Assembly (NCBI GenBank): GCA_013299115.1
Contig: JAAFKA010000011.1
Coordinates: 62,001-126,000 of the forward strand
Reading direction: 5' to 3'
DNA length: 64,000 nucleotides
Source: Cytophagales bacterium
Lineage (GTDB): Bacteria > Bacteroidota > Bacteroidia > Cytophagales > Thermoflexibacteraceae
A program made the position numbers and the translations under genes. This document shows, one piece after another, positions 1 through 64,000 of this stretch (positions are counted from its first letter, which is position 1; each line of letters starts with the position of its first letter). The notes beneath the pieces were generated by a model. The model ran no database searches. It saw only the letters and a list, made by a program, of their open reading frames with translations, and was not told the DNA's origin.

Positions 1-1953
1 GAGCAAAAGGTAAGAAAATTGTTGCAAGCAAAATATTTTGTCGGCTTGAGCAATTACAAACCAATAGAAACCAAAAATTTGTACCAAGACCTGAACACAC
101 CCGCAGCAAAGGCTTTGCGTGAAAAACTGTATCAACAGGCTGTTACGATTGTGAAAAACGAAAATAATTTGTTGCCTTTTGTCAAAATAGACGATATAAA
201 ATTTGCCTCTATTGCCATTGGTGCCACCAAATTCAATGATTTTCAACGGATTTTGTCCAAATACACCAAATTTGATAATTATGTCATAGGCAAAAACGAA
301 AGTGAAGGAAATTTTGACAAGTTGGTAGAAAAAACCAAAAAAGCAGATGTGATTATTGTCAGTCTGCACAATGTAGATGTGCATAAACCGAAGGCAGATT
401 TTGGTATTTCAGAAAATAGCAAAAAATTGATTGCAGATTTGGAAAAGACCAACAAAAAAATAATTGTTGTGCATTTTGGCAATGCCTACGGACTGAAATA
501 TTTTGAAAATTCTAAGCATTTGGTTTGTGCCTACGAAGACGACAACATGATGCGAAAAGCTGTGCCACAAGTCTTGTTTGGGGCTATTGCCAACCACGCC
601 TTGTTGCCTGTTTCGGCTGCTCCTACATTAAAAGAGGGCATGGGGCAACCTGTGCAAAGCCTAAACAGATTGCAATATTCAGACATTGCCGAGTCGGTGG
701 AGATGAATACTGCTGTGTTGCAAAAAATTGATACCATTGCCAACTACGCCATAGCCCAACACGCCACGCCAAGTTGCCAAGTATTGGTGGCAAGAAAAGG
801 CAAGGTAATTTTCCAACGCAGTTATGGTTGCCATACTTACGAATCGAGGGACTCGGTGGACAACGAAACTTTGTATGATTTGGCTTCGCTCACCAAAGTT
901 ACCGCCACTATGCAAGCCTTTATGTTGCTTTGGGAGCAAGGCAAAATAGACATTAACCAAAAAATTTCCTACTATTTGCCCGAACTCAAAAGCACAAACA
1001 AAGAGGACATCAAACTCATAGACATTCTCACGCACACCGCAGGACTTGCCGTTGGCGACCCTCTCTGGACACGTACTATGTTTAAAAATTGGAAAAGTGA
1101 AAGGCATTTAGCCACCAAATACTCCGACTCTTTTCCTATCAAAATAACCAACAATTTGTATGCTCACCAAACTATCAAAGAGGAAATGTGGAATTGGATA
1201 GTAAGCCATGAGCAAAGAGCAGCCAAACGCAACCCCGACGGCACGTATCGTTACCAATATACAGACGTGGGCTACTATTTGTTTTTGCGTTTGATAGAAA
1301 GATTGACCAACCAAAGTTTGGATACTTTCACTGCCAAAACTTTTTATGAACCTTTGGGCTTGCGAATGACCTACAAACCTTTGCAAAAATACAACACCCA
1401 AGACATAGCCCCTACGGAAAAAGACGACTATTTTCGCCACCAAGAAGTAAGAGGTATGGTACACGACCCCGACGCTGCCCTCATGGGTGGTGTGGGCGGA
1501 CACGCAGGCGTATTTGCCAATGCAAATGACGTAGCTATTTTGATGCAGATGAACCTCCAAAGAGGCTTTTACGGAGGTAAAAAATATTTTTCTAATGACA
1601 CAACCATACAATTTTTTGCCCTCAACCGCCAAAACGAAAAAAGTAGGCGAGGGTTGGGCTGGGACAAACCCAAACTAAGTTCAGGGGGTTTGTGTTCTAA
1701 GTTTTGTTCGCAACAGACCTTTGGGCATACAGGTTTTACAGGCACTGCCGTTTGGGTCGACCCTGCCTATGATTTGATTTATGTTTTCCTTGCCAACAGA
1801 AGTTATCCTTCGGGAACAAACAAAAAACTCAACCATTTGGGCATCCGCAACCGTATCCATGACGTAGTTTACGAGTCTATGGGTTTCAAAACGCAATATG
1901 TTTATTTGGAAAAAAGTGCAACCAAACCCAAAAGGAAAAGAGGACGGAGGTAG
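1..1953 (+). CDS. GH3 C-terminal domain / serine beta-lactamase-like hydrolase fusion (5' truncated)
   Basis: The reading frame is open to the left edge, so the N-terminal part, expected to be the GH3 catalytic barrel, lies outside the window. About the first 220 visible residues look like a glycoside hydrolase family 3 C-terminal domain (alternating strand/helix, with VIIVSLHNVD and KKIIVVHFGNAYG). The rest is a class C beta-lactamase/PBP-like serine hydrolase: SLTK (SxxK nucleophile motif) near visible residue 296, a YTD motif in QYTDVGYY in the YxN position, and HTG in FGHTGFTGT as the KTG-like motif. The protein ends in a basic tail (KPKRKRGRR). Such fusions occur in Bacteroidota and are probably envelope enzymes; a role in cell-wall muropeptide turnover is inferred. 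The TTG at 19 is not the true start. The next gene converges on it 8 bp away. Confidence 0.85.
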   Translation, partial: EQKVRKLLQAKYFVGLSNYKPIETKNLYQDLNTPAAKALREKLYQQAVTIVKNENNLLPFVKIDDIKFASIAIGATKFNDFQRILSKYTKFDNYVIGKNESEGNFDKLVEKTKKADVIIVSLHNVDVHKPKADFGISENSKKLIADLEKTNKKIIVVHFGNAYGLKYFENSKHLVCAYEDDNMMRKAVPQVLFGAIANHALLPVSAAPTLKEGMGQPVQSLNRLQYSDIAESVEMNTAVLQKIDTIANYAIAQHATPSCQVLVARKGKVIFQRSYGCHTYESRDSVDNETLYDLASLTKVTATMQAFMLLWEQGKIDINQKISYYLPELKSTNKEDIKLIDILTHTAGLAVGDPLWTRTMFKNWKSERHLATKYSDSFPIKITNNLYAHQTIKEEMWNWIVSHEQRAAKRNPDGTYRYQYTDVGYYLFLRLIERLTNQSLDTFTAKTFYEPLGLRMTYKPLQKYNTQDIAPTEKDDYFRHQEVRGMVHDPDAALMGGVGGHAGVFANANDVAILMQMNLQRGFYGGKKYFSNDTTIQFFALNRQNEKSRRGLGWDKPKLSSGGLCSKFCSQQTFGHTGFTGTAVWVDPAYDLIYVFLANRSYPSGTNKKLNHLGIRNRIHDVVYESMGFKTQYVYLEKSATKPKRKRGRR

Positions 1954-1961
1954 TCAAATTA

Positions 1962-3476
1962 TCAAACCTCAAACTCCTCCAAAAACGTCATACTTTGCAT
2001 CATATCTGCGTGCAGATAACGGTCTTTTTCCACAAAAGGCACTTGTTGCCTGTATGCAGCAACCAAGTTTTCGAGTACAGGTGAGGAAGTAGCAGGGCGG
2101 CGAAACTCCAAAGCCTGTGTAGCTGTTAGCAATTCTATGGCAAGCACTTTTTGCAAGTTGTCTGCCACTTGTTTGGCTTTGAGGGCTGCATTTGCCCCCA
2201 TACTCACGTGGTCTTCTTGTCCGTTTGACGATACAATGCTGTCCGCAGAGGCTGGTGTGCAAAGTTGCTTATTTTGGCTTACAATAGACGCAGCCGTATA
2301 TTGCGGTATCATCAAGCCCGAATGTAGCCCTGAATGAACAGCTAAAAAAGGAGGCAAACCTCGCTGCCCCGAAATGAGTTGGTAAATTCTCCTTTCGGCT
2401 ATGCTGGCAAGTTCTGCCAATGCCAAACAAACAAAATCTAAGGCTAAGGCTAAGGGTTGCCCATGAAAATTGCCACCCGACAAAATTTTGTCGGCCTCGG
2501 GAAACAAATTAGGATTGTCTGTTACCGAATTAATTTCAATTTCAAACACTTTTTTGGCATATTGCAAGGCATCTTTCGATGCCCCATGCACTTGGGGTAC
2601 ACAACGGAAGGAGTAAGGGTCTTGCACTTGTTTTTTAGGCTGTTCGGCTATGTTGCTGTTTTTCAGCAAGTTGCGAATTTTTGTTGCCGTTTGCAACTGT
2701 CCTTCGTGGGGACGTATCTGGTGTATCAAGTCATCGAAAGGTTCTGTTTTGGCATCAAAGGCATCTATGCTCAAGGCAGCCAACGTGTCTGCCCATGCAC
2801 TCCACCGCAAGCCATTTGCCAGCACCCACACGCCATAAGCTGCCATAAATTGTGTGCCATTTAGCAAAGCCAGCCCTTCTTTTGCTTGAAACACCAAAGG
2901 TTGCCAGCCCAAAGCCTGATAAACTTCGGCTGTTGGGCATTTTTTGCCCTCGTGCCACACTTCGCCCTCACCCATGAGGGGCAGTGCCAAGTGTGCCAAA
3001 GGTGCTAAATCTCCCGAAGCACCCAAAGAGCCTTGCTCATAGACCACAGGCAATATATTTTGGTTGTAAAAGTCTATCAATCGTTGCACCGTAGCCAACT
3101 GCACACCTGAATTGCCATAACTCAAAGACTGAATTTTGAGCAACAGCATTAGTTTTACCAACGGTTGTGGTACAGCATTGCCCATGCCGCAAGCATGAGA
3201 ACGGACAAGATTTTGCTGCAAAGTTTGCAAATCTGCTGCTGATATTTGGTAGTTGCACAAAGCACCAAACCCTGTATTGATACCATAAATGGGTTGAGTA
3301 GAGTTTTGCAGTTTTTGCAACAAAAAATTATGCCCTTGCTCAATGGCTTGTTGGCTCTCTGGCGACAACTGCAAATGATAGGGCTGTTTTTGCAAACTAA
3401 TTAGTTGCTCAATGGTCAGGCGTTGTTGGTTTATCCAAACTGTGTTTGTGGTTGTGTTTGTGGTGTTGGTGGTCAT
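1962..3476 (-). CDS. hutH: histidine ammonia-lyase
   Basis: Cytosolic enzyme converting L-histidine to trans-urocanate and ammonia, the first step of histidine degradation. It has 504 residues, the usual length. The MIO-prosthetic-group tripeptide Ala-Ser-Gly is at 153-155 within GSLGASGDLAPLAHL, and the family motifs YGINTGFGAL (64-73) and QDPYSFRCVPQVHGA are clear. The first 12 residues are an unusual Thr/Asn repeat (MTTNTTNTTTNT) encoded by near-tandem ACC/AAC triplets, so the exact start could be slightly further in. No hutU, hutI or hutG flanks it, so the pathway is not clustered here. A -7-like promoter element lies about 40 bp upstream on the same strand. Confidence 0.95.
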   Translation of the reverse strand: MTTNTTNTTTNTVWINQQRLTIEQLISLQKQPYHLQLSPESQQAIEQGHNFLLQKLQNSTQPIYGINTGFGALCNYQISAADLQTLQQNLVRSHACGMGNAVPQPLVKLMLLLKIQSLSYGNSGVQLATVQRLIDFYNQNILPVVYEQGSLGASGDLAPLAHLALPLMGEGEVWHEGKKCPTAEVYQALGWQPLVFQAKEGLALLNGTQFMAAYGVWVLANGLRWSAWADTLAALSIDAFDAKTEPFDDLIHQIRPHEGQLQTATKIRNLLKNSNIAEQPKKQVQDPYSFRCVPQVHGASKDALQYAKKVFEIEINSVTDNPNLFPEADKILSGGNFHGQPLALALDFVCLALAELASIAERRIYQLISGQRGLPPFLAVHSGLHSGLMIPQYTAASIVSQNKQLCTPASADSIVSSNGQEDHVSMGANAALKAKQVADNLQKVLAIELLTATQALEFRRPATSSPVLENLVAAYRQQVPFVEKDRYLHADMMQSMTFLEEFEV

Positions 3477-3515
3477 GGTTTTGGTGCTGTTGCCAAATAG
3501 TTTTGATTAAAAATG

Positions 3516-3523
3516 CAAAAGTA
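3516..3523 (-). promoter_or_regulatory. putative -7 promoter element for hutH
   Basis: On the minus strand this reads TACTTTTG, a match to the Bacteroidota consensus TAnnTTTG, about 40 nt before the hutH ATG. A TTTG lies upstream but with only about 14 nt spacing rather than the usual 19, so the -33 element is uncertain. Confidence 0.4.
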
Positions 3524-3829
3524 GGCGAAATAATTGGCAAACTAAAATTTTTTACCTAATTGCTTGTGTTTATATAAGCAATTACGCAAGCAACTATTGC
3601 ATTATTTTTCTCAATAAACCTTCCCTCGATAGGCTTGCGAAAAACCTATACTATCAAAAGTAGAGTGCATAGGATTAGTTTTTCTATCTTTCTTATAATT
3701 TTTTCAAAGATAAATTTTTCATTTTTATTCTCCAAACCTCTTTTTTTGCAAATTGATTTCAAATCTATTATCTTGCAACATTCAACAAAGAAATTCTAAG
3801 AATGGGAATCGTAAAAATCCACGCCATAA

Positions 3830-3875
3830 AAAAGTATCCCTTACTTTGTAATTGCAACACAAAGGGGATACTTTT
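3830..3875. repeat. hairpin with 11-bp stem
   Basis: AAAAGTATCCC (3830-3840) pairs with GGGATACTTTT (3865-3875). An inner stem CTTTGT/ACAAAG extends it after a small bulge. It ends in T residues, so it could act as a terminator, or be the relic of a small repeat. Confidence 0.5.
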
Positions 3876-4056
3876 ATGAAAACAAAAACAATTTTCAAAA
3901 TGTTGCGACAACTCGCCAGCATTTGGGATTAACAGATGGGCAAAATTAACTGAAAAATGTACGGACTATTGAATGATTTATGAGTTTGTTTAAATTTAAT
4001 TCTTTAAAGTAAAGAGAAAATTAGGCTTACTACATTCAAATTCAGAAAATCCTTTG

Positions 4057-4064
4057 TACTTTTG
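4057..4064 (+). promoter_or_regulatory. putative -7 promoter element for the PTPS/QueD gene
   Basis: TACTTTTG matches TAnnTTTG and is followed by GC, as in many Bacteroidota promoters. It lies 25 bp before the ATG at 4090. It overlaps the longest possible open frame (TTG at 4054), which argues against that longer start. Confidence 0.5.
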
Positions 4065-4089
4065 CAGCAAAATAAGAATAGCAACCAAT

Positions 4090-4509
4090 ATGATTCACGT
4101 TTGCAGAAAAGAACACTTCAACGCAGCACATAAATTATATAATCCTGCATGGACAAAAGAGCAAAATGATGCTGTTTTTGGACCTTGTGCCAACGAAAAT
4201 TGGCATGGGCATAATTTCGAATTGGTGGTTACGGTCAAAGGCAAACCTAACCCCGATACAGGATTTGTGATAGACCTCAAAGTATTGAGCAAACTCATCA
4301 AGGAAAAAATAATAGACAAGGTCGACCATAAAAATCTCAATTTAGACGTAGATTTTATGCAAGGCAAACTGGCAAGTTGCGAAAATTTGGTTATGGAGTT
4401 CTGGAAAATCCTCGAACCCGAAATAGCTGCTTGTTCGCAAGCCCAACTGCATTGCATTACGCTGTACGAAACGCCGAAAAACTATGTAGAGTATTTTGGG
4501 GAGAAATAA
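4090..4509 (+). CDS. queD: 6-pyruvoyltetrahydropterin synthase / 6-carboxytetrahydropterin synthase family protein
   Basis: Tunnel-fold zinc enzyme acting on 7,8-dihydroneopterin triphosphate. QueD members make 6-carboxytetrahydropterin for queuosine, PTPS members make pyruvoyl-tetrahydropterin. It has 139 residues. The zinc ligands are His14 (HFNAAH) and the HGH pair at 39 and 41, and the catalytic Cys is Cys33. The spacing C-x5-H-G-H is that of animal-type PTPS; E. coli-type QueD has C-x3-H-G-H, so the exact product is uncertain. The catalytic Glu is probably in LYETPKNYVEYFG near the C-terminus. The start at 4090 is chosen over the upstream TTG because the -7 element lies inside the longer frame. 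No other queuosine gene is nearby. Confidence 0.9.
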   Translation: MIHVCRKEHFNAAHKLYNPAWTKEQNDAVFGPCANENWHGHNFELVVTVKGKPNPDTGFVIDLKVLSKLIKEKIIDKVDHKNLNLDVDFMQGKLASCENLVMEFWKILEPEIAACSQAQLHCITLYETPKNYVEYFGEK

Positions 4510-4517
4510 TTTTATTC

Positions 4518-4564
4518 CCCTACGTTGCACGTAGGGCTATTGTTGTTCAACCTCTTCGAGGTTG
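4518..4564. repeat. two adjacent hairpins downstream of the PTPS gene
   Basis: CCCTACGT/ACGTAGGG (4518-4525 and 4529-4536, loop TGC) is followed by CAACCTC/GAGGTTG (4548-4554 and 4558-4564, loop TTC). With the two family A palindromes just downstream, this gap of about 140 bp is almost entirely stem-loops. Confidence 0.6.
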
Positions 4565-4593
4565 TAAATATAATTTCTTAGCTTAACAGCATT

Positions 4594-4645
4594 GGGCTAA
4601 AGCCTATGTTACAAAAAAAAATCACAGGCTAAAGCCTATGCTACA
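4594..4645 (-). repeat. family A palindromes, tandem pair
   Basis: Two copies in the same orientation, 4594-4613 and 4623-4645, each with core GGCTAAAGCC followed by TATG(T/C)TACA. On the minus strand they read TGTA(A/G)CATAGGCTTTAGCC, with the GTAG/GTAA foot and CTTTAG core of family A. They end 8 bp before the next start codon. Confidence 0.75.
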
Positions 4646-4653
4646 CAAAAAAT

Positions 4654-5124
4654 ATGCAAAAAATAATTTTCATTTTATTTGCCATTTTCGTTGGTCAAAT
4701 TACAGCCCAAGCCCAAAATCCGATGTCATTCAGCAAAGAAGAACAGGAATTGGTGGCTGCGGTAGATACTTTTTTTGAGTATTTGCATCGCAGAGATACT
4801 GCCCAACTCCGCCAGACTTTTCACCCCCAAGTGAGTATGAAAAGTGTGCAGTATAAAAATGGCTTGCCTGTGCTAACTGAAACTACATTGCCCGAAATGC
4901 TACAAAATATAGGCAAATTGCCAATGACTACCAAAATTCAGGAAAAACTATTGGGCTACCACGTACAGATAGACGCAGAGTTGGCTACGGTCTGGACTCC
5001 TTATCAGTTTTTTATAAACGACCAGCTTTCACATTGCGGAGCTAATGCTTTTACCTTAGTAAAAACAGATGGAAAATGGTTGATAATCAATATTATAGAC
5101 ACCAGACGAAAAAATTGCAAATGA
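4654..5124 (+). CDS. secreted NTF2-like (SnoaL/DUF4440-type) protein
   Basis: 156 residues with a clear Sec signal peptide (MQKIIFILFAIFVGQITAQA, about 1-20). The mature part has the NTF2-like fold pattern: an N-terminal helix with a paired-charge segment (FFEYLHRRDTAQLRQTFHP), a middle strand carrying WTPYQFFINDQLSHCGAN, and a C-terminal strand pair ending GKWLIINIIDTR. Members bind small ligands or act as lyases or isomerases; no catalytic residue can be assigned here. The protein is probably periplasmic. The next gene starts at an ATGA overlap with this stop codon, so the two are likely translationally coupled. Confidence 0.7.
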   Translation: MQKIIFILFAIFVGQITAQAQNPMSFSKEEQELVAAVDTFFEYLHRRDTAQLRQTFHPQVSMKSVQYKNGLPVLTETTLPEMLQNIGKLPMTTKIQEKLLGYHVQIDAELATVWTPYQFFINDQLSHCGANAFTLVKTDGKWLIINIIDTRRKNCK

Positions 5125-6860
5125 TTACTACTTTAACTCGTAAATTAGTTGCACCAAAAGAATTGTTGGCTTGGGTTGTTATTTTGGGCATCATTGGTCT
5201 TTATTTTTTCCATATTTTTTACTACATGGAAAATTTACCTTTTTTAGATGACTACAATGCAGCCTTTGAGCCTACCAAGAAATTTTTTGAAGCTCCAACT
5301 TTGCTCGATAAGCTAAAAATATTGTTTTCTACCCATGACGTTCACAATATTTTAGTTACTCGACTGGCTTTTATTGCTTGCTACTTACTCTTAGGGCAAT
5401 TTAATTTTGCCATTTTGTGTATTTTCAACAGTTGCCTGCTCTTGTGGTTGGTTTTTTATCTCTATAAAATCTTTGCTCGGCTTTTCCCTACTTTTTCTCT
5501 TTGGTATTTTGTTCCCATTTTATTTATGTTTCTGCATTTGGGGGCATTGGAAAACACCTTGTGGGCAATGTCAGGACTCCAAAATGTTAGTGTTGTCTTA
5601 TTAGCTATTGCCTTATTTTATCATATTGGTTATGGCAAAAAAACAGTTAGCAATTTGGCGGTTTGCATGGTGCTTGGCTTTTTTGCTACATTTTGTAGTG
5701 GCAATGGTTTGTTAGCAGCCTTGTTGGTAATACCACTCATGGCATATCAACGAGGACTTAAAAATGTTCAGTTATATGCTTGGGTAGCTTTTTGTGTGCT
5801 TTTGCTTTACCTCAAACCATTGAATGGGGTAGTGGCAACTGTTAATGACCCTTTAAGTAATCCTGTATTTAATACGTTATACAGACCTGAAAATGTCTTG
5901 GTTAATATTATGCTTTCTTTGGGGGCTTTATATGGAAATCCAAAGTTTACATTATTTTTTGTCAATAGATTAGTAGTAGTAAGCATGGCAGCAGTTGTTT
6001 TGCTTAGTTTCTTGTTTAGTTTGCAAACTCAGTTTCAAAAAAACAAAACTACTTTACTTGCTTTTGTTTTTTTTGTCATTGGGAGTATAGTCGCTATCAG
6101 TGCCGTAAGAGGTATTTATCTAAACAATGTAATTTTCAATTCGAGGTACATGATTTATAGTTCTTGTTTTAGTGCTTGTACTTACTGTTTATTATTAGCT
6201 TATCTCTCAACTTACCACAATCAACTGATAAAGATTTTTGTATTTGCCATGCTTATTTTTTATGCAGCAAACTACTACCAAATAACCAAAGCAGGACTAC
6301 ACCAAATAGAGTCGCATAGAAGAAATTTGGTTACTTATGCTTTACTTTGGCAAGACGGTGGCAGCAGACCTGTGAGTGTAGACTATATGTATAAAGACCT
6401 TACTCAAATTGCCAAAATCTACGGCAGGTATTACCAAATTCCTGCTCAGTATAACCCAAAAAATTTGCAAACCTCAGCCCAAACCACCAATAGGGCAGAT
6501 AGTACTGCACCTTATCAGGTGGCAACGGAAGAAACCAGAGTTTATACAGAACAAATTGGAATAACGAATAATTACATCTTTTTGTCTGGGCAAGCTGTGA
6601 TTTTGTATCAAGACTCGTATCAAAATGAAATTCTTGTAGAGTTGTCCAATTCAGAAAATAGTTATACCTTTTGTGCCAGCACAGGAGCAACTTTGTATCA
6701 GTTTCACAATCCGCTGTATCTCAATAGTTTTTTTACAGTTGTCATAGCCAAAAAAAGTATAGCCACAGGCAATTATGCTATTCGGTTGTTGGTAATAGAC
6801 AAAAAAACAAAAAAATGTAAGGCTATTCACAAAGATTTGCATAAATTACAAGTAAACTAA
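5121..6860 (+). CDS. polytopic membrane protein, possibly GT-C-fold glycosyltransferase-like
   Basis: 579 residues from the ATG at 5121, which overlaps the previous stop (ATGA). An ATG at 5076 would give a 45-bp overlap and is less likely. About ten hydrophobic segments follow a first membrane helix (about 15-37). The first external loop has an Asp pair (PFLDDYNAAF), then a conserved-looking THDVHNILVTRL; an acidic pair in loop 1 is a hallmark of GT-C enzymes using lipid-linked sugars. The last 130 or so residues are a soluble domain rich in Thr and Tyr. No family was recognised with certainty and function is inferred from topology only. It is followed by two 33-bp direct repeats. Confidence 0.5.
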   Translation: MITTLTRKLVAPKELLAWVVILGIIGLYFFHIFYYMENLPFLDDYNAAFEPTKKFFEAPTLLDKLKILFSTHDVHNILVTRLAFIACYLLLGQFNFAILCIFNSCLLLWLVFYLYKIFARLFPTFSLWYFVPILFMFLHLGALENTLWAMSGLQNVSVVLLAIALFYHIGYGKKTVSNLAVCMVLGFFATFCSGNGLLAALLVIPLMAYQRGLKNVQLYAWVAFCVLLLYLKPLNGVVATVNDPLSNPVFNTLYRPENVLVNIMLSLGALYGNPKFTLFFVNRLVVVSMAAVVLLSFLFSLQTQFQKNKTTLLAFVFFVIGSIVAISAVRGIYLNNVIFNSRYMIYSSCFSACTYCLLLAYLSTYHNQLIKIFVFAMLIFYAANYYQITKAGLHQIESHRRNLVTYALLWQDGGSRPVSVDYMYKDLTQIAKIYGRYYQIPAQYNPKNLQTSAQTTNRADSTAPYQVATEETRVYTEQIGITNNYIFLSGQAVILYQDSYQNEILVELSNSENSYTFCASTGATLYQFHNPLYLNSFFTVVIAKKSIATGNYAIRLLVIDKKTKKCKAIHKDLHKLQVN

Positions 6861-6926
6861 GTGTTTGAGGTTGCTACAACCGAAATATAAATTGTGTTTG
6901 AGGTTGCTACAACCGAAATATAAATC
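6861..6926 (+). repeat. tandem 33-bp direct repeat with internal hairpin
   Basis: Two units, 6861-6893 and 6894-6926, differ only at the last base. Each contains GGTTG-CTA-CAACC, a small stem-loop. The repeat begins at the stop codon of the upstream gene and ends 7 bp before the next ATG. It could be read as a coding extension (LLQPKYK twice), but the ATG at 6934 is a better start. Confidence 0.85.
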
Positions 6927-6933
6927 ACTAAAC

Positions 6934-7392
6934 ATGACCATAGAAACACTAACCGAACAGAAAGAAAAACTATTGGCAGCACGTCAAGACTACAAACAGG
7001 CTTTGCTCAACGAAGTAAAAGAAGCCAAAGAAGATTTGTTGTCCACCAAAGACAAGGTGCTGGTAGAGGTCAAAGACTTTAAAAACAACCTAATACAGAC
7101 CAAAGATTGGCTCTTATTGGTTGGCAGTGCCGTATTGGTGGGCTATGTAGCAATGAAGGGTATTGCAGGTATTGTGAGTGCATTTGGCAAGGGAGAAACC
7201 GAAAAAGTAGAGCCTACCATTAAAGAAGTGATTATAGAAAGACCTTATCAGGTGCATAATCCACAAGAGGAGGCAAAAGAAACCTTCTTTTCATCTATTA
7301 TTAAGAGTATTAAAAAAGAAATGACTTTGTTTTTGCTAAACTTGGCAAAACAAGCCCTACTCGAATTTTTAGCACGTATGCAAAAGAAATAA
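6934..7392 (+). CDS. small coiled-coil membrane protein of unknown function
   Basis: 152 residues from the ATG at 6934. Residues 1-48 are a charged, heptad-like helix (EQKEKLLAARQDYKQALL, then Lys/Glu/Asp-rich). A single membrane segment follows (LLLVGSAVLVGYVAMKGIAGI, about 51-71), then a Glu/Lys-rich linker and an amphipathic C-terminal helix (MTLFLLNLAKQALLEFLARM). It resembles general Bacteroidota inner-membrane proteins of the YtxH/phage-shock kind in layout only; no family is recognised. It probably shares a transcript with the preceding membrane protein, with the 33-bp repeat between them. Confidence 0.65.
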   Translation: MTIETLTEQKEKLLAARQDYKQALLNEVKEAKEDLLSTKDKVLVEVKDFKNNLIQTKDWLLLVGSAVLVGYVAMKGIAGIVSAFGKGETEKVEPTIKEVIIERPYQVHNPQEEAKETFFSSIIKSIKKEMTLFLLNLAKQALLEFLARMQKK

Positions 7393-7426
7393 TTTTGAAT
7401 TTTGAATCGGGGTGCATAACCTTTGA

Positions 7427-7460
7427 ATTTTGGTAGTTGCCTTTAGGCAACTACCAAAAT
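7427..7460. repeat. 15-bp perfect stem-loop
   Basis: Arms 7427-7441 and 7446-7460 pair perfectly (core GGTAGTTGCC/GGCAACTACC) around a TTTA loop. It sits between convergent genes, so it may terminate both. It carries GTAG near the foot like the REP-type palindromes elsewhere in the window. Confidence 0.75.
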
Positions 7461-7464
7461 AAGG

Positions 7465-7541
7465 TAATGCCACAGGTGTAATGCTCAGAACTAACATTTC
7501 TCAAAAAAATGTTAGTTCTGAGCATTACTTGTGTGGCACTA
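7465..7541. repeat. family D long palindrome (MITE-like), copy 1
   Basis: 77-bp inverted repeat. The inner arms GCTCAGAACTAACATTT/AAATGTTAGTTCTGAGC are perfect, and the outer arms TAATGCCACA and TGTGGCACTA pair nearly perfectly. It is the most intact copy; others are at 28535, 32628, 42351, 53781 and 55094. Confidence 0.85.
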
Positions 7542-7563
7542 TCCAAAATAATTGCATTCAACA

Positions 7564-8742
7564 TTAAAAATTAAAAATTACCAAATACTTTTCTATTTCC
7601 TGTTGGGTCGTAAAATTTTGCTTGATGTGCTGTTGCAATGCCCTGCCTTTTGCTTGCAAAGTAGCAAAGTCTGTTTGGGCAAGTGCCAACAAAGCCTGTT
7701 CGCAACTCGATTGATTGCCCGCCTGAAAGAGCCAACCATGTAACTTATCTTGCAAAACATCAGGCATACCGCCAGAGTCGGCAGCAAGAAAAGGCACACC
7801 CAAAGCCCCTGCCTCCAGCAATACATTGGGCATGCCGTCATAAAACGAGGGAATAGCCACCACATCACAGGCGGCGTAATAAGGCAACAAATGATACCTG
7901 TCCATAAAAGGAAAATGCGAAAAAGAAACCGTAGGTTGGTGGTTTTCCAACCATTGCTGGGTTTCCATAGCCAACTCACCCACGACTAATACGTGAAATT
8001 GGGCTGCTAAATCTGCCTGCACCAAAGCCTCTAAACAAAAAAGCACGCCTTTTTTTGCCTTTAATTGCCCAAAAATACCAATTATTTTTCGGTCTGTTGC
8101 TCCTCCCAAAAATTGTTGGCGTAGTTGCAAGGCTTTTTGCTTATCAGCCTCCAATAAAAACCAGTTCATAGTGTCTATGCCATTGGGCGTATAAAAAGTT
8201 TTGGTTTGAGGGTACAACAACTGCACTTTTTGGGCTTTTTCTTGGGTAACACAAGCCACCGCAGCAGCCCTCGACAAGGCAAAATCTATGATAGGTTGTT
8301 TTCGCACCGAAAAAATGCCTGTATCCAAATCATTGCCACGCAAAAGCACCACCAACGGCACACGCAACCACGCTGCAAAAACAGGGGCAGCCATCAGGCT
8401 CAACGTACCACCAAAACTCACCACATGGGTCAAATTGGTTTCGTCTTTTATTGCCAACCACAATAATTGCAAGTGATGTGCCTCGTCTATGGTTGAATTT
8501 ATATTTGAGTTTGCATCTGCATTTGGCGTTATTTGGGTGGTAGAATCGGCAGTAGAGGAGAAAGGAAAATGAAAATTATAGCCATTATAGGTTTGTTCTT
8601 TTTGCTGTTTTCCTTTGTTGGTAAGGTGCAAGATGATGATTTCTACACCTGCCCGCCGCAATCCTTCTACTATTCTGTCGCAAGACTGTGCCATGCCTCC
8701 TGTGCGAGGAAAGTAATTTTCGGTGAGCCAAAGGATTTTCAT
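7564..8742 (-). CDS. glycosyltransferase family 4 protein
   Basis: 392 residues starting MKILWLTENYFPRTGGMAQ; the ATG at 8742 is preferred over a TTG four codons upstream. GT-B fold: the N-terminal domain has the Gly-Gly donor-side loop (PRTGGMAQS) and the C-terminal domain has KIIGIFGQLKAKKG and the retaining-GT4 motif in PSFYDGMPNVLLEAGALGVP, with the conserved Glu of the EX7E motif. It transfers a sugar from a nucleotide-sugar to an acceptor in the cytosol, probably for surface polysaccharide. The acceptor is unknown and no polysaccharide cluster surrounds it. Confidence 0.9.
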   Translation of the reverse strand: MKILWLTENYFPRTGGMAQSCDRIVEGLRRAGVEIIILHLTNKGKQQKEQTYNGYNFHFPFSSTADSTTQITPNADANSNINSTIDEAHHLQLLWLAIKDETNLTHVVSFGGTLSLMAAPVFAAWLRVPLVVLLRGNDLDTGIFSVRKQPIIDFALSRAAAVACVTQEKAQKVQLLYPQTKTFYTPNGIDTMNWFLLEADKQKALQLRQQFLGGATDRKIIGIFGQLKAKKGVLFCLEALVQADLAAQFHVLVVGELAMETQQWLENHQPTVSFSHFPFMDRYHLLPYYAACDVVAIPSFYDGMPNVLLEAGALGVPFLAADSGGMPDVLQDKLHGWLFQAGNQSSCEQALLALAQTDFATLQAKGRALQQHIKQNFTTQQEIEKYLVIFNF

Positions 8743-8851
8743 AAATAACAACAAGCTATAACTAAAACCAGAATAAATTTACTAAAATAAACGCAATACT
8801 ACAAAAAAAGACAGAAAGACTTTCTTGGAAAGCCTCTTTTTGTTTAATAAC

Positions 8852-8878
8852 GTGATGAATAGTGCGACTATTCATTAC
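8852..8878. repeat. 12-bp stem-loop in a divergent promoter region
   Basis: GTGATGAATAGT (8852-8863) pairs with ACTATTCATTAC (8867-8878) with one mismatch around GCG. It lies between the divergent GT4 and M28 genes, where a terminator is not expected, so it is either regulatory or another dispersed palindrome. Confidence 0.6.
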
Positions 8879-8953
8879 AGTTCTATAATCTGCCAACTCT
8901 TTGCACCATGTCAAATTAGGTTTTTTGCATCAAAATATTGAACTTTGCAATCT

Positions 8954-10246
8954 ATGAAAAAAGCATTTTTTTTCTTGTTGTTATTCATAAGCAACTCCCT
9001 CGCCGCCCAAGATATGCAAAGGGCAAAGGAAACCATTGCAAAATTGGCTTCGCCTGAATTTTATGGCAGAGGTTATACTTTTGGTGGAGAACGAAAGGCT
9101 GCGGACTACATAGCCCAACAATTTAAGAAAATTGGGCTGAAAAGTTATGACCTCAAAGGCAAGGCTAACTATTTTCAGTCTTTTCAGTTGGCAGTCAATA
9201 CTTTTCCGAAAACGCCGCGTTTGGAGATACTCGACAAAAAAATAAAGTTGCAAGCAGGCAAAGACTTTATAGTCGGGGCAAATTCCATAGACGGCGAGGG
9301 CGAAGGCGAAATTTACGTAGCAGATACCTTGCTCTTTGAGCAAAACGAACAAGCTATTAAAAGTTTTTTGGAAGTAAACCTCCGAAATAAAATAATTTTG
9401 TATGCAACGAAATACGAAACCAAACTATATGAATTGCCCAAACCTGTCTTGCAACATTGGTTTAGGGCTAATGCTTTTGTCAAAATTTCGCCCAAATTGA
9501 CTATGACTTTGTCGCAAGAGGCATACAGTCCGCCTGTTTTTGAGATTAAAAGTATGGTAAATGGACAAGCAATTACAGATTTATTGCCTACAGGTACGCC
9601 ATTGCGTTATTTTTTAGACCAAGAACTGCTTGAAAATTACACTACGCAAAACGTCATTGGTTACATAAAAGGTACAAAACAGTCCGACTCTTTGGTAGTT
9701 TTTTCGGCTCATTACGACCATTTAGGCTCTTTGGGTAAGGAGGCTATCTTTCTGGGGGCAAACGACAATGCAAGTGGAATCAGCCTTTTATTGGAACTTG
9801 TCCACCACTACGCCAACAATCAGCCGCCTTATTCGGTTGTTTTCATTGCCTTTGCTGCCGAAGAAGTGGGCTTGATTGGGTCTAAATATTTTGTAGAAAA
9901 CCCTTTGTTTGACTATAAAAAAATTAAGCTGTTAGTCAATGTGGACTTGGTAGGCACAGGCAACGAAGGAATTGGTATTGTCAATGCAACAGTTTTTCCC
10001 GATTTATTCAAAAAATTGGAGGTGCTAAACACCCAACACAATTATTTTCCTAAGTTGCTCAAACGTGGCAAAGCTGCCAACTCCGACCACTATTTTTTTA
10101 CAGAAAAGGGAGTACCTTCCTTTTTCATCTATACGCTGGGTGGCATACAGGCTTACCACGACATAGACGACAAACCTGAAACTTTGCCCTTGACCAAATA
10201 CAAAGAGTTGTTTGTATTGTTGGTGCAGTGGGTGGCTGAGATATGA
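8954..10246 (+). CDS. secreted M28-family metallopeptidase
   Basis: 430 residues with a signal peptide (MKKAFFFLLLFISNSLAAQ). A PA-type insert of about 130 residues precedes the catalytic domain. The di-zinc site of M28 aminopeptidases is complete: His and Asp in SAHYDHLG (around 252-259), the bridging Asp in GANDNASG, the catalytic/zinc Glu pair in AAEEVGLIGS, the Asp in LLVNVDLVG and the last His in QAYHDIDD. It acts in the periplasm or outside the cell to trim N-terminal residues from peptides. The ATG at 8954 is chosen over the TTG at 8945 because it begins the signal peptide. Confidence 0.92.
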   Translation: MKKAFFFLLLFISNSLAAQDMQRAKETIAKLASPEFYGRGYTFGGERKAADYIAQQFKKIGLKSYDLKGKANYFQSFQLAVNTFPKTPRLEILDKKIKLQAGKDFIVGANSIDGEGEGEIYVADTLLFEQNEQAIKSFLEVNLRNKIILYATKYETKLYELPKPVLQHWFRANAFVKISPKLTMTLSQEAYSPPVFEIKSMVNGQAITDLLPTGTPLRYFLDQELLENYTTQNVIGYIKGTKQSDSLVVFSAHYDHLGSLGKEAIFLGANDNASGISLLLELVHHYANNQPPYSVVFIAFAAEEVGLIGSKYFVENPLFDYKKIKLLVNVDLVGTGNEGIGIVNATVFPDLFKKLEVLNTQHNYFPKLLKRGKAANSDHYFFTEKGVPSFFIYTLGGIQAYHDIDDKPETLPLTKYKELFVLLVQWVAEI

Positions 10247-10274
10247 GGGACTTGATAAATCAACCTCCTATGCC

Positions 10275-10298
10275 ATTGTTTGTGTCCTCACAAGCAAT
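10275..10298. repeat. family B palindrome, copy 1
   Basis: Ten-base arms around the loop TCCT: ATTGTTTGTG and CACAAGCAAT, with one wobble pair. Other copies with the same loop but different stems are at 43144, 55671 and (inverted) 55701. Confidence 0.75.
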
Positions 10299-10402
10299 TA
10301 GCAAAGTTATTTATGAAACAGAAACAACAGCAAGAAAAAAATTGTGTGCTTTGGATTCTCAAATCCGAAAGATTTTGGGTAGGCTATTTAGAATTATAAA
10401 AA

Positions 10403-10449
10403 AATTCCTCCATTCTTTGTTTTTTCAAAGCACCAAAAAAAGAGGAATT
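10403..10449. terminator. possible terminator downstream of the M28 gene
   Basis: AATTCCTC (10403-10410) pairs with GAGGAATT (10442-10449), and an inner CTTTG/CAAAG pair encloses a T run. The position between convergent genes suits bidirectional termination. Confidence 0.45.
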
Positions 10450-10507
10450 ATGCCTAAAAGGTTTAACGATTAATTTTTTGAGGTAACAAAAAACAAAACA
10501 GCTTTTA

Positions 10508-10936
10508 TTATTCTCTTACCCACTCTTGCGTTTTGTAAATAAAGCCTACATAGCCACGCACCATGAGTTTGCCGTTTTCGAGCCACAATTTGCAACGATA
10601 GGTCTTACCCGTAGAAGGTTTACAAATTTCTCCGCCAGCATATTCATTGCCATCTTTTTTCATGTCTTTCAAGATTTCCATACCAATAATTTTTTGGTTT
10701 TTTCTATCTCCTTCGCATTTGTCGCAAATAGGGTCTTGGTTGGATTTGGCATCGAGAAATAATTTGACTATCTTGCCGTACAATTTGCCATTTTTTTCAT
10801 AGACCTCTACAATAGATTTGGCTTGTTTGGTGTCTTCGTCTATGGTTTTCCATCTGCCGACTACGGTCTGGGCTTGTAATTGAGTTGAAAAAAATACGAC
10901 GACAAGGATTGCAAAAATTCTTGAAATGTGTTTCAT
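10508..10936 (-). CDS. secreted DUF2147 protein
   Basis: 142 residues with a signal peptide (MKHISRIFAILVVVFFSTQL, cleaved after QAQ). The rest follows the DUF2147 pattern: VVGRWKTIDE at the start, KNGKLYGKIVKLF, KIIGMEILKDM, the Cys-containing SGKTYRCKLWLENG and the terminal VRGYVGFIYKTQEW. This is a lipocalin-like small beta-barrel family of unknown function, common and often multi-copy in Bacteroidota; a paralogue lies at 42452-42925. It has a DPICDKCEGD insert with a CxxC pair that the paralogue lacks. It is monocistronic and flanked by palindromes. Confidence 0.88.
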   Translation of the reverse strand: MKHISRIFAILVVVFFSTQLQAQTVVGRWKTIDEDTKQAKSIVEVYEKNGKLYGKIVKLFLDAKSNQDPICDKCEGDRKNQKIIGMEILKDMKKDGNEYAGGEICKPSTGKTYRCKLWLENGKLMVRGYVGFIYKTQEWVRE

Positions 10937-11000
10937 TTTGATTAAATGTTTTTGTTAGTTTTGATAAAAAGTTTAAAAACAGCATAGCCCTAAATTGCTT

Positions 11001-11070
11001 AGAATGTAACATACGCTTTAGCGTGTGGTTGTTTGCATAAAATCACACGCTAAAGCGTATGTTACATTCT
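11001..11070. repeat. family A palindromes, head-to-head pair
   Basis: Perfect 27-bp inverted repeat, arms 11001-11027 and 11044-11070 separated by 16 bp. Each arm is itself a family A element (ACGCTTTAGCGT preceded by TGTAACAT). The arrangement resembles a BIME. It lies upstream of the TauE/SafE gene; a near-identical pair is at 34994-35060. Confidence 0.85.
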
Positions 11071-11159
11071 ACACAGCTTACAACAGCTATTAAAAATTAC
11101 AGTCCCAAGTTATGTTTTTTTTATAAATTTTCAAAAATTTTAAACAATTTTATTTTAAA

Positions 11160-11933
11160 TTGGTTGCTGCTTACTTTTTTCTCTTGATAGGTGCTTTGGG
11201 GACAGCTATTTTTTCGGCTGTTTTCGGTGTGGCGGGTGGTATGATGCTTTTTGTGCTACTTACCCTCTCTCTCGATGCCAAAAGTGCCATCCCTCTCCAT
11301 GCCATTGTGCAGTTAGTAAGCAATGTATCGAGGGTGATTTTGTCGTGGAAACATATCCACAGGGCTATTGTTTGGCGTTTTATGCTGCTCATTCCCGCAG
11401 GGGCATATTGCGGGGGGCTGTTGGTAGAGTATAGTAACCCCAAAATGATGGAAATAATTATTGGGGTTTCTATTTTGGGAATGTTATATTTGTTGCCCGA
11501 TAAAAAAGACCAAACGCAAGACCAAACCAATAAAGACCAAGCCAAAGACAAACAAAACAATTATAATTTATTCATTATCTTAGGTTTTTTGTCGGGCTTT
11601 TTGGGTATGTTAGTGGGCGTAGTGGGTCCCTTTTTGTCACCATTTTTCATTCGCCAACGGCTGAAAAAAGAGGAGGTAGTAGCCACCAAAGCAGCTTGCC
11701 AAAGCATAGCCCATTTGGTAAAAATACCAACCTTTGGCTTTGTCGTAGCCTTTGATTATCAGCAATATAGCTGGCTGATTGCTTGCCTTTGTTTGGTTAC
11801 GATTGTAGGCACGTGGATTGGCAAAAACCTTATTCACAAAATTTCAGACCAAAATTATCACTTTTGGGAAAAACTAATACTCACAGTGCTTTCGTTGGTG
11901 ATGATAGGCAAGGCGGTGTATGGTTTATTTTGA
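11160..11933 (+). CDS. sulfite exporter TauE/SafE family membrane protein
   Basis: 257 residues, probably from a TTG start that opens directly into the first membrane helix. Eight hydrophobic segments fall into two halves, each with a Gly-rich helix typical of the family: GTAIFSAVFGVAGGMMLFVLL near the N-terminus and FLSGFLGMLVGVVGPFLSPFF in the middle. A short charged, Gln/Asp/Lys-rich linker (DKKDQTQDQTNKDQAKDKQ) joins the halves. Members export sulfite, sulfoacetate or related organosulfur anions; the substrate cannot be told. No sulfur-metabolism gene is adjacent, and the gene appears to stand alone. Confidence 0.88.
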   Translation: MVAAYFFLLIGALGTAIFSAVFGVAGGMMLFVLLTLSLDAKSAIPLHAIVQLVSNVSRVILSWKHIHRAIVWRFMLLIPAGAYCGGLLVEYSNPKMMEIIIGVSILGMLYLLPDKKDQTQDQTNKDQAKDKQNNYNLFIILGFLSGFLGMLVGVVGPFLSPFFIRQRLKKEEVVATKAACQSIAHLVKIPTFGFVVAFDYQQYSWLIACLCLVTIVGTWIGKNLIHKISDQNYHFWEKLILTVLSLVMIGKAVYGLF

Positions 11934-11960
11934 TTGTCCGACAATTTTTGTGGAAACGTA

Positions 11961-12013
11961 GTCTTTGATTTATCAAAGACCCTTTTGGGCAAAGCATTTG
12001 ATAAATCAAATGC
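11961..12013. repeat. family J palindromes, head-to-head pair
   Basis: GTCTTTGATTTATCAAAGAC (11961-11980) and GCATTTGATAAATCAAATGC (11994-12013) are inverted copies of one element, each bordered on its outer side by GTAG/CTAC. They share the TTTGATTTATCAAA core but have different stem bases, again with pairing preserved. Confidence 0.75.
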
Positions 12014-12122
12014 CTACATTATTCTCATTCCATAAAAATCGCAGGACGGCCTTTATTTTTGCAGATTCAACGCTAAATTTGCGTTTTAATAAATTTCAGT
12101 TATCTATGCATAAAAATCTCCA

Positions 12123-13037
12123 ATGGAACACCCAACTATAGATTTTCAAAAAGTTAGACAATACAGCAACATAGAATTGTTGGCAAAGCAAATGGTAGAG
12201 GGCTTTATCACGGGGCTGCATAAATCTCCCTATCATGGTTTTTCGGTAGAATTTGCCGAGCATAGGCTCTATAACAATGGCGAAAGCACCCGCCACATAG
12301 ATTGGAAAGTGTACGCAAAAACGGACAGACTCTACACCAAAAGGTATGAGGAGGAAACCAACCTCCGCTGCCAAGTGTTGATAGATATTTCGTCTTCTAT
12401 GTACTATCCTGTTGAAAATTACGGCAAAATCAGTTTCAGCCTGTTGGCGGCGGCTTGTTTGGCACAGCTCTTGCAAAAACAACGTGATGCCATAGGAATC
12501 AGCACGTTTTCGTCTGCCGTAGAGTGGCAAAGTCCTGTAAAGTCCACGTCTTCGCACATTCACAGCCTGATGCTCCAACTGCAACGCCTGCTTACCCAAG
12601 CACCGCAGCAAAAAAAAACCGCAGCAGCCCAAGTGATACACGAAATTGCAGACAAAATGCCGAGAAGGTCGTTGGTAGTTATTTTTAGTGATTTGTTTGA
12701 GAATATGCAAGCCCACGAAAGCCTGTTTTCTGCCCTCAATCACCTCAAACATAACAAGCACGAGGTATTGCTGTTTCACGTGATAGACAAAAAAACAGAA
12801 ACGGATTTTGCCTTTGCCGACAGACCTCACGAATTTATAGACTTAGAAAGTGGCGAAAAACTAAAATTGCAACCTTCGCAGATAAGGGCTATTTATCAAG
12901 AAAAAACGGCTGCTTTGTTCCACGACATCAAATTGAAGTGTGGGCAATTTGGTATAGATTTTATCACTGCCGATATTGGCAGAGACATAGACCAAATTTT
13001 GCTGCCCTACCTCATCAAACGAAGTAAAATGGGATAA
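12123..13037 (+). CDS. DUF58 domain protein
   Basis: 304 residues. The conserved DUF58 block is clear: RHIDWKVYAKTDRLYTKRYEEE (about 57-78), then a von Willebrand A-like domain with the MIDAS-type motif DISSSM (88-93) and a hydrophobic strand RSLVVIFSDLFEN. In other bacteria DUF58 proteins accompany MoxR AAA+ ATPases and work in assembly or chaperone-like complexes; no MoxR gene is next to this one. The DUF3667 gene begins one base after the stop codon, so the two are co-transcribed. Confidence 0.9.
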   Translation: MEHPTIDFQKVRQYSNIELLAKQMVEGFITGLHKSPYHGFSVEFAEHRLYNNGESTRHIDWKVYAKTDRLYTKRYEEETNLRCQVLIDISSSMYYPVENYGKISFSLLAAACLAQLLQKQRDAIGISTFSSAVEWQSPVKSTSSHIHSLMLQLQRLLTQAPQQKKTAAAQVIHEIADKMPRRSLVVIFSDLFENMQAHESLFSALNHLKHNKHEVLLFHVIDKKTETDFAFADRPHEFIDLESGEKLKLQPSQIRAIYQEKTAALFHDIKLKCGQFGIDFITADIGRDIDQILLPYLIKRSKMG

Positions 13038-13038
13038 T

Positions 13039-14301
13039 ATGAAACAACGCCGAAAAGCCAACCATTGCCTAAACTGTGGATTGCGGATAGAAACTATTTA
13101 CAATTATTGTCCGCAATGTGGGCAAGAAAACACCAACAACAAGGTTTCTGTCCTCGAACTGCTGAAAGATATTTATGACGATTACATTACTTTCGACTCC
13201 CGATTGGTGCGGAGTCTGAAACCTTTTTTCTTCAGTCCAGGTAAGCTAACCAATACTTTCAACGAAGGCAAACGGATAGATTATGTTCACCCTGTTCGGT
13301 TTTATCTGCTCATTAGTTTGTTATACTTTTTTGTGTTTACTCACGTCTTCGATTTCGAAAATTTGTCGTCTGATGTGGACAAAAATCTCAACAAAATAGA
13401 CAGCATACAAACTCAAAACCTGAGCAAAGTCTTGAATGACAGTTTGCAAACCAAGCTAAAAAACAGTGGGCTGGACAGTACAACCGTTATTGATTTGAGC
13501 AAGGCAAGGGGTGATGTTTTGTTGAAAATAAACAAAAAAATCAAAAAAATTACCAAAAAGAACAACGAGGCAAAAGAGGACAAAGACTCCATAGAATTAC
13601 AAAAAACGGAGGCACAGTTGGCTTATTTGGAAAAAGAATTAGACAAACTCGAAGGCAATCCTTCGCAGGTGGCAGTGTATGACAGCATAGCCCAAGAGTT
13701 GGAAAAAATAGAAAACCAATATGAAGACCCCAAAGATAACGAAGATGATTTTGGAGGAGTCAAGGTGCAATACGACAAGCTAAAACTATGGTTGGAAGAC
13801 AAAAAAATGACCGAAACAGCTTTGTTAGATTCGATGAATGTGAAAGAAAAAGGTGTAATTGCAACCAAATTTGCCCACCAACTGCTCAAAATTGGTAGAA
13901 ACGACATCAGCATTTTCGTTCAAACAATGGTGGATAATATTCCAATTATGATGACTTTGCTGCTGCCTTTTATGGCTTTGCTGCTCAAAATGATTTATAT
14001 TCGCAGTGCAAGGCTTTACATAGAGCATTTAGTTTTTGCCTTTCATACCCAATCTTTTGTCTATTTGGGTTTGATGTTGAGTTTTTTGGCTTACTATTTC
14101 CTTGATTATCAGCACACTGCCTCCGTCATTACTTATACTTCCCTCATTTTGTCTATTTACATTGTCCTCATGTTTCGCAATGTATATAAGCAAGGGTGGG
14201 TGAAAACCACCATCAAAGCTGGTATTTTGTCCTTTGCTTACAGCATTATTTTGTTCATTTTCTTGGTTTTCGAGGTCTTGCTGTCGTTTTTCTTGTATTA
14301 A
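13039..14301 (+). CDS. DUF3667 zinc-ribbon membrane protein
   Basis: 420 residues. An N-terminal zinc ribbon (CLNCG at 10-14 and CPQCG at 25-29) leads into the DUF3667 signature (about 38-80: LLKDIYDDYITFDSRLVRS, then FFFSPGKLT and YVHPVRFYLLISLLYFF). A long Lys/Asp/Glu-rich coiled-coil insert follows (about 110-265), then three or four membrane helices (about 305-415). The family is confined to Bacteroidota and its function is unknown. The coupling to DUF58 suggests that the two act together, which is inference. Confidence 0.88.
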   Translation: MKQRRKANHCLNCGLRIETIYNYCPQCGQENTNNKVSVLELLKDIYDDYITFDSRLVRSLKPFFFSPGKLTNTFNEGKRIDYVHPVRFYLLISLLYFFVFTHVFDFENLSSDVDKNLNKIDSIQTQNLSKVLNDSLQTKLKNSGLDSTTVIDLSKARGDVLLKINKKIKKITKKNNEAKEDKDSIELQKTEAQLAYLEKELDKLEGNPSQVAVYDSIAQELEKIENQYEDPKDNEDDFGGVKVQYDKLKLWLEDKKMTETALLDSMNVKEKGVIATKFAHQLLKIGRNDISIFVQTMVDNIPIMMTLLLPFMALLLKMIYIRSARLYIEHLVFAFHTQSFVYLGLMLSFLAYYFLDYQHTASVITYTSLILSIYIVLMFRNVYKQGWVKTTIKAGILSFAYSIILFIFLVFEVLLSFFLY

Positions 14302-14361
14302 TATAAGTTTTACATCTCCGTTTAAACTTATTAAAAACCATTTGGTAATTAGAATGATTGT

Positions 14362-14475
14362 ATGAACCGTAAAAAATTTATAACTTCTCTGCTTGTAGGT
14401 GTTGGCAGCGTGGCTGTGGCTGGTGGCGTAGGTGCTATGCACTTGGCAGACCATTTTGCGGTAATGGCGGTGTGA
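14362..14475 (+). CDS. small membrane/signal-like peptide, 37 aa
   Basis: ATG at 14362 and TGA at 14473-14475 encode MNRKKFITSLLVGVGSVAVA, then GGVGAMHLADHFAVMAV. The positive N-terminus followed by a Gly/Ala/Val-rich hydrophobic stretch looks like a signal peptide or single membrane helix. It could be a real small protein or the first exported part of a decayed gene. It is followed at once by a perfect 34-bp inverted repeat that would make a strong terminator. No strong ribosome binding site is seen, as is usual in this phylum. Confidence 0.4.
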   Translation: MNRKKFITSLLVGVGSVAVAGGVGAMHLADHFAVMAV

Positions 14476-14489
14476 AAAATATTTAGGTT

Positions 14490-14558
14490 GTTGTAAAAAA
14501 GATTTGCATAGATGACATCTTTCTGAAAGATGTCATCTATGCAAATCTTTTTTACAAC
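14490..14558. repeat. perfect 34-bp inverted repeat (family F)
   Basis: Arms 14490-14523 and 14525-14558 are exact reverse complements with a single T between them. The centre is GATGACATCTTTC/GAAAGATGTCATC and the outer part GTTGTAAAAAAG/CTTTTTTACAAC. It lies between the small ORF and the convergent TerC gene. The GATGACATC core recurs at 59297-59329 and in the dnaK terminator. Confidence 0.9.
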
Positions 14559-14572
14559 GAACTTATTTACAA

Positions 14573-15631
14573 CTATTTTGCCTCCTCTTTTTTGGGAAAC
14601 ACCAAAGAAGCAATGACGCTAATTGCTAGAATACCTAAAATGACATACAAAGAATAAGCCGTTTTGAAACCTATCTCGTGGAGGTATTTGTGAGCCAACA
14701 TTTTTGTACCAATAAAGATGAGCAAGAAAGACAAGCCTACTTTGAGGTAGTGGAAAATGTGCATAATGTTAGCTAAAAAGAAAAACATTGACCGCAAGCC
14801 CAAAATAGCAAAAATATTGGAGAAAAACACAATGTATTGGTCTTCTGTTACGGCAAAAACGGCAGGAACAGAATCTACGGCAAACAACAAATCTGTAAAT
14901 TCTATTATCAACACCACAATAAACAAGGGAGTAATATATAAAATTCCTTTTTCTCTTACAAAGAAGTTTTCACCTGCATTTTGCGGATAGACCGAAAAAT
15001 AACGCGATGCTAATTTAACAACAGAGTGATTATTAGGGTCTATGGTATCGTCTTCGTCTTTGGAAAAAAACATTTTCAAACCTGTCCACAACAAGAAAGC
15101 CCCAAACAAATAGAGTATCCAATTAAAGTTGTGAATTAAGGTTGCACCTAAGAAAATAAAGATAAATCGCATAACAATAGCCCCTAAGATGCCCCAAAAC
15201 AATACTTTTTTGTAATATTGGTTTTCAACTTTGAAGGAGGTAAAAATCAAGATAATAACAAAAATGTTATCAACCGAAAGAGAATACTCCAACAAATAGC
15301 CTGTGATAAACTCCAAAGCCATATTGCTGCGGTAGTTTTGGAGACTTTGCTCGAAATTGTCGGGGTTGATTAGCCCTATGCTTTCAGGGTCATATTTATT
15401 GACACAGGCAACCAAATCTTCCATAGATTTGATGCCGTGTATTAAATCTCCGTAATAGCTGATGATACCATAAAAAATGAGGGCAAAAGTTACCCAAACA
15501 GCACTCCAAATTCCTGCTTCTTTAAACGAAACAGTGTGGCTTTTTTTAGAAAATACGCCTAAATCTACGACCAGCATTATTAGCACAAAGGCTATGAAAC
15601 CGCCGAAGAAAAGAAATTCATTTGTAATCAT
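14573..15631 (-). CDS. TerC/Alx family integral membrane protein
   Basis: 352 residues with about nine hydrophobic segments. The TerC hallmarks are present: an acidic residue in the first helix (MLVVDLGVF), the EYSLSVDNIFVIILIF motif (about 113-128) and the second acidic helix VVLIIEFTDLLFAVDSVPAVFAVTED. TerC/Alx proteins act in manganese or calcium export and pH or tellurite stress; metal export coupled to secreted metalloproteins is the current general view. A cytosolic loop between the two halves carries KDEDDTIDPNNH. No yybP-ykoY-like leader was recognised upstream. It is probably monocistronic. Confidence 0.92.
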   Translation of the reverse strand: MITNEFLFFGGFIAFVLIMLVVDLGVFSKKSHTVSFKEAGIWSAVWVTFALIFYGIISYYGDLIHGIKSMEDLVACVNKYDPESIGLINPDNFEQSLQNYRSNMALEFITGYLLEYSLSVDNIFVIILIFTSFKVENQYYKKVLFWGILGAIVMRFIFIFLGATLIHNFNWILYLFGAFLLWTGLKMFFSKDEDDTIDPNNHSVVKLASRYFSVYPQNAGENFFVREKGILYITPLFIVVLIIEFTDLLFAVDSVPAVFAVTEDQYIVFFSNIFAILGLRSMFFFLANIMHIFHYLKVGLSFLLIFIGTKMLAHKYLHEIGFKTAYSLYVILGILAISVIASLVFPKKEEAK

Positions 15632-15837
15632 GCTTCAATAGATTGAATAGCTATAACTTTGGGAACTGCTTACTGAAAATAAGATTAGTTTATTTGCAAG
15701 GTATCAAATAAATACGAGGTTGCAAGTTAAGTAAAAAAAATCTTTCGCAAGGAAGTCATTTTTTTGATAGTTTCTTAATTTTGTACCTATTATTTCTTAC
15801 ATTTCTTGCTTACTTTGCAATTATAGTGCCTAAACGT

Positions 15838-16830
15838 ATGAAAAAAATATTAGTTATTCAAACTGCTTTTTTGGGTGATGTGGTGCTTGCAACGGCTGTT
15901 TTAGAAAAACTGCATCAGCATGACCCGCAAAGCCGTATAGATTACTTGGTGCGAAAAGGCAACGAAACTTTGTTGGCTGCCCACCCCTTTATTCATACTT
16001 TGTATGTTTGGAACAAACAACAAGCGAAGTATAAAAATTGGCTGGAAATATTGCAAAAAATTCGCAAAGAAAAGTATGAAGTAGTCATTAATTTACAAAG
16101 ATTTTTTTCAACGGGGTTATTGACTGCTTTGAGTGGGGCAGATAAAACCATTGGTTTTAAAAATAACCCGTTTGGCTCTTTTTTTTCCGAAACCTATCCC
16201 CACCACACCAACAAGGGACTACACGAAATTGAAAGAAATCAAAGCCTCATTGCAACGATTACAGATGCTATGCCTGCTTTGCCTCGTTTGTATCCTTCAA
16301 CGGCACAATGGAACAAGGTAAAAGCCTATAAATCAACGCCTTACTTTTGCATAGCCCCCACTTCGGTTTGGTTTACAAAGCAGTACCACATGGCAGGTTG
16401 GATAGATTTATTAGACCATTTGCCTACGCAACAGCCTGTTTATCTCTTAGGGGCAAAGGCAGACCAAGTGCTTTGCGAGCATATAAAAGCTGCAACCAAA
16501 CACCAAGCAACCGAAATTTTGTGTGGAAAATTAGACTTGTTGGAGTCGGCAGCACTGATGGCAGATGCCCAGCTAAACTATGTGAATGACTCTGCCCCAC
16601 TGCATTTGGCTTCGGCTGTTAATGCACCTGTTTGTGCTGTTTTTTGCTCGACTATTCCTGCTTTTGGATTTACACCTCTTTCTGCTTACTCTTTTGTGGT
16701 GCAAACTCCCAAAGATTTGCCTTGCCGTCCTTGTGGGCTGCACGGCTACAAGCAATGCCCCAAAGGGCATTTTGAATGTACCACCAGCATTGCTACTGAA
16801 CAATTAATTGCAGTAGTGTCGCAAAAGTAA
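15838..16830 (+). CDS. glycosyltransferase family 9 (ADP-heptose:LPS heptosyltransferase-like)
   Basis: 330 residues from the ATG at 15838 (MKKILVIQTAFLGDVVLATA); a longer frame to 15781 covers a hydrophobic but unlikely leader. GT9 features are the N-terminal FLGDVVLATAVLEKL loop and, in the C-terminal domain, the ADP-sugar site around YLLGAKAD and NDSAPLHLASAVNAP. The expected role is adding heptose or a related sugar to the lipopolysaccharide core at the inner membrane. No other LPS-core gene is adjacent. Confidence 0.9.
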   Translation: MKKILVIQTAFLGDVVLATAVLEKLHQHDPQSRIDYLVRKGNETLLAAHPFIHTLYVWNKQQAKYKNWLEILQKIRKEKYEVVINLQRFFSTGLLTALSGADKTIGFKNNPFGSFFSETYPHHTNKGLHEIERNQSLIATITDAMPALPRLYPSTAQWNKVKAYKSTPYFCIAPTSVWFTKQYHMAGWIDLLDHLPTQQPVYLLGAKADQVLCEHIKAATKHQATEILCGKLDLLESAALMADAQLNYVNDSAPLHLASAVNAPVCAVFCSTIPAFGFTPLSAYSFVVQTPKDLPCRPCGLHGYKQCPKGHFECTTSIATEQLIAVVSQK

Positions 16831-16831
16831 G

Positions 16832-16845
16832 ATTCATAAACTCTA
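16832..16845. repeat. fragment of a MITE end
   Basis: ATTCATAAACTCTA is identical to the right terminal inverted repeat of the element at 59259-59351. It directly follows the GT9 stop codon; the left end is not found here, so only a remnant is left. Confidence 0.45.
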
Positions 16846-16888
16846 ATAGTTTAAATTATTTTAAACTTTATGTAGCTCACTCAAATTT

Positions 16889-16913
16889 ATCCGACACCTT
16901 TGAGGTGTCGGAT
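16889..16913. repeat. family C palindrome / bidirectional terminator
   Basis: ATCCGACACCT (16889-16899) and AGGTGTCGGAT (16903-16913) pair perfectly around TTG between the convergent GT9 and fumC genes. The same sequence recurs inside the coding region of a SpoIIE phosphatase at 25371-25420. Confidence 0.85.
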
Positions 16914-16929
16914 AGTTACTTTCAGTTCC

Positions 16930-18324
16930 CTACCTCAAACTGCCAATCATATCCTCTGGTTTCACCCATTCGTCAAACTGCTCATTGGTAACATAGCCCA
17001 AACCAACAGCCGACTCACGCAGCGAAGTGCCTTCTTTGTGTGCTTTTTTGGCAATTTCGGCAGCTTTGTAGTAGCCAATGTGCGGGTTGAGGGCTGTTAC
17101 CAACATCAAAGAATTTTCTAAGTTCTTTTTCAACAAAGGCGTATTGGGTTCTATGCCTATTGCACAATGTTTTTCAAAAGAGTCGCAACCTTCGCCCAAC
17201 AATTTGGCAGCCATCAAGATATTGAAAATGATAACAGGCTTGAAAACATTGAGTTCAAAATGTCCGTTCATACCGCCAACAGCCACCGCCGCATCGCAGC
17301 CTATCACTTGTGCAGCCACCATAGTCAAGGCTTCGCACTGCGTAGGGTTTACTTTGCCCGGCATAATAGACGAGCCTGGTTCATTTTCAGGAATCAGAAT
17401 TTCGCCAATTCCACTTCTCGGACCCGAAGCCAACAACCGAATATCGTTAGCAATTTTCATTACCGCAACTGCCAACTGTTTGAAAGCACCCGATAAACCC
17501 ACTAAGGCATCGTGGCTTGCCAATGCCTCAAATTTGTTGGGGGCAGTGCGAAATTGATGTCCCGACAAAGCAGAAATATGTTTTGCAACTAAGGTATCAT
17601 AACCTTTTGGCGAATTTAAGCCTGTGCCAACCGCAGTTCCTCCCAAAGCCAATTCTGAAACGTGGTCAAGGGCAAATTCAATAGCTTTGATAGCATAATC
17701 TATCTGGGCAACGTAGCCCGAAAACTCCATGCCCAACGTGAGTGGCGTTGCGTCCATGAGGTGAGTACGCCCAATTTTGATAACGTCTTTGAAATCCTTA
17801 GCTTTTTTGTCTAAGGTATTTCGCAATTTTTTGACGTTGGGCAACATTTCACGCACCACAAAATCGTAGGCTGCAATGTGCATAGCAGTCGGGAAGGTGT
17901 CGTTTGACGATTGCGACTTGTTTACATCATCATTCGGGTTGAGTTTTTTCTTCTCGTCCATCAAATTGCCACCCAACAACACATGACCTCTGTAAGCAAT
18001 CACTTCGTTTGCATTCATATTGCTTTGTGTGCCTGAACCTGTCTGCCACACGACTAATGGAAATTCGTTGTCTAATTTGCCCGCCAAAATTTCATCGCAA
18101 ACCTGCCCAATGATGTCGGCTTTGTCTTTTGGCAATACGCCCAGTTCGCAGTTGGTAAGGGCAGCAGCTTTTTTGAGAATAGCAAAGGCACGAATGACCT
18201 CTATCGGCATTCGGTGTCCGCCAATGGTAAAGTTTTCCAAAGACCGTTGGGTTTGCGCACCCCAATATTTGTCGGCAGGTACTTTTACCTCGCCCATCGT
18301 GTCTTTTTCTATGCGGTAGTTCAT
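16930..18324 (-). CDS. fumC: class II fumarate hydratase
   Basis: Cytosolic, cofactor-independent fumarase of the TCA cycle, interconverting fumarate and L-malate. It has 464 residues from the ATG at 18324 ([16 protein letters not shown]); the longer frame upstream is not needed. The superfamily signature [11 protein letters not shown] is at about 315-325, with [14 protein letters not shown] near 100 and [14 protein letters not shown] near 185, all intact. It is monocistronic here. The upstream gap to the divergent photolyase gene holds a partial family G repeat. Confidence 0.97.
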
Positions 18325-18439
18325 GGTTTTATTGAGTAATCTATTAAGTTTTTGGTATTTTGTAAAAGTAAACAAAGAAAATCAAATTGCAAAATGCAGT
18401 CGTAATTTTGAAATGCAATTTTATTTTTAGGAATTGTAC

Positions 18440-18490
18440 AGTTGTCAAGGTGCGAAAAGTACGGGGTTGCCCAAATTATTGCCAACTTAC
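18440..18490. repeat. partial copy of the family G element
   Basis: TTGTCAAGGT, AAAAGTA, GGGTTG and ATTGCCAAC occur here in the same order and nearly the same spacing as in 44855-44905. It covers only the right half of that element and lies in the gap upstream of the photolyase gene. Confidence 0.6.
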
Positions 18491-18558
18491 AAATGTGGAA
18501 TTGCTTTGCAACAATTCTTTTAATCACTCTGTTCATATTTTGTACATTAAACCAAGTT

Positions 18559-19884
18559 ATGGAAAAAATAATTGTGTGGTTTACAAACGACCTGCGGTTG
18601 CACGACCACGAAGCCCTCTGGCGGGCTACCCAAAAAAATGCAATGGTAATACCTGTCTATTGTTTTGACGAAAGACATTTTGCTCCGATAAAGTTAGGGT
18701 TCAGAAAAACGGGAATTTTCAGAGCAAAATTTTTATTGGAGGCTGTTGCCAATTTGCAAAAAAATTTACAAAAAATTGGTAGCAATTTGGTTATTTTGAA
18801 AGGCAAACCAGAGGTACAAATAGCAGCCCTTGCCCAGCAAATAGGAGTTAAGGCTGTTTTTGGTAGCAAAGAGGTCTGTGCAGAAGAAACAGCCGTAGAG
18901 CAAGAATTAGAAATCAAATTGCGGACTGTGGGCATAGAATTAAACTTGTTTTGGCAAGCTACTCTTTTGCACCTCGAAGATTTGCCTTTTCCTTTGCAAA
19001 AATTGCCTGATGTGTTTACAGATTTTCGCAAAAATTGTGAAAAAATTGTAAAAATTAGACCTACTTTCAAAAATCCAAATAAATTGCTTGATTTTCAGGC
19101 TTTTAGCCAGCTTTACCCCGCCTTAAATTTGCCTACTACTTTGCCTACTTTGCAAGAATTAGGTTTTGCTACTACTTTGCCCATGCAAGATAGTAGGGCA
19201 GTTTTGGATTTTGAAGGTGGTGAAACAACTGGTTTGCAACGGTTGCAGCATTATTTTTGGGATACAGACCAACTAAAAGTGTATAAAGAAACTCGCAATG
19301 GGCTGATAGGTGCAGATTATTCTTCCAAATTTTCGGCTTGGTTGGCTTTGGGCTGCTTGTCGCCACGCAAAATTTATGAGGAAATAGCGGATTATGAGCA
19401 AAAAAGAGTGCAAAACGACTCTACCTATTGGCTGTTTTTTGAGTTGCTTTGGCGAGATTATTTTAGGTTGGTTGCCAAAAAATATGGTAACAAGTTATTT
19501 GCCTTGTCGGGATTAAAAGGCAGCCGACAAGCACTGCAAAACCGAACAGACCAAGCTGTTTTTGAGCAGTGGATTCAGGGGAAAACGGGTTTGCCTTTTA
19601 TAGATGCCAACATGAAAGAGTTGCAAGCAACAGGTTTTCTATCTAACAGAGGCAGACAAAACGTAGCAAGTTATTTGGTAAAAGACCTACATATTCATTG
19701 GCAGTGGGGGGCTTCTTACTTCGAGTCGCAACTGATAGACTATGATGTGTGCAGCAACTGGGGAAATTGGAACTACATAGCAGGTGTGGGCAATGACCCC
19801 AGAGAAAACCGTTATTTTAACATAGCCACCCAAGCCAAAAAATATGATGAAAAAGGAGAATATGTGCGGTTGTGGGTAGGTTAA
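18559..19884 (+). CDS. DASH-family cryptochrome / photolyase
   Basis: 441 residues from the ATG at 18559 (MEKIIVWFTNDLRLHDHEAL); a longer frame from 18442 runs through a repeat and is rejected. The N-terminal alpha/beta photolyase domain is followed by the FAD-binding helical domain with TGLPFIDANMKELQATGF, LSNRGRQNVASYLVKDL and NWGNWNYIAGVGNDPRENR, which is typical of CRY-DASH. These repair cyclobutane pyrimidine dimers, preferentially in single-stranded DNA. The protein stops at EYVRLWVG, where relatives continue with a WLPEL-type segment and some 40-60 more residues, so the C-terminus looks shortened. Confidence 0.9.
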   Translation: MEKIIVWFTNDLRLHDHEALWRATQKNAMVIPVYCFDERHFAPIKLGFRKTGIFRAKFLLEAVANLQKNLQKIGSNLVILKGKPEVQIAALAQQIGVKAVFGSKEVCAEETAVEQELEIKLRTVGIELNLFWQATLLHLEDLPFPLQKLPDVFTDFRKNCEKIVKIRPTFKNPNKLLDFQAFSQLYPALNLPTTLPTLQELGFATTLPMQDSRAVLDFEGGETTGLQRLQHYFWDTDQLKVYKETRNGLIGADYSSKFSAWLALGCLSPRKIYEEIADYEQKRVQNDSTYWLFFELLWRDYFRLVAKKYGNKLFALSGLKGSRQALQNRTDQAVFEQWIQGKTGLPFIDANMKELQATGFLSNRGRQNVASYLVKDLHIHWQWGASYFESQLIDYDVCSNWGNWNYIAGVGNDPRENRYFNIATQAKKYDEKGEYVRLWVG

Positions 19885-19958
19885 AATTATCACTTTCTGA
19901 TGTATATCTTGCTAAACTTACTTTATACTAAAAAAATTCATTAAAAAAACAAATACAG

Positions 19959-19989
19959 TTTTGTAAAAGTAGATACTTTGTTTATTTTG
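19959..19989 (+). promoter_or_regulatory. possible promoter for nuoL
   Basis: TTTTG at 19959-19963 is followed about 18-19 nt later by TTATTTTG (19982-19989), which resembles the -33 TTTG/-7 TAnnTTTG pair with one mismatch. It lies 65 bp before the nuoL ATG. Confidence 0.3.
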
Positions 19990-20053
19990 CAACAATTTTG
20001 AAGTCTTGTATTCACCATAAAACACCAATATTGTTTTTTACTACTCAAATGCT

Positions 20054-21982
20054 ATGCAACTGACCTTACTTTGTGCCTTAGTGCCTTTGTTTCCATTTAT
20101 TGGATTTTTAGTAAACGGATTAGGTTTTCGCAACATTCCGAACAGTGCAGCAGGAGTCATTAGCACTGCCTCTGCCGTTGCGTCTTTTGTGGTTTCTGTT
20201 TTGCTCTTTTCCAATTTCCTTAGTGGCGGTAGCCAACCTTTTACAGCCGTCTTGTTCGACTGGGTATCGGTTGGAGGATTGAAAATCCAATTTTCTTACC
20301 TCATAGACCAACTTTCGTTGCTGATGCTCATGGTCGTAACAGGGGTAGGCTCGTTGATTCACCTCTATTCTATGGGCTATATGCACCACGACGAAGGATT
20401 TGGAAAGTTCATGGCATTCCTCAACCTTTTTATGTTTTCTATGCTTCTGTTGGTCATGGGGTCAAACTATTTGATTATGTTCTTCGGTTGGGAGGGCGTA
20501 GGTTTGTGTTCTTATCTGCTCATTGGTTTCTGGAACAAAAACGTAAGCTACGGCGATGCAGCCCGCAAAGCCTTTGTGATGAACCGCATAGGAGATTTAG
20601 GTTTTTTAATTGGTATTTTCCTCATTATCAACACCTTTGGTAGTGTAGAATATCAACAAGTTTTTCCAAAAGCCGTAGAATTGTTTAAAGCTGGCGACAG
20701 CACTGTGTTTTGGATAACTTTCTGCTTGTTTATAGGGGCAATGGGAAAATCAGCTCAAATACCTCTTTACACTTGGTTGCCCGATGCTATGGCGGGACCT
20801 ACACCTGTTTCTGCCCTTATTCACGCAGCCACTATGGTTACAGCAGGTATTTATATGGTCATTCGTTCTAATGTTTTATACACCTTAGCACCCGATACGT
20901 TGGAAATCATAGCTATTGTAGGTTTGGCAACGGCTTTGTTTGCTGCCTCCATTGGTCTGTTCCAAAACGACATCAAAAAAGTATTGGCATACTCCACAGT
21001 AAGCCAATTAGGTTATATGTTTTTGGCTTTGGGCGTCATGGCATACAGTTCGGCTATGTTTCACGTGATGACACACGCATTTTTCAAGGCTTTGCTCTTT
21101 TTGGGTGCTGGCTCGGTTATTCACGCCATGGGTGGCGAACAAGACATACGCAAAATGGGTGGCTTGCAAGGACATATCAAAATCACTTTCCTCACTTTCT
21201 TGATAGGTACGATTGCCATTTCAGGTATTCCGCCTTTTGCTGGTTTCTTCTCCAAAGACGAAATCTTAATGCACGTCTATGAACATAACAAACTCTTGTG
21301 GGCTTTGGGCGTTGTGGGTTCTATGATGACTTCGTTTTATATGTTTCGTTTGTTGTTCCTCACTTTCTTTGGTACATTCAGAGGGACTAAACACCAACAC
21401 GAACACCTACACGAGTCGCCATTGTCTATGACTGTTCCGTTAATGGTTTTGGCTGTTTTGTCTGTTTTTGGCGGTGCATTGGGTTTGCCCGAAGTCTTTG
21501 GGTTTAACCACCAATTAGCCAACTTCATGAGTCCTTTGTTCGAACATTCTAAAACTGTCAATGCCTTAGTAGGGGCAAAATCTGCCTTGCCGCATAGTAC
21601 AGAATATGCCTTAATGTTCGTATCTGTTATGGCAGTAGCTTTGTCTATGACCGCAGCGTGGGTTTTATTTGTGAAAAAAGCCAACGTGCCAGCTTCAGAC
21701 GAAACCCTCGATGGCATGACCAAAGTAATTTACAATAAATACTATGTAGATGAAATCTACCAAGCAGCTATTGTGAAACCTTTGTATAGTCTTTCTGAAT
21801 TTTGCCACAGCGTAGCCGAAACAGCTATGGATATGTTGGTAGAAAGCACAGGCAAATTGGTTAATGTAGCAGGCAATGGTTTCAGGCAACTGCAAACAGG
21901 CATAGTAGGTTATTATGTGCTGGCAATGGTAGCAGGTATTTTGTTGTTTGCTGTTTTCACTTTGAGAAGTGTATTGTTTTAG
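20054..21982 (+). CDS. nuoL: NADH-quinone oxidoreductase subunit L
   Basis: Proton-pumping antiporter-like membrane subunit of respiratory complex I. It has 642 residues, full length, with about 15 membrane helices. Conserved segments include GWEGVGLCSYLLIGFW, the Lys-bearing MGKSAQIPLYTWLPDAMAGPTPVSALIHAATMVTAG and FKALLFLGAGSVIHAMGGEQD, and the long C-terminal part (YNKYYVDEIYQAAIVKPLY) that separates NuoL from NuoM, NuoN and the shorter DabB-type proteins. No nuoK precedes it and no nuoM/nuoN follows, so it stands alone between a photolyase and an acyl-amide synthetase gene. Confidence 0.95.
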   Translation: MQLTLLCALVPLFPFIGFLVNGLGFRNIPNSAAGVISTASAVASFVVSVLLFSNFLSGGSQPFTAVLFDWVSVGGLKIQFSYLIDQLSLLMLMVVTGVGSLIHLYSMGYMHHDEGFGKFMAFLNLFMFSMLLLVMGSNYLIMFFGWEGVGLCSYLLIGFWNKNVSYGDAARKAFVMNRIGDLGFLIGIFLIINTFGSVEYQQVFPKAVELFKAGDSTVFWITFCLFIGAMGKSAQIPLYTWLPDAMAGPTPVSALIHAATMVTAGIYMVIRSNVLYTLAPDTLEIIAIVGLATALFAASIGLFQNDIKKVLAYSTVSQLGYMFLALGVMAYSSAMFHVMTHAFFKALLFLGAGSVIHAMGGEQDIRKMGGLQGHIKITFLTFLIGTIAISGIPPFAGFFSKDEILMHVYEHNKLLWALGVVGSMMTSFYMFRLLFLTFFGTFRGTKHQHEHLHESPLSMTVPLMVLAVLSVFGGALGLPEVFGFNHQLANFMSPLFEHSKTVNALVGAKSALPHSTEYALMFVSVMAVALSMTAAWVLFVKKANVPASDETLDGMTKVIYNKYYVDEIYQAAIVKPLYSLSEFCHSVAETAMDMLVESTGKLVNVAGNGFRQLQTGIVGYYVLAMVAGILLFAVFTLRSVLF

Positions 21983-22072
21983 GCTGATTTATAGTTTTTT
22001 TGGTAAAACAACTTGTTTGCAAAATACTTTGCAAACAAGTTGTATTCGTATTAAGTTTGCAAAAAAACAATA

Positions 22073-23617
22073 ATGAACCTACTCAACACCATAGCCAAAG
22101 CTGTTTTTCGCCAACGCATAGCCCAAATAGACCATTTTAGGCTTTTTCCGCATGAGGTACAAGACCAAACTTTTCAGGCTCTGATTCGCCAAGCCCAAGC
22201 AACAGAGTGGGGCAGAAAATACGACTACGCCAGCATCAAAAACCCCGACAAGTTCAGAGAAAGAGTGCCTATTTCTACCTACGAAGACCTGTTTCCGTAC
22301 ATAGAAAGAATGATGTGCGGCGAGCAAAATGTGCTGTGGAGTAGCCCTGTGCAGTGGTTTTCTAAGTCTTCTGGCACTACCAATGCCCGCAGCAAATTCA
22401 TTCCTGTATCAAAAGAATCTTTGACAAATTGCAACTTCAAAGGTGGCAAAGACATGATAGCCCTCTACGTGGACAACTACCCCGCCACCAAAGTTTTTGC
22501 AGGCAAAAGCCTGTCTATTGGCGGTAGTTTGCAAACCAACCACCTCAATAGCCAAACAAAATACGGTGATGTGTCGGCTGTAATTATGCAAAACTTGCCG
22601 TTTTGGGCAGAATATTTGCGGACTCCGAGCCTGAAAACAGCCCTAATGGACAAATGGGAAGACAAATTGGAGGCTATGGCAAGAGAAACGATGCGGGTAA
22701 ACGTAACCAGCATGGCAGGTGTGCCTACGTGGACTGTGGTGCTGATAAAAAAAATAGTAGAACTATCGGGCAAGCCACACATTGGCGAAGTTTGGAAAAA
22801 TTTGGAGGTTTTTTTTCATGGGGCAGTTTCGTTTACGCCTTATCGGGAGTTGTTTAAAAATTTGATACCCAAAGACACGATGAATTATTTGGAAATTTAC
22901 AATGCTTCCGAAGGTTTTTTTGGTATTCAAGACCAGCGAAACAGCGAAGAAATGCTGCTCATGTTAGACTATGGCGTATATTATGAGTTGCTACCAATAG
23001 ACCAAATAGACCAGCCCAACCCCAAAGCAATAGGTTTAGAACAAGCCGAAATAGGCAAAAACTATGCGTTGTTGCTCTCCTCCAATGCAGGACTTTGGCG
23101 TTATCTCATTGGCGACACCATACGTTTTACTTCTACCAAGCCTTATCGTATCAAAATTTCGGGCCGTACCAAACATTTTATCAATGCCTTTGGCGAGGAA
23201 GTGGTCGTAGAAAATGCAGAAGCTGCCCTTGCCAAAGCCTGTGCTGCCACCGCAGCCCGACTCGCCAATTTTACGGTTGCACCCGTTTACCTGCAAGCCA
23301 ACGCCAACGGCTACACGCAAGGCGGACACGAATGGATTATAGAATTTGACCAAACTCCCGACAACATGCAGCAATTTGTAGAGATTTTGGATAATACCTT
23401 ACGCCAAATCAATTCGGATTATGATGCCAAAAGACACCAAAACATTGCCTTAGTTGCCCCAAAACTGCACATAGCCCCACAAGGCACTTTTTACGAATGG
23501 CTAAAAAGCAAAAATAAATTGGGTGGACAAAACAAAGTGCCTCGCCTCTCCAATACCAGAGAATATGTAGAGGAAATTTTGAAGATAATGGGTCTTAAAA
23601 TGCACAAGTTACATTAA
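22073..23617 (+). CDS. GH3 auxin-responsive-type acyl-acid-amido synthetase
   Basis: 514 residues of the GH3 (plant auxin-responsive) family of adenylating enzymes, which activate a carboxylate with ATP and couple it to an amine. Adenylation motifs: QWFSKSSGTTNARSKFIPVS (P-loop-like, about 95-114), YNASEGFFGIQD (acyl-binding/adenylate motif) and the C-terminal hinge around ISGRTKHFINAFGEEVVVENAE. Bacterial members are common in Bacteroidota, but their substrates are unknown. The next glycosyltransferase gene begins 11 bp after the stop, so they form an operon. Confidence 0.92.
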   Translation: MNLLNTIAKAVFRQRIAQIDHFRLFPHEVQDQTFQALIRQAQATEWGRKYDYASIKNPDKFRERVPISTYEDLFPYIERMMCGEQNVLWSSPVQWFSKSSGTTNARSKFIPVSKESLTNCNFKGGKDMIALYVDNYPATKVFAGKSLSIGGSLQTNHLNSQTKYGDVSAVIMQNLPFWAEYLRTPSLKTALMDKWEDKLEAMARETMRVNVTSMAGVPTWTVVLIKKIVELSGKPHIGEVWKNLEVFFHGAVSFTPYRELFKNLIPKDTMNYLEIYNASEGFFGIQDQRNSEEMLLMLDYGVYYELLPIDQIDQPNPKAIGLEQAEIGKNYALLLSSNAGLWRYLIGDTIRFTSTKPYRIKISGRTKHFINAFGEEVVVENAEAALAKACAATAARLANFTVAPVYLQANANGYTQGGHEWIIEFDQTPDNMQQFVEILDNTLRQINSDYDAKRHQNIALVAPKLHIAPQGTFYEWLKSKNKLGGQNKVPRLSNTREYVEEILKIMGLKMHKLH

Positions 23618-23628
23618 GTTACAATCTC

Positions 23629-24816
23629 ATGAAAATCTTACAAATTACACCTTCTTACAAACCTGCCTACGTGTATGGTGGCACTACGGTATCTGTTAGC
23701 CAACTTTGTGAGGCGTTGGTGGGCATGGGCAACGAGGTTACAGTATTGACTACGACTGCCAATGGTACAACGGAATTGCCCTTGCATGACCAGCAACCAA
23801 CTATAGTAGAAGGTGTAAAAGTTTATTATTTTAGTCGCTATACAAAAGACCATACTCATTTTTCCCCTGCTTTGCTTTGGTTTCTTTTTCGCCATCTTCG
23901 TCAATATGATATAATACACATTCAGTCGTGGTGGAATTTGGTAGCAGTTTTTGCCGTTGCAGTGTGTGCTTTGCGTGGTATAAAACCTATTTTGTCACCA
24001 CGGGGTATGCTCAGTGCTTATAGTTTTGTTTATGAAAATTCTCTCAAAAAACGACTTATTCATTGGCTTTTGGGCAAAAAATTGCTTTCCAAAACTATTT
24101 TGCATGCAACAGCCACCGCAGAATTAGCAGAAGCAAAACAACTTATTCCCGATTGGCAGGGATTTGTTTTGCCCAATATTTTGCCTTTGCCTACTGTTGT
24201 AACTTTACCTCTTACCCTACCTTACTCGAAACAAAAAACTTTTCGATTGTTGTTTTTGTCGAGAATAGACCACAAAAAAGGATTGGAGTTGTTTTTTGAA
24301 GTATTGGCAGCAACTAAAGAAAAATTAGCAAGCCAACAAATTGACATTCAACTACTTATTATTGGCGGTGGTGAACAAACTTATATTCAATCACTCAAAA
24401 AGTTGGTTAAGGATTTGTATTTAACAGACCAAATTCATTGGTTAGGCAGAGTCGATGGAGAACAGAAATATGGTTATTACGCCCAGGCAGATGTTTTTGT
24501 GTTGCCTTCTTATAACGAAAACTTTGCGAATGTAGTCTTAGAGTCCTTGTCACAAGGGACAGCAGTTTGGCTTTCGTCTTTTGTGGGCTTGGCAGCTTAT
24601 GTACAACAACACAATTTAGGTGTTGTAACCGACTTAGAAAAAACTGCTATGCAAGAAAGTCTTTTGAAATTACTACTTGACGAAACCCAAAGGCAAAAAA
24701 TAAGAAACACAGCCCCCCAACAAATTGCAAAAGATTTTGACCAACACCATTTGACAACGCAATATTTAGAGCAATATGAACATTTTAATCTTGTAATACC
24801 TCGCTATGAAGGGTAA
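23629..24816 (+). CDS. glycosyltransferase family 4 protein
   Basis: 395 residues starting MKILQITPSYKPAYVYGGTT. GT-B fold: the N-terminal acceptor domain with the Gly-Gly loop (YVYGGTTVSVSQLC), and a C-terminal nucleotide-sugar domain with RLLFLSRIDHKKGLELFFE, VDGEQKYGYYAQADVFVLPS and the EX7E-containing YNENFANVVLESLSQGTAVW. A retaining glycosyltransferase for a surface glycan is the likely role; donor and acceptor are not identifiable. It is co-transcribed with the upstream GH3-type synthetase. Confidence 0.92.
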   Translation: MKILQITPSYKPAYVYGGTTVSVSQLCEALVGMGNEVTVLTTTANGTTELPLHDQQPTIVEGVKVYYFSRYTKDHTHFSPALLWFLFRHLRQYDIIHIQSWWNLVAVFAVAVCALRGIKPILSPRGMLSAYSFVYENSLKKRLIHWLLGKKLLSKTILHATATAELAEAKQLIPDWQGFVLPNILPLPTVVTLPLTLPYSKQKTFRLLFLSRIDHKKGLELFFEVLAATKEKLASQQIDIQLLIIGGGEQTYIQSLKKLVKDLYLTDQIHWLGRVDGEQKYGYYAQADVFVLPSYNENFANVVLESLSQGTAVWLSSFVGLAAYVQQHNLGVVTDLEKTAMQESLLKLLLDETQRQKIRNTAPQQIAKDFDQHHLTTQYLEQYEHFNLVIPRYEG

Positions 24817-24922
24817 GTCATTTTATAATAGGCATTGCTCAGTCTTGTAAGCAAAAGAAAATGATAAATAAAACCATAAATACAGCTTAGGGTTGTATGA
24901 CGATTTTTTTTTGTAATCTCAC

Positions 24923-26962
24923 TCACAACCGTACTCCCATCACCAACACATCATCTACCTGCTTGTGTTTGCCTTTCCAATCCCTAAAAGTTTGTTCCAG
25001 CACTTGTTTCTGTTCGGCAAGTGGCTGTTGGTGTAGGTCAAAAAGCAATTTTTTGAATTTACGCACCATAAACTTGCTTTCTTTTTCGCCACCAAATTGG
25101 TCTTGATAGCCATCGGAGCAAAGGTAAAACCAAATACTTTCATCTGCTGCTTTTTTGGTTAAATCAAAGGTATGTTTTTCAAAAACTCTGCTTTTGCTAT
25201 CTTCGGAGTGTCCGCCAATGGGGTGCTTGGTGGCTTTTATGTCAAAGAAGTCTGCGTTTTCGGTGCTTAGGGTAGGGTTTTGTCGCAAATAGTCGGGCAA
25301 AATTTCGCTGTTTTTGGCTGTTACCAAATACAGTGGGTTCATTGCTCCTGCGTATTCCAGCAAACTCCATTTATCCGACACCTTTTGATTTTCATCAGAC
25401 ACCTCGAAGGTGTCCGACAAATCTTTCTGTTGCTTAGTCAAAACCACAATGGCAATGTCCATTCCGTCTTTATTGTTGCTCTGCTCTTGTTTGAGAGCAT
25501 ACAAAATTCCTTTGTGCAGAGCCTCCAAAATCGTGTCGGGGCTTGTGATGTGGTACATATTCACGATTTGGTTCAACAATTCATTGCCTATCATGCTCAT
25601 AAAAGCCCCAGGCACGCCATGCCCTGTGCAGTCGGCAGCCACTATAATCACTTTATTGTCTTGGGCAAGTTGAGTGGTTTCTTGGATAGAATAACTACCA
25701 ATGCTGGTCTCTTGAAACCAATAAAAATCTCCGCTTACTATATCACGAGGTTGGTAAAACACAAAAAAGTCTTGCAGAGATTTGCTAATTCTCTCCTCAA
25801 AAGGCAACATGGCAGTCTGTATCCGTTGGGCGTAGGTGATGCTTGCTGTGATGTCTTCGTGTTGTTTTTCTATTTCTCTTTTTTGGAAATTTGCCAAATC
25901 TAAGGTGCTGTTTAGTTCCTCGTTCATGGTTTTGATTTCCTCGTTAATTTGCAACATTTTCTCACTTTTTTCCAATATCTGTTCTTTTTGTGCAGCTATT
26001 TCTTCGTTTTTGGCTTGCAATAATAAATTAGCTTTTTGTTTGTTTTTGTTTTGCCAATAAAGCAAACCTGCCAAAATGAACACAGCACACAGTCCGCCTG
26101 CCAAAGAAAAAGCTATTATCTTTTGGAGTTTGGCTTCTTCGGCTTGCAATAGTCTTTCTTGGTGGAGGTTGCGTATTTGGTTTTCGCTAAGCAATTTGTC
26201 TTTGTTTAGCAATTCTAAATTAGTGTTTTGAATAGCCTTGTCTTTGTTGAGCAGGTCTATTTGTTGTTCTTTTTTCTCATTTTCTATTCTTTGCACTAAT
26301 TGCTGTTGGGAAAGTAACTGCAATTCTTTATTTTTGATAGCCTGCAAATTGGTAAGCAACAAAACTGCCTGTTTTTGCTTTTCGTTTTCGACACTTTGCA
26401 AGTCTTTATCTTTTTGGAGTAACAAAATTTCCTTTTGTTTTTTATCTATTTCATAATTGTATTCTAAAGAGGCTATTCGTTTTTGGTTGTCCTCGTTAAA
26501 AAGGCTGTCTTTATACACCATATATTCACTGAGGGCTGTATGGGCTTTATCAAATTCTTTTTGTTCGGCATAAACCTCTGCCAAGTTCAACAAGGAATTT
26601 TTAACTGTAACTTTTCGCCCTATATTTTTTGCTAAACCAATACTTGTTTCAAAACAAATAACGGCACTGTCATATCGTTTACCTCTGCTATAAAATTCGC
26701 CTATATCTCCCCATAAAATACTCTGCCCTATTTTGTCTTTAGTTTCTTTTTTTAATTTCATACTTTGACTATAATAATACAAAGCCTTAGTAGGTTGTGC
26801 AAGGTGACTATAGGCAACTCCCATATTAGTATAAATTATCGAGTTTTGCTTTTTATCTTTCACTTGGATAGCCATAGGCAGGGCTTTTTCATAATAAATT
26901 AGGGCTTTTTCGTAATCCTTCACTTTGGAATAATATACACCTAATCCCATAATACTAAACAT
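24923..26962 (-). CDS. TPR / SpoIIE-type PP2C phosphatase, C-terminal part of a frameshifted gene
   Basis: 679 residues from an internal ATG. TPR motifs (about 1-150) are followed by a long Gln/Lys-rich coiled coil, one membrane helix (IIAFSLAGGLCAVFILAGLLYW), a second coiled coil and a SpoIIE/PP2C domain with metal-binding Asps in DIVSGDFYWF, VAADCTGHGVPGAFMSMIGN and FYLCSDGYQDQFGG. Such proteins are membrane-anchored Ser/Thr phosphatases that read a periplasmic TPR sensor and act on anti-sigma-antagonist-type partners. The real N-terminus is the frame at 26995-27717, separated by a -1 shift at an A8 run. A family C palindrome adds about 17 residues (DLSDTFEVSDENQKVSDKW) inside the phosphatase domain. 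Confidence 0.85.
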   Translation of the reverse strand: MFSIMGLGVYYSKVKDYEKALIYYEKALPMAIQVKDKKQNSIIYTNMGVAYSHLAQPTKALYYYSQSMKLKKETKDKIGQSILWGDIGEFYSRGKRYDSAVICFETSIGLAKNIGRKVTVKNSLLNLAEVYAEQKEFDKAHTALSEYMVYKDSLFNEDNQKRIASLEYNYEIDKKQKEILLLQKDKDLQSVENEKQKQAVLLLTNLQAIKNKELQLLSQQQLVQRIENEKKEQQIDLLNKDKAIQNTNLELLNKDKLLSENQIRNLHQERLLQAEEAKLQKIIAFSLAGGLCAVFILAGLLYWQNKNKQKANLLLQAKNEEIAAQKEQILEKSEKMLQINEEIKTMNEELNSTLDLANFQKREIEKQHEDITASITYAQRIQTAMLPFEERISKSLQDFFVFYQPRDIVSGDFYWFQETSIGSYSIQETTQLAQDNKVIIVAADCTGHGVPGAFMSMIGNELLNQIVNMYHITSPDTILEALHKGILYALKQEQSNNKDGMDIAIVVLTKQQKDLSDTFEVSDENQKVSDKWSLLEYAGAMNPLYLVTAKNSEILPDYLRQNPTLSTENADFFDIKATKHPIGGHSEDSKSRVFEKHTFDLTKKAADESIWFYLCSDGYQDQFGGEKESKFMVRKFKKLLFDLHQQPLAEQKQVLEQTFRDWKGKHKQVDDVLVMGVRL
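25371..25420. repeat. family C palindrome inside the SpoIIE phosphatase coding sequence
   Basis: TTATCCGACACCTTTTGAT is followed by GACACCT-CGA-AGGTGTC; on the minus strand one half reads AAAGGTGTCGGATAAAT, identical over 17 nt to the intergenic copy at 16889-16913. It keeps the reading frame and encodes SDTFEVSDENQKVSDK at a loop before the EYAGA strand. Confidence 0.75.
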
Positions 26963-26994
26963 ACTACCCGATATATCATCAGTTTCTCTAAGTG

Positions 26995-27717
26995 CTAATG
27001 ATTTTTTTTGTACTCCAACTCTTTTTTCAAATCATTCTGGTCTGAATAAACAATAGCCAAAGTTAAATAGGAAGAGGCAAGCCCTTTTGTATCTTTTAAT
27101 TCCTCCTTTATTTGTATAGACTGTAGTAAATTTTCTATGGCTTTGTCATAATTACTTTGTATGGTATATACTCTTGCAAGATTAGCACTGACTGTTCCAT
27201 AAGTAACTTTATGTGCAGGATTGGTTTTATCTAAAAGTTCTTTGGCTTGGGTAAGGGTTTGCATAGCAAGGGGCATGGCAGCCATGTCATAGTAGGTATT
27301 GCCTAAACCCTGATAAGCAAAAGCTATGTCTTTGTTGTCTGCATATTTTTTGCGGAGGGCTATGGCTTTTTGGTAATAAAAGATAGCTGAATCAAAAACA
27401 TTAGCACTTTTGTAGTAAGCAGCCAAATCTATGAGGGCAAGAGCCAAACCCGTATCAAATTTAATTTTTTCTGCCAATAGCCTTGCTTGGGTAGCAGCCA
27501 AAGGAATGGAATCTGTCTGTTGGTTGTTTTTGTAATTTTTAGACAATTCGTTCAATAGTTTTACTTTTGTGCTATCCATTTTTTGGGCGTAAAAACTCCG
27601 CCACAAACTATCTGTTTTAGGCTTTTGGGCAAAACCTATTGCGGGTGAGAAAATGACAAATAAAAAATAAATAAAACTAATGGCATGGCAAATTATTTTA
27701 TTGCAAATTTGTAGCAT
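26995..27717 (-). CDS. TPR sensor, N-terminal part of the frameshifted SpoIIE phosphatase gene
   Basis: 240 residues: signal peptide/anchor (about 8-31, ending GFAQ) then TPR repeats (FDSAIFYYQKAIALRKKYA, AYQGLGNTYYDMAAM, YDKAIENLLQSIQIKEELKD). It ends KKELEYKKNH at a stop codon just after an A8 run. Reading one base back at that run continues into KKSLALRETDDISGS and then the TPR frame of the downstream ORF, so the intact protein would have about 930 residues. The initiating ATG lies within a family A palindrome (27710-27734); no other in-frame ATG precedes the signal peptide. Confidence 0.8.
   Translation of the reverse strand: MLQICNKIICHAISFIYFLFVIFSPAIGFAQKPKTDSLWRSFYAQKMDSTKVKLLNELSKNYKNNQQTDSIPLAATQARLLAEKIKFDTGLALALIDLAAYYKSANVFDSAIFYYQKAIALRKKYADNKDIAFAYQGLGNTYYDMAAMPLAMQTLTQAKELLDKTNPAHKVTYGTVSANLARVYTIQSNYDKAIENLLQSIQIKEELKDTKGLASSYLTLAIVYSDQNDLKKELEYKKNH
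27002..27009 (-). other. homopolymer (A8 in the mRNA) frameshift site
   Basis: Eight T on the plus strand. The mRNA reads TAC AAA AAA AAT CAT TAG; a -1 shift (or one extra A) joins the two TPR frames. It may be a sequencing error, a slipped-strand phase switch, or transcriptional or ribosomal slippage on A-rich sequence. Confidence 0.7.
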
Positions 27718-27734
27718 TGGGTTTCAGCCCATAG
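27710..27734. repeat. family A palindrome at a gene start
   Basis: Reads TGTAGCATTGGGTTTCAGCCC then ATAG on the plus strand: the GTAG foot and a GGG-TTTCA-GCCC-type hairpin. It overlaps the start codon (27715-27717) of the TPR gene. Confidence 0.65.
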
Positions 27735-28101
27735 TTGTTGATTTAAGAAAATTTTTTTGTTTCATAGAAACAAAAAAAAATTGGACTTTACTACCAAATA
27801 TGTAGCCACTAACAAACAAAATATTACATTATCTGAACAACCTTAAACCTTACTTTATTGTTTGCAGAATTTATTCGTTTTCTTAAAAATAAATCAAAAA
27901 ACTATTTCTTGCGTCATACAGCTTAGGAATTTTATTTAATTTTCGTTCCCAACTCATACGCCTGTTTAAACTTCCTGATTTAGCTAAAGTAATAATAAGA
28001 TAATAACAATTGAGGGTAAAAGTTACTTAATTACTCAAATTTCTGTATAGTAGTTTAAGTTGTGGTAATAGTTGTTTTTTTATTACTTACCAATTAATAT
28101 A
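27718..28101. other. 384-bp divergent intergenic region
   Basis: AT-rich spacer between the TPR phosphatase and EVE genes. It contains the family A copy at its left edge and a T7GTTTC/GAAACA7 hairpin (27752-27778). Nothing else was recognised: no RNA gene and no convincing small ORF. Confidence 0.6.
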
Positions 28102-28512
28102 ATGCAAAATTATTGGTTAATTAAATCTGAACCTACTGTTTATAGTTGGGAACAGTTTTTGGCAGAGCAACGCACTTTTTGGAATGGCGTGCGTAATTTT
28201 CAGGCTCGCAACAATTTGCGTAGTATGAAAACAGGAGATTTGGTATTTTTTTATCATAGCGTAAAAAATCCTGCTGTGGTGGGCATAGCCCAAGTGGTGC
28301 GTGAAGCCTATCAAGACCCTACATCAGAAGACACCAATTGGGTGGTTGTCGATTTGATACCACACAAAACCCTAACGAAAGTTGTAACTTTGCAACAAAT
28401 TAAAACCGAACCTATTTTACAAAATATGGCGTTGCTCCGCCAATCTCGGTTGTCTGTAATGCCTGTGTCGGCAGAAGAGTTTGGTAAGTTGTTGGAAATG
28501 GGTGGTTTATAG
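28102..28512 (+). CDS. EVE domain protein
   Basis: 136 residues from the ATG at 28102 (MQNYWLIKSEPTVYSWEQ). The EVE/PUA-like fold signature is complete: YWLIKSEP at the start, then W-x-GVRNFQARNNLRSMKTGDLVFFYHS and VVGIAQVVREAYQD. EVE domains bind modified nucleobases in DNA or RNA and occur in defence and RNA-modification contexts; stand-alone small EVE proteins like this (the thymocyte nuclear protein 1/YqfB-like group) have no firm role. It lies between two TPR/SpoIIE genes transcribed the other way. Upstream ATG choices give a hydrophobic, unlikely extension. Confidence 0.92.
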   Translation: MQNYWLIKSEPTVYSWEQFLAEQRTFWNGVRNFQARNNLRSMKTGDLVFFYHSVKNPAVVGIAQVVREAYQDPTSEDTNWVVVDLIPHKTLTKVVTLQQIKTEPILQNMALLRQSRLSVMPVSAEEFGKLLEMGGL

Positions 28513-28534
28513 ACGAAGTTAAATCCACAAGCAA

Positions 28535-28557
28535 TAACATTTCTCTAAGAAATGTTA
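28535..28557. repeat. family D core, copy 2 (terminator-like)
   Basis: TAACATTTCT/AGAAATGTTA with loop CTA, followed by CTTTTTAG. It is the short inner core of family D and lies between the convergent EVE and TPR/SpoIIE genes. Confidence 0.65.
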
Positions 28558-28579
28558 CTTTTTAGTTTTTTGCCACTCA

Positions 28580-30769
28580 TTACAACTGAATCCCTATCAC
28601 CAAAATATCATCTCTTTGCACTGTATTTTTTGCGTGTTGGTTGTAGGCTTCCAAAATACTCCATTGCTGTTCTGTGCCTTCGTCTTTTTCTCTGGCGAGG
28701 GTTTCGAGCAGTTTTTGTAGTTTTTTCTTGCCAAACCGAATACGTTGCGTGTCGTTTTGGTCTATGAACCCATCACTGCTTAGGTACAGCCACGAGTTTT
28801 TTGGTATTTCTACGATTTGGTTGTGAAAAGCATCGAATTTTTTGCTTTGCAAGCCGCCAATTCCTCTGCGGTCGCCAGTCAATACCATAAATTGTTGGAG
28901 GTTATTGTCAAAAATCCACACATCATTTTTTGCCCCTGCAAAAGTCAATTTTTTGCTTTCAATTTCGCCTTCACTTTTTTGGCAATTTTCTATCATTACC
29001 ACCGCCGCGTCCACGCCATTGTCGTCGCCTGTTTCCTCTTGTCTAAGCAGGCGTTGAATAGCTTTGTTGAGATTTTCGAGGAGTTCGGCGGGGCTTTCAA
29101 ATTTGAGAAATAAGATAAACCTGTCGAGCAAACCATTGACTATCATGGTCATAAACGCAGCAGGTACGCCATGTCCTGTGCAGTCTAAAACAGCTAAGAC
29201 TAATCTTTTATCAGGAGTTTCGTTAAACCAATAAAAATCTCCGCTTACAATATCTTTGGGTTTGTAGATAATAAAATGGTCGGCAAACAGTCTTTTGGCT
29301 CTGTTTCGAGAAGGCAAAATAGCTTGCTGAATTTGCAAAGCCGCCGAAATACTTTGCGAAAATTTATAGTTTCTTTCGTGTAGTTCTACATTTTGCTCTG
29401 AAATTAAGGCTTGTTGTGTGCTGATTTCGTTCTTTTGTTGTTGCAAATCTTTGTTTTGCAATAAAATTTCCTCTTTTCGTTTCCTTATTTCTTCGTTTTG
29501 AAATTGCAACAGTGTATTGAATTTTTGAATTTTCCTAAAATTCCTATAAAACAGCAGGGCAAAGACCAACAGGACAAAAAAACTGCCTACCACAAAGTTT
29601 CGCACCAAGACATCGTTTTTATGCTGGATTTTTAGGCTGTTAATTTGTACTTGTTTGTTGTCGAGTTCATAAGCAGATTTGGCAAATATATTTTTGCGAA
29701 TGACCTCTGAAGAATAAATAGAATCTTTCAGTTCTGCATATTTTTTCTGAAATTCGTAGGCTTTGCTTAGGTTGTTTTCGGCTTCATAGACTTTTGCCCT
29801 GCCTCTGTAACTTTCACTCAAAAAGGATTTTGCCCCTGTTTCTGTGGCGTATAATTCGGCTTTTTCGTAAAATTTAAGTGCATTTTTGGTATTGCCCTGT
29901 GCCAAATGAATATCGCCAATGGCGTTTGCAGATTCGGCGATTTGGTATTTGTTTTTGCTCCTTTCAAAAGCCTCTATACTTCTAAAAAGATATTCATTTG
30001 CTTGCTCATATTGTTTGGTGGCTGCATAAGTTTGCCCTATGTAGAGCAAAGTTCTGCCTGTGGGCAATTCTAAGGAGTCTGCCAACAAAACAGATTTAAA
30101 AAAATAATCTAAGGCTCTGTCGTAGTGCTGTTGTTTGAGGTAAGCAGCTCCTATGTTGGTGTAAATCAACTCAATACGCCAACGGTCGTTGATTCTTTGG
30201 CTGATTCCCAATGCTTTGAAATAGTACTCTAAGGCATCGTCTATGTCGTTTTGTTGGTAGTAGGTTAGGGCAATATTGGAAAGAGAAACTGCAATTTTTT
30301 CGTCTAATTTCAGCTTTTCGTGTATTTTCAAGGATTTCAAATGATAAGCCATTGCCTCCAAATAATTGCCTTGCTGCCCATTGACTAAACCCAAGGTAAT
30401 ATAAGTGCTGGCAATACCTTCTGGGTCGTTGAGTTTTGAAAAAATGCTAAGGGCTTCGGTCAAATAATTGAGGGCTTGCACAAATTCACCTTTTTGTCTG
30501 AAATACAAGCCAATATTTTTATAGGTTTCAGCAGTGCCACGTTTAAAATTTAGTTTTTCAGCCAAATACAGAGCTTCATCTGCATAATCTTTGCTTTTTT
30601 CAGGGTTTTTGGAATAGAGAGCAAAAGAAAGTTGATTCAATAGGTGTACCCTCTGCGTGTCGGGTGAGGCAAGCACTAATTGTTTTTCGAGGCTGTCTAT
30701 TTTGTTTTGTTGGGCAAAAACAGGCAACGAAAGTAAATAAAAGAAAGCAAAAAAATGAAGAAGTTTCAT
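28580..30769 (-). CDS. TPR / SpoIIE-type PP2C phosphatase (intact paralogue)
   Basis: 729 residues, the intact relative of the split gene at 24923-27717. Signal peptide (MKLLHFFAFFYLLSLPVFAQ), about eight TPR repeats (about 45-360, for example NIALTYYQQNDIDDALEYYFKAL and NIGAAYLKQQHYDRALDYFF), a membrane helix (VRNFVVGSFFVLLVFALLFY), a coiled coil, and a SpoIIE phosphatase domain with DIVSGDFYWF, VLDCTGHGVPAAFMTMIVN and YLSSDGFIDQND supplying the metal-binding Asps. The periplasmic TPR sensor probably controls the cytosolic phosphatase. The family C insert of the other copy is absent here. Confidence 0.92.
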   Translation of the reverse strand: MKLLHFFAFFYLLSLPVFAQQNKIDSLEKQLVLASPDTQRVHLLNQLSFALYSKNPEKSKDYADEALYLAEKLNFKRGTAETYKNIGLYFRQKGEFVQALNYLTEALSIFSKLNDPEGIASTYITLGLVNGQQGNYLEAMAYHLKSLKIHEKLKLDEKIAVSLSNIALTYYQQNDIDDALEYYFKALGISQRINDRWRIELIYTNIGAAYLKQQHYDRALDYFFKSVLLADSLELPTGRTLLYIGQTYAATKQYEQANEYLFRSIEAFERSKNKYQIAESANAIGDIHLAQGNTKNALKFYEKAELYATETGAKSFLSESYRGRAKVYEAENNLSKAYEFQKKYAELKDSIYSSEVIRKNIFAKSAYELDNKQVQINSLKIQHKNDVLVRNFVVGSFFVLLVFALLFYRNFRKIQKFNTLLQFQNEEIRKRKEEILLQNKDLQQQKNEISTQQALISEQNVELHERNYKFSQSISAALQIQQAILPSRNRAKRLFADHFIIYKPKDIVSGDFYWFNETPDKRLVLAVLDCTGHGVPAAFMTMIVNGLLDRFILFLKFESPAELLENLNKAIQRLLRQEETGDDNGVDAAVVMIENCQKSEGEIESKKLTFAGAKNDVWIFDNNLQQFMVLTGDRRGIGGLQSKKFDAFHNQIVEIPKNSWLYLSSDGFIDQNDTQRIRFGKKKLQKLLETLAREKDEGTEQQWSILEAYNQHAKNTVQRDDILVIGIQL

Positions 30770-30835
30770 TAGCTAAAGATTAAAAATCTGAGTAGTTGCC
30801 CAGCTATAATGCTGTAGAGCTACAAAAATCTGTTG

Positions 30836-32566
30836 TTATTCTGTCCAAACAGGTATTTGTATATAACTATCATTGTAAAATTTTATATGTAAGTTTTCTT
30901 TTGCGTCCCTTATTGTTTCCGCACTCACATCTTTGCCTGTTCCGTAGTTTATTTGATAATTAGCAATTTTGATAGCACCAATTACAACAACCAAACGGCT
31001 ATCTTTGCTCAATTTTTTGCTTGCCAATCTGCTATTGGTAATTGGCATTTCCTCTATTTTATTGGGGCTTAATAAAGTTCTTTTTGTCATATCTTTGGCA
31101 TAACTTGCCCTGCCCACAAAATACGATAATTGGAAAGTTTCTCCGTTTGGCATTTGCTCATAAAGAGCTATGCTTATATCTACATCTTTTTTATTAATGC
31201 TAATTTTAAGCAATCCCTCAAAAGCACCACTCACTTCTATACTTTCACTAAAAGGTTCACTTACATACATAATTCCATTTGCCGTATCCAATTTTTTCTG
31301 AATAATTGGGTTTGGATAAAATCCCCCATTTTCGGATTTTCTATCTGCAAAGTTTACTTTTTGGCTTACAAATCCGTTTTTTTTTGCTTTTTTGCTACTT
31401 AACTGTAAATTTTTATTTTTTTTCTGCTCACTCAAAAAAAATGTAATTTTTTTGTTGCTCATTTTATCCAAAGCACTGGCACTTTTCCAAGTATTTGTAC
31501 CCATTACTTGATAATTAATCTTATCTTTTAGGATAGCAGGTTTTTTACCACCTTTTAGCACATAATCAAACCATTGATATCGAATATTACGAACACCAAT
31601 AAGGGCTACATCATCTACTTTATAGCCATTGATGACTGAATCTCCGCCTACCTGAGCCCCAAAATGCCCATAAGGTGCTATAATTAGATAGTCTTCTGCT
31701 TTGGGGTTGTATTTAGCGTGTTCTTTCAAATAGTATAAATTAGATATTTGCGAATCATTATAATAGCCATCAATAGACAAAACAGGAATATCGATGCCCG
31801 TATAATTATCTTTATAAGGTACCATTTCTTGCCAATAGTTGTCGTAAGCGGGGTGTGAGAGCCAACGCTGCAACCATTTGTTGGGTGTTCCGTCTATGCT
31901 ATCTATTTTATTGTAGGCTGCTCCGCTTGCAAACCATTTTTCTTCCATTTTGTCAAACCTTTGGTAGTCATTATTTACACTGTCGTCTAAGGTTTTGTTG
32001 TTCGTAACATAAAATGCCCATTGATAATTGGGGCTAATAAAAATATTGTTTTCCATCGGCAAGCCCATGCCTGGTATGCTTGCCACGATTGGCATAATTG
32101 TTTTGAGGGCAGGATGTTTATATTTTGCTGCTGCCCATTGTGTGAAGCCGTTGTAACTGCCGCCATACATACCTATTTTGCCATTGCACCAACTCTGTTT
32201 GCTTATCCAATCTATTACCTCGTTTGCATCTTTGCCATCAAATTCGTAGGGGATTATTTCCGAAGGGCTGTTTTTTTTGCCTCTCGTGTAGGCTATTACG
32301 CCTGCATAGCCTCTGTCTGCTGCCAATTTTAGGCTAAAAATATCTCTGCTGGGGCTTACATAAATTGTAAACTGAAAAATAACAGGCAAAGGCAAAACTG
32401 CATCTTTTTTGGTAACAACCATTGCAGAAATCAATGTCCCATCTGTCATTTTAACCAAAACATTGTCTTGAATATGATACAAACTATCATTGTTGTTGAC
32501 TTGCTGACCATATAATTGGTAGTTTGTAAATAAGAAAAAGAGAAACAAATAAAATAATTTTGTCAT
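30836..32566 (-). CDS. CocE/NonD family X-Pro dipeptidyl-peptidase-like hydrolase
   Basis: 576 residues with a signal peptide (MTKLFYLFLFFLFTNYQLYG). An alpha/beta-hydrolase domain with the nucleophile elbow GGSYNGF (about residues 138-144) is followed by the helical cap and the catalytic-His segment APYGHFGAQ, and a C-terminal jelly-roll domain (about 400-576). Family members cleave X-Pro dipeptides or acyl esters such as cocaine or beta-lactam side chains; a secreted peptidase or esterase role is the best guess. It is probably monocistronic. Confidence 0.9.
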   Translation of the reverse strand: MTKLFYLFLFFLFTNYQLYGQQVNNNDSLYHIQDNVLVKMTDGTLISAMVVTKKDAVLPLPVIFQFTIYVSPSRDIFSLKLAADRGYAGVIAYTRGKKNSPSEIIPYEFDGKDANEVIDWISKQSWCNGKIGMYGGSYNGFTQWAAAKYKHPALKTIMPIVASIPGMGLPMENNIFISPNYQWAFYVTNNKTLDDSVNNDYQRFDKMEEKWFASGAAYNKIDSIDGTPNKWLQRWLSHPAYDNYWQEMVPYKDNYTGIDIPVLSIDGYYNDSQISNLYYLKEHAKYNPKAEDYLIIAPYGHFGAQVGGDSVINGYKVDDVALIGVRNIRYQWFDYVLKGGKKPAILKDKINYQVMGTNTWKSASALDKMSNKKITFFLSEQKKNKNLQLSSKKAKKNGFVSQKVNFADRKSENGGFYPNPIIQKKLDTANGIMYVSEPFSESIEVSGAFEGLLKISINKKDVDISIALYEQMPNGETFQLSYFVGRASYAKDMTKRTLLSPNKIEEMPITNSRLASKKLSKDSRLVVVIGAIKIANYQINYGTGKDVSAETIRDAKENLHIKFYNDSYIQIPVWTE

Positions 32567-32596
32567 TGCGTAAGCTTAGATAAATTTTAATAAAAA

Positions 32597-32719
32597 CTTT
32601 CGGTTTTGAGAAACCGAAAGCACCTGACTAATGCTCAGAACTAGCATTTCTTTGAGAAATGTTAGTTCTAAAGTGGTCGTAAATGACTTGTGTGGCACTA
32701 CTCAAAACCGAAAGCACCT
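32597..32719. repeat. family D element (copy 3) flanked by family H sequence
   Basis: CTTTCGGTTT/AAACCGAAAG with loop TGAG (32597-32620) is family H. A degenerate family D element follows (32628-32700; core AACTAGCATTTCT/AGAAATGTTAGTT). Then AAACCGAAAGCACCT is repeated directly (32611-32625 and 32705-32719), so the D element is bracketed by 15-bp direct repeats. Confidence 0.75.
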
Positions 32720-32724
32720 AACTC

Positions 32725-33786
32725 TCACAAACTATGTTTGTAAGTTTTTTTCAAATATTGCATATATTTTTTGAAATCACCACCAAATTTTGTTTCAAAT
32801 TCTTGTTTAAACATACTTTGTTGGCTGTTGTAACGCAAATAAGACATAAAAAAGGTATTGTTTGGCATTTCCTCATCAAAATAGTGGCAATAGCGTTGGT
32901 TATAAAAATGTTGTGCTTGCAAGTTAGCAATAAATTCTTTCATAAAACTTTGTTTGCTATTTTGTTTTTCGGAGTCGGGTAGGTGAGGGGGCAAATGTTT
33001 ATAAATAGAATCCAATTTTTGGGCTTCGTTTAATACAAAAACCCTAAAAGTTTTTTCGTCTTTTTGGGTTTGCAAATAACTTTGAATTTGGGCAGAGTTA
33101 TTGCCATATTTGGCTATCAAAAACCTTTTTGCCCCTTCATCACCCACAAAATTAGCTAAGTTTTCGTTGTATTCCACATTGTCTTTTATATACAATGTGC
33201 CATGCGTCAATTCGTGAATAATCAAATTGACTAATCTTCCTTCTGAGTAATTGAGCCAATTAGACAATACAGGGTCTTTGAAAAACCCCAAAGTCGACCA
33301 ACCCGAAACTGCGTATAGTCCTGTATCCCAACCTTCTTGTTTGAGTCGGTCTAATTCTTTTTGTGCTTTTTGTTTGTCAAAAAAACCTTTGTAAGAAACG
33401 GTGCCTATGAGTGGAAATTGCCATTGATGCGGCGTGAGTTCGTAAGGTTTTGCAGCCGTAACATTCCACAAAATAGCCTTGCCTTTTTGGTCGTAAAAAG
33501 TAGTGTAGTTTTTGGAGGGGTTTAGCCCCAAAGAATCTTCGGTATAGGTGCAAATTTCTTGTATCAGTTGCAATTTTTTCTTGACAGAGTCGGGGTAAGT
33601 TGGGGCTTCGAGCAAAGTTGCAATAGGCTCAGTGTTCCACAAGATACGTAGTTGCCCTTCGCCTTGCCCATACCCATAATACAACAATTCGTAATTGGCT
33701 GCACACCAACAACCTAAGACAAGGAAAGTGAGGTAGAAAAACCAACGCAGTAGTTTTATTGGTTGAGAAAATTGCGATTTAATCAT
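32725..33786 (-). CDS. putative zinc aminopeptidase (PF10023-type)
   Basis: 353 residues. An N-terminal membrane or lipid anchor (LLRWFFYLTFLVLGCWCAAN) is followed by the family's YYGYGQGEGQLRIL block. The zinc motif HELTHG (about 189-194) is followed by the conserved YNENLANFVGDEGAKRF, whose Glu residues complete the gluzincin site. The family is annotated as putative aminopeptidase on sequence grounds; biochemical evidence is thin. It should face the periplasm. Its ATG overlaps the end of the upstream lipoprotein gene by 8 bp, so they are translationally coupled. Confidence 0.88.
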   Translation of the reverse strand: MIKSQFSQPIKLLRWFFYLTFLVLGCWCAANYELLYYGYGQGEGQLRILWNTEPIATLLEAPTYPDSVKKKLQLIQEICTYTEDSLGLNPSKNYTTFYDQKGKAILWNVTAAKPYELTPHQWQFPLIGTVSYKGFFDKQKAQKELDRLKQEGWDTGLYAVSGWSTLGFFKDPVLSNWLNYSEGRLVNLIIHELTHGTLYIKDNVEYNENLANFVGDEGAKRFLIAKYGNNSAQIQSYLQTQKDEKTFRVFVLNEAQKLDSIYKHLPPHLPDSEKQNSKQSFMKEFIANLQAQHFYNQRYCHYFDEEMPNNTFFMSYLRYNSQQSMFKQEFETKFGGDFKKYMQYLKKTYKHSL

Positions 33787-34282
33787 ATTTGCCCAAAATT
33801 ACTTCGTTGGTTTCTACTGTATTGCTGCGGTTGCCTGCTCTGTCTTGAATTTGTATGCTGAATTTAACAATATCTCCTACTTTAAGGCTTGGAGTAGAGG
33901 GAAAGCCGAGATAAGGAAACTGCACACCATATCGCAAATCTCCTTCTAAGGGAGAACCACCCACAATATCCAAAACAGGGAAAATGTTGTTGAAATTTTG
34001 ACCTTGTGAGTAAACCACTGGGACAAAATTGTTCTGCTCTTTTTTAAAAGCTCGAACAAAAAAATTTTGAGTAGAGTCATTGTTGCCCAAATTACCATCA
34101 CCATCTTGAAAAGCAATAACCAAAGAAAGAGAGTCACCTTTACCTTTTAAAGTAGGATTTAGAATGGGTAGCAAAGCCAAACTTTTGAAAGAAATAGTTG
34201 GTGTATCAGGAAAATCAGGCTTGGCAAGGCAGGAAGCCAACAAAAAAGCTAATAGACAAAAGACCCAAGATTTTTTTTGCAT
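33779..34282 (-). CDS. lipoprotein of unknown function
   Basis: 167 residues with a lipoprotein signal (MQKKSWVFCLLAFLLASC, lipobox LASC, about 15-18). The mature part is predicted beta-rich, with an acidic Gly/Asp/Asn loop (FQDGDGNLGNNDS) resembling the calcium-loop motif of Bacteroidota Ig-like lipoproteins and a second QIQDRAGNRSN segment. No enzyme family was recognised. It is the first gene of a two-gene unit with the putative aminopeptidase, so the two probably work together at the envelope. Confidence 0.75.
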   Translation of the reverse strand: MQKKSWVFCLLAFLLASCLAKPDFPDTPTISFKSLALLPILNPTLKGKGDSLSLVIAFQDGDGNLGNNDSTQNFFVRAFKKEQNNFVPVVYSQGQNFNNIFPVLDIVGGSPLEGDLRYGVQFPYLGFPSTPSLKVGDIVKFSIQIQDRAGNRSNTVETNEVILGKYD

Positions 34283-34320
34283 AAAAGTTGTGTTTTTTTT
34301 TCAAATATCAATAAAATATC

Positions 34321-34328
34321 TAACTTTG
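34321..34328 (+). promoter_or_regulatory. putative -7 promoter element for the L25 gene
   Basis: TAACTTTG, followed by CAGC, is an exact match to TAnnTTTG and leaves a leader of roughly 70 nt before the L25 ATG. The -33 region is only T-rich. Confidence 0.55.
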
Positions 34329-34404
34329 CAGCCCGTTTGAATAACTTAATTATAAATTAATTTCGGTCTATTGCAAACGACTTACTTTAAAACAATCTAA
34401 TTTT

Positions 34405-34980
34405 ATGAAAAGTTTAGAGATTATAGGGTTTAAAAGAGCAAATCTCGGTAAAGCCTCCTCAAAACAAATGCGTAAAGACGCAGTAGTTCCTTGCGTGTTG
34501 TACGGTGGAAAATCTGAACAAGTATTTTTCTCTGTACCTATGATTATGTTCAAAAATTTGGTTTATACCGACAAGGTACACCAAGTAGAACTAAACATAG
34601 AAGGCACAATCTATCAAGCTATTTTGCAAGATATTCAGTTTCACCCTGTAAACGAAGTAATCTTGCACGCAGACTTTTTGTTGCTCGATGAAACAAAACC
34701 TGTGAAAATGGAAATTCCTATCAAAATAACAGGTGCTTCGGTAGGTGTGCAAAAAGGCGGCAAATTATTGACCAAAGTTAAAAGATTGAAAGTAAGTGCT
34801 TTTCCAAAAGATATGCCTGACTTCATAGAGGTAAACATTTCTACTTTGGATATTGGCAACTCTATCAAAGTAAGCAACTTGGAAACCAAAAACTATACCA
34901 TCACAAATAGTCCATTGGTTACAATCGCAACGATTGTTACGACAAGAGCATTGAAAACTAATGCTCCTGCTGGTAAATAA
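34405..34980 (+). CDS. rplY: 50S ribosomal protein L25/Ctc
   Basis: 191 residues, the long CTC form: an N-terminal L25 beta-barrel (about 1-90, with VPCVLYGGKSEQVFFSVP and FHPVNEVILHADFLLL) that binds 5S rRNA, and a C-terminal TL5-type domain (about 95-180, with VGVQKGGKLLTKVKRLKVSAFP). This is a component of the 50S central protuberance. The gene starts MKSLEIIGFKRANLGKAS. The usual partner pth does not follow; instead a family A pair and a MITE come after the stop codon. Confidence 0.96.
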   Translation: MKSLEIIGFKRANLGKASSKQMRKDAVVPCVLYGGKSEQVFFSVPMIMFKNLVYTDKVHQVELNIEGTIYQAILQDIQFHPVNEVILHADFLLLDETKPVKMEIPIKITGASVGVQKGGKLLTKVKRLKVSAFPKDMPDFIEVNISTLDIGNSIKVSNLETKNYTITNSPLVTIATIVTTRALKTNAPAGK

Positions 34981-34993
34981 TGTGCTTGCAACT

Positions 34994-35060
34994 GAATGTA
35001 ACATACGCTTTAGCGTGTGATGTTTACATACCATCACACGCTAAAGCGTATGTTACATTT
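34994..35060. repeat. family A palindromes, head-to-head pair
   Basis: Arms 34995-35022 and 35032-35059 are a perfect 28-bp inverted repeat with a 9-bp spacer. Each arm contains ACGCTTTAGCGT with the TGTAACAT foot, almost identical to the pair at 11001-11070. It begins 14 bp after the L25 stop. Confidence 0.88.
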
Positions 35061-35067
35061 GTTACAT

Positions 35068-35185
35068 TAGAGGTTATTACGATAATTTTTGTATAGAAAA
35101 ATAATTTCTTGATTTTCAACTGATTGACCCTGCAGTTGGAGGCAATCCCCGCCAAAGGGTACGGTACAAATCGTAATAACCTCTA
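35068..35185. mobile_element. MITE-like element with 16-bp terminal inverted repeats
   Basis: TAGAGGTTATTACGAT (35068-35083) and ATCGTAATAACCTCTA (35170-35185) are perfect terminal inverted repeats of a 118-bp non-coding element. Ends in TA dinucleotides, as expected for IS630/Tc1-mariner-type insertion. Another element with related ends (TAGAGTTTATGAATAA) is at 59259-59351. No transposase is encoded. Confidence 0.7.
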
Positions 35186-35200
35186 TTCAGTTGTTTTTAA

Positions 35201-35216
35201 TTTGCCTAAAGGCAAA
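35201..35216. repeat. short hairpin TTTGCC/GGCAAA
   Basis: Six-base stem around TAAA. It is similar in form to the hairpins at 7427-7460 and 42962-42978. Confidence 0.4.
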
Positions 35217-35268
35217 TATACAGTTTAATTTGACTCTCTGACAATTTTTGTGGAATGGAAACAATGTA

Positions 35269-35294
35269 AGAGGCTGTCCGAAAAGACAGCCTCT
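35269..35294. terminator. rho-independent terminator for the PUR gene
   Basis: AGAGGCTGTC (35269-35278) and GACAGCCTCT (35285-35294) pair perfectly around CGAAAA, about 20 bp after the PUR stop on the minus strand. This is a common Bacteroidota terminator form. Confidence 0.8.
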
Positions 35295-35313
35295 TTAGTC
35301 AGTTAAAATTTAA

Positions 35314-35655
35314 CTATTCCCATTTAAGGTCTTCACTTACACTTTCAAGCTGTACGTCTTCGTCTTTTCTGTCAAATTGCTCAAAGTCGAAGTCAGGCAT
35401 CAAATCTCCTTTTACGTGAGTGATTGTTTCTTGCAAAGCCTCCAAAAACTTGTTAAAGTCTTCTTTATAGAGGAAAATTTTGTGTTTCTCATACACAAAA
35501 CCGTCTTCTTTGAATCTTTTTTTGCTCTCCGTGATAGTCAAATAATAATCATTTGCACGGGTTGATTTTACATCGAAGAAGTAAGTTCTTTTACCTGCTT
35601 TTACTCTTTTTGAGTAAATTTCTTCGTTTTCACCATTTCTGTTGGTCTCTTCCAC
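35314..35655 (-). CDS. PUR-domain DNA/RNA-binding protein (DUF3276)
   Basis: 113 residues. The single PUR-alpha-like repeat is clear: GKRTYFFDVKSTRANDYYLTI, then SKKRFKEDGFVYEKHKIFLY and DFNKFLEALQETI, with an acidic C-terminal tail (EQFDRKDEDVQ). Bacterial PUR proteins of this family dimerise and bind single-stranded, purine-rich nucleic acid; they are near-universal in Bacteroidota and their physiological role is open. A well-formed promoter lies about 40 bp upstream and a terminator follows, so it is monocistronic. Confidence 0.92.
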   Translation of the reverse strand: MEETNRNGENEEIYSKRVKAGKRTYFFDVKSTRANDYYLTITESKKRFKEDGFVYEKHKIFLYKEDFNKFLEALQETITHVKGDLMPDFDFEQFDRKDEDVQLESVSEDLKWE

Positions 35656-35692
35656 TTTTCTTTTCCGTTAAGAGTTAAATAAAATTGCGGTG

Positions 35693-35724
35693 CAAAGTTA
35701 TACAAATTATTGAGTTGTCAAAAA
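35693..35724 (-). promoter_or_regulatory. promoter of the PUR gene
   Basis: On the minus strand TTTTTG (35719-35724) is followed after 18 nt by TAACTTTG (35693-35700) and then C, an excellent match to the Bacteroidota -33 TTTG/-7 TAnnTTTG promoter. The ATG is 37 bp downstream. Confidence 0.65.
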
Positions 35725-35819
35725 TCCATTGCATTTTTTATTATAATTTTTTTATCCTTCGCCGTTTACCTTTCACTGAAAGTTGCAATCAATTATTGAA
35801 AACAAAAATCTATAACTTT

Positions 35820-36665
35820 ATGAAAATCAATGCTTTATGGGCAACTTTTGCCCTGTGCTGTCTGCCTTTTGCCTCTACTTTTGCACAAGAGGTAAATAAT
35901 GAGTTTGGTTATAATCCGCAATCTTTGCGACCTATCAACCAAGACGACCAACTTTATCGCAAAACGATGTGGTACAGAATAGACCTCCAAGAAAAACAAA
36001 ACAAGGCTTTTCACGCCAGAGGTAATGAGCTGACTAATACCATTATAGAGGCTGCAAAAGCTGGCATCATACGCCCTTTCAGCAATGACTCGTTGGCAAC
36101 ACGCATGAGTTTAGACGAATTTATGCAAAATTTGACCATGCCTAATCAAGCCACAGAACCCGAATGGAATTTGGATGATGACGTGGTTTGGGAAGACCCT
36201 AACAATGCGGAGCAGCAAAATCAAAATGGAGAAAATACGGTAAAAGCAGAGGAATATTTGCCTCGTGAGTTTAAAATCTTAGAATTAAAAGAAGACCTTG
36301 TTTTTGACAAAAAACGCAGTCGGATGTACCACGATATTCAGGCTATTACTATCTTTTTGCCTGCCGACAAAAATCCAACAGGCATAGAAAAACCTATTGC
36401 CACGTTTAGTTATCGGGAGTTGGTAGAAAATGTATTTAGAGATAATCCTGCTGCCATTTGGTACAATAACCAAAATCCAAAGGAGCATCGCAACTTAGAA
36501 GAAGCCTTTGAATTGCGTTTGTTTGCCGCCCATTTAGTAAAATATTCAAACTCTGAAGATAGTAGCATAGAGGATATTACTGCCGTAGGCAAAGCTGCCT
36601 TAGTAAGTTCTATCCAAATGGAACATGAATTATTGGAATATGAGCATAATCTTTGGGAATATTAA
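35820..36665 (+). CDS. gldN: gliding motility / type IX secretion protein GldN (PorN-like)
   Basis: 281 residues from the ATG at 35820, which begins the signal peptide (MKINALWATFALCCLPFAST). Periplasmic component of the T9SS trans-envelope ring; GldN/PorN forms rings with the lipoprotein GldK/PorK. The family signatures are the early NQDDQLYRKTMWYRIDLQEKQN, the PFSNDSLATRMSLDEF segment, and LREFKILELKEDLVFDKKRS-type core (here PREFKILELKEDLVFDKKRS). In most gliding bacteria it ends the gldKLMN operon; here gldK, gldL and gldM are absent and a LysM gene follows. Confidence 0.92.
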   Translation: MKINALWATFALCCLPFASTFAQEVNNEFGYNPQSLRPINQDDQLYRKTMWYRIDLQEKQNKAFHARGNELTNTIIEAAKAGIIRPFSNDSLATRMSLDEFMQNLTMPNQATEPEWNLDDDVVWEDPNNAEQQNQNGENTVKAEEYLPREFKILELKEDLVFDKKRSRMYHDIQAITIFLPADKNPTGIEKPIATFSYRELVENVFRDNPAAIWYNNQNPKEHRNLEEAFELRLFAAHLVKYSNSEDSSIEDITAVGKAALVSSIQMEHELLEYEHNLWEY

Positions 36666-36871
36666 TCTCTAAGCTAAATTGATTGGATAATTCGTTTCTC
36701 CTTAACTACAACATAACTTATTGTCAATCAATTACTTGTACTAAAAAAATGTTTTTTCTTGTATGAATTGCAAGCTATGTCTATATTTGTATGAAAAGCT
36801 TGCAATTTTGTATTTGGGACACCCTATCAATCAAAACCAACACTAAAAATTCAACACTAAAAATTGTCTTA

Positions 36872-37621
36872 ATGATTTTCCAATTTTTCTTTTGCTTGTT
36901 TTGTTTTTCTTGGGTTTGCTTTACCTCTCCATTGGTAGCTCAGCCCTTAGACTCAGCAAAAACTATGCAACGCAATGGCAAAACTTTTTTGCTTTACAAG
37001 GTGCAAACAGGCGAAACTTTGCGAAAAATAGCCCAGATTCACCATACCACAGTCCGCAAAATAGTAGTAGAAAATGCAGGTTTAGACAGCAACAAAGTAA
37101 AGGCAGGACAGTTGTTGTATGTACCTTTGGTTTTGCCTACTTCGCCTTTGGTTGCCACTTACCAACACACCATACAAAAAGGTGAAAATCTTACCAAAAT
37201 TGCTGCTCTCTACCAAATCAGCATAGATAGTTTGGTATTTTGGAATAATTTAGCAAATCAACCTTTGCAAATAGGGCAGGTTTTGGTTATTGGTGGCAAT
37301 GGTAGCAAACAGGGAATTGTTACAGAAAATATGCTCTCGAAAATAGACAAGAAAAAAGGCAAACACGAAATAGGCAAAGGCGAAAAAATACAATCGAGGG
37401 GAGAGGCAAAATTTGTGTTGCACCGCACTGCTCATATAGGAAGTTCTATTTTGCTTATTAATCCGACTAATCATTTTGCTGTGAAAGCAAAAGTAATTGG
37501 AAAAATACCTAATATAGACCTCAATAAAGAGATTTTGGTGAAACTCTCTACTGCCACCTGCGAGGCGTTGGGTATTGTAAATGACCAATTTGCAATAGAG
37601 GTGGTGTATGAAAAAAAATAG
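36872..37621 (+). CDS. LysM-repeat envelope protein with C-terminal DPBB-like domain
   Basis: 249 residues from the ATG at 36872, which opens a signal peptide (IFQFFFCLFCFSWVCFTSPL). Two LysM repeats at about 41-87 (YKVQTGETLRKIAQIHHTTV) and 98-142 (HTIQKGENLTKIAALYQISI) bind peptidoglycan. The last 75 or so residues (from LHRTAHIGSSILLINPTN to the end) have the double-psi beta-barrel pattern of RlpA-like domains. It is probably a cell-wall-anchored periplasmic protein; enzymatic activity is unlikely without the RlpA catalytic residues. Confidence 0.85.
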   Translation: MIFQFFFCLFCFSWVCFTSPLVAQPLDSAKTMQRNGKTFLLYKVQTGETLRKIAQIHHTTVRKIVVENAGLDSNKVKAGQLLYVPLVLPTSPLVATYQHTIQKGENLTKIAALYQISIDSLVFWNNLANQPLQIGQVLVIGGNGSKQGIVTENMLSKIDKKKGKHEIGKGEKIQSRGEAKFVLHRTAHIGSSILLINPTNHFAVKAKVIGKIPNIDLNKEILVKLSTATCEALGIVNDQFAIEVVYEKK

Positions 37622-37680
37622 TAACTTGCAACTTAATAACTTAGGTACAGACATTAATATTTTGTATTTTATCGCATTAC

Positions 37681-38745
37681 TTACCAATTTACCAACTTAC
37701 TTTTCACTACGCCGTTGGCAAATAATTCATTTTCTACTAATTTAAGAAGTTCGGAGAGTCGACTTTGGTGGTCGTAGCCACTTGTTTGGCATCTTTGATA
37801 GCCAGCTTTGGCTATTTGTTTGCGTTCTTCGGCGTGTGCGGAGTAATATTTTACCTTTTGGAGTAAGTCTTCGGGGTTTTCGAATAATACCACTTCTTTG
37901 CCGTTTTCAAAAAACTGTTCGTGTTTGTAGGTTTTTTCTGCCAACATAAAAGTTCCGCAGGCAGGAATCTCAAAGGTTCTGCTGTCTTGGGCATCACGAT
38001 TGGCTTTTCTTAGAAAATGGAGGGCTATGTCCATGCCACACAATACTTTGGCGTAGTTGTCGCCGTGCATTTCGCCTCCTCTGTAATGGGCTTTGAGTTT
38101 GTCCCAGTGTTTGTATCTGCTCCAATATTTGCCCCAAATAGCTACTGATACACCGTTTTCTATCAAGTACAAAATCGTATTGGCACGTTGGGTTTCGCAA
38201 GTGCCAATAAAACCTACGCTGGCGTGGTATTTTTGATATTCTTCGGGGGTTAATTCGATAGGGCGATGCACAGACATGTCGTAAGAGTGGTCGTATTCGA
38301 ATACTTTTTTTGCCCCTAAATTTTTATATTCGGCTATATTATAGGGTCTTTTGACAAAATGCAAGTCATAAGAAGGAATAGCCTTGTAAAAGATGCTCCA
38401 CCCTTTGCGGTTGTAGCCAAAAGGGTCGTCGGGTACGAGGTGTGTAATTTGCGTAGGAATACTTTGTTTAATCGTATGCAAAGTTTCTGCACGCAAATAG
38501 ATTCCTTTGTCCACCCAAATTAAATCTGGTTTTGTTTCTATGGCAAGTTGCAAAAAATCACGATTCAGTTTGTCTATATTGCGTCCCCAACCAAAATGAA
38601 ATTGAATTTTTCCCTCTAAACCTTGTCCCTGATACTGGTAAAAGTCGAATGGCACAATGTCGTACCCCAACTGCTGTAAGGCACGCATACGTAAGAAACA
38701 ATTTAGTTCAAAACTCGACAGTTCGCCAGCGTAAAGAATTTTCAT
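37681..38745 (-). CDS. CgeB-like glycosyltransferase
   Basis: 354 residues starting MKILYAGELSSFELNCFLRM; an ATG three codons upstream (38754) is also possible. The C-terminal domain matches the CgeB/DUF3880-type glycosyltransferase family 1 module: VGFIGTCETQRANTILYLIENG, FEIPACGTFMLAEKTYKHEQFF and EVVLFENPEDLLQKVKYY. It probably adds a sugar to a surface glycan. It starts about 18 bp after asnB and is co-transcribed with it, which suggests a joint role in an amidated or amino-sugar surface structure (inference). Confidence 0.85.
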   Translation of the reverse strand: MKILYAGELSSFELNCFLRMRALQQLGYDIVPFDFYQYQGQGLEGKIQFHFGWGRNIDKLNRDFLQLAIETKPDLIWVDKGIYLRAETLHTIKQSIPTQITHLVPDDPFGYNRKGWSIFYKAIPSYDLHFVKRPYNIAEYKNLGAKKVFEYDHSYDMSVHRPIELTPEEYQKYHASVGFIGTCETQRANTILYLIENGVSVAIWGKYWSRYKHWDKLKAHYRGGEMHGDNYAKVLCGMDIALHFLRKANRDAQDSRTFEIPACGTFMLAEKTYKHEQFFENGKEVVLFENPEDLLQKVKYYSAHAEERKQIAKAGYQRCQTSGYDHQSRLSELLKLVENELFANGVVKSKLVNW

Positions 38746-38763
38746 GGACAACATTTGTTTTTG

Positions 38764-40554
38764 CTACAATACTTGCTCTACTGCCCACCACCGCGACCAG
38801 TGGAGGTTACCCTGCTCAAATTGTTTGGCAAGTTGCCCAACCACAGGATTTTTTTGCTCTTTGGTTTGCAATAAGGAGGCTTGTTTTTGCAGCCACTCTT
38901 GAAACGGAAAGACAAAACCCTGTTTGGGTCTGTTCCAAACGGCAGGAGGCAAAATATCATCAAAAGCAGCCAGCAGGAGTTCTTTGGTGCGTGAGGTTGT
39001 ATAAAATTTGGTTTGAGCCGAAATCTGATGTGCCAGCGAAACGAAATCTTTGTCCAAGAAAGGAGTGCGTAATTCTAAGGAATGCCACATACTCATCACG
39101 TCAGAATCTTTGAGCAGTTGGTTCTGCATATACAGATTGAGTTCTTGCCAACTGATTTGATTGCCCAAAGATAGTGTATTGATTTGATTTCCCAAAAAAA
39201 CTTTCTCAAGCTGGCAATAAATTTCTTGTTCGGTGCAGTCTAAGACTTTTGCCACTACGTCTGGCGTAAACAAACCTCTGAAAAATAGGTAAACTCCCAA
39301 CTGGTCGGGCAGTGCCAAAAATGCAAATTTTTTGTATTGGTCTTTTGTTATTTTGGACAAGCCTTTGAAAGCAAAAGCAGGTAAGAATTGCAAAGCAGGC
39401 AAATATTTAGCTCGTTTAAAAGTGGAGTAACCGCCAAACAATTCGTCTGCACCCAAGCCTGACAACACAGCCTTCAAACCTGCCTGTTTTGCAAATTTGG
39501 AGATAAAATAAGTGTTAATGCCATCGATGCTCGGCTGGTCTATGGCGTGGCGAATATCTGCAAAGTGGTCGTAAAAATCTTTGCTACCAACCTCTATGTA
39601 TTGGTGTTGGTTTCGCAACTCCTTTGCTACTATTTCTTGATATTTTTTCTCCGAATATTTGCTTTCATTGAAAACAATAGACAAAGTATGATTATTTTCT
39701 TTTTTTAGAATTTTGTCGGCAATGAGGGCAATAAGGCTCGAATCTACGCCACCACTCATAAAAATACCCACAGGAGCATCGGCAATCAAATGTCGTTCTA
39801 CGGCAGCCACTAAGGTCTGGCGAACTTGCTGCACAGCCTCCTGATAATCAAGGAGTTGCTCTGTAAATTTGTTGGCAAAAAACTGTACAACGGACTTTAG
39901 TCCGTTACGCAAATCATATTGCAAATAATGACCTTTGGGTAAAATGGTAACTTCTTTTAGCGTAGTGTAAGGTTCGGGCAAATGCCCAAAAGTAAGTAGC
40001 AAAGGTTTCCAACTCGGTTGCTCTGTATAAGCATAACCACTTGCCTTAAAAGCCCGAATTTCGGAAGCAAAGACCAAACTGTTACCTTGTTGGGCGTAAT
40101 ACATAGGCTTAATGCCCACACTATCACGCACCAAATAAAGTTGTTTGGTTGTATCGTCATACAAAGCAAAGGCAAACATTCCGTTCAACTTCTCGAAGGC
40201 AGCAGTGCCGTAGGCTTCGAAGGCTGTCAAAATAACTTCTGTATCCGATTCGGTAGCAAAAGAATAACCTTTGGCTTTGAGTTCTTTGCGAATTTCTTTG
40301 TAATTGTAAATCTCGCCGTTGAAACAAATACATAACGATTGTTTGCGATTTTGCATCGGTTGGTTGCCTGCTGCACTGAGGTCTATCAACGCCAACCGTC
40401 TATGCCCAAAAGCTAAATGCTGGTCAGGCTTTGCCCAAAAGCCTGACCCGTCGGGTCCGCCATGTGCCATAGCAGCACTCATTTTTTCCACAGTTTGGGC
40501 TATTTGTTCGGATGTTTGGGTAGGATTTACAATTCCAACTATTCGGCAACACAT
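38764..40554 (-). CDS. asnB: asparagine synthase (glutamine-hydrolysing)
   Basis: 596 residues. The ATG at 40554 is chosen because it places Cys2 (MCCRIVGIVN) as the N-terminal amidotransferase nucleophile; a longer frame would bury it. The class II glutaminase domain (about 1-200, with AHGGPDGSGFW and RRLALIDLSAAGNQPM) is followed by the synthetase domain with the ATP pyrophosphatase loop SGGVDSSL and VLSGLGADELFGGY. It makes asparagine, or an analogous amide on a surface sugar, from aspartate, ATP and glutamine. A family A palindrome overlaps codons for NGLKSV (39889-39906). Confidence 0.93.
   Translation of the reverse strand: MCCRIVGIVNPTQTSEQIAQTVEKMSAAMAHGGPDGSGFWAKPDQHLAFGHRRLALIDLSAAGNQPMQNRKQSLCICFNGEIYNYKEIRKELKAKGYSFATESDTEVILTAFEAYGTAAFEKLNGMFAFALYDDTTKQLYLVRDSVGIKPMYYAQQGNSLVFASEIRAFKASGYAYTEQPSWKPLLLTFGHLPEPYTTLKEVTILPKGHYLQYDLRNGLKSVVQFFANKFTEQLLDYQEAVQQVRQTLVAAVERHLIADAPVGIFMSGGVDSSLIALIADKILKKENNHTLSIVFNESKYSEKKYQEIVAKELRNQHQYIEVGSKDFYDHFADIRHAIDQPSIDGINTYFISKFAKQAGLKAVLSGLGADELFGGYSTFKRAKYLPALQFLPAFAFKGLSKITKDQYKKFAFLALPDQLGVYLFFRGLFTPDVVAKVLDCTEQEIYCQLEKVFLGNQINTLSLGNQISWQELNLYMQNQLLKDSDVMSMWHSLELRTPFLDKDFVSLAHQISAQTKFYTTSRTKELLLAAFDDILPPAVWNRPKQGFVFPFQEWLQKQASLLQTKEQKNPVVGQLAKQFEQGNLHWSRWWAVEQVL
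39889..39906. repeat. family A palindrome inside asnB
   Basis: AACGGACTTTAGTCCGTT: an 8-bp stem around TT with the CTTTAG core, preceded by TGTAC. It is in frame and encodes NGLKSV in a variable loop of the glutaminase domain. Confidence 0.55.
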
Positions 40555-40730
40555 GAAAACAAAGGTTTTAAAAGTTTTAGGCTGCAAAACTACCAATGTT
40601 TTTGGTAACTACCAATAGATAGTACCAAAAGTAAGAGAGGGTTTGGATTTCGTAACAAAAAATTGGTACTTTTGTAAGAAATTCTTTTTCTTAAAAATTA
40701 AAGCTAAACATTCAACATTAAAAATTACCA

Positions 40731-42260
40731 ATGCGTTATTACTTTTTACTTCTTTTTTTGGTTGCTTGTCAGCGTAAGCCCAATTATCAACAGTTGCCCA
40801 AAAAAATAGAAGGGCTAAAAACAATGGTTTTGGTGCAGGGAGGTTTTTTCAAACAAGGCAACGAAAACGGAACTCCTGCCGAAAAACCTGTGCGGACTGT
40901 GGCGGTGCAAGATTTTTATGTAGATGCCACGCCTGTTACCTACCAAGATTATAAACTCTATGCCGAGCATGGCAAGGTACACAATGCCCAATGGTATGAC
41001 GAAAATTATCATAAACGCAACCTCCCTGTTACAGGTATCACGTGGCATCAGGCAGCCGATTTTTGCAACTGGCGGAGTGAAATAGAAGGATTGCAACCTG
41101 TTTATAAACTAACAGACGAAAAGGACAGCTACGGCTACCCCATTTTTGTCCGCAACGACTCGGCTGATGGTTTTCGATTGCCAACAGAAGCCGAATTTGA
41201 ATATGCAGCAGCTTGTGGCGAAACGCAAGAAGTATTTCCTTGGGGCGAAAAATTTGAGCATCGTTTTGCCAATTTCGACATAGAAAAACGGAGTTCAAAG
41301 GGCAAATGGCGGCGACTTGCCCCCGTAGATTCGTTGTATTGCAATTCGTGGGGCTTGTATGGCATGAGTGGCAACCAATGGCACTGGTGCGACGATTGGT
41401 TTGATGCAGAGGCGTATAGCAAAAATACCAACTTGCAAAACCCTGTTTGCAAGGAGGCAAATGGTATCAAATCTATTCGTGGAGGGTCGTGGGGTAGTCC
41501 TTCCGATGCTTTTTTGACAGTCTATAAAAGGAGTTATACAGCAGCAGGCAACTATAATTTTGATATTGGTTTTCGGTGTGTGAGGCAAGTAAAAACTATG
41601 CAAATAAAAGAGAAAACGACTATCAAAAAGCCACACGAAATTAATCACGTTTATTACAGGGAGGAAAAATATTTTAGACCTCAAAAATATTTTCGGGGCA
41701 ATTTGTATAGCAATGAATTTGTGAGTTTGCTGGGGCAATATTTGGCAGATTATTACCCAAATTGTCTTTATTTTCATGTGCAGGTGGACAAACAGCCGCC
41801 GCTTACACCCCGCCAATTAGCTGCTTTGATAGTGAAAGTTTGCCAACAATACCAAATTCACCCTTTGCTATTGACAGGAATTTTTGCTGCCGAAAGTGGT
41901 TTTGGGTCTTGTTCTGTGCCTCGTTGGTACAACAATCCATTGGCTTATCATTGGCAAAACAAGCTGATAGCCAACGGAGAACCTGAATACAATGCACCTA
42001 TTGGGTTGAAAAACGAAAAATTTGCTACTTTGCAAGATGTTTTTCATTCTTTTTGTAAGGGGATACGCAAAAAATTTTATATTCCTGTTGCCAAAAAAGA
42101 TTTGACTGCTTTCCACCAATTATACGTGGGCTATGATGCCCATGCGTGGATGTTGCCCATTTCCCGAATTTACAGAGATTTGCTCGGCATACGCATAGAT
42201 GCCAAGTATCCGCAAACCAATGTAGGCAGATTGATTTATTTGGATTGGGAACAGTTTTAA
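40731..42260 (+). CDS. lipoprotein fusing a formylglycine-enzyme-like (SUMF1) domain to a glucosaminidase domain
   Basis: 509 residues. Lipoprotein signal (MRYYFLLLFLVAC, lipobox LVAC). Residues about 32-285 are an FGE-sulfatase/GldJ-GldK-like domain: VQGGFFKQGNENGTPAEKPVR, FYVDATPVTYQDYKLYAE, FRLPTEAEFEYAAACGE, LYGMSGNQWHWCDDWFD and IRGGSWGS. Residues about 325-505 are a FlgJ-type glucosaminidase domain with QIHPLLLTGIFAAESGFGS, the Glu being the likely acid. The first domain is probably structural, as in GldJ/GldK; the second would cut the glycan strand of peptidoglycan. The pairing suggests local wall opening beside an envelope machine. I do not know this architecture as a described family. 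Confidence 0.85.
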   Translation: MRYYFLLLFLVACQRKPNYQQLPKKIEGLKTMVLVQGGFFKQGNENGTPAEKPVRTVAVQDFYVDATPVTYQDYKLYAEHGKVHNAQWYDENYHKRNLPVTGITWHQAADFCNWRSEIEGLQPVYKLTDEKDSYGYPIFVRNDSADGFRLPTEAEFEYAAACGETQEVFPWGEKFEHRFANFDIEKRSSKGKWRRLAPVDSLYCNSWGLYGMSGNQWHWCDDWFDAEAYSKNTNLQNPVCKEANGIKSIRGGSWGSPSDAFLTVYKRSYTAAGNYNFDIGFRCVRQVKTMQIKEKTTIKKPHEINHVYYREEKYFRPQKYFRGNLYSNEFVSLLGQYLADYYPNCLYFHVQVDKQPPLTPRQLAALIVKVCQQYQIHPLLLTGIFAAESGFGSCSVPRWYNNPLAYHWQNKLIANGEPEYNAPIGLKNEKFATLQDVFHSFCKGIRKKFYIPVAKKDLTAFHQLYVGYDAHAWMLPISRIYRDLLGIRIDAKYPQTNVGRLIYLDWEQF

Positions 42261-42284
42261 ACTTGATTCCAAGATGAATAAAAA

Positions 42285-42326
42285 AAGCAAAATACGCAAA
42301 TCTATATTTTTTTGCGTATTTTGCTT
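42285..42326. terminator. terminator after the SUMF1/glucosaminidase gene
   Basis: AAGCAAAATACGCAAA (42285-42300) and TTTGCGTATTTTGCTT (42311-42326) are a perfect 16-bp stem with a 10-nt loop, 24 bp after the stop codon. Confidence 0.75.
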
Positions 42327-42350
42327 ATCCTTTTACACTAAAATTTTATT

Positions 42351-42442
42351 GTACTGCCCTGCAGGTGTAATACTAAAAACTAAAATTTCTTTGAGAAGTG
42401 TTAGTTATCATAGCGTAACAGTATTATTTGTCTGGCACTACC
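42351..42442. repeat. family D element, copy 4 (degenerate, full length)
   Basis: Left end GTACTGCC, core ACTAAAATTTCT/AGAAGTGTTAGT, right end GGCACTAC. It has the same layout as 7465-7541 with scattered changes, so it is an older copy. Confidence 0.65.
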
Positions 42443-42451
42443 AATGTTTAT

Positions 42452-42925
42452 TTACTTCGCTTTCATTTCCAATCTCTTCCACGTATCTGTACGTCCAAAT
42501 ACGGCTACGCCTATGTAACCACGTACATCTAAGGTGTTAGAGTCTGTCAATTCTATTTTGCAGTTGTAGGTGCTGCCGTTCTCTGCGTCATAAATAGTGC
42601 CGTCTTCCCATTTGTTTTCTCCTTTGTAAGAAAAATCTCTCAACATAGAAAAACCTAACAAGGGCGTATTGCGGAAACTTTCATTCGGATTGTTTTTATC
42701 TACTTTGGGTTTGCCTGTGGCAGAGTCGTTTGGTTCTCTGAGCCACACAATGCGACCAAAATACTTTTCGCCTCGCTTATAAATTTGTATGCGAGCTTTG
42801 CCGTTGCTGGGCAACCAAAGACCTACTAAGGCATCACCGCCTGTGGCTTGTGCAAAAGTTTCTGTGCTGAAAAGATAAGCAAACAACACAAAACAAATGA
42901 TAAATAATTTTTGGATGGTTTTCAT
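42452..42925 (-). CDS. secreted DUF2147 protein (paralogue)
   Basis: 157 residues with a signal peptide (FIICFVLFAYLFSTETFAQ). DUF2147 pattern: ALVGLWLPSNGKARIQIYKRG, YFGRIVWLREPND, PLLGFSMLRDFSYKGENKW, SGTIY-like GTIYDAENGSTYNCKIEL and terminal VRGYIGVAVFGRTDTWKR. It shares the family and the C-terminal Cys-bearing strand with the copy at 10508-10936 but is otherwise divergent. Function unknown. The family D copy ends about 10 bp downstream of its stop codon. Confidence 0.88.
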   Translation of the reverse strand: MKTIQKLFIICFVLFAYLFSTETFAQATGGDALVGLWLPSNGKARIQIYKRGEKYFGRIVWLREPNDSATGKPKVDKNNPNESFRNTPLLGFSMLRDFSYKGENKWEDGTIYDAENGSTYNCKIELTDSNTLDVRGYIGVAVFGRTDTWKRLEMKAK

Positions 42926-42961
42926 AAATTTAATTTGGCTAACAATTAAAGTTTTTAAAAT

Positions 42962-42978
42962 ATTCGCCTTAGGCGAAT
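42962..42978. repeat. short hairpin ATTCGCC/GGCGAAT
   Basis: Seven-base stem around TTA in the leader region of the DUF2147 gene. A related hairpin (ATTCGC/GCGAAT) is in the leader of the anti-sigma-like gene at 56411-56428. Confidence 0.5.
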
Positions 42979-43048
42979 GAATGTGAAATAATTATGTTTT
43001 TGGGTTTAAAGGCAAAACTTATACCTTTTTTGTTTTTTATTTTCAACT

Positions 43049-43127
43049 TTGGCAGTGGTCGATAGACCCTGCCAATAGTTTCTTGCCTTCCGTTCAACCA
43101 TTGGCAGGGTCTATCGACCACTGCCAA
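43049..43127. repeat. family I palindromes, head-to-head pair
   Basis: Arms 43049-43075 and 43101-43127 form a perfect 27-bp inverted repeat with a 25-bp spacer. Each arm is itself nearly palindromic (TTGGCAG...GGTC-GATA-GACC...TGCCAA), so the element is two inverted copies of one hairpin. Confidence 0.88.
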
Positions 43128-43143
43128 GGTTTCACTCTTTGCC

Positions 43144-43167
43144 GTTATTTGTGTCCTCACAAACGAC
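43144..43167. repeat. family B palindrome, copy 2
   Basis: GTTATTTGTG-TCCT-CACAAACGAC; the last base is the first base of the stop-codon triplet of the DUF6268 gene. Confidence 0.65.
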
Positions 43168-44309
43168 TACGGACTTACTAAGTTGATACTTACGTTAAAA
43201 TACAACGGATTGGTAACAGAATTTGTAAACGTATAAGGCGTATCTCCAAAGAAACTTCTGAAAAAGTCGCCTCTGTCTATGTTGTAGCTGTTTCTCCAAT
43301 TATAACGGTAGCCTGCCTGCACAGAAAGCCAGATGAATTGATACAAAGAGGTTTCATAAGTCATACGAATACGCAATTCTGAACGGCGGAGTTCGAGGTC
43401 ATCATAAGGAGCATTAGTACCAGGCACATTGCCAAATACATTATCACGATTGCGGAGAGCATAGCTGTTTCCTTCCAATTCGTAGCCGAACAACATCAGG
43501 CTGCGAGGGCTGAAAGAACGGCGGTAGCTCACTCTTGCAGGAAACACAGCTTCTATACCCCATTTGCGGTTTTCAGAAGTGTAGTTATACAACACAACAG
43601 GTATGTAGTTCATCGCACCGACTCTGTAAGTGCGGGCTGCACCAAAACCAAATTGCAGACGGTCGTGTTTTTTCCAACCGAAAACACCCAAGATACTATG
43701 GCGAACCAAACCTAACGACTGCCATTCACTCAAACGGTAATCGCCGTTGAGGTCGTGGCTGGTTTGGATTAAGATAAAGTTTTTCTCATTAAAGGGCTTA
43801 AACACTGTTAAATTGATACCTGTGCTACGCAGAGCCGATTGATTCAACGACTGTTTGAGTGGGCTTATCAACTTATCAGGATTTTGGAAATCATAATTGG
43901 TTTCCATATAGGTAGCACCCAAATTAACAGTAATGCTGTTTTTGGAAATGACAGGAAAATTTGCCATTAGTCTTAATCCATGTGCAGCACTTACGTTTTT
44001 AGTTTCACTTTGGTCATTTGAAGTACCCGGTACTCTTATTTTGTCGGTAGTCATTTGATAACCAAATTGGTAATCATAACCAACAGAAACTAATTTGGTG
44101 GGCGAAATGCCAAAGATTTTGGAAGTGCAATATCTTTTTACACCATCATTTAGTGCGGTAGTAGAAACATCGGCATCTCCGCTAAATTGGCTGAAATCCA
44201 TTGGCGGCTCTTCGTCTGCTGCTGCCTTGACTTTGGTACTATCTGTTTGGGCGAAAGTGGGCAAGGTCAGCCACAAAAAGGCAACCAGCCACAGTAAGTT
44301 TTTTCTCAT
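43167..44309 (-). CDS. DUF6268-type outer membrane beta-barrel protein
   Basis: 380 residues with a signal peptide (MRKNLLWLVAFLWLTLPTFA). The rest alternates short aromatic strands ending in Tyr, Trp or Phe, typical of an outer-membrane barrel: LVSVGYDYQFGYQM, GLRLMANFPVISKNSITVNLGATYME, LQFGFGAARTYRVG, FIWLSVQAGYRYNWRNSYN, and a terminal NPLYFNVSINLVSP. This matches the DUF6268 layout. Function unknown; possibly a porin-like protein or envelope sensor. It is monocistronic, with a family B palindrome touching the stop codon. Confidence 0.8.
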   Translation of the reverse strand: MRKNLLWLVAFLWLTLPTFAQTDSTKVKAAADEEPPMDFSQFSGDADVSTTALNDGVKRYCTSKIFGISPTKLVSVGYDYQFGYQMTTDKIRVPGTSNDQSETKNVSAAHGLRLMANFPVISKNSITVNLGATYMETNYDFQNPDKLISPLKQSLNQSALRSTGINLTVFKPFNEKNFILIQTSHDLNGDYRLSEWQSLGLVRHSILGVFGWKKHDRLQFGFGAARTYRVGAMNYIPVVLYNYTSENRKWGIEAVFPARVSYRRSFSPRSLMLFGYELEGNSYALRNRDNVFGNVPGTNAPYDDLELRRSELRIRMTYETSLYQFIWLSVQAGYRYNWRNSYNIDRGDFFRSFFGDTPYTFTNSVTNPLYFNVSINLVSP

Positions 44310-44947
44310 AAAAAGTGTGTGTTTTACTTGATTAAGGCTTCACTAAAAATCATTTTCAAAACAACTTTTTGAGAGATAAAATTGTTTTAGTTTTTTGGTA
44401 ATTTCTTCAACAAAAAATTAAATAATAACAAAATGCAACATACTGAGATTCTATTTGAGTTTCATAGCATAGCTACTACAAAATTTGGCAAAATATGCTA
44501 CACATAAATTCTATTAATTTCTTGCTCAGCTATTCAAATATGAATAATAGGTGGGTCTGTTCTGTAACCGCAGTAGTGGCAAACCAATTCGTGTTTAGAC
44601 AAGTGATAAGTCAAACTTACCAAACAATTTTCGCATTTGGGTATTCTTGTTTTGAGAATCTTAGAGTTATTTACCTAAATTTTGATGCGGAAAACCTACT
44701 CCAAAACCCTAAATTTGGAAAAGTGATTTTTTTATTTTATTTTTACCAATAAACTTTTTGGGTTTTATCTCGTCTTACGTTTTAGCTAGCAACTTTCATA
44801 CGTTGGCAATGGTGCTTTTGCACCTTGACAATCGTAGTTCTGTTTTTGTACGATTGTCAAGGTAAAAAAGTATAGGGTTGGGTTGCCTAAATCATTGCCA
44901 ACGTACTTAGATAATTACCAAAATTAAACATTCAAAATTCTAACGAT
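44310..44947. other. 638-bp divergent intergenic region
   Basis: It precedes the giant surface protein gene. The left half is plain AT-rich DNA; an 85-codon frame at 44495-44752 has no signal, conserved pattern or coding-like composition and is not called. The right part carries the nested palindromic element at 44799-44905. Promoters for both flanking genes should lie here, but no clear TAnnTTTG was found. Confidence 0.55.
44799..44905. repeat. family G nested palindromic element
   Basis: Outer arms TACGTTGGCAATG (44799-44811) and CATTGCCAACGTA (44893-44905) enclose inner arms ACCTTGACAATCGTA (44822-44836) and TACGATTGTCAAGGT (44849-44863), with a small GGTGCTTTTGCACC hairpin between. The right part recurs at 18440-18490. 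Confidence 0.8.
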
Positions 44948-47900
44948 ATGCGTTATTTATTAGCTATTCTGTTTTATTTGTCGAGTATAGGGTTGGTATT
45001 GGCACAGCCCAATGTGCAGGTTACGGCTGCGGTCAATGCCCAAGAAGGCACACCTGCGGTCGATGGGTCTTTTACCTTTACTCTCGATGTAGCTGCACCC
45101 GCAGGAGGTTTAACAGTCATTTTTAGTGCTTTGGGGACGGCGGTTGCAGGTACTAATTACTCCCTTCAAATGGGTAGCAATGTTACCAATCTTACAGGAA
45201 CTACATTTACCATTGCAGCAGGAGCTACCACAGCCACGCTAAACGTAGTGCCTATCAATAATTTTGCACTCAATGCCCCACCTTTAGATATTACCTTAAC
45301 CTTAGTGGCAGACCCTGCTTATGTGGTGGGAGTGATAGATACCCAAACTATTACCTTGATAGACGATACCAATTTATTTACTGTGGTAGCCACAGGCACA
45401 CCTGCCGAAGATGGCATACCACCTGCCAATACAGGTACATTTACTTTTACAAGGGTCAATACTGCCAATACCATTGCTATTAATTTTTCGGTTGGGGGTA
45501 CGGCTGCTTTGGCTACAAACTATACGGTTACAAGCACTTCGCCCTTGGTTTTCAATGCAGGTTCGGGTACAATCGTGATGTTGGCGGGCGAAACAACAGC
45601 CACCATAACCCTTTCTGCCCTCAACGACCAGTTGATTAATGCAGCCCGAACAGTTGTTTTGACTATTGTAGATACTGCACCCACAAAAACCTATACCATT
45701 GGCACACCTAATCTTGCTACACTGACCATTGCCGATGCAGTAGCTCCTACGGTAAGCATTAGTGTTAATCCCTTACCTATACCTGTTGAGGGAGGTAGCA
45801 ATATTTCTATTATTTTCACTCGTACAGGAAGCACCTCACTGCCTTTGGTTGTAAATTTCGACATCACAGGCACTGCAATCCTTAATACAAATTACAGTCT
45901 TGCAGGTGCTACCTTAGTTAGTGGCAATACCTACACCACCACCATTCCAGCAGGACAAACAACAAGAGCTATTTTTCTAAGTCCTACCAATGACTATGTG
46001 GCTAATGCAGCCCGAACAGCTATTTTTACCTTAGTAAACACAACGCCCAATATTACCTATGATATTGCTGCTGCCCCCAACCACACAACTACTATCAACA
46101 TTGCAGACGACCCCGATAAAATTACAGTAACTTCTTCGAGTACAGTAGTGGCAGGTAGCACAGGCACTTTTACTTTCTCACGAGGAGTTATTACAGGGTC
46201 AAGAGTAGTAGCCTTTACCACTACTTTTACAGGTGGGCTAAACAGTTCGCATTTCACAGTTTCTGCTCCTGGTTCAGGTTTTAGTTTCAATCCCGCAGGC
46301 ACAAGTCTTGTCGTAATCAATTCGGGGCAAACTACCGTAAATTTTAACTTTAATATATTGCCTACTGCACCCGCAGGCACTATCACTGTTACCATAATAG
46401 CCCCAGCACCTTATGCTCCTTATACCATTGGCACACCCAATACTGATGTGCTAACAGTTAGCCTTGCCACTTCTTCGGTCATTGTTGGGGCTACTTCTCC
46501 CATTGTAGAGGGTAGTGGCACAGGCTCTACCGTTACTTTCACACGCATTGGTAGTTTTCCTTCTGATGTTACAGTCATTTTTTCTATTAATCATACAGGG
46601 GTAAGCTACACAGTAACGGGAGCAACTTCATTTAATCCTGCCTTAGGCACAGGTACTATTCTCATTCCTTTTAGTAATATAGGAAGTAGCACAGCAACCA
46701 TTACAATTACTGCCAATCAAGATTTTGTTGTCAATGGCACAAGAAATATTGGTGTAACCATTATAGGTAACAATTTAGGTATTCCTATTGGCACACCAAG
46801 CTCAGACAATATCACTGTTAATGACTCCAACAGGCAACTAAGTATGGCTACATCGGGCAATGCTTCGGAAGATGGCACCACTGCCAATTTTGTGTTCACA
46901 CGCACAGGAGTAAATCCTGCCCAAACCATCAGCTTTACCCTATCAGGAACTGCTACCAATGCAAATTATACCCTAACAGGTGCTACGACTTACACCTATC
47001 CTAATGGTACGATTGACCTCCCCGCAAGTTTAGGAGGTGCTACTACTGCCACCTTGACTCTAACGCCAAGCAATGACTTTACTGTAAACCCTGCTCGCAC
47101 AGCCATTTTGACTATTAACACTGTAACACCAAATATTGCGATTGCCAACAACAGTGCCACGATGACCATCGATGACGACCCCAATGTAGTAACAATCGAA
47201 ACTGTAACAGGGTTTAATGCAACGGAGGCAGGCAGTGTGGGCAAGTTTAGGATAAAACGCAATACTGCCACTGCCTCTCCTCTCACTGTTCGTTTTGATG
47301 CCTCCACAGGTACGGCTGTTTACACTGCCACGCCACCCGTAGGGGCTACCGCCAATACTTTCTACACCCAAACAGGAGCAAATGCCACCTACACAGGCAG
47401 CAACAACGAGTCGGCTACCATTCCCGCAGGAAGCACCTTTGTTGAGATTACTATTCAACCTTACAACAATTTTACAGTAAATCCCGATAGAACCGTAGTG
47501 TTTACCTTACTCACAGGCACAGGCTACAGGCTACATAACGTACCAGCCCAAACCCAAGCCAATCTAAGCATTGCAGATGACAACAATACGGTTACAATAG
47601 CAGCATTGGCTACCAATCCTACAAAATCTGGCACCACAAGCAAGTTTATTTTTACTCGCAGCACAGCCACAGCTTCAGATTTATTGGTAAGATTTTCGGT
47701 AGGAGGCACAGCACCTGCGGCGGGGGTAAACCAAGCCTACAACGTATCAGGCGAAACCAGCTATGCCACCACCACTGTAAGCAATGGGTCTATTACCATT
47801 TTGGCGGGACAAACCACAGCCGAATTACTCATTACGCCTATCAATGATTTTGTGATAAATCCGCCCAACAAAACCATTGTGCTGACCTTGCAAACAGGTT

Positions 47901-50900
47901 CTTACTTGATTGGTGCTGCCAATACTGCCAATTTGACTATCATAGACGATAACAACCACGTGAGTATGACCCCAGCCACTGCCACTACGCAAGAAATTGA
48001 TTTTGCCACAGGTTTGCCCCAAAATACTACTTTTACTTTTAGCAGAACCAATGGTGTAAATACCAATCCTTTGACAGTCAAGTTTTCGGCTACCAATACT
48101 TCGGCTGTTTTCAATACAGACTACCAAATTATTTCAGGTGCTATAATGGAAAATGCCACCAAAGGCACAGCCATCATTCCCGCAGGACAAGCCAACGTAA
48201 TTGTAACCCTTCGCCCTATTGACAATTTTGTAACAGGCGACAAAACTGTAACTTTTACTATTGCCGACAGCACAGTGAAAAGCTATGCCACCAACCAAAC
48301 AGCCCGAACTTCGGCAATTACCATCACAGACAAAAACAACCCTGTTACAATCATCAGCACAGGCACAGCCGTAGAAGATGGGTCGGGTGCAGGGGCAACT
48401 TTTACCATACGCCGCGCAAATGCAACGCCGCTGCCCCTCACAGTCCGTTTCAATGTGGGAGGTACTGCCGTTTTAGGGACAAATTATAGCACCTTACCAA
48501 CTTTTACTTCGCCTATTGGCACAGCAGTTATTCCTGCCAACCAAACCGAAGTCATTATTACAGTCAATCCAATAGACGACTTTGTTGTCAATCCCGATAG
48601 AAATATTATTTTGCAACTTATACCCACCACACCTGCCCCAACTTACCACATTGGCACTGCCAACACTGCCACAGTCCTTATTCAAAATGACGACATTAGG
48701 GCATCAGTTGCAACCACAGGTACACCTGCCGAAACTAACCAAGTAGCAGCCAAATTTGTGCTGAATTTCAATGTACCTTTTTCGGTAAATACGAACATAA
48801 ATTACCTCATTGCAGGCACAGCAGCAGCCACCCGATACGCCATTACAGGAGGTACAAACATAGTGGGTACGCCAACTGCCACGTCTTGCACTGTCTTAGC
48901 AGGACAAACTTCTGCCGAATTGATTGTTACGCCAATAGACGATATTATTTTCAATGCTGCCCAAACCATTATCCTTACTTTGCAGCCCAGCACTACCCTA
49001 CCAAGTCCCGAATATTTTTTGACCGTAGGCACAACAGCCACGCTGACCATTGCAGACAACGAAGCAAATTTAACTTGCCCTACATCCACGCCTGTAAACC
49101 TAACCATTGCAGACAATACCAACGCCACCATTGGCTATGCTGCCAGCACAGCAGGACAAGCCATTCAAGTAGATATGAATAGTTTGAGTTTGCACCCCAA
49201 CGATAAAGTGTTGATTTACAACGGATTGACAACCACAACCAATAATTTAATAGCCGAATTTACAGGCACTACGGCAACTGATACTTTCTCGACTATCAAC
49301 CAATTTATGACCGTCGTTGTGCAGACACAAGGCACAGGCGTAAGCACAGGTGGCAATATTACTTTGCGTTGCGTGCCTGTTTCTTACAAAATTAATTGCG
49401 GTGCAACCACGCCCACAGTATTTTGTTTTCCCGAAGCCTGCACAGGTTTGTATGCAAACAATTTGGTAACTGCCCCATTCAAACGGACTTACAAAGCCTC
49501 ATCTTTGACTTCGGAGATAGAAGTTAGTTTTTCAAGATTTGACGTAGAGGCAAATTACGATACTTTGATAGTTTATAATTCCATCGATGATGCCAATGCA
49601 GGTAGTATTGTGGGCAAATACCACAACGGCAATTTGCCCCCTGCTTCTATCCGTTCTCAAAATAATGACGGGGCTTTGACTTTTGTGTTTAAATCTGATG
49701 CCAATGTAGCCAAAACAGGTTTTTCTGCCGAAATTTCCTGCACAAGTTCGGCTATTTCTACCAATATTGTGGTCAGTCAGCCCGACTCGTTGGCTTTAAT
49801 TGCCTTTATGAACTCCACAGGTAATGAAATGGGTTGGAATACAGCCGACAGATTGTTTGATTGGAAAGGGGTAACAATGAATAGAGAACCAGTGCGGCGA
49901 GTCATTAGTCTAAAACTTCCTGCATCGGGCATAGAGGGTTTTATTCCTGCCGATTTTGCCAAAGACCCTGCGGGCATAGACGACAGGTTGGCGTTTATGC
50001 AGACCTTAGATTTGAGCAATAACAATTTGGAAAACCATATTCCTGCCACCATAGGTTCGTTGAAAGTGCAGCACTTAGATTTGAGCAACAACCTTTTAGA
50101 CGGAACTATTCCCGATGGCATTGGGCGTATCAACAATTTGCTTACGCTCAATTTGAGTTCGAACTTTATAGATGGCACTATCAACATGGCAGCCCTGCGA
50201 AGGCTGCAAAACCTTACAGATTTAGACCTTAGCAATAACTATTTTTCAGGCACTATTCCTGCGGGATTTGGTGCTATGCCCAAACTTTCGCAACTTAATT
50301 TGAGTACCAATGAATTGACAGGGCAAATTCCTGATTCTTTGCAACTCATGACAGATTTAAAATCTATCAATCTATCGGGCAACCAACTCACTGGGCGAAT
50401 GAATTTGCGTCTGCCCACAGCCAATTCGTTTCTATTGACTAATTTGGAAAATATAGACATCAGCAACAACCAATTAACAGGAAGTTTACCGGGCAAATTA
50501 CCACAAAGTTTGCGAGTGTTGAACTTATCGAACAACAAACTCACAGGCAATTTAGATAGTTTGCATTTCTCCACAGGTTTGACTACGGTTAATCTAAGTC
50601 GCAATGGTTTTTCAGGAAATTTGCCCCTCAATTTCAATGAATTAACAGGCTTGATAACTTTCAATTTGAGCAACAACAAATTTACAGGCACTATTCCTGC
50701 CTTGTCCAGATTGGTTTCTTTGCGAACCCTCAATTTGAGTTTCAACCAATTTACAGGGGCTTTGCCTGCTTCTTTTGTTAGTTTGACAAGCCTCACCAGT
50801 TTTGTGCTGAACGACAACAAAATTAAGGATTTGCCAAACCTCTCCGCCTTGCGTAGCCTAAACAACTTCGATGTCTATAACAATTTGCTAACTTTCGAGG

Positions 50901-53731
50901 ATTTAGAACCAAACATCAGCATCACCAATTTTAATGCAACGGCTTATTCGCCCCAAGCTGCCATTAACGACACCTTGCGATTGAACATCAATTTGGGTTC
51001 GAGGTTAGTTTTGCGGACAAACACCGCAGGCACTGCCAATCGTTACCAATGGGTAAACGGCAATTCGGGCAACCTCAATGCAACACCTACACCTGTGGAC
51101 AGTTTGTATATTTTCAATAGCTTATCTGCTGCTGATGCTGGCGTTTACACTTGCAACGTAACCAGCACAATAGTAAGAGGTTTGACTTTGTTAAGAAATC
51201 CAATTTTCTTAAACGTAGGCAATCCACGTATCAATGTTACAGACTCCTTAGCCCTCGTTGCCCTTTACCGCAGCACCAACGGCAGAAATTGGGAAAACAA
51301 ATGGAATTTGTCTTTGCCTGTGCGTACTTGGTATGGTGTAACTCTCGAAGTGGACAGGGTAGTGATTGTACGTTTGAATGACAACAAATTGGAAGGTACT
51401 ATTTCTGATTCTATTCGGTTGCTCACCAAATTGGAGGAACTCAACCTCCGCAAAAACAGATTGACAGGTGGTATTCCTTCGTCTATTGGCAATTTGGTAG
51501 CTCTTTTACGCCTCGATTTATCGGGCAATAAATTGGAAAACAGCATACAGGCGGGCATTGGTGCTTTGGTTAATCTCAATTACTTAGACCTTAGCGAAAA
51601 TTTATTGACAGGCGACGTGCCAACTGCGATGAGGCAACTTACTCGTTTGCAAACTTTGCTAATTAACGACAACAGATTGACTAATTTGCCCACGCTAACA
51701 GGCTTAACTCGTTTGCAACGATTGGGCGTAGAAAACAACTTGTTCCTCTTTGGTGAATTGGAGCCAAATGTACCTTTATTGACTGTTGCCAATTTGCGGT
51801 TTACTTATTCGCCCCAAGCCGCCATCAACGACCAACGCACCATTCAGGCTACTTTTGGCACTTCGCTTACGCTGAATGTGCAGACCACAGGCAACAACAA
51901 CCGTTACCAATGGACAAAATCGGGCGTAAACGTGGGGACAAACAGCACCTCACCCGACTTCCGAATTGCCTCTTTAACCTACTTAGACTCAGGGGCTTAC
52001 AGTTGCAGAGTTACCAATACCACAGTGCCGAACTTGACCTTGATTCGCCGAAACCTGAACGTAGTAGTCAATCAACCTAATTTATCACGCATAGACTCGT
52101 TGGCTTTGGTGGATTTATACAGAAGTACAGACGGAGCAAACTGGGATAAAGTTTGGGACTTAACCAAGCCTATGGATACGTGGTTTGGGGTGGTGTTGGA
52201 CAAAAATATTGGTCGGGTTACAAGTTTGTTGATAAGCAACAACAAGTTGAAAGGAACTTTGCCAACTTCATTAGGCAATTTGACAAAGTTGAGGGAGTTG
52301 AGTATTCGCACCAACCCCGATTTGATGGGTAGTATTCCTGCTACGATTGGCAATTTGGTAGAGTTGCAAGACCTCAATTTGCGAGGCAACCAACTCAACG
52401 GCACTATTCCTGCCCAATTAGGCGACTTAATAAATCTCCGCACTTTGGCATTAGACAACAACAAATTTTCGGGTGCTATTCCTGCCATTTTGGGCAAATT
52501 GACAAAGCTCACTGTTTTGGCACTCAACAACAATAATTTTGCTGGGGCAGCACCCAAAGAACTTAACGACTTGGTGCTGTTGCAAGAGTTTTACCTAAAC
52601 GAAAACAGTCTAACGTCTTTGCCCGACTTGTCTAAACTAACTGTTTTGGGTACTCTCGATGTCCGCAGCAATTTCTTAGGTTTCGAAAGCCTTGAACCTT
52701 TGGTAAGGGTGGCAAGTTTTCAGCCAAGTCCGCAAAAATCAATTCCGCCAACAGATATTACGATTGGCACTTCTCAAACTTTAACCCTCAATACAAGGGC
52801 AGGTGGCACGCAAAATATTTATGCTTGGAAAAGAGGCAATCCGCCACTATTGACTAACCTTACTTCTGCTGCAATCTATGAACAAACCAATGTGCAGACC
52901 AACGCCACAGGCTTGTATGTGTGCGAAGTAACCAATGCTTTGGTGAGGAATTTGGTAATTTCCTATCCGTATAATGTGCGTGTTGTGCCTAATGCACCCG
53001 ACATTACCCGACCTCTGCCTTATTGCATTGGCAACTCGACTATTACCCTCACTGCACAAGGCACGCAAGCAAGAGATACGCAATGGAGTTGGTACAATCC
53101 TTCGGCTCGCAGAGATTCGGTGATTTTGTCAAGTCGCACTTTTACGTTTTTGCCTAAGCAAGACATAGATACGGTAAGGGCTGTTACCATCTCGAATGGC
53201 GTGCAAAGTTCGGGTGTTGCCACTGTTATTTTGTATATCCGCCCTGTCCTTGTGAACAACAATGGCGTGCTAAACGTCATAGACAATGGAAACTCGACCA
53301 ATCGTTACCAATGGCTGTTTAACAATGAGGTGATTGCAACGGCAACCACCAAAACTTATACGCCTACGGCACTGCAAAAAGGAACTTTCAAAGTTACCAT
53401 TACCACCGCAGAAGGTTGTTCGGCAAGTTCAGCAGATTTTCGTTTTGGGTTAGTAACAGGCATAGCAGACGACCAACTGCAACAGGCTTTGCAGGTTTTC
53501 CCCAATCCAACTACGGAAACTTTGCACCTCGACCTCAACCACGAAGAAATTGGCAACGTAAACATTACCATTCACGACTTGCTCGGCAGGGTGGTTTGGC
53601 AACAAACTTACAGTAAATCAGCTTTCTCTTGGCAGCAAAGTATAGATGCAAGCCGTTGGGCATCAGGCACTTACCTCTTGCATATAGAAACTCCAAAAGC
53701 AAAGGCGGTAAGAAAGGTGGTAAAAAATTAG
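44948..53731 (+). CDS. giant T9SS-exported surface protein: Calx-beta, CUB-like, LRR and Ig-like modules
   Basis: 2927 residues. Signal peptide (about 1-20, ending GLVLAQ). Residues about 22-1375 are roughly twelve Calx-beta-type repeats of about 110 residues, each with a Gly-rich IPAGQTTATITL-like strand, an Asp/Asn-Asp-hydrophobic turn (PINDFVINP) and a terminal TIADD. Two CUB-like domains follow (about 1375-1605). Then come three LRR + Ig-like cassettes (LRR about 1611-1985, 2098-2280, 2381-2588) whose LRRs have the plant-type consensus LxxLNLSxNxLTGxIP. An Ig/PKD-like region and a type A sorting domain (about 2850-2927, from VFPNPTTETLHLDLN) end the protein. It is predicted to be a large cell-surface adhesin anchored through T9SS. 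Confidence 0.93.
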   Translation: MRYLLAILFYLSSIGLVLAQPNVQVTAAVNAQEGTPAVDGSFTFTLDVAAPAGGLTVIFSALGTAVAGTNYSLQMGSNVTNLTGTTFTIAAGATTATLNVVPINNFALNAPPLDITLTLVADPAYVVGVIDTQTITLIDDTNLFTVVATGTPAEDGIPPANTGTFTFTRVNTANTIAINFSVGGTAALATNYTVTSTSPLVFNAGSGTIVMLAGETTATITLSALNDQLINAARTVVLTIVDTAPTKTYTIGTPNLATLTIADAVAPTVSISVNPLPIPVEGGSNISIIFTRTGSTSLPLVVNFDITGTAILNTNYSLAGATLVSGNTYTTTIPAGQTTRAIFLSPTNDYVANAARTAIFTLVNTTPNITYDIAAAPNHTTTINIADDPDKITVTSSSTVVAGSTGTFTFSRGVITGSRVVAFTTTFTGGLNSSHFTVSAPGSGFSFNPAGTSLVVINSGQTTVNFNFNILPTAPAGTITVTIIAPAPYAPYTIGTPNTDVLTVSLATSSVIVGATSPIVEGSGTGSTVTFTRIGSFPSDVTVIFSINHTGVSYTVTGATSFNPALGTGTILIPFSNIGSSTATITITANQDFVVNGTRNIGVTIIGNNLGIPIGTPSSDNITVNDSNRQLSMATSGNASEDGTTANFVFTRTGVNPAQTISFTLSGTATNANYTLTGATTYTYPNGTIDLPASLGGATTATLTLTPSNDFTVNPARTAILTINTVTPNIAIANNSATMTIDDDPNVVTIETVTGFNATEAGSVGKFRIKRNTATASPLTVRFDASTGTAVYTATPPVGATANTFYTQTGANATYTGSNNESATIPAGSTFVEITIQPYNNFTVNPDRTVVFTLLTGTGYRLHNVPAQTQANLSIADDNNTVTIAALATNPTKSGTTSKFIFTRSTATASDLLVRFSVGGTAPAAGVNQAYNVSGETSYATTTVSNGSITILAGQTTAELLITPINDFVINPPNKTIVLTLQTGSYLIGAANTANLTIIDDNNHVSMTPATATTQEIDFATGLPQNTTFTFSRTNGVNTNPLTVKFSATNTSAVFNTDYQIISGAIMENATKGTAIIPAGQANVIVTLRPIDNFVTGDKTVTFTIADSTVKSYATNQTARTSAITITDKNNPVTIISTGTAVEDGSGAGATFTIRRANATPLPLTVRFNVGGTAVLGTNYSTLPTFTSPIGTAVIPANQTEVIITVNPIDDFVVNPDRNIILQLIPTTPAPTYHIGTANTATVLIQNDDIRASVATTGTPAETNQVAAKFVLNFNVPFSVNTNINYLIAGTAAATRYAITGGTNIVGTPTATSCTVLAGQTSAELIVTPIDDIIFNAAQTIILTLQPSTTLPSPEYFLTVGTTATLTIADNEANLTCPTSTPVNLTIADNTNATIGYAASTAGQAIQVDMNSLSLHPNDKVLIYNGLTTTTNNLIAEFTGTTATDTFSTINQFMTVVVQTQGTGVSTGGNITLRCVPVSYKINCGATTPTVFCFPEACTGLYANNLVTAPFKRTYKASSLTSEIEVSFSRFDVEANYDTLIVYNSIDDANAGSIVGKYHNGNLPPASIRSQNNDGALTFVFKSDANVAKTGFSAEISCTSSAISTNIVVSQPDSLALIAFMNSTGNEMGWNTADRLFDWKGVTMNREPVRRVISLKLPASGIEGFIPADFAKDPAGIDDRLAFMQTLDLSNNNLENHIPATIGSLKVQHLDLSNNLLDGTIPDGIGRINNLLTLNLSSNFIDGTINMAALRRLQNLTDLDLSNNYFSGTIPAGFGAMPKLSQLNLSTNELTGQIPDSLQLMTDLKSINLSGNQLTGRMNLRLPTANSFLLTNLENIDISNNQLTGSLPGKLPQSLRVLNLSNNKLTGNLDSLHFSTGLTTVNLSRNGFSGNLPLNFNELTGLITFNLSNNKFTGTIPALSRLVSLRTLNLSFNQFTGALPASFVSLTSLTSFVLNDNKIKDLPNLSALRSLNNFDVYNNLLTFEDLEPNISITNFNATAYSPQAAINDTLRLNINLGSRLVLRTNTAGTANRYQWVNGNSGNLNATPTPVDSLYIFNSLSAADAGVYTCNVTSTIVRGLTLLRNPIFLNVGNPRINVTDSLALVALYRSTNGRNWENKWNLSLPVRTWYGVTLEVDRVVIVRLNDNKLEGTISDSIRLLTKLEELNLRKNRLTGGIPSSIGNLVALLRLDLSGNKLENSIQAGIGALVNLNYLDLSENLLTGDVPTAMRQLTRLQTLLINDNRLTNLPTLTGLTRLQRLGVENNLFLFGELEPNVPLLTVANLRFTYSPQAAINDQRTIQATFGTSLTLNVQTTGNNNRYQWTKSGVNVGTNSTSPDFRIASLTYLDSGAYSCRVTNTTVPNLTLIRRNLNVVVNQPNLSRIDSLALVDLYRSTDGANWDKVWDLTKPMDTWFGVVLDKNIGRVTSLLISNNKLKGTLPTSLGNLTKLRELSIRTNPDLMGSIPATIGNLVELQDLNLRGNQLNGTIPAQLGDLINLRTLALDNNKFSGAIPAILGKLTKLTVLALNNNNFAGAAPKELNDLVLLQEFYLNENSLTSLPDLSKLTVLGTLDVRSNFLGFESLEPLVRVASFQPSPQKSIPPTDITIGTSQTLTLNTRAGGTQNIYAWKRGNPPLLTNLTSAAIYEQTNVQTNATGLYVCEVTNALVRNLVISYPYNVRVVPNAPDITRPLPYCIGNSTITLTAQGTQARDTQWSWYNPSARRDSVILSSRTFTFLPKQDIDTVRAVTISNGVQSSGVATVILYIRPVLVNNNGVLNVIDNGNSTNRYQWLFNNEVIATATTKTYTPTALQKGTFKVTITTAEGCSASSADFRFGLVTGIADDQLQQALQVFPNPTTETLHLDLNHEEIGNVNITIHDLLGRVVWQQTYSKSAFSWQQSIDASRWASGTYLLHIETPKAKAVRKVVKN

Positions 53732-53780
53732 GTAATGTTTAAAACAGCATTTCTTATAGTCGTGCCTTAAAAATTATAGA

Positions 53781-53813
53781 ACAACTAACATTTCTTTGAG
53801 AAATGTTAGTTCT
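53781..53813. repeat. family D core, copy 5
   Basis: ACTAACATTTCT/AGAAATGTTAGT around TTG between the convergent surface-protein and HlyD genes. It can serve as a terminator for both. Confidence 0.7.
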
Positions 53814-53899
53814 AAATATTAAACTGTAGTATTTGTTCTTTTTATTTTGTCTTATTATTTACTATGAAGTTGAGGTAAGTTTAAAGCAAATTATTTACC

Positions 53900-54994
53900 T
53901 CACTCCAACGCATCTGTAATTTCGGTTTGGTCGTCTATGCCACCCAAAATTTCCACATAGTCGAGGTCTTCTATTCCTTTTTGGATTTTTACTTTCTTCT
54001 TGTCAGTGGCTATTTTCACATAGTCGTTGTCAAACAAGAAGTTGCGGGCTATGACTAAGGCATTTTTCTTTTCGGCTATCACAATGTTTGCCTCTACGGA
54101 CATACCCGAAAAAAAGCTAACAGCCGAACTGTTTTCTATGCTTGCCACTACTTTGGCGGTCTTGTTTTGGAGATTGATAGAGGGATAAATGGCTTGCAAC
54201 TGCCCTTTGAGAAATAGATTTTTGGCTGCACTCAACTCAAAAATTACGTTTTGCCCTGTTTTTACTAAGGCTACATCACTTTCGTCTATAGCTAATTCGA
54301 CCTCAAAACCTGTGGCTTGCCCTGCCTCTATCAAAGGCAACTGCGGACTGACCAATTCGCCTACTTTTGTCCGTATGTCGTACACACGCAGGGGAGCATC
54401 TGCATACAGCACAAAATCTTTGCCTACGACTTGTTGCAAAGCATAAACATTTTGGGCGTTGGCTGCTTCGGCTTGTAGTTTTTGCTGCAAGTTTTGGACG
54501 TGCAACCTTGCTTTTTGCAAATTTTGTTTAGAAACGGCTGCTTGTGTGCTGGCTTGGTCAGCCAACAATTTGGAAGTTGCGTTTTGTTGCAACAAGTTCT
54601 GAAACCTTATGGCGTTGGTAGAATCTAATTGGTATTTGGCTGCTGCATTGTTTATTTCTTCTTGGGCAGCTTGCAAAGTGCTTGAATTTGCTTTTTGATT
54701 GTTAGTGGCAAAAGCCAAATTATTTTGGGCTGTTTGCAAGTTGATGGTGGCTGCTTCATTGGCTACTGCCAATAAAGGCATACCAGCCTGCACCGTATCG
54801 CCGACTTTGACAAAAATTTGTTTCACATAACCATTTGCTTTGATAGCCAGCCACCGCCGCTGCACAGGATAGACCTTGCCCGAAGCATATACTGCTTGCT
54901 TAATGTCTTTACGCAAAGGTTTTGTTACTGTATGTTTGGGTTTGCAGGCTGCTATGCACAAGCAACAAAACAAACCCAGTAAAAATTTATTCAT
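53900..54994 (-). CDS. HlyD-type periplasmic adaptor lipoprotein of an efflux system
   Basis: 364 residues. Lipoprotein signal (FLLGLFCCLCIAAC, lipobox IAAC). Layout of RND/MacA-type adaptors: a half lipoyl domain (IKANGYVKQIFVKVGDTVQAGMPLLAV, about 50-76), a long alpha-helical hairpin rich in Ala, Gln and Asn (about 77-185), the second half lipoyl (RTKVGELVSPQLPLIEAGQATGFEVELAIDESDVALVKTGQ) and a beta-barrel/membrane-proximal end. It should link an inner-membrane pump to an outer-membrane channel. No pump (macB or RND) or tolC gene lies beside it, so its partner is encoded elsewhere. Confidence 0.9.
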   Translation of the reverse strand: MNKFLLGLFCCLCIAACKPKHTVTKPLRKDIKQAVYASGKVYPVQRRWLAIKANGYVKQIFVKVGDTVQAGMPLLAVANEAATINLQTAQNNLAFATNNQKANSSTLQAAQEEINNAAAKYQLDSTNAIRFQNLLQQNATSKLLADQASTQAAVSKQNLQKARLHVQNLQQKLQAEAANAQNVYALQQVVGKDFVLYADAPLRVYDIRTKVGELVSPQLPLIEAGQATGFEVELAIDESDVALVKTGQNVIFELSAAKNLFLKGQLQAIYPSINLQNKTAKVVASIENSSAVSFFSGMSVEANIVIAEKKNALVIARNFLFDNDYVKIATDKKKVKIQKGIEDLDYVEILGGIDDQTEITDALE

Positions 54995-55093
54995 GATTGG
55001 CTATTCTGTACACATAACAAATTTACAAAAAACTTTGGAATAAAAATGATTTTACAGAAAATTAAGACCTTATCAGGTTGTAGGTAGTTTGGA

Positions 55094-55124
55094 TAGTACC
55101 ATAGATGTAATGCCCAGCACTAAC
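55094..55124. repeat. family D, single left arm
   Basis: TAGTACCATAGATGTAATGC then CCAGCACTAAC matches the left arm of family D and ends 1-2 bp before the stop codon of the Spy-like gene. The other arm is missing. Confidence 0.45.
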
Positions 55125-55125
55125 C

Positions 55126-55593
55126 CTAATCGTCTATCTCTGTATCTTGGTCTTTCATACGTCCTGCTTTTCGTTCAGCTTTTTTGGTTAGTTTGTCCAC
55201 CAACATAGCCTTAAACTGAATTTCAGCCTTGTAGAGTTCATAAATTTGGCGAATGGAAATAGATTTTTGAAACTCCTTAAAATATTTTCGGTCTAAGGCA
55301 TTTTCTTGCTCACGCAGTTCCATCATTCTGTCCATATTTTTTGCCAACTGCTCGTCCGTGGCAGTGCTGGTCGCATCGAAAAGTTGCCTTAATTCTTTGC
55401 GTATTTTTTTCCTTTCGTCATCAAACTGGTTGTAAGTTACCCAAAAAGTTTTGGACTGTTCGGCAGTCAAGTTGAGTTTTTGGGTAATAATTCCAATTTT
55501 GGCAGCTTCTATTTTTTCGGCTACGCCGCCCTGTGCCAATAAATTGGGAAAAAAACCAACTAAGGCAAACCAAATGGTGATAAGTGCTTTCAT
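55126..55593 (-). CDS. Spy/CpxP-like periplasmic protein
   Basis: 155 residues from the ATG at 55593, which begins the signal peptide (MKALITIWFALVGFFPNLLA). The mature protein is almost wholly helical and charged, with the LTxxQ-type motif of Spy/CpxP proteins (LNLTAEQSKTFWVTYNQF, about 40-57) and a second helical repeat (REQENALDRKYFKEFQK). Such proteins act as periplasmic chaperones or stress/metal sensors. It is the third gene of a minus-strand group: ECF sigma factor, anti-sigma-like protein, Spy-like protein. In Bacteroidota these often form one regulatory unit. Confidence 0.78.
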   Translation of the reverse strand: MKALITIWFALVGFFPNLLAQGGVAEKIEAAKIGIITQKLNLTAEQSKTFWVTYNQFDDERKKIRKELRQLFDATSTATDEQLAKNMDRMMELREQENALDRKYFKEFQKSISIRQIYELYKAEIQFKAMLVDKLTKKAERKAGRMKDQDTEIDD

Positions 55594-55629
55594 CTTTTTT
55601 AAAGTGTAAAATGTAATAAGTATAAAGTG

Positions 55630-55653
55630 GTTTCGGTTTCTCAAAACCGAAAC
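55630..55653. repeat. family H palindrome
   Basis: GTTTCGGTTT/AAACCGAAAC around CTCA; the inverse orientation of the copy at 32597-32620. Confidence 0.6.
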
Positions 55654-55670
55654 TTTTTTGCTTTTTTGCC

Positions 55671-55724
55671 ATTGCTTGTGTCCTCACAAGCAATACTTTT
55701 GTCGTTTATGAGGACACAAACAAC
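55671..55724. repeat. family B palindromes, inverted pair
   Basis: ATTGCTTGTG/CACAAGCAAT with loop TCCT (55671-55694, perfect) is followed by GTCGTTTATG/CACAAACAAC with loop AGGA (55701-55724), the same element in reverse orientation. Confidence 0.75.
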
Positions 55725-55737
55725 GGCAAGAATTTAT

Positions 55738-55920
55738 GTGCGGACTATGCGTCCCAAACTGAAGTCGCACTACAGTTGCTTTGTCGTTTGTGCGGACTAT
55801 GCGTCCCAAACTGAAGTCGCACTACAGTTGCTTTGTCGTTTGTGCGGACTATGCGTCCCAAACTGAAGTCGCACTACAGTTGCTTTGTCGTTTGTGCGGA
55901 CTGAAGTCCGCACTACAGTT
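55738..55920 (+). repeat. 52-bp tandem repeat array ending in a family A palindrome
   Basis: Three exact 52-bp units start at 55738, 55790 and 55842. Each holds GTGCGGACT and CTGAAGTC-GCACTACAGTT separated by 12 extra bases. The fourth start (55894) is the uninterrupted palindrome GTGCGGACTGAAGTCCGCAC followed by TACAGTT. The period is not a multiple of three. The array ends at the stop codon of the anti-sigma-like gene. Confidence 0.9.
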
Positions 55921-56386
55921 ACAGGTAGTCTTCCAAATCCAATTCATTGGCAATAACCTCTTCTGAAATTTCTTCGGAGGGTAAACCTTCTATGTGCAGT
56001 TCATTTTCGTTGGCTACACACATCCGCACAATTTCCTCCTCATGAAGGTCTGTCGTGAGCAAATAGGCTTGAATGTCCTGTGCCGAAACTTCCTGCCAAT
56101 CTGTAGTTGCAAGGTTTTGGTTATTTGCCAAGTTTGTAGGTTGTCTATAAAACTGAATACCAACAAAGACCAGCACCACACAAGCCAATGCAGGAACTGC
56201 CCAACGCAAGGTTTGCCATTGCATAAAAGCCTGATAAACAGTCAATAAACTAAAGCTTGATGCTTTTCGTTGATTGATTTCTTGCTGTATTTGACGAGGC
56301 AACTTGTCAAAATAGCCATCAGGCGTAGCAAACAATTCTTGCTTATTGCTCTCTTTTTTTAGGTCTTCTAAGTTAAATTTTTTCAT
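55919..56386 (-). CDS. anti-sigma-factor-like single-pass membrane protein
   Basis: 155 residues from the ATG at 56386 (MKKFNLEDLKKESNKQELFA). A cytosolic N-terminal part with TPDGYFDKLPRQIQQEINQR (a pattern frequent in Bacteroidota genes that follow ECF sigma factors), one membrane helix (WAVPALACVVLVFVGIQFY, about 80-98), and an acidic periplasmic tail rich in Glu (EEISEEVIANELDLEDYL). No zinc-binding HxxxCxxC motif is seen. Its place after the sigma factor gene suggests it holds that factor at the membrane; this is inferred from context. Confidence 0.7.
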   Translation of the reverse strand: MKKFNLEDLKKESNKQELFATPDGYFDKLPRQIQQEINQRKASSFSLLTVYQAFMQWQTLRWAVPALACVVLVFVGIQFYRQPTNLANNQNLATTDWQEVSAQDIQAYLLTTDLHEEEIVRMCVANENELHIEGLPSEEISEEVIANELDLEDYL

Positions 56387-56410
56387 TGTAGTAAAATTTA
56401 TATTTTGTAT

Positions 56411-56428
56411 ATTCGCCTTCATGCGAAT
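56411..56428. repeat. short hairpin ATTCGC/GCGAAT
   Basis: Six-base stem with loop CTTCAT in the leader of the anti-sigma-like gene. Confidence 0.4.
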
Positions 56429-56515
56429 GTTTTTGTTTTCAATACAAGTGTGTTTGGTTGCTACACCCAAACTATGTTATTTGCTATTTTAGAAACTACA
56501 AACACCTTACAGCTA

Positions 56516-56542
56516 AACTACAGACTAAAGTCCATAGTTACA
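56516..56542. repeat. family A palindrome between sigma and anti-sigma genes
   Basis: AACTA...TAGTT outer pair and GACTAAAGTC core, then TTACA (minus-strand foot GTAA). It lies within 15 bp of the end of the ECF sigma factor gene. Confidence 0.65.
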
Positions 56543-56555
56543 AAAAATGGCTTTT

Positions 56556-57182
56556 TTAATCATCTAACAGCACCGAAGCCTCTATTTTCTTGATAGCATG
56601 GTGATAAGATGCTTTTAAAGCCCCTACCGAAGTGCCTACAATTTCGGCAATTTCCTCGTAGGTCATTTCGTCAAAATATTTCATATTAAACACCAACCGT
56701 TGCTTGTCGGGCAGGGTAAGCAGGGCTTTTTGCAATTTTTTCTGAATTTCGTCCCCTGTAAAGCCTCCATTGTCTAATTTTCCACTCAATTCTTTGCCCA
56801 CGTCATAAATTGGTAAAAAATATTTTTGACGTTTTTTATTCAAAAAAGCCAAACTTTCATTCACCGCAATTCGATAAATCCACGTATATAATTGTGCATC
56901 TTGCCTAAACTTTGCTAAGTTGTTCCAAACCTTGATAAAAGTTTCTTGCGTGATGTCATGCGCATCATCATGGTCTATGACCATTTTGCGAATCAATCCG
57001 TAAATTTTGGTTTGGTATTTCTTTACCAATAACTGAAACGCAAAATGACGAGAATTTTCATTTTGAAACTGCTCTATCAATGCTTTGTCGCCGATGATAT
57101 GGTCTGTCTGTTCCATTCTTTGTGTAGCAGTCTGCGATTGCGGGGCTGCGATTACTTCCGTTTGCTGAAAACCAACTATCAT
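56556..57182 (-). CDS. ECF-type RNA polymerase sigma factor
   Basis: 208 residues. Region 2 (about 40-105) contains AFQLLVKKYQTKIYGLIRKM, DAHDITQETFIKVWNNL and YTWIYRIAVNESLAFL; region 4 (about 145-205) has LPDKQRLVFNMKYFDEMTYEEIAEIVGTSVGALKASYHHAIKK, the helix-turn-helix that reads the -35. It binds core RNA polymerase and directs it to stress- or envelope-related promoters. The first ATG is used; a second in-frame ATG 22 codons on (MEQTDHIIG) is possible. It heads the group with the anti-sigma-like and Spy-like genes. Confidence 0.93.
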   Translation of the reverse strand: MIVGFQQTEVIAAPQSQTATQRMEQTDHIIGDKALIEQFQNENSRHFAFQLLVKKYQTKIYGLIRKMVIDHDDAHDITQETFIKVWNNLAKFRQDAQLYTWIYRIAVNESLAFLNKKRQKYFLPIYDVGKELSGKLDNGGFTGDEIQKKLQKALLTLPDKQRLVFNMKYFDEMTYEEIAEIVGTSVGALKASYHHAIKKIEASVLLDD

Positions 57183-57282
57183 ACGCTTAAAATTTTTTGC
57201 TTTGTTTTGATAGTTTGATAGGAAGTTACCAAAAAGGTTTAAAATTAGTTTAGAAAAATTGATAATTTTTGTTTTTTATCAA

Positions 57283-59199
57283 TTACTCTACCAACACAAT
57301 CCTCTCTTGCAGGGCTTTTTGTAGTTGCCTTACAAAATTATTCCAAGCAGCAAAATCTTGTGGCAGCAAAGCTAAGGTATTGATTTTGATTGTTTTACGC
57401 ATCAATAGCTGTTGCCCTTTGACCTCATAAGCCAGATGAAAACCAAATTTTTCGTGTTCAAAACTTTTTGGAGTAGGCAAGGCATCAAGGGACAAATTGG
57501 GTGGAATTTGCAAAGTTAGCAAGGTTTCATTTAGCGAAGTATGGGCAAAAGCAAAAGCTGTTTGCCTTTTTTGCTCATCTATTACCTCCAATAATGGCAT
57601 TGGCTCGGTGTATAAACTTAAAAATAACTCGTGATTGAGTTTTTGGCAAACTCCTTTGGTAGTAAGTTGTTGGCTCACTTGCAAACTATCTTGTTCATTT
57701 TCAATTACTTGCAAAGGAGTTAAAATTTCTTTGCTGTTTTTCTTTTGCTTGTTTATTGCTGGCTTTTGTTGGGCAAATTGTTGAGTAAGTTGTTGCAAAA
57801 TTGCTTGGCGAAAATAGCCTTTTGCAGTTGTTTTTTTTGTGCCAACTAATTCATTGTCAATAAATTGCAAATCGTATGCAGTGCGTTGCAAATTAGTTGC
57901 AAAGTTGATAACAGGCACAGTTTCCAATGAAAAATCTGTTGTTCCTTTGCCTATCAAAGCCTGTTTGCCCTGAATGGCAGCAGAAGGCATACCAAAAGGC
58001 AGGTATTCTTCGGTGGCATCGGCAAAATAAATTTGGTGGTCTATATAAAAAGCTGCAACCAAATGATTGTCCACCAAAGGAACAGGCAATTCGGTGTAGA
58101 GATAGGGCAGTTGGCGTGTGCCTACCCATGCAGGATACGCCTCCACGCCTACTGCACGTGCTAAGGTGAGCAGCAAATTTGTCATGTCTTTGCAGTCGCC
58201 GTATCTTTTTTCAAAAACAGTTTGCGGTTTTCGAGGCACTAAACCACCCAGACCATCTTCGAAAGCAAGATAACGAATGTTTTTTTGCACCCAGCCATAT
58301 AAAATATTGGCTTTTTCGTAGGTTGTGGGGGCTGTTTTGGTCAGGCTATCCGCCAAGTGTTGCAAGGTAGGCGTAAGTTGCCCCATATTTTCTTTGGTCA
58401 GCCGTTGATACCACGCATACAAAGCAGCTACATCAGGCAAAACAGGCGTAAAACTTGTAGGCGAAGTTTGTATGCCTTCAATAAACAAGACCAAATGAGG
58501 TTCATCTGCGGATTGTACGGCTGTTTGCGGTTCATTTTTGTACTTTTTTACGTTTTTGGCAGTCCATTCGTGTACGATTTCTCCGTTTTTTGGGAAAGTT
58601 TTGTAAATCAAATTCAGACTATCGCAGCCAAATAATTGGTAGTTTAGCTTGACAGTTGGCAAAGTGCTTACCGAAAATACAGATTTTTCGGTGGGAACAG
58701 TCCCATTGAAATAATAAACTCCCAATAAATGCTCGTCTTTGATTTGCTCCTGATACTGCAAAATAGTTTTTGCCCCTACGCCAATGGCAGGAAAAGTAAA
58801 AGCAAGCACTTGTTGGTCGTCAAAAAAAATGGAAGGGTGCAGCAAGTTTTTGGTTTGAAAGTCCTTGACTACCAAAGTTTTATAGCCTTTGCCTTCGGGA
58901 ACTAAGGTTTTTGCCTCCACTTGCCTGATAATAGAAAATTGCGAAAAAGGAATATGCTCTATGGCGTATTGGGCAGAATAGGGGGCAAGATGCAACAACT
59001 CTGAATAGTGCTGGGCTGTAATTTGCCATTGGTTTTGGGCATAGCCAATACGCAGATGCTTGCTTTTTTGCAAAAAAACAGCTTTTTCATCAGGGTAGCT
59101 TGCCTGCAATTTTTTGACTAATTGACTTTGGGCGGTGGCTATGTGTAGGCAAAAACAGAGAAACAAAATTGATAAAGTAACTAAAGAAAGTTTAAGCAT
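57283..59199 (-). CDS. secreted DUF3857 / transglutaminase-like protein
   Basis: 638 residues from the ATG at 59199, which starts the signal peptide (MLKLSLVTLSILFLCFCLHI); longer frames run through the MITE at 59259-59351 and are rejected. An N-terminal DUF3857 domain (about 60-220) is followed by a transglutaminase-like core (about 280-400): ANILYGWVQKNIRYLAFEDGLG and KRYGDCKDMTNLLLTLARAVG with Cys, then VDNHLVAAFYIDHQIYFADATEE with His and Asp, so the Cys-His-Asp triad is present. The C-terminal part is a beta-sandwich. It may be a periplasmic peptidase or isopeptide-processing enzyme; the substrate is unknown. Confidence 0.88.
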   Translation of the reverse strand: MLKLSLVTLSILFLCFCLHIATAQSQLVKKLQASYPDEKAVFLQKSKHLRIGYAQNQWQITAQHYSELLHLAPYSAQYAIEHIPFSQFSIIRQVEAKTLVPEGKGYKTLVVKDFQTKNLLHPSIFFDDQQVLAFTFPAIGVGAKTILQYQEQIKDEHLLGVYYFNGTVPTEKSVFSVSTLPTVKLNYQLFGCDSLNLIYKTFPKNGEIVHEWTAKNVKKYKNEPQTAVQSADEPHLVLFIEGIQTSPTSFTPVLPDVAALYAWYQRLTKENMGQLTPTLQHLADSLTKTAPTTYEKANILYGWVQKNIRYLAFEDGLGGLVPRKPQTVFEKRYGDCKDMTNLLLTLARAVGVEAYPAWVGTRQLPYLYTELPVPLVDNHLVAAFYIDHQIYFADATEEYLPFGMPSAAIQGKQALIGKGTTDFSLETVPVINFATNLQRTAYDLQFIDNELVGTKKTTAKGYFRQAILQQLTQQFAQQKPAINKQKKNSKEILTPLQVIENEQDSLQVSQQLTTKGVCQKLNHELFLSLYTEPMPLLEVIDEQKRQTAFAFAHTSLNETLLTLQIPPNLSLDALPTPKSFEHEKFGFHLAYEVKGQQLLMRKTIKINTLALLPQDFAAWNNFVRQLQKALQERIVLVE

Positions 59200-59600
59200 T
59201 TGTAAGGAAATAACTACGTTACATTTCAAACTTGATTCCAAGTTTTTATATAAACCAATAGAGTTTATGAATAAATTTTTGTTATGAGGTTTGAAAAAAG
59301 ATGTCATTTTTTTGAAAAATGACATCTTTCGAAAATTATTCATAAACTCTAATAATGAACTAATGATTACATTTATTGAGCAATTTTTACACTTTTTCAT
59401 TTGCAATATTTTTAGCAGCCCTGCCTTGCTTTTTTGTCATTTTCGCCCACTTTTTCGCCACTTTTCTGCCAAAAATCAACCCTACTCCCTGTCATTTTGT
59501 CATAATCATAGCTATTTTTTTGTTTAGGCACAAGGCTTGTTAAAATACATACTAAAATTAGTTTTTCTTTTGTAACAAAACAAAATAGATATACTCAATC
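59200..59600. other. 401-bp intergenic region upstream of dnaK
   Basis: It holds the MITE-like element at 59259-59351 and otherwise T-rich DNA. The dnaK promoter should be here; no CIRCE-type inverted repeat or clear TAnnTTTG was recognised. Confidence 0.55.
59259..59351. mobile_element. MITE-like element with 16-bp TIRs and internal hairpin
   Basis: TAGAGTTTATGAATAA (59259-59274) and TTATTCATAAACTCTA (59336-59351) are perfect terminal inverted repeats with TA ends. Inside, AAAGATGTCATTTTT (59297-59311) pairs with 59315-59329 around TTG, carrying the family F core. It is related to the element at 35068-35185. Confidence 0.7.
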
Positions 59601-61514
59601 ATGGGAAAAATCATAGGCATAGATTTAGGCACAACTAACTCTTGCGTTTCAGTAATGGAGGGCAGTGAGCCTATCGTAATTGCAAACAGCGAAGGCAGAC
59701 GCACCACACCTTCTATTGTTTCTTTCTTAGAAAATGGCGAAAGAAAAGTGGGCGACGCAGCCAAACGCCAAGCCATTACCAATCCAGTGAATACTGTGAG
59801 TTCTATCAAAAGATTCATGGGCAAAAAACACGCAGACGTGAAATCTGAATTGGCTACTATCTCTTACAAAGTAGAAAGTGGTGCAAACGATACGGCTCGT
59901 GTACGCATTGGTGATAGGTTATTTACGCCTCAAGAAATTTCGGCTATGATTTTGCAAAAAATGAAAGCCACAGCCGAAGACTTTTTGGGAACTACGGTTA
60001 CAGAAGCCGTAATCACTGTACCAGCTTATTTCAACGATGCAGAACGTCAGGCAACCAGAGAAGCAGGGCAAATTGCAGGTTTGGAGGTAAAAAGAATTAT
60101 CAACGAGCCTACCGCAGCAGCTTTGGCTTACGGACTCGACAAGAAAAATAAAGATATGTGTATTGCCGTTTTCGACTTAGGCGGTGGTACATTTGACGTT
60201 TCTATCCTCGAATTGGGCGATGGCGTATTTGAAGTAAAATCAACCGATGGCGACATTCACTTAGGCGGTGATGACTTCGACCAAGTGATTATCAACTGGT
60301 TGGCAGAGGAGTTTATGAAAGACGAAAGCATAGACCTTCGCAAAGACCCAATGGCATTGCAAAGACTAAAAGAGGCTGCCGAAAAAGCAAAAATTGAATT
60401 GTCGAGTTCACAAAACACAGACATCAATTTGCCTTACATCATGCCTGTTAATGGTATTCCAAAACACTTGGTTCGCAATCTTTCACGTTCAAAATTCGAA
60501 CAGTTGGCAGATTCGTTGATTCAACGCACTTTGGAGCCTTGCAAAAGAGCCTTGAAAAACGCAAACATCAATTTGAGCCAAATAGACGAAGTAATTTTGG
60601 TAGGTGGCTCTACGCGTATTCCACGCATACAAGAAGAAGTAGAAAAATTCTTTGGTAAAAAACCCTCAAAAGGCGTAAACCCTGACGAAGTAGTAGCTGT
60701 TGGTGCTGCCATTCAAGGTGGTGTTTTGACGGGCGAAGTGAAAGATGTTGTGTTACTTGACGTTATTCCTTTGTCTTTGGGTATAGAAACTTTGGGCGGT
60801 GTTTGCACCAAATTGATAGAGTCTAACACGACTATTCCAACCAAAAAGTCGCAAATATTCTCTACCGCAGCCGACAATCAGCCTTCCGTAGAAATTCACG
60901 TCTTGCAAGGCGAAAGAACTTTGGCAAAAGACAACCGTACCATTGGTAGATTCAACCTCGATGGCATACCGCCAGCCCCAAGAGGTGTGCCACAAGTAGA
61001 AGTGATTTTTGACGTGGACGCAAACGGTATCTTAAATGTATCGGCAGTGGACAAAGGCACAGGCAAACAACAAAAAATCCGTATTGAGGCTTCTTCGGGC
61101 TTGACAGATGCCGAAATTCAACGCATGAGAAATGAGGCGAAAGCAAATGAGGCAACCGACAAGGCAGAGAAAGACAAAATTGAAAAGTTGAACCAAGCCG
61201 ACTCGTTGATTTTCTCTACTGAAAAACAGTTGAAAGAATATGGTGAAAAATTGACACCTGCCAATAAGTCAGCCATAGAAAATGCCCTTAAAGAGTTGCA
61301 CATGGCTCACGCAAGCAAAGACATAGACGGCATCACAGCAGCTATGGACAAGCTCAATGCAGCATGGCAGGCAGCTTCGCAAGACTTGTATAATGCAAGT
61401 GGTGCAGATTCTGAAAGTGCAGGTGCAAGTGGAGCTACTAACGGCAGTGCCAATGGCAACGCAAACGCCAATTCGGAATATACAGATGTAGATTACGAAG
61501 AAGTGAAAAAATAA
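59601..61514 (+). CDS. dnaK: molecular chaperone DnaK (Hsp70)
   Basis: 637 residues, the standard length. Nucleotide-binding domain (1-380) with [11 protein letters not shown], the [13 protein letters not shown]-type signature (here [14 protein letters not shown]) and [11 protein letters not shown]; substrate-binding beta domain (about 390-505) with [16 protein letters not shown]; helical lid and a Gly/Ser/Asn-rich linker ending [10 protein letters not shown]. It is the ATP-driven chaperone that works with DnaJ and GrpE, neither of which is in the window. It is monocistronic, with a terminator 26 bp downstream. Confidence 0.98.
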
Positions 61515-61540
61515 AGAGCTGTAGAAATTATAAAAAAGAT

Positions 61541-61567
61541 GGCATCTTGCAAAAGATGTCATTTTTT
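61541..61567 (+). terminator. dnaK rho-independent terminator
   Basis: GGCATCTT (61541-61548) pairs with AAGATGTC (61553-61560), followed by ATTTTTTT. It contains the GATGTC core of family F. Confidence 0.75.
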
Positions 61568-61580
61568 TATGTCTTTATTA

Positions 61581-61753
61581 TTTTAATGTAAATTGCGTAG
61601 TATTGCTGTAGTGTGGACTTTAGTCCACACATGACTTAATAAAAGCTTATAAATTTCGTTTTTATAGAAAAGACAGCAGAAAACACCACTTTGCCCAGTC
61701 AAAATGTGTGGGCTGAAGCCCACACTACAATTATACGCAACTTACATTATTTT
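61581..61753. repeat. family A head-to-head pair with long outer arms
   Basis: A left block (TAATGTAAATTGCGTA then TGTAGTGTGGACTTTAGTCC) and its inverted counterpart (GGCTGAAGCCCACACTACAA then TACGCAACTTACATTA) form an imperfect 50-bp inverted repeat around about 75 bp. The hairpins are at 61607-61630 and 61707-61729, with different stems (GGACT/AGTCC and GGGCT/AGCCC). The right end touches the mazF stop codon. Confidence 0.8.
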
Positions 61754-62078
61754 AGTCGACAAATGCTTCTTTGATAACGGCTTTCACTTTTTCTATTGTT
61801 TCATCATCTATGTTACCAATAGTTTTGGTTACTCGACTTTGGTCTATGGTACGAATTTGGTCTATCACTATCCAATTAAGTTGCCCTTCCAAATCAAAGC
61901 TGACTCTTGTTGGATAGTTTTTTGATTGCGAAGTAATTGGACAAATAACAAGCGTAGCCAAGTGTCTATTCATTTCATTTGGCGAAACAACTAAGCAGGG
62001 TCGTGTTTTCTTGATTTCACTGCCAACTGTTGGGTCTAAATTCACAATAACAATGTCATATTGCAAGTAGGTTTCCAT
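61752..62078 (-). CDS. mazF: type II toxin MazF/PemK
   Basis: 108 residues, typical length. MazF landmarks: LQYDIVIVNLDPTVGSEIKK (the strand and loop with D-P-x-x-G-S-E), RPCLVVSPNEMNR, VICPITSQ and WIVIDQIRTIDQSR. It is a sequence-specific endoribonuclease that cuts mRNA to halt growth when not held by its antitoxin. The catalytic residues (Arg in KKTRPC, Thr/Ser in the ITS loop) appear intact. It begins 3 bp after the antitoxin gene, in the usual antitoxin-toxin order. Confidence 0.93.
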   Translation of the reverse strand: METYLQYDIVIVNLDPTVGSEIKKTRPCLVVSPNEMNRHLATLVICPITSQSKNYPTRVSFDLEGQLNWIVIDQIRTIDQSRVTKTIGNIDDETIEKVKAVIKEAFVD

Positions 62079-62081
62079 ATT

Positions 62082-62318
62082 TTAGTCCCAGTTTTCGTCA
62101 TTTAAAACACTGTCTATCAGCAACTTGTCATCACCGTTGCGGTGCATCTCTGCAAAGGCTTCCTCCCAGTTTTTACGAGGTTCGTTAATTGGTTTGAGCA
62201 TAATACAATCATTCGCTAAAACAAGGTCTAACTTGTCTGTGATATGATATTTTTCCAAAAGGGTTTTACTTAGTCGTATGCCTTTTGAGTTGCCAATTTG
62301 TATGACTGAAACTTGCAT
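62082..62318 (-). CDS. mazE: type II antitoxin, MazE/AbrB-type
   Basis: 78 residues. An N-terminal SpoVT/AbrB swapped-hairpin DNA-binding domain (VSVIQIGNSKGIRLSKTLLE, then KLDLVLANDCIMLKPI) and an acidic C-terminal toxin-binding tail with the WEEAFAEMHRNGDD segment. It should neutralise MazF and repress the operon. Two copies of GTA(G/A)TTAC spaced by three bases lie just upstream (62339-62357) and could be its operator. Confidence 0.9.
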   Translation of the reverse strand: MQVSVIQIGNSKGIRLSKTLLEKYHITDKLDLVLANDCIMLKPINEPRKNWEEAFAEMHRNGDDKLLIDSVLNDENWD

Positions 62319-62338
62319 AGTATTTTTATTAGTTTTTT

Positions 62339-62357
62339 GTAGTTACAACGTAATTAC
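62339..62357. promoter_or_regulatory. possible MazE operator
   Basis: GTAGTTAC (62339-62346) and GTAATTAC (62350-62357), the second a perfect palindrome, are repeated at an 11-bp period (one helical turn) about 21 bp upstream of mazE. This fits AbrB-type autoregulation, but chance is not excluded. Confidence 0.35.
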
Positions 62358-62401
62358 ATTTATTTTGGTTTCAATCCTTGCGTTTTTTATAGCACGGTAC
62401 T

Positions 62402-62430
62402 CATCACACGCTAAAGCGTATGCTACATTC
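62402..62430 (-). repeat. family A palindrome, single copy
   Basis: CATCACACGCTAAAGCGTAT followed by GCTACATTC, nearly identical to one arm of the pairs at 11044-11070 and 35032-35060; on the minus strand it has the TGTAG foot. Confidence 0.75.
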
Positions 62431-62512
62431 ACACTACGCAATCATCTTATTTAGACTATTTCTAAATTACTATCAATATGATAAAAGTCATTTTTTTTTG
62501 GCATTTGCTTGT

Positions 62513-62520
62513 TAATTTTG
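62513..62520 (+). promoter_or_regulatory. putative -7 promoter element for hemA
   Basis: TAATTTTG matches TAnnTTTG and is followed by C; the hemA ATG is 22 bp downstream. No well-spaced TTTG is found 19 nt upstream. Confidence 0.45.
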
Positions 62521-62542
62521 CAATAGAAACAGCACCGAAAAT

Positions 62543-63817
62543 ATGAACCTGCATTTAAAGGCACTAAGCATTTCTTACAAAACAGCCCCCGTAGCTATTC
62601 GTGAACAAATAGCCTTAGACGAAGCAAGTAGTCGTAGATTCTTGACCAAAATCAAAGAAGTATTGGGGATTAGTGAGGCATTGGTTATTTCTACTTGCAA
62701 CCGTACAGAAATCTATTATTTGTCAGACAACGACGAAACTTCCAATTTGATAGGGTTGTTGGCAGTAGAAAAATGTTTGTTAGACTTGCCACAATTAGCA
62801 AGTTATTTTGTGCCTGTTTTAGTCCATGACGAAGCTGTTTTGCGGTTGTTTCGTGTTTGCATTGGCTTAGAGTCGCAAGTAGTTGGCGATATTCAAATAA
62901 TCAATCAGGCAAAACAAGCCTACCAATGGGCAGCAGACGAAGGTATGGCAGGAGCTTTTTTGCACCGATTGATGCACGCCATTTTCTTTACTAACAAAAA
63001 AGTAGTGCAGGAAACATCTTTTAAAGATGGAGCAGCTTCGGTTTCTTACGCCACTGTAGAGTTGATAGAAGAATTGGCAGCAAACCTCCAAAAACCAAGT
63101 ATTTTGCTCATAGGTGCAGGCGAAATAGGAGCAGATGTAGCCCGAAACCTCAAAAACTCTGCACATCAGCCCCAAATTACAGTCCTTAACCGAACTTATG
63201 CCAAAGCAGCCGAATTAGCCCAAGCGTGCAATTTTCAATTAGCAAACTACGACAATTTGTGGGAGGCAATCGCAGTAGCCGACATAGTGGTTTGCTCGGT
63301 GCAAAAAGAAACGCCATTGATTAATCTTGCAGCCTTGCAAATGCACAATAACCTTACGTTCAAATACTTCATAGACCTTGCTGTGCCACGCAGCATAGCC
63401 CCCGATGTAGAAGATTTATCAGGTGTGGTGCTTTACAACATAGACACCATTAACAACAGAGCAAATGCTGCCTTACAAAAAAGATTGGCTGCCATACCAC
63501 AAGCAGAAAGTATTATTTTGCAGGCTGCGGAGGATTTTCAAGATTGGAGTCGGGAGATGATGGTTTCGCCTGTGATTAACAAACTAAAAAATGCCTTAGA
63601 ACAAATCAGACAAGAAGAATTTGCTCGTTTTGCCAAACAATTAGATGCTGATGAAACCGAAAAATTTGACCGAATGACCAAAAGTATGATGCAAAAAGTC
63701 ATCAAATTGCCTGTTCTCCAACTCAAAGCAGCTTGCAAAAGAGGGGAAGCAGAAACTTTGGTGGATATTCTTAATGATTTATTCGATTTGGAAAAGTACA
63801 AAGAAACTGTAAAATAA
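62543..63817 (+). CDS. hemA: glutamyl-tRNA reductase
   Basis: First enzyme of C5-pathway tetrapyrrole synthesis, reducing glutamyl-tRNA(Glu) to glutamate-1-semialdehyde with NADPH. It has 424 residues. The catalytic Cys52 is in ISTCNRTEIY; the substrate-binding motif GLESQVVGDIQI is near 110; the NADPH Rossmann motif SILLIGAGEIGADVARNL is near 190; the C-terminal helical dimerisation domain is complete. In many Bacteroidota hemC follows, but here the next gene is an Rpn-type nuclease. Confidence 0.96.
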   Translation: MNLHLKALSISYKTAPVAIREQIALDEASSRRFLTKIKEVLGISEALVISTCNRTEIYYLSDNDETSNLIGLLAVEKCLLDLPQLASYFVPVLVHDEAVLRLFRVCIGLESQVVGDIQIINQAKQAYQWAADEGMAGAFLHRLMHAIFFTNKKVVQETSFKDGAASVSYATVELIEELAANLQKPSILLIGAGEIGADVARNLKNSAHQPQITVLNRTYAKAAELAQACNFQLANYDNLWEAIAVADIVVCSVQKETPLINLAALQMHNNLTFKYFIDLAVPRSIAPDVEDLSGVVLYNIDTINNRANAALQKRLAAIPQAESIILQAAEDFQDWSREMMVSPVINKLKNALEQIRQEEFARFAKQLDADETEKFDRMTKSMMQKVIKLPVLQLKAACKRGEAETLVDILNDLFDLEKYKETVK

Positions 63818-63874
63818 ACTGTAAAATAAAAAATATAACCTCTATTAAAATAAAAAAGTCTTAAAAAAAATTAC

Positions 63875-63882
63875 TAACTTTG
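63875..63882 (+). promoter_or_regulatory. putative -7 promoter element for the Rpn-type gene
   Basis: TAACTTTG, an exact TAnnTTTG match, 31 bp upstream of the ATG at 63913. Confidence 0.5.
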
Positions 63883-63912
63883 TAACAGAACAAAAATGCA
63901 GGTAAACTCAAA

Positions 63913-64000
63913 ATGAGCAAAGTTAATCCTAAAATAGATTTAGTTTTAAAAAAACTCTTTGGCTCAGAGGAGAATAATGATATTCTTTTGTCTTTAATCA
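63913..64000 (+). CDS. Rpn-family PD-(D/E)XK nuclease, N-terminal fragment
   Basis: Only 29 codons are inside the window (MSKVNPKIDLVLKKLFGSEE, then NNDILLSLI), and the frame is open at the right edge. The N-K-DxxFKxLFG...LLxFLN pattern of Rpn/YhgA-like recombination-promoting nucleases is recognisable: KIDLVLKKLFGSEEN followed by ILLSLI. These are endonuclease-like proteins, often multi-copy and associated with transposition. The call rests on this short pattern only. Confidence 0.6.
   Translation, partial: MSKVNPKIDLVLKKLFGSEENNDILLSLI

What the first reader, a model, noticed from the sequence alone, without database searches (positions are those of the whole stretch)
25371..25420. Intergenic palindrome family C also sits in frame inside a phosphatase gene
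The element between fumC and the GT9 gene (16889-16913) shares a 17-nt exact match with a stretch coding SDTFEVSDENQKVSDK in the SpoIIE domain at 24923-26962. The intact paralogue (28580-30769) lacks these residues. This parallels the Rickettsia palindromic elements, which insert into genes and become translated.
Basis: partly seen in the sequence, partly recalled or inferred. Interest (0 to 1): 0.6.

Follow-up and report, generated by a model that had tools for sequence, protein, structure and literature searches.

The report
Translated palindromic repeat inside bacterial genes
A short hairpin-forming DNA repeat scattered through this Cytophagales genome also sits inside a number of unrelated genes, where it is read as a small extra protein loop and its two arms change together, mostly at silent codon positions.

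Summary
A palindrome, core ATTTATCNGACACCTNNNAGGTGTCNGATAAAT, is dispersed in this 5.5 Mb Cytophagales genome (82 perfect stems, control 1). There are two forms. One is a 106-bp MITE-like element with inverted ends, none of 41 copies inside an ORF of 90 aa or more; the copy at 16889-16913 is a decayed one. The other is a short hairpin. Short hairpins lie deep inside 14 ORFs, 12 with Pfam domains, mostly unrelated; 13 of the 14 use one frame (LSDTxxVSDK). In the window's SpoIIE phosphatase the insert (25370-25420) is missing from 29 of 29 aligned homologues and falls in a loop of a confident model. Two other inserts are likewise missing from relatives. A close paralogue has the insert in another form. 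The Rickettsia-like reading is supported as an analogy; membership is not claimed. Unexpected: in short copies the five most variable stem pairs of 15 are the third-codon-position pairs, with compensatory changes; copies outside ORFs and in five other genomes vary mainly at the same sites. How it moves was not found.

The parts
25370..25420 (-). Translated palindromic insert LSDTFEVSDENQKVSDK in the SpoIIE phosphatase domain
25395..25417 (.). Complete short hairpin (TC-N-GACACCT-NNN-AGGTGTC-N-GA type), codes SDTFEVSD on the minus strand
25369..25385 (.). Single arm of a second hairpin, codes KVSDK on the minus strand; the paralogue at G000:C27:50734 has both arms here
24923..26962 (-). Host ORF: TPR plus SpoIIE (PP2C-like) phosphatase, 679 aa; matches the 3' part of an ORF that is continuous in the C74 paralogue
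26995..27717 (-). Upstream TPR ORF (240 aa) matching the preceding part of the C74 paralogue
16857..16927 (.). Decayed copy of the long (106-bp, MITE-like) form between two convergent genes; hairpin at 16889-16913

Best explanation
The stretch is a copy of a dispersed, non-autonomous palindromic DNA element that inserted into a SpoIIE-type phosphatase gene and is tolerated because the palindrome is open in the host's frame and adds a hydrophilic loop. SHOWN: the repeat family; two forms; in-frame copies in 14 ORFs of mostly unrelated families; absence of three tested inserts from relatives; the loop position in SpoIIE (model); preference for one frame; compensatory change between arms. INFERRED: that copies arise by transposition (a hairpin mobilised in trans by a transposase not identified here); that the window copy lost one arm after gene duplication; that the ORFs are expressed and the host proteins work. 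The favoured frame is the one in which third codon positions pair with third codon positions, so arms can change together without changing the peptide, and both strands encode nearly the same peptide.
For: 82 perfect hairpins against 1 control. 24 copies at least 40 aa from both ends of ORFs of at least 200 aa, in 14 ORFs (six of these ORFs run off the fetched stretch); 20 of 24 copies and 13 of 14 ORFs in frame SDTxxVSD. The window and C27 genes are paralogues, so 12 of 13 if counted as one event; with two equally likely open frames P is about 0.002 (own arithmetic). 12 of 14 hosts have Pfam matches: SpoIIE (4), beta-lactamase, Roc-COR-TIR, histidine kinase, NFACT, regulator propeller, PG_1098/THUMP-like, small methyltransferase, DUF4011/AAA. 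Insert absent in 29 of 29 aligned SpoIIE homologues from other genomes, in 18 of 18 NFACT rows, and in 18 of 19 PG_1098 rows, the 19th being a wrong ORF. A solved methyltransferase (7wm6) lacks the insert of C73:58774-59556. The 91%-identical SpoIIE domain at C27 has two hairpins at the same site with near-identical flanks. The model puts the insert (domain residues 130-146) between strands 115-125 and 147-156; the fold matches the SiaA PP2C domain 6k4e, and the sequence match to 6k4e stops at 131 and resumes at 226.
Against: No transposase with matching ends was found; the three Y1 transposase genes have no hairpin in the 4-5.5 kb taken around them. No empty site was seen in a close strain: the only genus-mate held is 52-60% identical in the tested NFACT protein, so exact boundaries and target duplication are unknown. 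The host ORF in the window may itself be broken upstream. The inserted stretch in PG_1098 is about 32 aa, longer than the hairpin. One array (C18) and some other-genome copies (L172; L304 and L305, in ORFs of 162 and 167 aa) use the other open frame.
Confidence: 0.88

Rival explanations
1. The hairpin is first of all a recognition site (for a transposase, a nucleoid protein or an RNA). The fixed bases are contacts, every third base is free, and translation in genes is a by-product.
For: 19 hand-sorted copies outside any listed ORF vary mainly at the same sites (top four of 15 pair-sites all third-position, the fifth such site invariant). So do 23 distinct copies from five other genomes (top three of the eight pair-sites that the search pattern left free). 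Compensatory cells are not rarer outside genes: 13 in 22 internal copies, 27 in 35 others, each set counted against its own commonest pair.
Against: A recognition model does not predict that the free positions coincide with the third positions of the frame used in 13 of 14 ORFs, nor loops free of stops on both strands, though the loop bias could be structural.
Confidence: 0.2
2. The intergenic hairpins are bidirectional transcription terminators and the coding resemblance is chance.
For: The 16887-16915 stem-loop scores as terminator-like on the + strand (1 found, 0.4 expected) and lies between convergent genes.
Against: Neighbours of 41 long copies: 11 divergent, 23 tandem, 7 convergent. Of 43 short copies not in the 24 internal ones: 4 divergent, 18 tandem, 9 convergent, 11 inside a predicted ORF, 1 at an edge. 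14 ORFs with deep in-frame copies.
Confidence: 0.04
3. SDTxxVSD is ancestral protein sequence shared by homologous domains.
For: Four hosts are SpoIIE paralogues. One hit in another genome (L301, KFDKDTYKVSGG) is the ordinary GyrB motif (recognised from memory), so chance protein matches do happen.
Against: Hosts are otherwise unrelated families; inserts are absent from relatives; copies also lie outside genes.
Confidence: 0.02
4. The palindromes arise in place by template switching or slippage rather than by moving.
For: Tandem arrays exist (four 48-nt units at C18:49540-49706; two neighbouring units at C73:148936-148997). Arms stay matched.
Against: The same core occurs at scores of unlinked sites, which in-place formation cannot create.
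Confidence: 0.05

Closest known systems
Rickettsia palindromic elements (RPE), Ogata et al. 2000, 2002 (seen through passages of PMC2229807 and PMC3733652; originals not read)
   Same: Palindromic repeat found between genes and fused in frame in many protein genes.
   Different: Described at 105-146 bp in Rickettsia (PMC2229807), although PMC3733652 equates RPE-4 and RPE-6 with short CGTC repeats; here the in-gene unit is a 23-33 nt hairpin, in Bacteroidota. PMC6649704 (passages) says Rickettsia palindromes lose arm identity over time; here arms keep matching through compensatory change.
REP elements (GTAG and CGTC families), some inside ORFs (PMC3733652, passages and section 15)
   Same: 20-40 bp palindromes, single or double, some inside ORFs; CGTC type also reported in Bacteroidetes.
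   Different: No GTAG or CGTC tag at an end of the consensus seen here (by reading); no hairpin near the Y1 genes.
Intragenic enterobacterial RU elements with open frames (PMC2759123, search listing and start of abstract only)
   Same: Small mobile repeats with open reading frames found inside genes.
   Different: 103-168 bp units in enterobacteria; sequence not compared.
MITEs
   Same: The long form: 106 bp, terminal inverted repeats, no room for a transposase gene.
   Different: The short in-gene hairpin lacks those ends.
Coding palindromes of nematomorph mitochondria (PMC6649704, passages)
   Same: Translated palindromes with concerted arms; that paper defines phase 3 as third positions pairing with third positions.
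   Different: There phase 3 declines with repeat length and the palindromes are in mitochondrial genes; here a dispersed family is mostly read in phase 3.
PARCELs (PMC2996958, abstract and section list)
   Same: DNA with dyad symmetry coding repeated peptides.
   Different: 25-residue amphipathic tandem domains; here 8-17 residues, mostly single or double insertions.

Membership tests
Rickettsia palindromic elements | palindromic, dispersed between genes and in frame inside unrelated genes | tested here: met
Rickettsia palindromic elements | length 105-146 bp (PMC2229807) | tested here: inconclusive
   in-gene unit is a 23-33 nt hairpin, single or double; but PMC3733652 (section 15) equates RPE-4 and RPE-6 with short CGTC repeats, so length alone does not decide
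Rickettsia palindromic elements | sequence homology to an RPE family | not tested
   no RPE sequence was fetched; so not filed as a member
REP (GTAG/CGTC) | GTAG or CGTC tetranucleotide at one end | tested here: not met
   consensus of short copies, by reading
REP (GTAG/CGTC) | repeats flanking a Y1 transposase gene | tested here: not met
   three Y1_Tnp genes; no stem with up to 3 mismatches in 5501, 5001 and 4001 bases around them
MITE (long form only) | terminal inverted repeats and fixed short length | tested here: met
   TAAGTAGTTRRACYTAA ends; 40 of 47 end-pair rows exactly 106 bp
MITE (long form only) | target-site duplication | tested here: inconclusive
   no duplication longer than a possible TA noticed in the 12-base flanks printed
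MITE (long form only) | autonomous relative with the same ends | tested here: inconclusive
   end pairs were sought up to 400 bp apart only; orphan ends were listed but not examined for a transposase gene; draft assembly
PARCEL | 25-residue amphipathic tandem repeat | tested here: not met
   8-17 residue inserts

The most novel reading that the evidence does not exclude
A mobile peptide-coding palindrome under double constraint: it evolves as a translated sequence (changes mostly at third positions of LSDTxxVSDK or VSDTxxVSDT) and as a hairpin (silent changes matched in the other arm), even in copies outside genes, in two groups of Bacteroidota (Cytophagales and Saprospiraceae). Either copies cycle through genes, where the peptide is selected, or an unknown machine reads this hairpin in triplets.
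Probability: 0.35. Interest if true: 0.8.

Novelty: new variant of a known kind. Interest (0 to 1): 0.6.

Why it matters
Palindromic elements that enter genes and become protein are, as far as the papers seen here go, known mainly from Rickettsia, Wolbachia (a reference title in PMC2229807), enterobacteria and some REP-rich bacteria. This is an example in Cytophagales and Saprospiraceae with a short defined core, one dominant frame, and arms that change together at silent positions. That makes two questions testable: whether genes gain peptide loops by transposition, and whether the peptide, the hairpin or both are selected. My searches found no description of it in Bacteroidota (open-licence papers only, by those terms).

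Tried and rejected
Terminator reading: no excess of convergent neighbours among long copies. Link to Y1 transposases: none seen. Known RNA family: no match in window 16600-26000. An idea that the hairpin usually sits inside larger palindromes: only 8 of 64 flank pairs exceed the 95% point of the shuffles, three of them neighbouring hairpins; a search for AGACTTTTTGC-type outer arms in 370 kb gave 7 sites. One search printed nothing because the pattern held IUPAC letters; redone. The PDB match of the NFACT host starts after the insert and says nothing about it; the listed PDB matches of the beta-lactamase host do not cover its insert. L301 was set aside as the ordinary GyrB motif, but it is still among the 23 and 30 copies counted.

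Limits of the counts. Copies were found by patterns that fix GACACC/GGTGTC or by BLAST, so variation at those stem sites is underestimated. One search listed only the first 100 of its 164 rows (to contig C34); for later contigs I relied, so the copy set may be incomplete. Five of the 108 hairpins had another loop length and were left out. Five long-like copies were removed by hand from the 64 short ones, leaving 59 (57 distinct). The split into 24 internal (by script), 16 ambiguous and 19 non-ORF copies was finished by hand. Copies are related and shuffles ignore that. The long form shows almost no covariation: its hairpins are nearly uniform. Pfam was run on 16 proteins in all.

Full report
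WHAT WAS CLAIMED.

CHECK. The match is exact and 17 nt long. Alone it is marginal (E = 0.087 in this genome), but the family is unmistakable: 99 matches of CCGACACCTN{0,12}AGGTGTC against 0 for the reversed pattern, and 82 places of GACACCN{2,9}GGTGTC against 1. I took the surroundings of the places listed (one search listed 100 of 164 rows) and found 108 hairpins with up to five mismatches, 103 of them with the 3-nt loop. As single-stranded DNA the intergenic copy folds with z = -9.5 and the coding stretch with z = -3.7; in the latter the best fold pairs an arm of the full hairpin with the lone arm.

TWO FORMS. Aligning the copies by orientation separates a long and a short form. The long form is 106 bp with inverted ends TAAGTAGTTRRACYTAA (40 of 47 end-pair rows are exactly 106 bp), with the hairpin near one end; none of 41 such copies lies inside an ORF of at least 90 aa. 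The window copy at 16857-16927 is a decayed long form (85% identical to C73:40777-40849, which lies in a 106-bp copy). The short form is the hairpin with some conserved flanking A/T, and is the one found inside genes.

IN GENES. 24 short copies lie at least 40 residues from both ends of ORFs of at least 200 aa, in 14 ORFs, six of which run off the fetched stretch. Twelve have Pfam matches, mostly of unrelated families. 20 of 24 copies and 13 of 14 ORFs use the frame giving (L)SDTxxVSD(K); the exception is a four-unit array at C18:49540-49706 in a second open frame. The third frame is closed by a stop where the flank reads GATAA, as in most copies (by reading). By the same length rule, copies in other genomes give five in this frame (L171, L178 twice, L196, from two Saprospiraceae genomes; L313) and one in the second frame (L172); two more in the second frame lie in shorter ORFs (L304, L305). 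L301 was set aside as the ordinary GyrB motif (recognised from memory).

INSERTION, NOT ANCESTRY. In the window's SpoIIE domain the SDT..VSD insert is absent from all 29 homologues aligned from other genomes, from the C74 paralogue and from the paralogue at 28580-30769. The 29 are the loci returned for 51 other genomes with a match, and some have a loop a few residues longer than others, without this motif. It is present in the close paralogue at C27 and in the more distant C34 paralogue in the same loop; a further paralogue (C3:41953) has two copies in another loop. The C27 domain (91% identical) has two full hairpins where the window has one hairpin and one arm, with nearly identical flanks, so the site has changed since duplication. 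In NFACT all 18 relatives lack the inserted stretch; in PG_1098 18 of 19 lack it and the 19th row was a wrong ORF. A methyltransferase insert is missing from the solved structure 7wm6. A model of the SpoIIE domain (mean pLDDT 90.8) puts the insert in a loop between two strands, with block means of 58 and 74; the fold matches 6k4e.

CAVEAT ON THE HOST. The ORF 24923-26962 and the ORF 26995-27717 match consecutive parts (344-978 and 104-327) of the 978-residue ORF at C74, in different frames. The gene is thus frameshifted in this assembly, really or by error, so this particular host may be decaying.

UNEXPECTED PATTERN. Among 57 distinct short copies, 40 cells show two-sided compensatory change against a mean of 14.9 in 2000 shuffles (none reached it; shuffles ignore relatedness), and pairing drops from 90% to 20-33% when the arms are slid. 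The five most variable of 15 stem pairs are exactly the five pairs of third codon positions in the SDT frame (1 in 3003 by chance for that frame, 3 in 3003 for any frame). The pattern is not confined to genes. In 19 copies outside ORFs the top four pairs are third-position pairs and the fifth such pair does not vary; in 22 distinct internal copies likewise the top four, with another fifth invariant; in 23 distinct copies from five other genomes (G059, G060, G062, G063, of Saprospiraceae, and G064, an unnamed Bacteroidetes; one of the 23 is the GyrB motif) the top three of the eight pairs not fixed by the search pattern. Departures from consensus at first, second and third positions are 1/168, 3/168 and 41/192 in genes, and 2/133, 7/133 and 37/152 outside. 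Long copies show almost no such change. Loops are open on both strands more often than the 40% expected (22 of 24 in genes, where one strand is open by definition; 16 of 19 outside), although copies are related and the loop preference may be structural. This fits copies passing through genes, or a hairpin recognised by something that ignores every third base; I cannot separate the two.

DISTRIBUTION. In 59 genomes (own plus relatives) the CCG pattern occurs in five, all in the window's family. In 395 Bacteroidota genomes only the own genome (66 places) and one other (4) have the strict form. A scan of one genome per GTDB species found 41 stretches (records of the own genome may be left out): 38 in Bacteroidota MAGs (Cytophagales, Saprospiraceae, unnamed Bacteroidetes), and single hits in a Berkelbacteria, an Alphaproteobacteria and a Thermoflexales record that may be chance.

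MECHANISM. Most likely a non-autonomous palindromic element moves, probably as a hairpin and with a transposase supplied in trans, and copies that land in frame in surface loops survive. No transposase was tied to it. That step is inference.

COMPARISON. It works like the Rickettsia palindromic elements and intragenic REPs (passages of PMC2229807; section 15 and passages of PMC3733652). Lack of GTAG/CGTC tags and of hairpins near the Y1 genes argues against filing it as a REP; homology to RPEs was not tested. I call it a new variant of a known kind.

Noticed in passing
window 24923-27717: SpoIIE gene split into two ORFs in different frames relative to the continuous C74 paralogue, at an A-run; frameshift or assembly error.
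   Followed up: partly
window 10991-11080 and 34995-35059: Large palindromes sharing AACATACGCTTTAGCGTGTG; another palindromic family, also seen beside C11:76598.
   Followed up: no
window 14485-14563 and 59297-59329: Palindromes sharing AAAGATGTCAT; similar stretches lie near short hairpins at C4:82050 and C4:143108.
   Followed up: no
G000:C50:7506, C24:31226, C56:2390: Some intergenic short hairpins sit in the middle of larger inverted repeats (22 nt exact at C50), suggesting nested elements.
   Followed up: partly
G064 loci L302, L303, L304: The same hairpin core flanked by long locus-specific inverted arms, as if palindromes were extended in place or hairpins were targets.
   Followed up: no
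whole genome G000: 36 matches to the TPR-SpoIIE query (some may be TPR only); four SpoIIE hosts carry palindrome inserts.
   Followed up: partly
G000:C18:49540-49706: Four 48-nt units of the hairpin in tandem inside a DUF4011/AAA ORF, read in the second open frame.
   Followed up: no
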